Origin: a virus
Reading direction: 5' to 3' (one strand)
Length of the DNA stretch: 27,283 nt
IMG/VR virus record: IMGVR_UViG_3300028573_000047
Location: 1 to 27,283 of that record
Made by a program: the position numbers and the translations under genes
The notes under the pieces: model-generated
Databases searched by the model: none
The model's input: only the letters and a program-made list of their open reading frames with translations
Told to the model about the DNA's origin: nothing
In this document: piece by piece, positions 1 through 27,283 of the stretch
Layout: each line of letters opens with the position of its first letter
Position numbering within the stretch: the first letter of the stretch is position 1

Positions 1-1
1 A

Positions 2-187
2 ATAGATATCTTGCAAGGAAAGCCGGATCATCTCCATGTGGTTTACCGATGCTGTAGCGAGTGGTGCATGCTGGAGGCGGACGACATCGAAATACAGTCT
101 CTTTGCCACCCGCGCCCCGATGGGTGGGTGGCAAATGCCCGGCCCGACAAAGAAAAAATGGAATTTCTGACGTTGCCTGGGAACTAG
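2..187 (+). CDS. C-terminal part of an unknown protein (cut by left edge)
   Basis: An open frame enters from the left edge and ends at TAG (185-187), giving about 61 residues. The fragment is Cys/His rich, with an RCCSEWC cluster and a later LCHP, and ends EFLTLPGN. The composition is balanced and not shadow-like, so I take it as the tail of a real plus-strand gene whose start lies outside the window. The cysteine cluster could bind metal, but no family is recognised. It is followed by the folded intergenic element at 209-303. It points toward the minus-strand phage unit, so it may mark the flank of the prophage or a separate small phage operon. Confidence 0.5.
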   Translation: MDILQGKPDHLHVVYRCCSEWCMLEADDIEIQSLCHPRPDGWVANARPDKEKMEFLTLPGN

Positions 188-208
188 CGCTCCTGACCGA
201 GAACCATT

Positions 209-303
209 GAGGCGAGCGGCGAAACACGGTGAATCTCCCGGCCGTAGGACGCGAGAAATCGCGGTTCGCGTGGAGGGGTTGGAGTCCTCCCGCCGCTCAC
301 CTC
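209..303 (+). ncRNA. tRNA-like folded intergenic element
   Basis: The ends pair strongly: GAGGCGAGCGGC (209-220) matches GCCGCTCACCTC (292-303) with one C/A mismatch, and 214-221/291-298 give eight uninterrupted pairs. Inside are three possible arms: ACGG 226-229 with CCGT 242-245; CGCGA 250-254 with TCGCG 259-263 closing a GAAA tetraloop (or, alternatively, 249-254 with 266-271); and GGAGG 272-276 with CCTCC 286-290, directly stacked on the closing stem. The last arm contains GGTTGGAGTCC, one base from a usual tRNA T-loop sequence. I cannot find a canonical D-arm or a 7-nt anticodon loop, so this is a tRNA-like or degenerate tRNA element or another structured RNA, not a called tRNA. A further inverted repeat, TCAGGT 322-327 with ACCTGA 344-349, lies downstream before the next gene. 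The strand is uncertain. Confidence 0.35.
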
Positions 304-376
304 AACGGTGCTGGGCAAGGATCAGGTGCCAAATAGGGGCTAGACCTGACTTGATGAGGTAGGATAGTTTAGGGAG

Positions 377-619
377 ATGAAGCCGCTAACCGTCGTTCTC
401 TACCTTGTGATGGCATTGTGCCTGGGATCGTTATTTTGGCAGTTTTACCAGCTCGTATTGAAATCTGTTTTCAAAATGAACTGGAGGGAGTTCCTGCGGG
501 AACTCCGCGCGGGCGGCTCGTCTTCCCCTACTTTAGAGGCCCCGCCGTGTACCGGTTCACCTTCGCGGACGATGACAGATTTGAAATCGCCGTCGATGAG
601 GCGGGATGTTTCAAAATAG
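377..619 (+). CDS. Small membrane-anchored protein (uncertain)
   Basis: The frame opens with ATG at 377 just after AGGGAG, which is unusually close to the start for a ribosome binding site. Residues 5-30 form a convincing hydrophobic segment (VVLYLVMALCLGSLFW) followed by a basic amphipathic stretch. From about residue 45 the composition turns to Ser/Pro/Thr/Arg, typical of a shadow frame, while the overlapping frame at 418-666 there has clear G/C-ending codons. Possibly only the first part is meaningful, or an original protein joined this N-terminus to the neighbouring frame before a frameshift. No family is recognised. Confidence 0.3.
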   Translation: MKPLTVVLYLVMALCLGSLFWQFYQLVLKSVFKMNWREFLRELRAGGSSSPTLEAPPCTGSPSRTMTDLKSPSMRRDVSK

Positions 620-666
620 ACCAAAAGATTCCAGATGAAATCTGGCAGTTTGCAACACGACTTTAG
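418..666 (+). CDS. Small unknown protein, GTG start
   Basis: The frame starts at GTG 418 and ends at TAG 664-666, giving 82 residues. From about position 490 the codons mostly end in G or C and the product looks like a compact beta-rich domain (VYRFTFADDDRFEIAVDEAG), so this half is likely coding. The start is uncertain: there is no good Shine-Dalgarno before 418, and the preceding 40 codons overlap the membrane-like frame at 377. Its stop overlaps by four bases the stop of the minus-strand gene ending at 663, so the two transcription units converge tail to tail. No function can be assigned. Confidence 0.4.
   Translation: MPGIVILAVLPARIEICFQNELEGVPAGTPRGRLVFPYFRGPAVYRFTFADDDRFEIAVDEAGCFKIDQKIPDEIWQFATRL
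487..506 (+). other. 8-bp hairpin with UNCG-type tetraloop
   Basis: GGAGTTCC (487-494) pairs perfectly with GGAACTCC (499-506) around the loop TGCG. A C-closed UGCG loop belongs to the extra-stable UNCG class. It sits where coding appears to pass from the frame beginning at 377 to the frame of 418-666. There is no T-run after it, so it does not look like an intrinsic terminator. A role in translation is possible but not shown. Confidence 0.35.
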
Positions 667-1016
667 CGCGGATCAACGATGGTGTATCCCACAATTGATC
701 TGGCGTGGATATGCGTTAGGTGACGTCCTGAATTTGCATCGTAGACTATCCAGACATTCCCGCTTACCTGATGTTCGAGCACAAAGACGTGGTGACGTCG
801 GACGGCCACCATGCCAGATGCAGGCACAGCGCGCGGAAACTTGTACCAACGCGCGGCGAGCCAAAGCTCCCGCACGGAATGCCCAAATACCCGGATCGAG
901 GCACCGCAGCCGCAGAATGCACGCGCGGGACAGCCGGCCGGGTGCGGCACAATCATATCCGCAGCATAGGAAGGGCTCGCGCAGAGAAGCGCGACCAGCA
1001 CCAAAAGAGCGCGCAT
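663..1016 (-). CDS. Exported CHAP-like cysteine protein
   Basis: The 117-residue product starts at ATG 1016, chosen because it overlaps the upstream stop as TGATG and because a clean signal peptide then begins at residue 1 (MRALLVLVALLCASPSYA, predicted cleavage after SYA). A start at 1049 would add eleven residues ahead of the signal. The mature part has a Cys-rich GCPARAFCGCGAS segment and a C-terminal V-DANSG/IH-RSI-GY-IV pattern. This resembles small NlpC/P60-CHAP-fold proteins that I recall from Bradyrhizobium and relatives; the catalytic assignment (Cys near residue 35, His in the HHVF segment) is inference. As the last gene of the lysis region it may help cleave peptidoglycan, or it may be host-derived cargo. 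It converges with plus-strand genes at 666. Confidence 0.6.
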   Translation of the reverse strand: MRALLVLVALLCASPSYAADMIVPHPAGCPARAFCGCGASIRVFGHSVRELWLAARWYKFPRAVPASGMVAVRRHHVFVLEHQVSGNVWIVYDANSGRHLTHIHARSIVGYTIVDPR

Positions 1017-1399
1017 CAGTGCCCTTTTGGGGCGCCCATGTTGAGCCATTCATGAACCAGCCAACCGAAGCCGCCGGCGGCTCCAAGCATGGCGGTCCAG
1101 AGATATCGTCCAAGGCTTTTTGCACCAATCTGACGCTGGCGCTGGTTCTTGAACTCGTCAATGGCTGGACGTATTTCCGAGAACTGCTCTGTCACTCCTT
1201 GCACGTCCCGCTTCAAATCCACGACTTCGGTCCTGACAGCCTCAACCTTATCGTGAAGAAGACGGCGACCATCTGATGCGGCATTCTCTTGTTGACGCCA
1301 CATAGCTGTCATGGCCTCTATCGATCGTTGCAGATTTTTGACGTCAGCCTTGATGCCTCCGAGCTCTGCACTGACTTGGTGTATTGTACCGTCGGACAT
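1016..1399 (-). CDS. Coiled-coil protein with C-terminal membrane segment
   Basis: This 127-residue protein begins at ATG 1399, overlapping the Rz1-like stop as TGATG, and ends with TGA overlapping the next start. Residues 1-95 are strongly helical with heptad character (VEAVRTEVVDLKRDVQGV), and residues about 103-120 form one membrane segment (YLWTAMLGAAGGFGWLVHEW). Similar small proteins occur near lysis genes of rhizobial phages and I suspect DUF1515-type relatives, but that is from memory. Its position makes it a candidate lysis accessory or atypical holin. The single membrane span and long coiled coil do not match a standard class I or II holin. Confidence 0.6.
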   Translation of the reverse strand: MSDGTIHQVSAELGGIKADVKNLQRSIEAMTAMWRQQENAASDGRRLLHDKVEAVRTEVVDLKRDVQGVTEQFSEIRPAIDEFKNQRQRQIGAKSLGRYLWTAMLGAAGGFGWLVHEWLNMGAPKGH

Positions 1400-1686
1400 C
1401 AGTTAGCCTTCGCGTAGTCGTCGATGATTTTCTTGTAGCATCGGCGCAGCGCCGCACTTTGGCGATTGGCCTTATTCAAGGCGGCCAGAGCTTCTGCCGA
1501 GAGCTCCCGGTAGTCGGAGGTGGATTCGATTGCCGGCGGCGGCACGTAGGCCCCCAAGGTTTGGCACTGAGAGCTTAGGTTTACTGACAGTCGCCCCGGC
1601 GATGAGGCGCAATTTGTCAGCATCAGGCCCAACCCGACAAATGATATCGGTAGCAGCAAGGGGCGGCAGAGTCTTAACCCAATCAT
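1399..1686 (-). CDS. Rz1: Outer-membrane spanin lipoprotein (Rz1-like)
   Basis: The 95-residue product has a basic/hydrophobic signal and a lipobox-like LMLTNC with Cys26 as the predicted lipidation site. The -1 residue is Asn, which is unusual because Gly, Ala or Ser is normal there. The mature chain has a short proline cluster (YVPPPAI) and a helical C-terminus, as in o-spanins. The gene begins inside the Rz-like gene in another frame and ends 73 nt beyond its stop, the classic overlapping Rz/Rz1 arrangement. An AGGTGA sequence lies 3 nt before the ATG. Outer- and inner-membrane spanins together fuse the two membranes in the last lysis step. Confidence 0.75.
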   Translation of the reverse strand: MIGLRLCRPLLLPISFVGLGLMLTNCASSPGRLSVNLSSQCQTLGAYVPPPAIESTSDYRELSAEALAALNKANRQSAALRRCYKKIIDDYAKAN

Positions 1687-2038
1687 TTGTCACCTGTTCC
1701 GTTTGAGCCGTTGCGGCTTTTTCGTCCTCGATCTCCTTACGCACTGCTGCACGCGCATCCGAGTCTACTTGTTTGTCACGCTCGTCCTGTAACTGCTCGA
1801 ACGTCGCGATTCTCTTCTGCCATATCGCCCGGTCGGCATTTGACCGATAGGTGTCGGAGGCAAACCATACGGCCATCCCGACAAGGATGCCGATGCCGAC
1901 TCGCGTTCCGAGTAGGAATTGGAGCACTACGGCAAACACCTGTGCCGCTAGAGCGGGCGCGAGAAGCAGAAAGGCAACCGCGCCGCCGATACCGACAGTT
2001 CCGACCAGCCACCACCACCATTGAAGACCGAGCAACAT
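1472..2038 (-). CDS. Rz: Inner-membrane spanin (Rz-like)
   Basis: This 188-residue protein starts immediately after the endolysin stop (TAG then ATG). It has a very hydrophobic N-terminus with a WWWW run and probably two or more membrane passages (residues 8-43 and 47-61). A charged coiled coil follows at about 70-115 (FEQLQDERDKQVDSDARA), as expected for an i-spanin. Residues from about 118 onward are encoded in DNA shared with the Rz1-like gene, and the tail becomes Arg/Gly rich, as in an overprinted region. Most i-spanins have a single N-terminal anchor, so the extra hydrophobic stretch might provide a holin-like activity; this is speculation. Confidence 0.7.
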   Translation of the reverse strand: MLLGLQWWWWLVGTVGIGGAVAFLLLAPALAAQVFAVVLQFLLGTRVGIGILVGMAVWFASDTYRSNADRAIWQKRIATFEQLQDERDKQVDSDARAAVRKEIEDEKAATAQTEQVTNDWVKTLPPLAATDIICRVGPDADKLRLIAGATVSKPKLSVPNLGGLRAAAGNRIHLRLPGALGRSSGRLE

Positions 2039-3028
2039 CTAAACCCCCTGATCCCGAAGCTTCTTGTAGCGTTCCCAAAGCGTGTAGCCGCACACGGCAA
2101 GCGCGACGATGGACAGGCCGATCGCGATTCCCATCCATGCTTGCGGCATGAGGCCGAGGAACGGCTTGACCGTGGAAACAACCTGCGTGACGTTGCCGAC
2201 GGCGCCCTGCGCTTGGCTCACGGCATCCGTGGTCTGCTGCACGTAGCCAGCGACCTGCGAGACTGTTCCGGCTACCGTCAGGCCGCCGGTAACGACGGCG
2301 CCCTGCGAAATCTTCGACTGCATCAGCGTCGGGCCGTTGGTCGAATCCGCGGCACGCGGCGCCCAGGCTGGCGGCTCGACCCCGGGAAGTGCCTCTTTCC
2401 ACTTCCGGACCCAGACTCCGACTTCGGCGAGGCCATTGGTGCCGCCATTGACCAGTCGGCGGACCTTGGTGGTGTTGTCCTTCTTTGCCCACGGGATGCA
2501 GCCCAGCGCCTTGAACTCGGCGCAGGCGACGCGGAAGCTGATCTTGGGATCGGCGAGCATTTCCGGATGGTTGACCAGATCCTCTCCGATCAGTTTTCCG
2601 ATGCGCTCATGCGAAGCGCGGCCGGTAAGCTGGAGATCGCCGTTGCCCCGGAAATTGAAGCCATCGCCCGGAATGCGATTGCCAAGTTCCTTGGCCAGCT
2701 TCGGAGACTTCGGCAGGTTATAGACGCGCTCGAAGATCGCCTTTTCGTTGTGCTGGATTGCCTCGGCCTCAGCAGGCGTCACGCCGGCGGACGAGCGCGG
2801 AGCGCCGAATATCTCGACAAGCCGCTTTGCGCTGTAGTTCCCGCTCTCTCGGATGATAGTCCCGGCGCCGTTCTCGTGGCTGATATTGCCCATGAGATGC
2901 GCGACCACGGTCGGCTCGTCGATGCCAAACTCGGCAAAGACCTCTTCCGAGACTTCGGCGATAGCGTCGATCTTAGCCTGCGGTGCCCGCGGCCACAGGT
3001 GCCGCAGGGTCTCCACTTCCAACTTCAT
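2039..3028 (-). CDS. GH19 chitinase-like endolysin with C-terminal membrane segment
   Basis: The 329-residue protein begins nine bases after the giant gene's stop, with AGGGGC ahead of the ATG. Residues 1-215 match phage GH19-type muramidase/endolysins: GNISHENG (Glu52, with Glu61 nearby as candidate catalytic acids), FRGNGDLQLTGR (126-137), LIGEDLVNHPEML (146-158) and VNGGTNGLAE (193-202). It should hydrolyse the glycan strand of peptidoglycan. After a Gln/Val/Ala-rich spacer there is one clear membrane segment at about 298-316 ending WERYKK. There is no N-terminal signal. A C-terminal anchor on an endolysin is less common than a SAR or signal sequence and may tether or export the enzyme. 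Confidence 0.88.
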   Translation of the reverse strand: MKLEVETLRHLWPRAPQAKIDAIAEVSEEVFAEFGIDEPTVVAHLMGNISHENGAGTIIRESGNYSAKRLVEIFGAPRSSAGVTPAEAEAIQHNEKAIFERVYNLPKSPKLAKELGNRIPGDGFNFRGNGDLQLTGRASHERIGKLIGEDLVNHPEMLADPKISFRVACAEFKALGCIPWAKKDNTTKVRRLVNGGTNGLAEVGVWVRKWKEALPGVEPPAWAPRAADSTNGPTLMQSKISQGAVVTGGLTVAGTVSQVAGYVQQTTDAVSQAQGAVGNVTQVVSTVKPFLGLMPQAWMGIAIGLSIVALAVCGYTLWERYKKLRDQGV

Positions 3029-3037
3029 TTCGTGCCC

Positions 3038-6000
3038 CTATCGTTTCCAAGGATGTTCTGATTGATCGCGACGCTCGAACCGATGTGCCCTATCGGCTGC
3101 GTCGTAGTCAGTGCCCATGAAAACGCGGGCCAGTGGAACGTGGGACCAGTCTGGAGCTTTCCCTTCGACGGCGTTTTTGCCGGTATTGATGATGTTTTCA
3201 GCCATCCGCCGTTGCGTGCCTAGCGCATAATCGAACATGAGGCGGATGTCTTCGGGGTAGAAATCGAGCGCGCTCTGATGGTTCTTGTCGCCTCCAGCCG
3301 CGCTATTCATGGCGGAAGCAATGTACTTCCAGCCGTCGCCCGTGGTCTTGCGGCCGGATTCCGAGTTGGGGCCTTTTTGATAGGTTGGTTCTTTGTGAAC
3401 CGGGATCGCGTTGTAGTTCTCGTTGGTGTAGGCGTGGATGAAGGGGCGAGCCAGTTCCGGCGCCAGCATCGCGGCCTTGTTCTCTTCCTGGCCGAACGGC
3501 GTCATGACTTCGACGCCCGATTTGGTCATCATGCCGATCATGTTGCGGAAGCGGTGCGGATCGGTGCCAAAGGCCATCGTCGCAAACGCCGAACCGATCG
3601 TCATCGGGAACGCCCAATTGTACGGCATGGCAATGTGGTACGGGACCGGGCGCCCCTTTTCGTCCTTGTGCAGCGGGTTGAGCACGGTGAAATTCAACCG
3701 CCGCTCCCACAGCGGTATTTTGTCCATGAAATAGCGGTCGTCCTTGTCCTTGCCGCCGATCAGGTAGTTGAACATGGTCGACAGGAAGCCCATCAGCATG
3801 GTTCCGGCAAAGACGCCTTGCATGATCCGAGACCGTGCCACGGCGCTCGTCATCCGCGCGCCGGTCTGGATCGCGACGTTGCCGAACGGGAACACGAGGC
3901 CGATGGCGTTTTTCCACTTGCCGACAAGCTGGAAATCTACCGTGGCATCGCGAGCGATCAGCGCCGCCTTCTCCGGGGTCTTGCCCTGCTTGCGCGCGGA
4001 GGCGTAGGCCGCCAGCCGTAGCGAGTTGTCGAGCGCGTTAGTGATCGTGTCCATCGCCTCGGTCATGGCGTGGACCTTATCCTTGAGCGAGCGCAGCGGG
4101 CTTTTCGAGATCGAGGAAAGCTTGTTGTGCAGATGCTCCTTGGTCAGATTGGTGTCGCGCATCTGGCGGAACACCATCGATCCGCCCGCACTCTTCATTT
4201 CCTGCCAGTACTTTTGCATCTCGCGCACGGAAGCGTTGACGTGCTGGATACCGGCGTTGCTGGCAAAGATCGCGCGCGAGGCCGTGCCGACGAACGGGAT
4301 TGCGTCCTTGACGTATTGCGATACGGCGTGGTCGCCGGTTGCTTTTTGCTCGAACGAGTTGAGCGTGCCTTCGACGGGATAGCGGAACAGGAAGTGGCGA
4401 ACCAAGAAATCCGGACTGTAGTGGGTCCAGAGCGATTTGAGTTTGTTCTGGACGTCGAGCAAGCCTTGGAAGATGCCGAGCCCGTCGGCGTGCATGCGCT
4501 TGATCGCGTCAGCCAGATCTCGGTCGGTGAATACCCAATAATGGGTGTCGCCGTTGATCTTGAAGGCGACGGCCTTCGGGTCGTTGGCATAGCCGCCGGT
4601 GTCGATGGTGTGGACAAGTCCGGTCTTGTTCGAGATGACACGCTTCGGCTTGCTGTGATCGCGGACCGCGAAGCCCTTCAAAGCATCCGGATCGCTGTTG
4701 TGCATGCCCTGCAATGCCCGATCGAGCGCTTGCAGGTACTCGTTCTTCTTGCCGCGCTCCAGCGTGCGGTAGACCTGATCCAACAGATTGACGAGCGGAT
4801 TGTTCGCCTTGCTGGAGCGGCCGAGCGCCTGCTTCACTTCCTTGCCGCGGACGTTGAACTTGCCGGGTTCGCCCAGGCTCTCGTTGGCGTCCTCGCGCAC
4901 TTCCTCGAACCCGCCGAGCGGAACGTAGTTCTTGTACTTCGCCTGCCATGCCTTGATGGTTTCGGGCGATTCCAGCCCATGCGCTTCCATGGCACGGAGA
5001 ACATATTCGCGGATCGCATCGACGCGCTTGGCGATCTCGGCCTCTAGTTTCGGCCGGCCGAAATCCCTGATGATCTTGGCGGCTTCGGCGTCCGTCATGC
5101 CGGAACCGGCGCCCTTGAGGGCCGGGTTGATCTTGTGGATCTCGCGGTTGCGTTCGGCGGCGTGCCGGGCATAGAGCAGATTGCCGACTTCCGGCAGCGT
5201 GACGTCGTTGGTCTTGAGAAGGTCGATCAGCGGATCGAGGAATTTGCTCTCGAACTCTTTGGTCTCGTTGCCGATCTTGCCGGGGAACAGGCGCTTTTTC
5301 TGGTAGAAGGCGTTGCTGTCCGGAAGTGTCCCGTTCATGCGGGCTTCGACGGCATCGTTCAGCCGCTTCACCGGCTCGGAGAGATTCTGGTAACGCTCGA
5401 CAAAGCGGTTCCAGCTTGTCGAAGCCATCAGGTCTTTGAGGCGATTGGAGACGGCGCCGTTTTGTTGCTTGCGGAATCGGTCGAAAGGCGAAGCAAACCG
5501 AGTTTCAGGTCCGAGCAGCCTATATTGCTCGCCGCCTATCCCTTCGTCTGTTGGCGCCTCTTCTCGGCGATTACCTTGCGCGCGTGCTGCACGGTCAGTG
5601 ATTTGTCGGGCGAGTCGGGCATGGATTTCGCCTCGGTCAAATGATGCTCCCACGTCGCCAGCGTGTCGAGCGGACCGGGCGCGTCCAGCAACCTCACTGT
5701 TTTTGCCTCTGTCACCGAATACTGCCTTTCTCGCAAGTTCAGTCGCGTCCTTGAGTGCCTTATCTAAACCGGTAATGTTCTTCGGCAATGCCGTTTCGTC
5801 GAAATTATGCTGGTAGTCGATGATCCCGGCGTCCCGCATCGCAACATTGACGAGATGCCCCCAAACGTCATTGCCGCGGTCGGCGTCGATGATGCCAGCC
5901 TTGTAGGCAGCCTCCAGTGGGCGAAACAGAATATCGCCAGCGCGTAAGTGGGTGATGCGAATCTTCTTGGCTGCATATTCCGGGTCGATCGGGAGAAGAG

Positions 6001-9000
6001 ACCGGGCATCCGGTGTCAATTCCGCACGATAGACCCCGCCGAAATGGCCGTGTGCCCATACAGCGCGCAAGCCGCGCCGACCGAGTTGGCCGATATCGAT
6101 ATCGCTCAAGCTGCGGTCGGTCGGGTGGTTGTGGTGAACAACGATGCTGTTTTTCGGATTGTTGATGAGCGCGAGGAACTGAGGCCCGAAATCGATATAT
6201 TTGGCGTTGCCCTCTGATCGCCAAATCTCGTTGCCACCCTGATCGTAGGCGATCATGGCTTCGTTGCCGGTCGAGACCCCCCGTAGCAGTAACTCGGATT
6301 GAGCCGCCTCGCCCGGCCCCTGCAACGGTCCGCGCTGCTCGGCAAGCCCGCCCTTGCCAGCCATTCCGTCAAGGAACGCCTGCCGCGCCTCGGCAGACTT
6401 GAACTGGAAGCCCGGAATGGCGCCATTGCCCTTGAACGAGCTGTAATAGCCGCCTTGCGCCTTGGCAGCGCTGGCCATCTGATCGTAGACGTCGCGCTCG
6501 ACCCGCTGATCCGGGGTGGCGACGAATAGCTTGCCTTTGGTCTTGGCGTGGATGGTCTCGCCGGTCTTGAAGGTGACGCCGGACGGCGCCGACGGTTTTT
6601 CGGCCTCGGGGGGCGGATTGGCAACGGCATCGAGGAACTTGGAGCGCGCCTCAAGATTGGGGAAACGGAAGCTTTTGAGGGTCTTGAGGTAGTGGCCACC
6701 ATTGGCTTCGGCGGTGCGCGCCAGTTTGGCGAAGCCTTCGCGACCTACCTTGCTTTTCAGATCGGCGTAAACCTCGCCGCCGGTCGATAGTGGCGGCAGA
6801 TTGAACTCAATGCCGCCGACGCTGATACCACCATGGGTCGGCGCGTCAACGTCCTTGGTCTTGGGCTCAAATCGCGGCCCCGCATCAGCGTGTTCAATGC
6901 GATCGAACAGGTCGCTAATCTTATCAACGTCGAAATAGGATCGGGAAACGTAGCGTTGCCGGTTCTTGTCGTTGATCTCCGGATCGGTCTGTTTTTCCAG
7001 CACCGTAATGAAGGAGGCAATCCCGGTGCCGGCGCGCTCGAACGTAACCGGCGGCAGGTAGAAGTCAGCAACCGTGCGCAAGCCCTTGGCCGCGTCACTT
7101 TGCATGAACGCATGCATCCGCTTGTCGGCGGCGCCACCGCGCGGCAATAGCGCCACGATCCGGCCGCCGTTCTTGAGGTGCTTTGCCGCCTTCTCCAGAT
7201 GCTCGATGGCAGTCTTGCCGCCAGACCCGAACGGCGGGTTCATAATGATGGCGTCGAACTTGTTGGCACCGGTGTCCAGATTCTCGAAGCGGTCGACCAC
7301 GACGCGCGCGCCTGGGGATGTCAGCGCCGCGCGGCTGGCGAGGCTGGAGGACGGCTCGACCAAGGTCCGCATGGTGTCTTCGGGCAGATAGCGCGAGATC
7401 GCGCCGTGGCCGGCCGACGGCTCCAGCACCTTCTCGCCCGGTTTGATGTCGGCGAACTCGACCATCTTGAGGCCGATCGGCTCCGGGGTGGCGTAGTAAT
7501 CTGTTCCTTCGCGCTGGTCGCGCCGACCGGTGACCTTCGCCTGGGCGAAATAGTGCGTCTTGGCCTTCTCGAACTCGGAGATCGAATGCGTGGTCGCCTT
7601 GTCCAGCGCTTTGCCGCCGGTCCCCTCGCCTGCTTCTGGCTCGTAGTCGCCGGAATTGCTGAATGAATCGATGAAGGATTGCCGGATGGTGCGCGCCAGA
7701 TCGCCGAGCGCGAGGTTTTCCGCAGTGCCGGCGCGGTCTGCGATCTTGCCGGCGAAGGTCCAGCGCTCCCAATCGGTGCCGGTGTTCATGTAGCGGAACA
7801 TGGCGTCGGAAGCTTGGCCTACGCGGTAGATGCGCCCCTCTTGCTGGATCGAGGTGGTGGGCCGGATCGGCATGCCGAGATTAAGCAAAGTGCGCTGATG
7901 CTTGCCGGTGGTATCGTGGAGACTGATCCCGGCCTCGCCCGCGGCCGATTGCACGATGATGATGTCGCGGCCGGAATTGTCGTCGTTGAACAGCCGCTTG
8001 GCCTCGTTGCGATGCTTGTTCGAGACGGTGCCGTTATAGACAAGCGCCTGCGGGAACGCGGCGGTGAGCGCATTGATCGGCGATGGATACTTCGAGAAGT
8101 CCAGATGCGCGACATAGGGATTAGCACGCACGAACTCGTCATGAAGGTCGCCAAGGTCATACTCGACGTTCTTGCCGCCTTGATAGGATGATCCCTTGCC
8201 AGACGGCTTGACGGCGAACGGCGAGATGCCGCCGCCCTCGTTGTAGTCGTGGAACACCACGACCTTGCGGCCGAGCGCCAGCGACTTCTTGATGAATGGG
8301 ATGGCAGATTGCGCCTTCATCGCCTCAAGCAGTCGCATCCGCGTCAGGTAGTCGAATTGCTTGGAGATCACGTCGTAGAGCGGCCGGAACTTCTCGTTCT
8401 CGGTGAGGAAGTTCATGGCGCGGTCGATCAATTCGCCAACGGCATCATGCGCGAGCACGAACTTGCGATCGTAATCCTTGTCGACGGTCAGCGCCCGGCC
8501 GGACAGCGAGCCTTGTTTCTTTAGGTGCTCGTGGAGCTGGCGCTCCATCACCTCTTGCTTGACGTCGGCTTCCGGCTGCGTGAGCTTGTTGGTGCGCATC
8601 CGATAGCCGAGATGCTGCATGAAGAAGCGATCGCGGCCCGATCCGGAATTGTAGCGCGATCCTTGCTCGTCGCCATATTCGAACAGGTAACCATTCGCGT
8701 AGTCGAGCGACTTGTGATAGGCGAACGGCGTCGCGCTCATCAGCAGAGTTTTCGGGCGTTCCTCAGCCCGCCACTTCGCGATCAGAGGATCGGCCTTCTT
8801 CTGGTACTGCGCATAGGCCTCTGCCTTCTTGGCCTCCGGAAGCTGGTCGATCTTGTCCCAATCGGAGCGCAGCACCATGCGGGCGCGCTCATGCAGGCCG
8901 TCGGGATGCTTGGTGATCGCGCGGAGGGTTTTGAGCGCTTCGGTCTCGGTGCCATTCTGATCCGAGGAAAGCTTGTGGGCTTCGTCGGCAACAACCATGT

Positions 9001-12000
9001 CCCACTCGCGATCGGCAAGGGTGCGGTTTTGTCCGAGATTGGCGTATGTCGTGCCGACGAACCCCTTTCCCTTGTCCTGGGTGTCCTCAAGGATCGATAG
9101 GTCGAGCCCGAGATCCTTCGCGGACCGGACCCAATCCATCAAGATACCCTGCGACGGCGCCACAACGAGCGTGTTGCCTTTGCCCTGCATCGCCATCCGC
9201 TTGATGACGCCCAGACCGGAATAGGTCTTGCCGGTGCCGGTGCCGTTGGTGAACAGCATGCCGTGGCCGTCCGGCTTGGCATAGCGCTGCTCGGCCTTGA
9301 GCACGTCGTCGTGCTGCTCCGGAAACAGCATCGGCAGCGTTTCGGCGATGTTGCTGATGTCGCCGGGGATGACGCGGGCGCCCTCGGCTTTGCGCTGGCG
9401 GTCGCGGCGCGCGCCTAGGTCGGCGTCTGCTTGAGCATTTCGGATAGTCTGCTCATCTGAGGTGCGTTCAAACGGAAGTCCTTCCGGGCCGTTATCAGCG
9501 CTTCGCTCAGACTCTCTTGCGGCGGTATCGCTACCCTCAACGTCGGGTTCGCGAGCAGGAAGTTCGAGATTGCCGTACGCTCCCACAGCAGGGGCATAAT
9601 CTTGAGATACGCGCTCGCCAGCACTGGATCGCTCGTTTCCTTCTCCAGCCGCTTTTCCTCGTTGGCCAGCGCCAGATCGAGCTGGTCCTGCGGCAGCGGG
9701 AACATCTGCTTCGCCCACTGCGTTTTCAGCGGTTGGCTCTCCGCGATCTGATTCCAGTATGCCGCCGCTGCTTGGTGCATTGATCGTCTCCCGGCCGGCA
9801 GTCACGTCTTCCGTGAAGCGCCGAATATAAGGCTTCATTTGCTGGATTGCATCGGCATCCATGCCCGAGGTGGCCAGATGCTTGACGAGCGAGCGGACCA
9901 TGGCGGTCAGGTCGGCCCCGCCGCCGGTAAAGTGCGCCACGCCAGCCTTGAAATATGGCAGCGCAGCACGGTAGGTGTCATCGCTGAACGGCTCGGAATC
10001 GGACAGGCCGGACTTCTTGCCGAACAGCGCGCCGAGGCCCTGCGCCACGTCGTCGAGGCTCATCGCCGCAGGCTTGGCGCCGAACTGCTCGTCCATCGCG
10101 GAATCGAAGATGTCGTCAAACTCGTCCTTCTTGGGCGGCGCTTTCGCAACCATGTCCATCAGGTCGGCTTGGTTCATCTCGTCGCCGAATAGCCCGATGT
10201 CGGCGGCCTTCTGTGCCACCTTCGGCTTGAGCGGCGCGGCGGCGGCGCGCTTGGCCATGGTGGCCTCGCTCGCCTTCTCGGCGCCGGGCATGACGAGTTG
10301 GGGCTTGTTGTCGGCGCCGCGCTCGATTACAGGCTCGGCGTTTCCGGCATCTTCGGCGGCTGGCTTGTTTTCAACGGCGTTGCCGGCTTCGTTCCGAGCG
10401 GCTTGCTTCCCGCTGGCGGCTGGCTCGACGGCGGCGCGAGCTGCGGCGGCTGGCTCATTGCCTTTGCCTTCGCCGGCGGCGCCGGCTTTTTGCTTGCCAG
10501 CTTTGCGGCCGCGCGGAACGACGCCAGTTTCTTTTGCACCACCGGCGCCGACTTCGCCAGATGCGGCGCGTTCTGGCTCAACAGGTGCGCCGCTGCTAGA
10601 TGCCCCTTCGCTTCCGGATTGAAGTACGTCTTTGACTTCGGGGCCATAGGCTTTCGCAGCCTCCAATGCAGTGAGGAATTTTTGCCGGACGGCGTTCTCG
10701 ATGACGGCGCGGCCGAAGGCGGCGGCTATGTCGATGCCGGGGCGCTCGACCATGATCTCGGCGGCGCGGCCGATATCGACCTGGGCGACCTTCTCGGCGT
10801 CGGGGCCGAGCGCTTCTTCTATGGCGTCTCGGTGCGCTGCGACTTGTTCTTGAACGCTTTCCGCGCCAAGATCCGAAACGTCTGCGATATCCTCGCGATC
10901 TTCTTCGCTTTCACGGGATCGCGCTCCTTCGCTGCGTTCTGATGCAGGAGGGCCGCCATTTTCTGATGCTCGTCCGGCGCGAATTTCATCGTGCGCTCCA
11001 TGTCCATAGATAGTGTCCAGATCGTCGGGTGTCACGCCATAATCGGCGTCTTCCGCAACCAGCTTGAGGGCGGCCTGCTCCACGGCGGAATCGGGGTCCA
11101 TCCCCTCTTCCACGATCAGGCGCGCGGCGGCGTGGTGCAGATCAGTCGGAATGTCGCTGTAGCCGGCCTCTTCGATAGCCGCGCGCGCGGCGCCGTACTC
11201 GGCCTCGTCGCGCTCCCGCTCGTGCTGCTCCCGCTCGGCCGCCAGCTCGCGCTCGCGCTTCGAGGTAGCCAGTTCCTCGCCTTCGGCAGTCTTGCGGTTG
11301 CCGCGGTTGTATTCCTCGTCGATCGCGTCCAGCAGCTCGCGGATGGTCGAGGTTTTGTTGTGCTCACCCTTGAGGTATCCGGCCTCTTCGGCCGCCTCGC
11401 GCATGGTGTCGAGGTCCATGCCGCCGGGCCGGACAACGCCAAAGAATCCCTTTTTGCCGGGCAGTTGGACGCGGTGCTTGCCGGAAAGGTCCAGCGCGTC
11501 GAGTTCCGCGTGCGGGGCAATGCCGCCTTTCGAGGCAATAAATTGCAGCAGCGAAAGCGGCTCAGAAATAACTTTGCCCGAGGGCCTGTTTTGACCAGAA
11601 CTTTCCGCGGTCTTCGTGGTTGAAGCGGTTGGCTCAGGTGCGGTGCCCCCACCTTCTTGAGCAACCTTCGGGGCGGCGGGAGATGGAACCGCCGTCCCGA
11701 CCTCTTTCAGCGGCTTGGTGTGATCGCCGTTTTTGAGCCAGTCCTTGAACTGATCCGGCGTGAACGCCGTTACGCCGCCGATCCGGTCCTTTGCGCCATC
11801 CGTATAGGAGTTGGCATAGGCATGCAGCGCGTCGATGGGCGTCCGATACCCAGCCAGAACCTTGTGCTCATCGAATTTACCGGAGGCATCGAGTTGATCG
11901 AGCACGAATACATGCGGGCTGGTTGGGTGCGGTCCGACGAAGATATCGAGGTGGTCGCCGTCGGCGCCGCGCGTCCCTTTGATCTTCCCGTAAGCGGCGT

Positions 12001-14413
12001 GCTCCATGGTGACGGACCATGGCTTGCCGTCGGCATCAACGCCTTTGCGCTCCCCACCGACGCCGGTCTCGATTGAGATGCTGTTCTTGCCGGACAGACC
12101 AAGGTGCGGCAGTTCGACGTGGGCCTGCTTGTAGTTGTCGGCCGCGGCCTGCGCGGGCGTCGGCTCGGCAGGCTGGGCGGCGACTACATCGTCCGCTGTT
12201 CGCGGGACAATCGGAGATTCTCGGGTTCCCGCTTCGGCGTTAGCACTGCCTCCTGCGGAGACATCCCGCGCCGAAATATCCGAATCCAAAGCGAGCCCGG
12301 GGTCATGCTGATTTCCCGCGCCCACATTGCCAACGTCTGTGTTCGACCGTTCACCGTTAGACTGACGTTCTTGCGCTGGTTGTTCGCCTGCTCGCGCCGC
12401 GTCGCCCACTTGACGTTCCCGGGGATGTAACCCTGATCGTTCTTGATCCGCTCCAGCGTCAGTTCCGGGCTCGGCTTGCGACCCACCGCCGTGATGAATA
12501 CCTGAAAGTCCGCCGCCCACTCCGGATCCATCGTGATCCCCCGCTCGCCGTAATTCTTGTACGACGGGTCCTTCGGGTTGCTGCACCGGCTTCTGATCGC
12601 CCTCCACACCCCGTACTCCGGAAGGCGATGCCCCCCGTGTTTCAGCATGCCGAGCGTTTTGGGTCTGCTCATCATTACTTCCTTCCGGCGGTGGCCGAGA
12701 TCGGCCCGTTCGGATCGCCTCATCGAACGCCTTTCGTCGCTGTTGCGGCGTCATGGCGTTTACCCAAGATGGGTCCCATCCCTTCCGGATCAAGGTCTCG
12801 CGTTGGGTTCGCGCGGTGGCCGCCTCTTCTCTTGCGGCGGCTTCTTCTGGCGTTTCTGGTTTTGCCGAATATCCCGTTTTAGAAGTGTCGCGGAGGTGGT
12901 CATTCAGCGTGTTGAACAGGTCGGCGTCGGACATTTTCGAAACATCGACCGTCGGGTCGATGGTCCGCATGACCTTCTCCATCTTCGCGCGGGTCTGCGC
13001 GTCCATGGTAAAGTCGGGGCCCTTGCCTTCGCCGGTGCCGGGCGGCGGCTTGCCGGGCTCGGCGCCCGGTGGCGGCTGCTGGCGCTGATTGCGCTCGGTG
13101 CCTGCATTGCCTGCACCTGGGCCGCCGGTGTCGGGGCCGGATTGCGGTCCGGGGCCAGCGCCGGGCGGTTCGGCCTCGGGACCGGGGCCGCGCGCGCTCG
13201 CGCCGCCGGGCGGCGGCTGCTGGCGTTGCCAGCTTCCGGTTCCTGCGGTCGGGCCGCCGGCGTCGCCGCCGACATCGGTGAAATCCGGGCCCGGCGGCGG
13301 GATGCCGGGACCGGGCTGTTGCTGCGTTCCCGCGCCCGGTTGCGGCGCTTCGGCGGCGGCCGGCTCGCCCGGCTTCCGCTCGAACGCGTGGTGCAGGCCG
13401 CCCATGCCGGCGCCGAGGATCAGCTCAGCAATGAGCCGCTTCTGGTCAAGGGTATAACCGGCCTTCGGATCGTAATCCTTGGCGATCTGCTGGAGGATGG
13501 CTTCCTGAGCCTCTCCGGCGGTCGCGAACGCTGCGCTTGAGCTCGCCACCTTGCCGATCAGGCCCTTGGCGTACTTGCCGGCGCCGAGCGGCGCCGCGCC
13601 GAGCACGCCGGCGACCATCGCTGACCGGGTGGCGGCGGATTCGGCGACGTCATCGGCCGCGCCGTGCTTCTTGGCTTCCTCGTAGACGTTGCCATAGGTG
13701 TCGGCCGCCATGCCGGCGGCGGCCGCCGGGATGCCGACGAGCGGCCCGGTCAGAAGGGTGGTCAGCGCATAGGGCGCGATTCCGCCCGCCATGGTGCCGA
13801 GCTTGCCGCCGAAGGACTCCTTTTCCTGATCGCTCATCGTGGGCGCGAGGCCCTTGACCGCCTTCCCAGCCTTGACCAAGGCGTTCTGGTCGACGGGCTG
13901 TTTCGGGGTCAGGCCCTCGGGATTGGCCGCGCCGGGCAGCGCCCAGGGCGAATTGAGCATGTCATTGCCGAGACCGGCTTCGGCGACCACGGGCGTCGTC
14001 TGCGAGTTGGCAGCGGCGGTGCCAGCACCTTGCAGGATGCCGCCGGCGGACTGCGCGGCACCGGCGGGGATGCCTTTGGCCGCGGCGAGCAGATTGCCGC
14101 CGACGCCGAGCGGCGGCGCGGGCGGTGCCGGCTGGGGCATCTGCTCGATCGGGGTGCCCTCGCTCGATAGGTCCGGCAGATCGCCGATCGGGGTGCCTTG
14201 CGACGAAAAATCCGGTTTGCCGTTCTTGGTCTCGGGCTTCTCGGTTTCCTTCTCGGCCGGCTTCGAAATCGAGAGCTTCCGGTTGAGCCGGTTGAGCACC
14301 ATATCGGCGTTGGCATTGTCCGGCAGATCAGGCAGCACGCCGCGCGACACGCGGTCCAGCACGCTATCCGCCGAGAAGTCCGGCGCCGATCCGATGGCGT
14401 CTTCGAGCGCCAT
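3038..14413 (-). CDS. Giant polyvalent protein: pyrophosphatase, helicase, methyltransferase, JAB, LPD38
   Basis: This 3791-residue frame starts at ATG 14413, overlapping the upstream stop as TGATG. Order: Ala/Gly-rich hydrophobic helices (about 80-340), Pro/Gly linker (340-470), pyrophosphatase-like region of polyvalent proteins (790-930; GADGDHLDIFVGP), small helical repeats (1085-1240), and SF2 helicase with GTGTGKT (1724), DEAH (1810), SATPF (1892) and QEGRIYRVGQ (2190). Next come an N6-adenine methyltransferase-like part with EPSAGHGA (2330) and NPPF (2392), two GGxY repeats (2555-2685), and a JAB-like part with HHNHP then SDID (2760). The long helical C-terminus has LPD38-type membrane segments near 3526-3550. 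Helicase plus methyltransferase recalls P1 DarB, so antirestriction after co-injection with DNA is the likely role. Five small genes lie out of frame in linkers near 580-743, 1142-1198, 1256-1362, 1545-1666 and 2900-2959. Whether one full-length chain is made is unproven. Confidence 0.85.
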   Translation of the reverse strand: MALEDAIGSAPDFSADSVLDRVSRGVLPDLPDNANADMVLNRLNRKLSISKPAEKETEKPETKNGKPDFSSQGTPIGDLPDLSSEGTPIEQMPQPAPPAPPLGVGGNLLAAAKGIPAGAAQSAGGILQGAGTAAANSQTTPVVAEAGLGNDMLNSPWALPGAANPEGLTPKQPVDQNALVKAGKAVKGLAPTMSDQEKESFGGKLGTMAGGIAPYALTTLLTGPLVGIPAAAAGMAADTYGNVYEEAKKHGAADDVAESAATRSAMVAGVLGAAPLGAGKYAKGLIGKVASSSAAFATAGEAQEAILQQIAKDYDPKAGYTLDQKRLIAELILGAGMGGLHHAFERKPGEPAAAEAPQPGAGTQQQPGPGIPPPGPDFTDVGGDAGGPTAGTGSWQRQQPPPGGASARGPGPEAEPPGAGPGPQSGPDTGGPGAGNAGTERNQRQQPPPGAEPGKPPPGTGEGKGPDFTMDAQTRAKMEKVMRTIDPTVDVSKMSDADLFNTLNDHLRDTSKTGYSAKPETPEEAAAREEAATARTQRETLIRKGWDPSWVNAMTPQQRRKAFDEAIRTGRSRPPPEGSNDEQTQNARHAETRGASPSGVRGVEGDQKPVQQPEGPVVQELRRAGDHDGSGVGGGLSGIHHGGGSQAEPGTDAGADQERSGLHPRERQVGDAARAGEQPAQERQSNGERSNTDVGNVGAGNQHDPGLALDSDISARDVSAGGSANAEAGTRESPIVPRTADDVVAAQPAEPTPAQAAADNYKQAHVELPHLGLSGKNSISIETGVGGERKGVDADGKPWSVTMEHAAYGKIKGTRGADGDHLDIFVGPHPTSPHVFVLDQLDASGKFDEHKVLAGYRTPIDALHAYANSYTDGAKDRIGGVTAFTPDQFKDWLKNGDHTKPLKEVGTAVPSPAAPKVAQEGGGTAPEPTASTTKTAESSGQNRPSGKVISEPLSLLQFIASKGGIAPHAELDALDLSGKHRVQLPGKKGFFGVVRPGGMDLDTMREAAEEAGYLKGEHNKTSTIRELLDAIDEEYNRGNRKTAEGEELATSKRERELAAEREQHERERDEAEYGAARAAIEEAGYSDIPTDLHHAAARLIVEEGMDPDSAVEQAALKLVAEDADYGVTPDDLDTIYGHGAHDEIRAGRASENGGPPASERSEGARSRESEEDREDIADVSDLGAESVQEQVAAHRDAIEEALGPDAEKVAQVDIGRAAEIMVERPGIDIAAAFGRAVIENAVRQKFLTALEAAKAYGPEVKDVLQSGSEGASSSGAPVEPERAASGEVGAGGAKETGVVPRGRKAGKQKAGAAGEGKGNEPAAAARAAVEPAASGKQAARNEAGNAVENKPAAEDAGNAEPVIERGADNKPQLVMPGAEKASEATMAKRAAAAPLKPKVAQKAADIGLFGDEMNQADLMDMVAKAPPKKDEFDDIFDSAMDEQFGAKPAAMSLDDVAQGLGALFGKKSGLSDSEPFSDDTYRAALPYFKAGVAHFTGGGADLTAMVRSLVKHLATSGMDADAIQQMKPYIRRFTEDVTAGRETINAPSSGGILESDRGEPTAENAVGEADVPAAAGPARSGAGQRGKAAGEGNERSSAGERVSQDYAPAVGAYGNLELPAREPDVEGSDTAARESERSADNGPEGLPFERTSDEQTIRNAQADADLGARRDRQRKAEGARVIPGDISNIAETLPMLFPEQHDDVLKAEQRYAKPDGHGMLFTNGTGTGKTYSGLGVIKRMAMQGKGNTLVVAPSQGILMDWVRSAKDLGLDLSILEDTQDKGKGFVGTTYANLGQNRTLADREWDMVVADEAHKLSSDQNGTETEALKTLRAITKHPDGLHERARMVLRSDWDKIDQLPEAKKAEAYAQYQKKADPLIAKWRAEERPKTLLMSATPFAYHKSLDYANGYLFEYGDEQGSRYNSGSGRDRFFMQHLGYRMRTNKLTQPEADVKQEVMERQLHEHLKKQGSLSGRALTVDKDYDRKFVLAHDAVGELIDRAMNFLTENEKFRPLYDVISKQFDYLTRMRLLEAMKAQSAIPFIKKSLALGRKVVVFHDYNEGGGISPFAVKPSGKGSSYQGGKNVEYDLGDLHDEFVRANPYVAHLDFSKYPSPINALTAAFPQALVYNGTVSNKHRNEAKRLFNDDNSGRDIIIVQSAAGEAGISLHDTTGKHQRTLLNLGMPIRPTTSIQQEGRIYRVGQASDAMFRYMNTGTDWERWTFAGKIADRAGTAENLALGDLARTIRQSFIDSFSNSGDYEPEAGEGTGGKALDKATTHSISEFEKAKTHYFAQAKVTGRRDQREGTDYYATPEPIGLKMVEFADIKPGEKVLEPSAGHGAISRYLPEDTMRTLVEPSSSLASRAALTSPGARVVVDRFENLDTGANKFDAIIMNPPFGSGGKTAIEHLEKAAKHLKNGGRIVALLPRGGAADKRMHAFMQSDAAKGLRTVADFYLPPVTFERAGTGIASFITVLEKQTDPEINDKNRQRYVSRSYFDVDKISDLFDRIEHADAGPRFEPKTKDVDAPTHGGISVGGIEFNLPPLSTGGEVYADLKSKVGREGFAKLARTAEANGGHYLKTLKSFRFPNLEARSKFLDAVANPPPEAEKPSAPSGVTFKTGETIHAKTKGKLFVATPDQRVERDVYDQMASAAKAQGGYYSSFKGNGAIPGFQFKSAEARQAFLDGMAGKGGLAEQRGPLQGPGEAAQSELLLRGVSTGNEAMIAYDQGGNEIWRSEGNAKYIDFGPQFLALINNPKNSIVVHHNHPTDRSLSDIDIGQLGRRGLRAVWAHGHFGGVYRAELTPDARSLLPIDPEYAAKKIRITHLRAGDILFRPLEAAYKAGIIDADRGNDVWGHLVNVAMRDAGIIDYQHNFDETALPKNITGLDKALKDATELARKAVFGDRGKNSEVAGRARSARHAGDVGASFDRGEIHARLARQITDRAARAQGNRREEAPTDEGIGGEQYRLLGPETRFASPFDRFRKQQNGAVSNRLKDLMASTSWNRFVERYQNLSEPVKRLNDAVEARMNGTLPDSNAFYQKKRLFPGKIGNETKEFESKFLDPLIDLLKTNDVTLPEVGNLLYARHAAERNREIHKINPALKGAGSGMTDAEAAKIIRDFGRPKLEAEIAKRVDAIREYVLRAMEAHGLESPETIKAWQAKYKNYVPLGGFEEVREDANESLGEPGKFNVRGKEVKQALGRSSKANNPLVNLLDQVYRTLERGKKNEYLQALDRALQGMHNSDPDALKGFAVRDHSKPKRVISNKTGLVHTIDTGGYANDPKAVAFKINGDTHYWVFTDRDLADAIKRMHADGLGIFQGLLDVQNKLKSLWTHYSPDFLVRHFLFRYPVEGTLNSFEQKATGDHAVSQYVKDAIPFVGTASRAIFASNAGIQHVNASVREMQKYWQEMKSAGGSMVFRQMRDTNLTKEHLHNKLSSISKSPLRSLKDKVHAMTEAMDTITNALDNSLRLAAYASARKQGKTPEKAALIARDATVDFQLVGKWKNAIGLVFPFGNVAIQTGARMTSAVARSRIMQGVFAGTMLMGFLSTMFNYLIGGKDKDDRYFMDKIPLWERRLNFTVLNPLHKDEKGRPVPYHIAMPYNWAFPMTIGSAFATMAFGTDPHRFRNMIGMMTKSGVEVMTPFGQEENKAAMLAPELARPFIHAYTNENYNAIPVHKEPTYQKGPNSESGRKTTGDGWKYIASAMNSAAGGDKNHQSALDFYPEDIRLMFDYALGTQRRMAENIINTGKNAVEGKAPDWSHVPLARVFMGTDYDAADRAHRFERRDQSEHPWKR
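5536..5715 (-). CDS. Small unknown protein nested out of frame in the giant gene
   Basis: The frame is one base out of phase with the giant gene. I choose GTG 5715 because GAAAGG lies about 9 nt upstream; a TTG at 5736 would add seven residues. The 59-residue product is balanced and helical (TLATWEHHLTEAKSMPDSPD then HARKVIAEKRRQQ), unlike the Ser/Arg/Pro-rich shadows elsewhere in this frame. In 5581-5640, 17 of 20 codons end in G or C here, against 9 of 20 in the giant frame. The giant protein reads an Arg/Ala/Gly-rich linker here, between the JAB-like part and the C-terminal domain. Function unknown. Confidence 0.6.
   Translation of the reverse strand: MTEAKTVRLLDAPGPLDTLATWEHHLTEAKSMPDSPDKSLTVQHARKVIAEKRRQQTKG
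9415..9780 (-). CDS. 121-aa helical protein nested out of frame in the giant gene
   Basis: ATG 9780 is preceded by GGGAG with a 7-nt spacer. The product has normal protein composition (Trp, Phe, Tyr, Met and charged residues spread evenly) and looks all-helical, with PLPQDQLDLALANEEKRLEK and a Leu-rich C-terminal half. In 9661-9720, 19 of 20 codons end in G/C in this frame but only 6 of 20 in the giant frame, which there reads a Gly/Ala/Ser/Glu linker. After this gene's TAG (9415-9417) the giant frame returns at once to 19 of 20 G/C-ending codons. The gene fills the gap between the region ending MKPYIRRFTEDV and the helicase. No family recognised; a small phage protein of unknown role. Confidence 0.72.
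   Translation of the reverse strand: MHQAAAAYWNQIAESQPLKTQWAKQMFPLPQDQLDLALANEEKRLEKETSDPVLASAYLKIMPLLWERTAISNFLLANPTLRVAIPPQESLSEALITARKDFRLNAPQMSRLSEMLKQTPT
10327..10647 (-). CDS. Basic Ala/Lys/Pro-rich protein nested out of frame in the giant gene
   Basis: The frame starts at ATG 10647, with GGAGG about 12 nt upstream, longer than ideal. The first 50 residues form a helical unit (YFNPEAKGHLAAAHLLSQNA, then a K-rich FRAAAKLASKK) that resembles the product at 10819-10989. The rest is a Pro/Lys/Ala/Gln tail, as in some small nucleic-acid-binding proteins; DNA or RNA binding is a guess. In 10561-10620, 14 of 20 codons end in G/C here against 9 of 20 in the giant frame, which reads an Ala/Gly/Glu linker. 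The tail is less convincing as coding sequence than the N-terminal unit. Confidence 0.55.
   Translation of the reverse strand: MAPKSKTYFNPEAKGHLAAAHLLSQNAPHLAKSAPVVQKKLASFRAAAKLASKKPAPPAKAKAMSQPPQLAPPSSQPPAGSKPLGTKPATPLKTSQPPKMPETPSL
10819..10989 (-). CDS. Small basic helical protein nested out of frame in the giant gene
   Basis: I choose ATG 10989 because GGAG lies 6 nt upstream; an ATG at 11007 would add six residues. The 56-residue product is helical and basic (KFAPDEHQKMAALLHQNAA then AKKIARISQTFRILARKAF). In 10861-10920, 16 of 20 codons end in G/C against 9 of 20 in the giant frame. It shares the pattern F-P-D/E, AA-LL-QNA and FR-A-K-A with the protein starting at 10647, so the two may be paralogues. 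It lies in a Glu/Ser/Arg-rich giant-protein linker, between two similar helical repeats of the giant protein. Function unknown. Confidence 0.62.
   Translation of the reverse strand: MKFAPDEHQKMAALLHQNAAKERDPVKAKKIARISQTFRILARKAFKNKSQRTETP
12184..12675 (-). CDS. HNH-type homing-endonuclease-like protein nested out of frame in the giant gene
   Basis: Translation should start at ATG 12675 (or the adjacent ATG 12672) because GGAAGGAAG lies directly upstream, a strong ribosome binding site; an ATG at 12723 lacks this. The 163-residue product follows a well-known phage pattern: YGVWRAIRSRCSNP, then YKNYGERGITMDPEW, then LERIKNDQGYIPGNVKWAT followed by EQANNQR. The C-terminal part (TLAMWAREISMTPGSLWIRI) looks like a helix-turn-helix. 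Such proteins are usually mobile HNH-like nucleases; activity here is inferred. In 12481-12540, 16 of 20 codons end in G/C here against 9 of 20 in the giant frame, which is a Gly/Gln/Glu-rich linker. After the TAG at 12184-12186 the giant frame regains 19 of 20. Confidence 0.8.
   Translation of the reverse strand: MMSRPKTLGMLKHGGHRLPEYGVWRAIRSRCSNPKDPSYKNYGERGITMDPEWAADFQVFITAVGRKPSPELTLERIKNDQGYIPGNVKWATRREQANNQRKNVSLTVNGRTQTLAMWAREISMTPGSLWIRIFRRGMSPQEAVLTPKREPENLRLSREQRTM
13010..13305 (-). repeat. Pro/Gly-rich linker with an imperfect internal duplication
   Basis: The giant protein here reads mostly Gly and Pro. The block QRQQPPPG occurs twice, encoded around 13211-13231 and 13066-13090, with identical DNA over 14 bases (13212-13225 and 13071-13084). 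GPDF-type endings also recur. This looks like an expanded flexible linker between the hydrophobic N-terminal part and the later domains. Unlike the linkers that hold nested genes, no alternative frame here gives a protein-like product. Confidence 0.5.
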
Positions 14414-15621
14414 CAGTCTTCCTCGGCACTATTGGAGGTGCCCGGCATCGGGCCGGGAGGGGCAATTGCGCTCGGTGCCGCGGTGGGCTGGTCGGCGCCA
14501 GCCGCACCGTCGGTCTTGCGGATATAAATCTTGCCGTCGGCCGGGTTCTTGTAGGCTTGGCCGGGCTTCACATAGGTCTCGAAGTCCTGCTTGTTCATGA
14601 TGACGTGGGGATTTTGCGGCGTGCCGGGCGGGTTCTGGATATTCGCCTGGATCTTCGCGGGGTCGAGGCCGACGCCCGAGAGATACATGCCCTGCTTTTG
14701 CTGGATCAGCGCGTTGTGGGCCGCGGTCGCCTTGGCGATGTCGGCTGGCTCGCCAGTCTTCGAGGCCTGTTCGAGCAACTTCTGGCTGGCGCGGATTTCC
14801 GGATCCTTGGCCAGCGCGTTTTGCGCGTCGATGAATTTCTGGCTGTCCGGCTTATTCCATGCCGAGCCCTTCTTGGCGTTCGGCGTGGTGGAGTCCTTGT
14901 CGTTTTCCAGCTTGCCTTTCAGATACTCGGCGTAGTTCTTGTTGTAGGCCGACTTGTCGCCTTGCGCCTGCGCGTTCACCGCGAGCTGGAGCGACTTCAA
15001 ACGCTGGTCATAGCCGGTGTCGGCCGATTTCTGGCCGCCTTCGAGACCTTCTCCGACGCCAGAGGCGAGCGCCTGGAATGGCGATTTGCCAGAACTATTT
15101 CCTGCGGCCTTGAAGCCGGCCGCGATCGATCCCTTGACCGACCGCTCGCGATTGGCGTCGAGCCCGAGCGCGCGGCCGAGAAAGCCGGTCGCCGGATTCA
15201 GCGCGCCATTCGGGCCGGGTGTGCCGCCGCCGGCATCGGCTGGCGCGGAAGGGGTGATCGAAGTTGGGGGGCCGGGTGGCATCCCGGCCCCGCTGGTCGG
15301 AGCCGCATTGGGTGGGATGGCGGTCGGGCCAGCATCCGCGCCTGGGGGGCGCGGAGCGGGAAGAGGAACAGGAGGCGCGGCGGGACCGGCGCCCTGCATG
15401 CCGCCACCGATATCGGTGGTTGACGGGTCGATCGCGGGCGTCGGCGCTACCGGTGGAGCTGGCGTAGCCGGCTGCATTGGTGAGGGCATTTCGGCGGCCG
15501 AAAGCGGCGATGATCCCGGCGATTGATAGTTGTTCGTCGCGTCGACCATCGGTGCCGAAGCGCCGCCGCTCCCGCCTAGCGCTGATCCCAACCCATCCGA
15601 TAGCCAATCGAAAAGCCCCAT
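14413..15621 (-). CDS. Low-complexity virion-associated protein, probable ejection protein
   Basis: The 402-residue protein opens with MGLFDWLSDGLGSALGG, a short amphipathic membrane-active-looking segment. A long Pro/Ala/Gly-rich stretch follows to about residue 140. The C-terminal half is helical and soluble (QRLKSLQLAVNAQAQGDKSA, then a Lys/Asn/Gln-rich region) and ends with an acidic tail. Its stop overlaps the giant gene's start (TGATG), implying translational coupling. Its place between candidate structural genes and the giant protein suggests an internal virion protein delivered with the DNA; this is inference, and no named family is recognised. Confidence 0.65.
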   Translation of the reverse strand: MGLFDWLSDGLGSALGGSGGASAPMVDATNNYQSPGSSPLSAAEMPSPMQPATPAPPVAPTPAIDPSTTDIGGGMQGAGPAAPPVPLPAPRPPGADAGPTAIPPNAAPTSGAGMPPGPPTSITPSAPADAGGGTPGPNGALNPATGFLGRALGLDANRERSVKGSIAAGFKAAGNSSGKSPFQALASGVGEGLEGGQKSADTGYDQRLKSLQLAVNAQAQGDKSAYNKNYAEYLKGKLENDKDSTTPNAKKGSAWNKPDSQKFIDAQNALAKDPEIRASQKLLEQASKTGEPADIAKATAAHNALIQQKQGMYLSGVGLDPAKIQANIQNPPGTPQNPHVIMNKQDFETYVKPGQAYKNPADGKIYIRKTDGAAGADQPTAAPSAIAPPGPMPGTSNSAEED

Positions 15622-15633
15622 AATGTCGATTCC

Positions 15634-16527
15634 TTAGATGAAGGCCGAGAGAAGCGCGCCGCCCATGGCCAAACCGGAATTGTCCGGCTTGGATTCCGTC
15701 GTGGTGTTCGAGGCCGGCATCGCCTGCGCGCCGGCGGCGGTGGTCTGGTTCATCAGGCTTGCCGTCTGGAACGGATACTGCTGCGCCATCAGCCATTGAT
15801 TGTACTGCGCGGTGAGCCCGGCCTGCTGCTGCGCGGTGTCCTGCTGATTCAGAGTATTGGCGGTGGTCTGTGTGCCGAGCTGTTGGGTCTGAAGGCCTTC
15901 GAGCGCATTCGCGCCGCCAAGCGCGCGATTGAGCGCCGTTTCCGTGTAGCCCGCATTCGCGTTTTGAGCCGCCAGATTGTTCGAAGAGTCCTGCGCGCCA
16001 GCGCCGATAGCCGTGTTGAAAGCCGCATTGTAGGCGTTCCCGATCAGGCCCTCGCGCGCGACATTGGCGTTTTGAGAGTTATTGGCCTGTTCGATCCCGG
16101 TGCGCGCGTCGCCGAACGCGCCCGAGCCGGTCGCTTGCGCGTTGGTCGCCTGCGCCGTCTTGGCGTTGTTGACGTCCATCTGCTGCAATTGCGGGGCGAG
16201 CGCCTGCATGACGTACTGGTTCATGTAGGGCGACATATTCGACGCGATCGATTGCGCCTGCACGTTCTGCGCCGGTGCCGAGGCATAGCCGCCGATCAAG
16301 CTGGAGGCCTGTTGTCCCGTGCCATTATTGGCGATCTGGTTGGCAGTATCGATCGTGCCTTGCTGGCCGGGCGAGAGATTGGCGACCTGCTGGCCCTGAT
16401 AGGGCGTGAAGCCCTGATTTTGCAGATTTTGCACAAAGCCAAGGTTCGACGTCGCAGCACCAGCGACGGCCGGATTGGCGGTCGACGTGCTGGTTTTCTG
16501 ATCCGCCGTCTGCATTCCGAAGCACAT
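15634..16527 (-). CDS. Gln/Asn/Ala-rich structural or ejection protein
   Basis: This 297-residue protein begins MCFGMQTADQK, with GGGG about 6 nt upstream. It is dominated by Gln, Asn, Ala and Thr, with few charged residues, and probably forms long helices (GFVQNLQNQGFTPYQGQQVA; YNQWLMAQQYPFQTASLMNQ). It ends in a short hydrophobic stretch (GLAMGGALLSAFI). This type of protein is common next to nozzle and tail genes of short-tailed phages and is often an internal or ejection protein. The stop is 13 nt before the next start. Confidence 0.6.
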   Translation of the reverse strand: MCFGMQTADQKTSTSTANPAVAGAATSNLGFVQNLQNQGFTPYQGQQVANLSPGQQGTIDTANQIANNGTGQQASSLIGGYASAPAQNVQAQSIASNMSPYMNQYVMQALAPQLQQMDVNNAKTAQATNAQATGSGAFGDARTGIEQANNSQNANVAREGLIGNAYNAAFNTAIGAGAQDSSNNLAAQNANAGYTETALNRALGGANALEGLQTQQLGTQTTANTLNQQDTAQQQAGLTAQYNQWLMAQQYPFQTASLMNQTTAAGAQAMPASNTTTESKPDNSGLAMGGALLSAFI

Positions 16528-16528
16528 A

Positions 16529-17071
16529 TTAGCCCCCTGCCGCCATCTTGATTTCTGGCGTGTAAACCGTCGGCATCATGCGCAACGCACCGTTTTTCTC
16601 GCCCCGGATCTTGCCCTGGTGGATGAACTCAAGATCGGCGAGGTCGGCGATCGCGCGCGCTTCGTCCATCAGCCGTTTCGCCGTCGGCGTGTGCATGAAG
16701 GCCGGCAACACGAAATGCCACCTATCGGTCAGGAACGCCGCATCGCCGTACCACCACACGGGACGGATCAGCCCCATCGTGCCGACCATCATGTCGCCGT
16801 GCATGACCATGATCGCCGCCTCTTCCTTGGCGACGCGAATGATCTCCATCAGGCTCTTGGTGACGTTGACCGGGCAGCGCATCGCGGGCGCCGCGACGAT
16901 CAAGAGAAAGCGATGGATCGCGCAGATTTCCTCATCGGTCGTGGCGTAGCGGATTTCCGGTGTCGGTTGCTCGACGAGTTTAAGTGGTGCGGTGCTGGCC
17001 GCCTCTTTTGCAATCGGCGATGATGGTGGCGAGGACGGCCGCGATGTTCGCGAGCGACGGCGACGTGACAT
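16529..17071 (-). CDS. GNAT-like acetyltransferase of phage type
   Basis: The start is ATG 17071, supported by GAGGGA about 5 nt upstream and by the absence of any later in-frame ATG, GTG or TTG near the domain. It therefore overlaps the preceding gene by 92 nt in another frame, and the first about 30 residues are Arg/Ser/Pro rich. From about residue 40 the protein resembles phage GNAT proteins: an EICAIHRFLL helix, a central AAIMVMHGDMMVGTMGLIRP strand pair, then WWYGDAAFLTDRWHFV and a helix. The canonical acetyl-CoA loop (Q/R-x-x-G-x-G/A) is not clear, so catalysis is uncertain. A role in the virion or in host takeover is open. Confidence 0.55.
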   Translation of the reverse strand: MSRRRRSRTSRPSSPPSSPIAKEAASTAPLKLVEQPTPEIRYATTDEEICAIHRFLLIVAAPAMRCPVNVTKSLMEIIRVAKEEAAIMVMHGDMMVGTMGLIRPVWWYGDAAFLTDRWHFVLPAFMHTPTAKRLMDEARAIADLADLEFIHQGKIRGEKNGALRMMPTVYTPEIKMAAGG

Positions 17072-17228
17072 TCAGATCCCTCGTTTCAGTGAAAGAGCCC
17101 ATGATGCTGTAGGGCGCAAAGATATCGGTGGTGTCTACCTCGGCAGAGGCCTTGATGATGGCTTGCAGGATGGAGCGAGCGGCATCGTCCTTGACCATGC
17201 CGAGACTGGAGACGTTGACGCGCCTCAT
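16980..17228 (-). CDS. Small unknown protein between nozzle and GNAT-like genes
   Basis: The start at ATG 17228 is chosen because it overlaps the nozzle gene's stop as ATGA. A start at 17255 would add nine residues inside the nozzle gene. The 82-residue product is mixed alpha/beta (MVKDDAARSILQAIIKASAE) and ends in a basic tail. Its last 92 nt are shared with the GNAT-like gene. No family is recognised; a conserved structural accessory role is possible given the coupling. Confidence 0.6.
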   Translation of the reverse strand: MRRVNVSSLGMVKDDAARSILQAIIKASAEVDTTDIFAPYSIMGSFTETRDLNVTSPSLANIAAVLATIIADCKRGGQHRTT

Positions 17229-19027
17229 GTTCGGTTCCCGCTTTCCTGTACCCATGCGATCGGCTTGCCGAGCCGCATGTAACTGCCGAGCGATGAGGCT
17301 GAGAGCACCATCCCGAGGTAGCGGCCCGAGACATGCATATCGATGGTGCCGGAATCCTGCGCCGTAATGATCTCGGTCTCGCTATCTTCCAATACGGTGT
17401 CGTTGAGCCGATCCTTAGTGTTGATCGTGATCGTGATATCGCCTACCTGCTGGAAGAAGTCCGGAACGATGAATTGCAGATCCATGTGACGGCCGCCGTC
17501 CTGCATCGCGTAGGATGCAAGCTCGATGCTCCACGGCAGGATTTGACCGTTGTCGTCGTAACCAACTTCATGCTCATAGAGATAACCGTCGGCCGCTCCC
17601 ATGTAGGGGTGCGTCGCACCTTGGGTGAAGTGCGTTCCGGACGTGCGACCGTAATCGAGCGGCGCCCAGCAGCCTTGCGCGATCGAGTAGATCACGCCGA
17701 GCGTCGGGTTCACCTCGCCAGAGATCGAATAAAAGAACCAGATTTCATTGTGCTGCGGGCTGTAGATCGCCGTGCACTGATAGCCGAGGTTGATGTCGAC
17801 GGCATCGAAGACATATTTGCGGATGTCTTCGACGTTGGTCATCGGCTGGACCGAGCCGTTATACATCCAGAACGTATCCTGCCCCATCCAGTAGGCGATG
17901 CCGCCTGCGGTGATGGCAGCACCCGGCGCGATCAGGCCGCAATCCTTGGCGATCATCGACGAGTTGTAGACATAGGTTGAGCCGGTGTACTGGAACAGAA
18001 ACACCGCCGCGTCCGACCACACCAGCGAAACGAAGTCCGAGAGCACACGACCGGCGACAAGCTTGGTGCCTTCGGTGAGGGTCCGGATATTGGCGGTGTT
18101 GGTCGCCGTCGGCGTCCAGTCGGTCAATGTGCCCTGCGTCGGCCAAGCCACCTGCATGCCGGTCAAGAGCGCGAAGATAAAGCGCTCGTTCGTCACGAAC
18201 ACGAAACGGACATTGGCGGGCAGGCCCGCATCAGTCGAGATGACCGTAGCCCGGCCCCATGGCTGCGAGGCCGTCGGATCAAATTGATAGATCGTGCCGC
18301 CGTTATAGGAGGCGATCAGCAGTTGACCGAAGTGGTCAAGCGACCAGACGCGCGGCTCGATGAAAAGAGAGGAAGAAGCGGTCGAAGGATCGCGCGGCGT
18401 GCCCCAGGTGCCGAGGCCCCATCCGCCCGCGCCCCAGCCGAGGCCGTAGATGCCAAGCTCAGTCCCGACCGAAACCTCATAGGAATAGGCAACCGATGCC
18501 CCACCTCCGGTAGCGTCTGATGTCGCGGCAGAAGTGAAATCGAAGGTGTAGTGTCCGGAATCGACGACGCCCGTCGCCAGAAACGTCCCGTTCGGGGTGA
18601 TGCCGCCGACCGCCGTGGCGCCCGAGAAAATCACGGTATCGCCGATATTCACGCCATGGGTGGCTTGCGCAACCGTGACCGACTTGGATCCGTTGACCGT
18701 CGTAAACGGATCGGTCCCAAGCGTGCCCGTGGCGCGAAAGGGAGTGATGTCGTTCTGCGCGAATATCGTGTCGTAGACGTAGAGCTTACGGTAGGTTCCG
18801 ACCGCGATGTAGTTGTTCTGGAAATTGTCGCGCCATGCGTGCGCGGCGCGCGGCGCTCCAGAAGTTGGTGTCGTCACCGCCCGCGTATTTCCGCCGATCT
18901 TCTGCGGCTTGCCGTTGACGAAGCGGATATTGCGTGAGGCGATCCAGCGGCCTTCCAGCACCCGTTCGGATTCGGTGAGCACGACGCCCGGCGGCGGCGT
19001 GATCGGAAGCGGCGTCAGGTTCGACAT
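17225..19027 (-). CDS. Nozzle / packaged-DNA stabilisation protein (P22 gp10-like)
   Basis: The 600-residue protein is beta rich with repeated propeller-like blades (VWSLDHFGQLLIASYNGGTI; FVFVTNERFIFALLTGMQVA; WSDAAVFLFQYTGSTYVYNS), as in P22 gp10 and podovirus nozzle proteins, which close the head-tail channel. Residues about 99-180 form an extra beta domain (GTDPFTT, GATAVGG, TGGGASV), also present at the same relative place in the adaptor-like protein. A Gly/Trp-rich stretch (LGWGAGGWGLGTWGT) follows. A stop codon lies in frame one codon before ATG 19027, which fixes the start; the ribosome binding site is weak (GGGGCGG). Confidence 0.75.
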   Translation of the reverse strand: MSNLTPLPITPPPGVVLTESERVLEGRWIASRNIRFVNGKPQKIGGNTRAVTTPTSGAPRAAHAWRDNFQNNYIAVGTYRKLYVYDTIFAQNDITPFRATGTLGTDPFTTVNGSKSVTVAQATHGVNIGDTVIFSGATAVGGITPNGTFLATGVVDSGHYTFDFTSAATSDATGGGASVAYSYEVSVGTELGIYGLGWGAGGWGLGTWGTPRDPSTASSSLFIEPRVWSLDHFGQLLIASYNGGTIYQFDPTASQPWGRATVISTDAGLPANVRFVFVTNERFIFALLTGMQVAWPTQGTLTDWTPTATNTANIRTLTEGTKLVAGRVLSDFVSLVWSDAAVFLFQYTGSTYVYNSSMIAKDCGLIAPGAAITAGGIAYWMGQDTFWMYNGSVQPMTNVEDIRKYVFDAVDINLGYQCTAIYSPQHNEIWFFYSISGEVNPTLGVIYSIAQGCWAPLDYGRTSGTHFTQGATHPYMGAADGYLYEHEVGYDDNGQILPWSIELASYAMQDGGRHMDLQFIVPDFFQQVGDITITINTKDRLNDTVLEDSETEIITAQDSGTIDMHVSGRYLGMVLSASSLGSYMRLGKPIAWVQESGNRT

Positions 19028-19039
19028 GGATTAACCGCC

Positions 19040-19107
19040 CCGCCGCGCGCGACACCTCCAGAGCATAACGCGCGGCGGAACGTCCCTCGCTGACAGGCCA
19101 TCAGCGA
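19040..19107 (-). other. Two hairpins in the largest gap of the late unit
   Basis: The 85-bp gap between the collar-fibre and nozzle genes holds two perfect inverted repeats. CCGCCGCGCG (19040-19049) pairs with CGCGCGGCGG (19069-19078) around a 19-nt loop, and TCGCTGA (19087-19093) pairs with TCAGCGA (19101-19107) around a 7-nt loop. On the transcribed strand the larger loop carries GGAGGTG. Neither hairpin is followed by a T-run. They may stabilise or process the mRNA, attenuate transcription, or set relative expression of fibre and nozzle. Confidence 0.45.
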
Positions 19108-19112
19108 AGCTC

Positions 19113-20090
19113 TCAATACCGAATGCACAGAAGGCCGACCAAGGATTCCGGCCGGGTTTCTGAACCGCCTGTCGATCCTATCGTCTGCGCTGCGGCGGTT
19201 CCGCTGACGTTGTGAGTATGAGCGCCAGCAGCGTTGATGGTGATGCCAATTGTACCATTCGACGTCGGGTGACCGATGCCATCGCCCTGAATAAAGTTAG
19301 GTCCCCCAGTCCCAGGAGGACCGTTGACGCCAGCATTAGCGCCGATGCCCGGCGTGTTTGCGTGAATATGGCCGGGGTCCGCATAGGTATGAGAATGCAA
19401 GCCCTGACTGTCGGTCGTTCCGGTGACGGCAGAGGTCGAGGCGGTGTGTGTATGAGCACCCAACTGGTTGACCTGATAGGTGCCGACCGCAAAGCTACCA
19501 CTCTTGGAGCGCAGGAAGCGTCCGGTATCCTCCGCACTAGGGAGCGTGAACGTCGTAAAGCCATCGCCCGGTCCCCACGTCGTTCCAATGGCGGCATAGA
19601 GATCGATCGCGCTCGTGCGCAAGGCGGTCGCACCATTGCACTCGAACGAGCCTGCGGGAGCCGTGGTGCCAGCATGATAGAAGAACTCGCCGACCCGTTC
19701 CGCGTCCTCGCGAAGTATGGTATTCGTTCCCGTGCAGATGATCTTCTTGGTAGCACCTTGCGGGACGTTGACGCCCGCACCGCTGCCCGCCTTGACGATC
19801 ACATAGAAGTTGCCACTCGTCTGGTTCGAGATCGCCCACGTCTTCGTAGTGCCTGGAACGACGATAGTCTGATCCGCCGTCAAGGTTCCGGACAGGATGA
19901 TGACGGCAGACCGTGCCTCCGTCGACGTCAGAGAATGCGATCCGCCCGTGACCGAAAGCGAGGTGATGCCGGCGATGGCGTTTTCCAGCGGCGTAAACAC
20001 CTGGGTATTGCAGTTGGCGCCCCATGCGTTGTCATCGCCGCCCGTGCCCATCAAGAGCAGGCCGAGCAGCGGAGAAGAGGTATCTACCAT
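19113..20090 (-). CDS. Tail fibre protein with collar domain and HxH motifs
   Basis: The 325-residue protein contains a phage tail collar domain at about 133-195 (APAGSFECNGATALRTSAID, then DGFTTFTLPS and GRFLRS) and a typical end (ETRPESLVGLLCIRY). Four His-x-His motifs follow the collar domain (near residues 210, 233, 241 and 292), in GAHTH, LHSH, GHIH and GAHTH. In long and short tail fibres such motifs bind metal ions along a trimer axis, so a metal-stabilised trimeric fibre tip is likely. The N-terminal part (GANCNTQVFTPLENAIAGIT) probably attaches to the virion. The start overlaps the preceding gene by seven bases. Confidence 0.82.
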   Translation of the reverse strand: MVDTSSPLLGLLLMGTGGDDNAWGANCNTQVFTPLENAIAGITSLSVTGGSHSLTSTEARSAVIILSGTLTADQTIVVPGTTKTWAISNQTSGNFYVIVKAGSGAGVNVPQGATKKIICTGTNTILREDAERVGEFFYHAGTTAPAGSFECNGATALRTSAIDLYAAIGTTWGPGDGFTTFTLPSAEDTGRFLRSKSGSFAVGTYQVNQLGAHTHTASTSAVTGTTDSQGLHSHTYADPGHIHANTPGIGANAGVNGPPGTGGPNFIQGDGIGHPTSNGTIGITINAAGAHTHNVSGTAAAQTIGSTGGSETRPESLVGLLCIRY

Positions 20091-20989
20091 GTGTAGCCGG
20101 TCCCCGGTGTGTCAGTGCCAAATTCCATGCCGCGATAGCCCATATCGTTTTCAGCGGCGATGGTGCCCACGAGATTGTTGAGCGCGCCGATCTGCTTCTG
20201 GTATTCGGTATCGTCCTTCATGAAGTTGGCCGCCGCCGCCATGCAGGCGATCCGCATCAGCATCGGATAGCGGTTGACGAGCCAATTCGATTGGTTCGAA
20301 GTCGAGAGCAGCGGCGGCGATTTGTAGTAGAGCTGCTTGAGCGTGGTTTGCGTGTCGAAGGCGGTATCGAACTTCACCGCCTCATCCCAGATCGTCCAGC
20401 GCGAAGGCGAAGAAGAGATCAGCACGTTGCCGGTGTAGGTGACGGATGCCCCGCCGCCGGTCGCGGTCGACGTCGCCAGTGTTCCTGTATCGATGGTGAA
20501 ATTGTCAGCGTCGACAATGGCGACAACTGGGAACGCGTTATTGAGTGCGAGGCCGCCGACGGCATTGGCGCCGGACGCGAAGAAGGTCGAGCCCTGGGTA
20601 AAATCGTGCCCGGTCTGCTGGACATTCACCACCGACGAGTTGACCGCAGTGGTGAACGGATCTGTTCCGAGGCTACCGCTTTCCTCGTCATAGGCGCGCG
20701 AGCCGACAATATCGGTCTCGATCTTGTGCGGGTAATAGCTGGAGTTAGTGACGTCGTAGAGCCGACCGATCGGATCAAGAAAGCCTGTCGGCAGTGCGAT
20801 TTCGGACTGCCCGACGTTCATGCCGAACGTCCATTCGGTCCGCATCTCGCGCACGCGCAACAGGCTGTAGATCAGCGATTGCGCCTCGTCGACCGTTGTC
20901 GGGATGTCGAGTTTCGAATACCCGACCCAATTGGCAACGGACCCCGCCGAGCCTTTCGGCCCGACGAGGCTTGAGTAAGTCATCGCCAT
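20084..20989 (-). CDS. Head-tail adaptor-like protein with inserted beta domain
   Basis: The 301-residue protein has a helical N-terminus (TVDEAQSLIYSLLRVREMRT) followed by strands, and a helical C-terminus (WLVNRYPMLMRIACMAAAAN), consistent with SU10-type or P22 gp4-like adaptors joining portal and nozzle. Residues about 103-187 are an insertion (GTDPFTT, GANAVGG, TGGGASVTY) clearly related to the domain in the nozzle protein. The family assignment rests on general pattern and position, two genes before the nozzle gene. Confidence 0.65.
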   Translation of the reverse strand: MAMTYSSLVGPKGSAGSVANWVGYSKLDIPTTVDEAQSLIYSLLRVREMRTEWTFGMNVGQSEIALPTGFLDPIGRLYDVTNSSYYPHKIETDIVGSRAYDEESGSLGTDPFTTAVNSSVVNVQQTGHDFTQGSTFFASGANAVGGLALNNAFPVVAIVDADNFTIDTGTLATSTATGGGASVTYTGNVLISSSPSRWTIWDEAVKFDTAFDTQTTLKQLYYKSPPLLSTSNQSNWLVNRYPMLMRIACMAAAANFMKDDTEYQKQIGALNNLVGTIAAENDMGYRGMEFGTDTPGTGYTW

Positions 20990-20995
20990 TGGCTG

Positions 20996-21475
20996 TTAGA
21001 CCAGCTCTTTGACGAGTTTCTGGAAGGCGGGAGCAAGATCGGCAAGCGCGACAATCTTCTCGTCGACCAGAAATTCGATAGCGGCTTGCTTGTTCGGCAC
21101 GCGCCTGTTGAAGCGTTTGCCGATGGCATTGGAAACCTCCTGCCATGGCCACTCTCCTTCGCCGCGCGCCCAAGCGGTCAGATTGACGGGGCCGGCATCG
21201 TCGGCCCCGTCGCCGTTGTCGGAAGGTGCATCGGACTCTTTGCCCGGAGCTTCGGCCTTTGCTTTGGCCGCCTTCTTCAATTTCTGTTCGGCCAATTTGA
21301 CCAGTTCCGGATGCTCGGTCACGTCAGGGTGATCGGGCATCATGAAGCCGGCCGAGTCGAACGGAAGCCTGTCTTGATAGAAGTGAACTTCCCGATGGCG
21401 ATCATTGGGAGTCCGCTCGCCGTGGATCGTCGAAAAATCGCGACTACGATCCAAACGCACCTTCACATCTGCCAT
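20996..21475 (-). CDS. Unknown structural-region protein
   Basis: This 159-residue protein has a short N-terminal domain (HREVHFYQDRLPFDSAGFMM), a central Lys/Ala/Glu coiled segment and an acidic disordered stretch. A compact helical C-terminal domain follows (WPWQEVSNAIGKRFNRRVPN). Its stop is six bases before the adaptor-like start. Small proteins of this sort are common between capsid and adaptor genes, and a head-completion role is possible, but no family is recognised. Confidence 0.65.
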   Translation of the reverse strand: MADVKVRLDRSRDFSTIHGERTPNDRHREVHFYQDRLPFDSAGFMMPDHPDVTEHPELVKLAEQKLKKAAKAKAEAPGKESDAPSDNGDGADDAGPVNLTAWARGEGEWPWQEVSNAIGKRFNRRVPNKQAAIEFLVDEKIVALADLAPAFQKLVKELV

Positions 21476-21478
21476 GGG

Positions 21479-21754
21479 TCAGATCCCCGAGTTTTCGGGC
21501 TTGCCCTTGCTCCGCTGCACGGCGCTGGCGCCGGTCAAGGAGTGGGAAAGGTTGGTGACGCTGCCACCCATGGAATCGCCCGTGCAATTCGGCAGATCAA
21601 CACCGTGCACGTTGTCCTGGGGATAGGCGGACAAGATGCTGCCGCCGCCGCCAACTTCGGCGCCCTTGGCCTTCTTCTGACTTTCGGTCTGACCCGGCTT
21701 GCCACCCAGCTCATTAGTGGTGAAGACGGTATGCTCTTTCGAACCTGACGCCAT
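21479..21754 (-). CDS. Small unknown protein, Gly/Ser/Lys rich
   Basis: The 91-residue product is polar and mostly disordered (GGKPGQTESQKKAKGAEVGG), with a short hydrophobic patch. It is tightly spaced between its neighbours (3 nt to the next start, 1 nt from the previous stop). Its composition differs from shadow frames and spacing fits the operon, so I keep it. Function unknown. Confidence 0.6.
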   Translation of the reverse strand: MASGSKEHTVFTTNELGGKPGQTESQKKAKGAEVGGGGSILSAYPQDNVHGVDLPNCTGDSMGGSVTNLSHSLTGASAVQRSKGKPENSGI

Positions 21755-21755
21755 G

Positions 21756-21998
21756 TTATTGATCCTCGCTCAGTCGTGGACCCTCGTATTCGGGAGTGTT
21801 GGGTCCGGAGATGGGGCGCTCGCCGGTGAATCGGCTTGCGCGGGAAACCACGGTGTAGCCGTCGCGACCGGCATCCCCGGTCTCGTTGGACATTGCGTTC
21901 AACGGGATCGGATTGACGGGCGGGGCTTCAACGGGCTGGTTGCGGGGGGCTCGTCCAAAGGGCGAGTAGATCCCACCGTAGGGGAAGTAATCGGACAT
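21756..21998 (-). CDS. Small unknown Pro/Gly-rich protein
   Basis: The 80-residue product begins MSDYFPYGGIYSPFGRAPRN and is rich in Pro, Gly, Asn and Arg with no clear fold. It sits between the decoration-protein candidate and the previous small gene. Aromatic/Pro-rich short proteins near capsid genes can be virion components, but this is only context. Confidence 0.6.
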   Translation of the reverse strand: MSDYFPYGGIYSPFGRAPRNQPVEAPPVNPIPLNAMSNETGDAGRDGYTVVSRASRFTGERPISGPNTPEYEGPRLSEDQ

Positions 21999-22060
21999 TG
22001 AGGTGTCCTCAGTTGCCGATGGAAGGGCAGCGGCCGGAATTACCCGGCCGCCGATCGATC

Positions 22061-22564
22061 TCAGAACCAGTCGATGATGACGTCGATGTCGCCCGTACCA
22101 GCCGGTGTACCGCCTACGCCGGCGGTGCCGGTGATGTAGAACTTGGTGTCGGCCGGGATGTAGGCGAAGCCGTTGGCGTCGGCGGCAATCGCAACGGTGC
22201 CCGAACCGTCATTGCCTTCCAAGGCAATATGGTGCGAGAAATCGTTCAACTGCATCGCCTTCTGACCGGTGCGGCCCTGCGCGCTCTGGCACAGCGAGCG
22301 AGCGCGATATTCGCCCGCCGCATAGCCAGCCGTCGCCGTGGTGCCGAGCAGGAACCGAGCATTGCTCGAATCTCCTGCCGCGGAGCCGACGTCAACTTCC
22401 GGAACGCTGGTCGTGCCCACGGCGGTCGCGGACAGGTACACGCGGATGTCGCGCACCAGTCCCTTCTTGCCGGGAGGTCCCTGATATTGCTTCGAGGTGG
22501 TGGTGGCGCCGAACGCATTCGCGAAGATCGAATACGTTTCGCGGATCGGATCATTGTAGGGCAT
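22061..22564 (-). CDS. Capsid-associated protein, decoration candidate
   Basis: The 167-residue protein starts 27 nt after the capsid stop, with AGAGAG ahead of the ATG. It is beta rich and Gly/Thr/Ala rich (VRDIRVYLSATAVGTTSVPE; GFAYIPADTKFYITGTAGVG) and ends DIDVIIDWF. Position right after the major capsid gene and beta-rich content fit a head decoration or cement protein. No specific family is recognised. Confidence 0.65.
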   Translation of the reverse strand: MPYNDPIRETYSIFANAFGATTTSKQYQGPPGKKGLVRDIRVYLSATAVGTTSVPEVDVGSAAGDSSNARFLLGTTATAGYAAGEYRARSLCQSAQGRTGQKAMQLNDFSHHIALEGNDGSGTVAIAADANGFAYIPADTKFYITGTAGVGGTPAGTGDIDVIIDWF

Positions 22565-22591
22565 GTTGCTGTTCTCTCTTTCTGCGACCGA

Positions 22592-23584
22592 TTAGGACGC
22601 GCTATCCCACATCACGACGCGGGCATTGGTTGCGTCGGGATGCACGAGACCGAATCCGCCCAGGTAGTACCAAGCGATACCGCGGGAACGGCCGTAGTCG
22701 CCGGGGATCTTCGCGCGCACTTCTTCGGGCACGCAGATCGCCTCGGTCACGGTGTCTGCGCCCATGAAGAACGCCCAGGACGACAACCCGTTGGTCCATG
22801 CCGCGGCAGTGCCGCTCCACGGATCATAGGTGGTCGAGTTCGCCGCGCCGCCCTTCGGGATGAAGGTCTGCTCGATGAACCGGAACGACTCGTAGCGCCC
22901 GATTTCACCGTTGAAGATGTGGGCGAGGCCGGTTTCGGTGTACTGGTGGATGCCTTCGAGGGTGTTCTTGAACCCGCGATAGGTCGACGGATGGCTGATC
23001 GAAACGTAGTCATCCATGATGTAGGGCGGGATATTCCGCTCCTTCATCGTGTCGCCCAGCGCTTTGATGTGGCCGGTGCCGAGCGCGAGGTTGTTCGTCA
23101 CGGAGGCCGTGCCGTTGGTGTCGAGGTTGATCGCGGTGGCAGAGTTGCCCGAGGCGGGCTCCGCGCGGAGCACGGTGGTCTTCATCTGCAAGAACGCCTC
23201 GATGTCGAAATACTTCCGAGCATCGTCTTTCAGCGTCTTGTCGATGATGGTCACCACGTCCTGCTTGGCCAGCGAGGTCAGCTTGCCGGTGTAGGGAACG
23301 GAGTTACCCGCTTCCGTGACCGTCAAAGTGTGCTGAAGCAGCGTGAACCCGGTTTCGGGCATGGAGGCATTTTCAGCCAGCCGGCGCCCTTGGGTGCCGA
23401 CGTTCGAAAACACGTTCCAGTGGAAAGCCTCGCCGCGGTTCAGGCCCTTTTGGGTGCCGTCCTGCGCGTCGCAAAGCTGGCGGAACTTGGTGAGCGGCTG
23501 CACCTGCTGACGGAGCAACTTCGACAGCTCATCGCTGTAGAGATACCCGCCTTCCGTTGCAGTCGACCAAACTTGGCCGGTCAT
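22592..23584 (-). CDS. Major capsid protein, N4-gp56 family
   Basis: The 330-residue protein is a HK97-fold capsid subunit of the N4-gp56 type. The opening GGYLYSDELSKLLRQQVQPL, the FHWNVFSNV segment, the E-loop-like GFTLLQHTLTVTEAGNSVPY, the DDARKYFDIEAFLQMK helix and the GEIGRYESFRFIEQTFIP motif are all characteristic. It directly follows the scaffold-like gene, as usual. AAGGAA precedes ATG 23584 by about 8 nt. Confidence 0.9.
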   Translation of the reverse strand: MTGQVWSTATEGGYLYSDELSKLLRQQVQPLTKFRQLCDAQDGTQKGLNRGEAFHWNVFSNVGTQGRRLAENASMPETGFTLLQHTLTVTEAGNSVPYTGKLTSLAKQDVVTIIDKTLKDDARKYFDIEAFLQMKTTVLRAEPASGNSATAINLDTNGTASVTNNLALGTGHIKALGDTMKERNIPPYIMDDYVSISHPSTYRGFKNTLEGIHQYTETGLAHIFNGEIGRYESFRFIEQTFIPKGGAANSTTYDPWSGTAAAWTNGLSSWAFFMGADTVTEAICVPEEVRAKIPGDYGRSRGIAWYYLGGFGLVHPDATNARVVMWDSAS

Positions 23585-23618
23585 GATCGTATTTCCTTCT
23601 GGGTGATGCGCGAGGACA

Positions 23619-24881
23619 TCAGACTGTGAATTGTCCCCGTGCCCGCCGCATTTCGTTCACCACATCCGAGCCCGTAGATTTCTGCGGAGCGGCTGCGGCG
23701 CGCGGTGGCGGAAGGCTTGCGCGATTGGGTTGGTTCGGGATAGCCGCGCGCCGTTCGGTCCGGTTCACGTTCACTTCGAGACGTGGAGCGGGCTTTGCGG
23801 CAGGTACGGCCGGCTTCGGTGCGATCGACGTGCCACGCCATTTATTCAGGCGTTCCTTGGCTTCGTTCAGCAACTTTGGTGTGTCGCTGACGGCAAAGCC
23901 GTGGACGCGCTGGAGGCGGTGCCAGTTTGCCAATTCCGCATTCGTCTTGGGGAGCTTGGCTTCGTCGAGTCCGAGAGACAGCAACTCTTCGCGGTAGATC
24001 TCGTACATATTGGCTTCGATGATCTGTGCCGCGATCTTGTCGTTATCCAACTCGGGGTTTGCGTCCCTGAAATCTTTGAGGGCCTTTTGGGACTTGGCGA
24101 GGTCGTTGTTAAACAGACGCTCGACGTGTCCCTCTTCGGCCCGCTTGCCTGCGCGCTTGTCGATCAATTGATCGAGCAATACGGCAGCTTCATCCGGGTC
24201 GCCGAACTGGATTTTTTCAACGATCGCCTTGGTTTCAGACTCGGGGTGTTGAGTCAGACCATCAGACCTATCGCCGTCCTGTCCGTCGTCTTGCGTGCTT
24301 GATCGCCCCTCGGGGTGTTGAGGGTCCCGGCCAGCACGCTCGGCCTTAATTCGCTCCGCTTCTTCTAGGAGCTTGCGGGATTCTTCCAAATAGCTGTCCG
24401 CTGCCGTGACCTTCATGGCGCGTTCAAGCCACTGATCTTCGCTCAGTGTGACGTCTTGGCCGCGAACCTTGCGGGTAATCATGCGGGGCTGATCCGCTGG
24501 CGGCGCGGCCTGCTGCACTGGCTCGCCGACGATGCTCGACTCGTCTTCGACTTCCTCTGCCGGCGGATCGGCTACCTCGCCATAGAGATTTTCCGGCTTG
24601 GTGAAATCGCCATCGAACGGACGGTCTTCATTGCGAGTGAAGCGAGCGGCGATCGCAAGCCGCGCGTCATCCTGCGGCGAACGCTGGATCGGCTTGCGAG
24701 CCTCGCGCGCTTCCTGAATCGTGGTGTCGGGATTGCCGCTGATCTCGTCGGCGGCATAGCCGTCGGCAATCTGGGCATCTTCCTGACCGCCATCGATGGC
24801 GTCGATGTTGTCCTGACGCTCCTGATTTTCGGCGCGCTGCTGGTCAGTTTGGGTGGAGGTGTTCAAGTTTCGCGGGCTCAT
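23619..24881 (-). CDS. Scaffold-like assembly protein
   Basis: This 420-residue acidic, mostly helical and disordered protein precedes the major capsid gene. The N-terminus is Gln/Glu/Asp rich (QQRAENQERQDNIDAIDGGQ), the middle contains coiled coils (SYLEESRKLLEEAERIKAER), and the C-terminus ends in a short basic segment (VVNEMRRARGQFTV), the usual capsid-binding end of scaffolds. Its start overlaps the previous stop as ATGA. The scaffold role is inferred from composition and order. Confidence 0.7.
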   Translation of the reverse strand: MSPRNLNTSTQTDQQRAENQERQDNIDAIDGGQEDAQIADGYAADEISGNPDTTIQEAREARKPIQRSPQDDARLAIAARFTRNEDRPFDGDFTKPENLYGEVADPPAEEVEDESSIVGEPVQQAAPPADQPRMITRKVRGQDVTLSEDQWLERAMKVTAADSYLEESRKLLEEAERIKAERAGRDPQHPEGRSSTQDDGQDGDRSDGLTQHPESETKAIVEKIQFGDPDEAAVLLDQLIDKRAGKRAEEGHVERLFNNDLAKSQKALKDFRDANPELDNDKIAAQIIEANMYEIYREELLSLGLDEAKLPKTNAELANWHRLQRVHGFAVSDTPKLLNEAKERLNKWRGTSIAPKPAVPAAKPAPRLEVNVNRTERRAAIPNQPNRASLPPPRAAAAPQKSTGSDVVNEMRRARGQFTV

Positions 24882-25258
24882 AGATCGGTTCCTATTGGTT
24901 CGAGGCCTGTCATGCGTTGTTCTTCGGGTGTCAGATCCATAATCAATTCCTGCATTTCATCGCGGTCGCGCTCGGCGATCCTGCGGTCGGCTTCGCGCCC
25001 TCGCTTGATGAGGTCGCGGCACGATTGCACCATGTCGTCGTAGAGGCGGATCGCCGCCTGACAGGTGCGAATGCTCACGATGTCGTCGGGTTCGGCGATG
25101 CTCATTTGCACAATCGCCTTCGCCGCCTTCGTTCGCGCTTGCGTCAGCATCCAGAGCACGGGCCGAATGCCCGTTCCCTTCTCAAGCTGCACTTGCAGAT
25201 CCGCCGAGAGCTCAAACAACTCATGCTCGGCGATCCGCTCAATCGGATCGTTGCTCAT
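24878..25258 (-). CDS. Small helical unknown protein
   Basis: The 126-residue product is almost entirely helical (MLTQARTKAAKAIVQMSIAE; LIKRGREADRRIAERDRDEM). It overlaps the scaffold-like gene by four bases (ATGA). Similar all-helical proteins are common around portal and scaffold genes, but function is unknown. Base and codon use match the neighbours. Confidence 0.65.
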   Translation of the reverse strand: MSNDPIERIAEHELFELSADLQVQLEKGTGIRPVLWMLTQARTKAAKAIVQMSIAEPDDIVSIRTCQAAIRLYDDMVQSCRDLIKRGREADRRIAERDRDEMQELIMDLTPEEQRMTGLEPIGTDL

Positions 25259-25281
25259 TTCAAAAACTCGAATGCTGGAGG

Positions 25282-26151
25282 TCAGTCGACGGTATCGAGG
25301 AACGCGAGGACGGCCTTGATGTCGGCTTCGTCCTGCGCTGCCTGAATCTCTTGCTTCATCTTCATCAGATCGAGCGGCATCGCATCGGGCGCGCGCTCGA
25401 ACGGGGTCCGCACCGGCTGCGGCGCGCGCGGCGCCAGCTTCGGAGCGAACTTCGGCATGACGTAAGTCGGTATCTTGACCGGCTCAGGCGGCGCCTGCGG
25501 CACCTTCTTGACCGGTTCCAGTCCGGTCTTCGGCCGCTTGCCGCCACCGCCGGATACGACGATCGTTCCGGCATAGGGGCCGTCGTTGAACGTGCCGGCT
25601 TGGCCGGTCGCAGCAACGCCGCCGAGCGTCAGCCCCGCATCCTGGGCGATGATGCTGCCGGCACCGCCATCGGCTTCGACGCCGACAAAGTTGAAACTTG
25701 TTACCGTCGGCGTCAGTGTGCCGAGCTGGGAAGCCCCTGCAACGCCTGTAACCGTCGGCGTTCGCACATTGCCGAGCGAGCCCGCGACACCGAAGCCCTG
25801 CACGCCAAACAGGTTGGCGGCTACACTGCCGAATGGCACACCGCGCGCGCCAGTCCCGGCCACGCCGGCCGGGAACGGCTCGACTAGCTTGTCGCCATCG
25901 CCGGCGGTGACCGTGGTACCGATCGTGATCGTGAGCAATGCACCGATCGGAGTGCCGCTGGTGGTCGTTGTGCCGCCGGTGAACCCGCTCGCGCTGCCCG
26001 ATCCCGAGATACCGGAGAGCTGCGGGCCCGTCGATTTGCCGAGGACGCCGACTAGAGCGGAAGCACTGACGCCGCCGAGATGGATGGTTGCGGTACCGAA
26101 ATTCTGTGTGACTTGGCCGAGAGCTAGACGGCCAAAGGCATCAAAGATCAT
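25282..26151 (-). CDS. Repeat-rich virion protein
   Basis: The 289-residue protein starts with MIFDAFGRLALGQV. Residues about 20-200 are made of imperfect beta repeats of roughly 20-30 residues with a GV-A-x-G-x-x-G-T/N core (for example TVTGVAGASQLGTLTPTVTS). A Pro/Lys-rich linker and a short acidic helix (DEADIKAVLAFLDTVD) follow. Such repeats are typical of phage tail or head surface proteins. Whether it is fibre or head decoration cannot be told. Confidence 0.65.
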   Translation of the reverse strand: MIFDAFGRLALGQVTQNFGTATIHLGGVSASALVGVLGKSTGPQLSGISGSGSASGFTGGTTTTSGTPIGALLTITIGTTVTAGDGDKLVEPFPAGVAGTGARGVPFGSVAANLFGVQGFGVAGSLGNVRTPTVTGVAGASQLGTLTPTVTSFNFVGVEADGGAGSIIAQDAGLTLGGVAATGQAGTFNDGPYAGTIVVSGGGGKRPKTGLEPVKKVPQAPPEPVKIPTYVMPKFAPKLAPRAPQPVRTPFERAPDAMPLDLMKMKQEIQAAQDEADIKAVLAFLDTVD

Positions 26152-26159
26152 GGTTTAGT

Positions 26160-27116
26160 TCAATAATATTCATCAATGATGATGATGCCGGCCGCACCAG
26201 CGCCAGCATTATTGACGCCGCCAATTCCTCCAGCGCCGCCTGCCCCCACGGCATAGGAATAGCTCGATGCTGGCGAGACAATTAGCTTCTCGCAATAGGC
26301 ACCTGCCCCACCGCCCTGACTGCTATTGGTCGTACTTGCCGCGCCACCGCCACCGCTCCCGCTGTTCGTTGCCGCCGCCACGCCGCCAGAACCGCCGCCT
26401 ATGCCACCGGGTCCAGCCCCCCCAAAAATTGAGTGTCCACCCGTGCCGCCAGTTGATGCAATGGTGGATGCTGGTTCCCCAGTGCCTCCGCTAAGATTTA
26501 TATCACCGCCGCTCGCCGTTCCTCCGGTGCCCCCAAGAAAACCAGAGCCGACATGCCCGCCGCCAGCGGTCAGGGTGCCAAAGGTAGTATCAACGCCAGG
26601 GTTTCCAAAGGTCGCCCCCGATCCAACGCCGGTACCGCCGGCACCGCCTCCGACCAGACGGACAAAGATCGATTTGCATCCCGTCGGCGTCGTATAAGTA
26701 CCAGATCCACTGGTTTTTACCGTTCGAGTCCGAGATGAAGGGCTCGAAGCTGCGCCGATGTTCGATCGCGCCTGCGCTTGCTGTGTCGTCGTCAGCGACA
26801 TCGTATCGTCGAACGACAACATGTCATCCGGCGCGATGGTGATCGCCACCTGTGGCGGATTAGTGAACGAGACTTTCGAGCCAGTCGACGAGAATGACAC
26901 CGTATTTCGCGACAAGGTATTCGTCGTTGACGACCAGATCCCGGTGCCGAACTCCCATTCCGACAGATCGGCGCTCTCGGCGCGGTAGCGATAGGTCTTC
27001 GAGTTGGTCAGTCCAGCCACCGGATCGCGGTAGCCGGTCACGACGGATGAATAGACGAAATCCGCCGTGCCGTTCGAGACCGGATTGAACCTGACGCCGA
27101 GAGCGAGAGAAGCCAT
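26160..27116 (-). CDS. Glycine-rich tail fibre-like protein
   Basis: The 318-residue protein has a conserved fibre-like N-terminal part (RYRAESADLSEWEFGTGIWS), a helical junction QQAQARSNIGA seen in many tail fibres, and a Gly/Ala/Ser-rich C-terminal domain (about 140-318). It ends GIIIIDEYY, as in glycine-rich phage tip domains. This points to receptor binding at the tip. The start overlaps the upstream stop as TAATG. Finding a fibre gene before the scaffold and capsid genes is somewhat unusual. Confidence 0.75.
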   Translation of the reverse strand: MASLALGVRFNPVSNGTADFVYSSVVTGYRDPVAGLTNSKTYRYRAESADLSEWEFGTGIWSSTTNTLSRNTVSFSSTGSKVSFTNPPQVAITIAPDDMLSFDDTMSLTTTQQAQARSNIGAASSPSSRTRTVKTSGSGTYTTPTGCKSIFVRLVGGGAGGTGVGSGATFGNPGVDTTFGTLTAGGGHVGSGFLGGTGGTASGGDINLSGGTGEPASTIASTGGTGGHSIFGGAGPGGIGGGSGGVAAATNSGSGGGGAASTTNSSQGGGAGAYCEKLIVSPASSYSYAVGAGGAGGIGGVNNAGAGAAGIIIIDEYY

Positions 27117-27283
27117 TACGCGATCCGGATGATGGCGTTGTTGAGGTCGGGCGTCGGCATGACGGCGGTGAAGGTGCCGGCCGAAACTGTCTGGGTGCCA
27201 CCGAAATCATGCACCGAAAGCCCGCGGGTCGCGACCGGGCCGTTCTGCGTGGTGTTGTAGAGCATGCAGCCGGTGGTCGAGAA
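27116..27283 (-). CDS. C-terminal part of a virion-like protein (cut by right edge)
   Basis: The frame is open to the right edge and ends at TAA (27116-27118), leaving 55 residues. It is Thr/Gly rich and beta-like (VHDFGGTQTVSAGTFTAVMP) and ends NNAIIRIA. The stop overlaps the start of the fibre gene as TAATG, so the genes are coupled. It may be a tail or head accessory protein; the start is outside the window. Confidence 0.6.
   Translation of the reverse strand, partial: FSTTGCMLYNTTQNGPVATRGLSVHDFGGTQTVSAGTFTAVMPTPDLNNAIIRIA

Follow-up and report, generated by a model that had tools for sequence, protein, structure and literature searches.

Nested frames in a giant phage gene

Can a single phage gene carry several other genes, out of frame, within the linkers of its product? 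The question is raised by an IMG/VR virus record of 27,283 bases, analysed here as a whole and referred to as the window, in which a preliminary description made from the sequence alone had noted five small same-strand frames inside one giant gene. The giant lies on the minus strand (positions 3038..14413) and encodes 3791 amino acids in one uninterrupted frame, a DarB-like polyvalent protein. A DNA methylase-helicase dyad is known from phage polyvalent proteins, with DarB of phage P1 as its archetype (Iyer et al. 2017, PMC5512222); P1 DarB, a virion head protein, guards DNA from restriction by type I systems (PMC5512222).

Three regions of the giant, all on the minus strand, could be assigned: an InPase domain (aa 754-894, positions 11732..12154; PF18823, E 2.3e-37), a helicase plus N6-methylase module (7041..9400; Pfam ResIII, Helicase_C_4 and MTS, and alignment) and an LPD38 domain (aa 3564-3761, positions 3131..3724; PF18857, E 1.8e-20). 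According to Pfam, the helicase is of the SWI2/SNF2 type (ResIII/Strawberry-notch-type) and the methylase is a small-domain methyltransferase. The giant is DarB-like on two counts, in that a helicase and an N6-methylase are joined to other polyvalent domains, and in that its neighbours are virion genes: virion and lysis genes surround it, among them those for a DNA ejection protein, head, tail fibre and endolysin. From this neighbourhood and the likeness to DarB, the giant is probably packaged in the virion.

The five nested frames exist as described, N1 at 12184..12675, N2 at 10819..10989, N3 at 10327..10647, N4 at 9415..9780 and N5 at 5536..5715, all on the minus strand and each in the +1 phase with respect to the giant. 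The remark that G/C-ending codons favour the small frames was borne out: GC3 is 0.80, 0.81, 0.79, 0.78 and 0.78 in the frames of N1, N2, N3, N4 and N5. Read in the giant frame, the corresponding bases give 0.49, 0.39, 0.56, 0.41 and 0.45, and the value for the whole giant is 0.75. The codon-position GC profile switches phase at each of the five frames and reverts afterwards. When the giant protein was recoded with the window's own codon usage, the observed giant-frame GC3 lay 3.2 to 6.8 SD under expectation in all five. As had also been noted, the giant-frame product over N1-N5 is a low-complexity linker, rich in Gly/Ala/Glu/Arg/Ser. The claim that most of the small genes have a reasonable ribosome-binding site stood for N1 (GGAAGGAA), N2 (GGAG) and N4 (GGGAG), where the sites are good, but not for N3 and N5, where they are weak or distant. 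Earlier in-frame starts are possible for N1 (at 12723), N2 (at 11007) and N5 (at 5736).

One would expect to find all five frames in +1 rather than in +2, because stops are rare in +1: there, the first base of the giant codon is the third base of the nested codon and is seldom T. The openness of a single frame is therefore weak evidence, and it is conservation that carries the case. Every nested product has relatives in other giants, and these lie out of frame there too. The preliminary description had named two results that would speak against its reading, namely nested products without homologues outside this gene and constraint in the giant frame only. In both instances the opposite was found: all five products have homologues, and the substitution pattern of N4 reveals constraint in the small frame. 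The proposed nesting of genes in polyvalent linkers is thus supported.

N1 is a relative of HNH endonucleases

A profile search of the nested products, as had been proposed, identified the 163-aa product of N1 as a member of PHROG 3377 (E 8.3e-45, residues 12-159). N1 is a full-length relative of HNH endonucleases, and 961 phage records match it (tblastn). Nested relatives were found in the loci L010, L054 and L123. The occurrence of the gene is patchy: it is present in the window and in L010 and missing from L009 between conserved flanks. In the four nested copies, the frame corresponding to the giant contains 0 stops; in free-standing HNH relatives, the same frame contains 1, 1, 15, 8, 20 and 11, the single stops being those of two GC-rich phages and the 8 to 20 stops those of the four other relatives. 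Out-of-frame HNH endonucleases inserted in phage methylase genes have been described as the ShiLan domain and Pacc40 gp60 insertions (Arsenault et al. 2025, PMC11855218). With an HNH product, a host frame without a stop and a patchy presence at its site, N1 fits among these ShiLan-type insertions, active homing being putative.

N4 accompanies the helicase-methylase module

N4 encodes 121 amino acids and is the conserved core of the nested set. It belongs to no Pfam, PHROG or NCBIfam family, and 41 N4 members compared with PHROG and NCBIfam gave only scattered marginal matches, none of them HNH; a ShiLan-type HNH identity was accordingly dropped for N4. By tblastn, N4 matches eight phage records, behind which stand six distinct phages. 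In all six, the match lies in +1 inside a giant annotated as a PLxRFG, DarB-like, N6-methylase or hypothetical protein, and N4 itself is unannotated. A search of IMG/VR with the N4 alignment returned 48 loci. In these and the six phages together, N4 was in +1 within one open giant frame in 54/54 cases, with giant frames of 1822-5725 aa.

Retrieval by N4 is circular as to its presence, and giants were therefore fetched by the helicase-methylase alone. N4 was present in 80/80 of them, and in 78/80 from a second helicase-methylase scan biased to divergent helicases, the two scans having contigs in common and also sharing some with the initial N4 retrieval. In the giants fetched in this way, N4 was always in +1 and nearly always directly before the helicase. 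In the phages collection, the helicase-methylase matched exactly the same 8 records as N4. N4 was also nested in +1 in five bacterial-genome loci and one Comamonas plasmid, and it occurs at the same site in related giants of about a hundred different phages. A free-standing N4 was found neither in phages and plasmids nor in the genome scan or ~750 sampled genomes of two classes.

The surroundings of N4 vary among giants. In L132, L135 and L140 the host gene is short (~1236 aa) and low in GC, consisting of an N-terminal domain, a Ser/Gly linker and the helicase-methylase, with N4 retained. Between N4 and the helicase, L015 carries a YHGTDADFQGF domain (10369-11296) that resembles an ADP-ribosyltransferase, and L018 and L020 carry a 'PYL' domain.

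AlphaFold2, run on 41 aligned sequences, predicts for N4 a compact protein of eight helices (pLDDT 95.8, pTM 0.88). Foldseek returned nothing with E < 1 from PDB and BFVD, and the N4 sequence profile had no significant match in PDB. A likeness to a transcriptional regulator was discarded, the best VIA-align Z of 3.5 not being meaningful for a helical protein. P1 DdrA, which also has 121 aa, was considered as a counterpart and rejected, no P1 protein matching the N4 profile.

Both frames are kept across N4

Across 100 non-redundant copies of N4, the giant frame contains 0 stops and the third frame 960. For the 52 copies of <60% identity, permutation of synonymous codons within N4 gave an expectation of 81.6 ± 7 giant-frame stops (minimum 60 of 1000 trials), and none was observed; continuity of the giant is therefore selected. 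A Shine-Dalgarno motif precedes 80 of 97 N4 starts (82%), as compared with a background in the same giants of 635/8386 other +1 ATGs (8%) and 6% of in-frame ATGs. The protein, its Shine-Dalgarno motif and its start are kept even in loci of 31-39% GC.

Most substitutions in N4 are at the third position of the nested codons, and identity in the nested frame exceeds that in the giant frame in 1528/1540 N4 pairs. The NN/SN ratio, which sets sites non-synonymous in both frames against sites silent in N4 only, is 0.46, an estimate pooled over related pairs in which few sites are synonymous in both frames. Substitution analysis detected no amino-acid constraint on the giant frame over N4, and the giant seems to need just an open connection there. 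Constraint on the nested protein is thus indicated by the substitutions for N4, and by family membership for N1. By the sequence evidence, the nested frames are genuine genes whose proteins are conserved and most of which have a ribosome-binding site, while across N4 the giant is held open.

An empty site and the origin of the linker

The comparison of homologous giants for presence or absence of each insert, which had been suggested at the outset, was informative for N4 as it was for N1 in L009. In L232, N4 is absent and the domain that lies upstream of it elsewhere is joined to the helicase by ~23 residues only. N4 and the linker are lacking together, and therefore, as far as this one locus goes, the long linker belongs to N4 and not to the architecture of the giant. 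In L233, a helicase-methylase without N4 is a stand-alone protein of 841 aa. Since the module exists without N4 in L232 and L233, it does not strictly depend on N4. In a midpoint-rooted tree, these two modules are interspersed with modules that carry N4 (support 0.94 and 0.70), which suggests, on long branches and with an uncertain root, that N4 was lost in both. On present sequence evidence, the linkers are more than hosts and, at least in the case of N4, are there because of the nested gene.

Further nested genes

Comparable sites in L009 and L010 hold relatives of N2 (56 aa); these relatives are few and weak (E 0.037, tblastn). N3 (106 aa, with a basic/proline-rich tail) has a relative in a nested ORF of L009, with 73% identity over 105 aa (E 1.7e-20) and a conserved start. 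Neither N2 nor N3 had a match in the phages collection; their relatives were found in IMG/VR loci only. N5 (59 aa, GTG start) has nested relatives in L009, L010, L002, L008 (phage PBC5) and L011. Relatives of N5 lie at aa 1342, 1417, 1852, 2893, 3136 and 3522 of different giants, although the three closest giants share one site. In L008, from Sinorhizobium phage PBC5, the N5 relative (12974-13174) is out of frame in the DNA methylase gene orf23, which lacks N4.

We took a census of nested genes by codon log-likelihood with an internal null, together with a Shine-Dalgarno requirement; a plain GC3 flip was dropped as a census tool, being unreliable in low-GC genomes. Inside the helicase-methylase, 0 of 77 Shine-Dalgarno-led ORFs were codon-supported. 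Outside it, there were 84 codon-supported nested ORFs, every one of them in +1 rather than +2, and 51/84 were N4. A second nested family of ~52 aa (MTN...) lies directly upstream of N4 and ends at the N4 start in nine giants (L030, L032, L034, L037, L040, L041, L042, L044 and L049), forming a nested tandem.

Alternative explanations

The nested frames could be a by-product of GC-rich, low-complexity linkers, the giant being the sole gene and the openness of +1 due to chance. In 44-78% of cases, a recoded giant linker does leave the nested frame open, and many signal-less +1 ORFs of at least 40 aa occur in giants. However, the codon signature sits in the nested frames, N1 is a full-length HNH-family protein, the conservation of N4 with its start and Shine-Dalgarno motif extends to low-GC loci, and N4 substitutions follow the nested frame. 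This explanation is already refuted for N1 and N4, and we give it scarcely any credence overall. The converse, that only the small genes are real and that the giant frame across them is accidental, the giant being several separate proteins, finds some comfort in the giant-frame amino acids over N4, on which constraint is not detectable. It is contradicted by the complete lack of giant-frame stops where some 82 were expected, by giants that are open end to end over as much as about 5700 aa, and by the observation that no giant-frame ATG was seen from the N4 stop to the helicase in the window, L132 or L135; we regard it as very improbable.

Removal of the nested stretches as introns or inteins, from the message or from the protein, was considered because the HNH type of N1 is common in such elements and because a relative appears to contain one: in L011 (10555-11614), an apparent intein splits the helicase Walker A motif (GTGK...HN, then TYSG). 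Yet Rfam found no group I/II intron core anywhere in the window and Pfam no intein/Hint-type splicing domain in the 3791-aa giant, the nested intervals have starts and stops of their own, and N4 is nearly universal and not patchy, so that this reading is hardly credible. A different proposal accepts the nested genes as real and takes all of them for selfish or neutral cargo in tolerant linkers, N4 having no functional link to the helicase-methylase. The patchy, HNH-like N1, the different places of N5 in different giants and the abundance of free-standing HNH relatives agree with it. Cargo would, however, be expected to be lost and moved more often than N4, which was found in all but two of the modules fetched in the two scans and nowhere else, almost always immediately ahead of the helicase, even in phages that are very divergent. 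For these reasons we think it unlikely that N4 is cargo.

Proposed model and implications

The explanation that we favour, and consider quite probable, is that a DarB-like giant carries separate +1 genes made by internal initiation, with N4 as a partner, N1 as a selfish element and N2, N3 and N5 as accessories. Each nested gene would have its own start and stop in the +1 frame of the giant. Ribosomes initiating internally on the giant's mRNA would make the small proteins, while other ribosomes would read through and produce the giant, where these bases would yield a flexible linker only. N4 may be a small helical partner subunit of the adjacent helicase-methylase, because it occurs only with that module; it might hold, target or inhibit the helicase-methylase until injection. 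By analogy with P1 DarB, N4 could have a role in the virion or help to protect the DNA early on. N1 would be a selfish insertion of HNH (homing) type lodged in a tolerant linker, and N2, N3 and N5 would be accessory genes that come and go.

If so, N4 is probably an overlooked standard partner of a phage enzyme that protects incoming DNA. A broader version holds both that N4 is a hidden obligate subunit in the DarB-like branch and that polyvalent linkers are general docking sites for overprinted cargo, the linkers being shadows of genes; to this twofold claim we would give an even chance.

The N4 family, which almost all members of a large phage enzyme class carry, has gone unannotated because gene callers accept a single frame in any one stretch. 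Anti-restriction polyvalent proteins may thus have small partners that nobody has sought, and the odd low-complexity linkers of polyvalent proteins may be explained in part as a by-product of second genes. The locus also offers a clean system for testing dual coding: a change of the N4 start from ATG to ACG turns the giant codon NAT into NAC and is always silent in the giant.

Relation to known systems

A small gene wholly inside another, on the same strand, out of frame and with its own start, is exemplified by Rz1 in Rz of phage lambda. N1-N5 are nested in the same manner. The lambda case differs in being one gene in a small lysis gene, whereas the giant holds several unrelated genes in interdomain linkers.

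Polyvalent proteins of the DarB type resemble the giant in fusing a helicase and an N6-methylase with InPase and LPD38 and in being encoded beside virion genes. P1 DarB itself is unlike it, with the methylase first, that is, in reverse domain order, and no N4 match. A word search of the paper on these proteins (PMC5512222) found no mention of overlapping genes.

In ShiLan and Pacc40 gp60, as in N1, an HNH gene occupies another frame and the host frame stays open across the insertion; the occurrence is patchy, the host is a methylase or helicase-methylase, and there is no splicing signature. The ShiLan HNH is without a detectable ribosome-binding site (PMC11855218), whereas N1 has a good Shine-Dalgarno motif. 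Published ShiLan-type cases are, moreover, single HNH insertions, whereas N1 shares its host with four other genes, including the nearly universal, non-HNH N4. The preliminary description had known of no polyvalent protein with genes in its linkers. Out-of-frame HNH insertions had in fact been published (PMC11855218), but in the open literature searched we came across no account of N4, of a polyvalent gene with several genes nested in it or of linkers that arise from such genes. The arrangement is thus partly unprecedented: out-of-frame HNH insertion was already known, and the new part is the N4 gene family.
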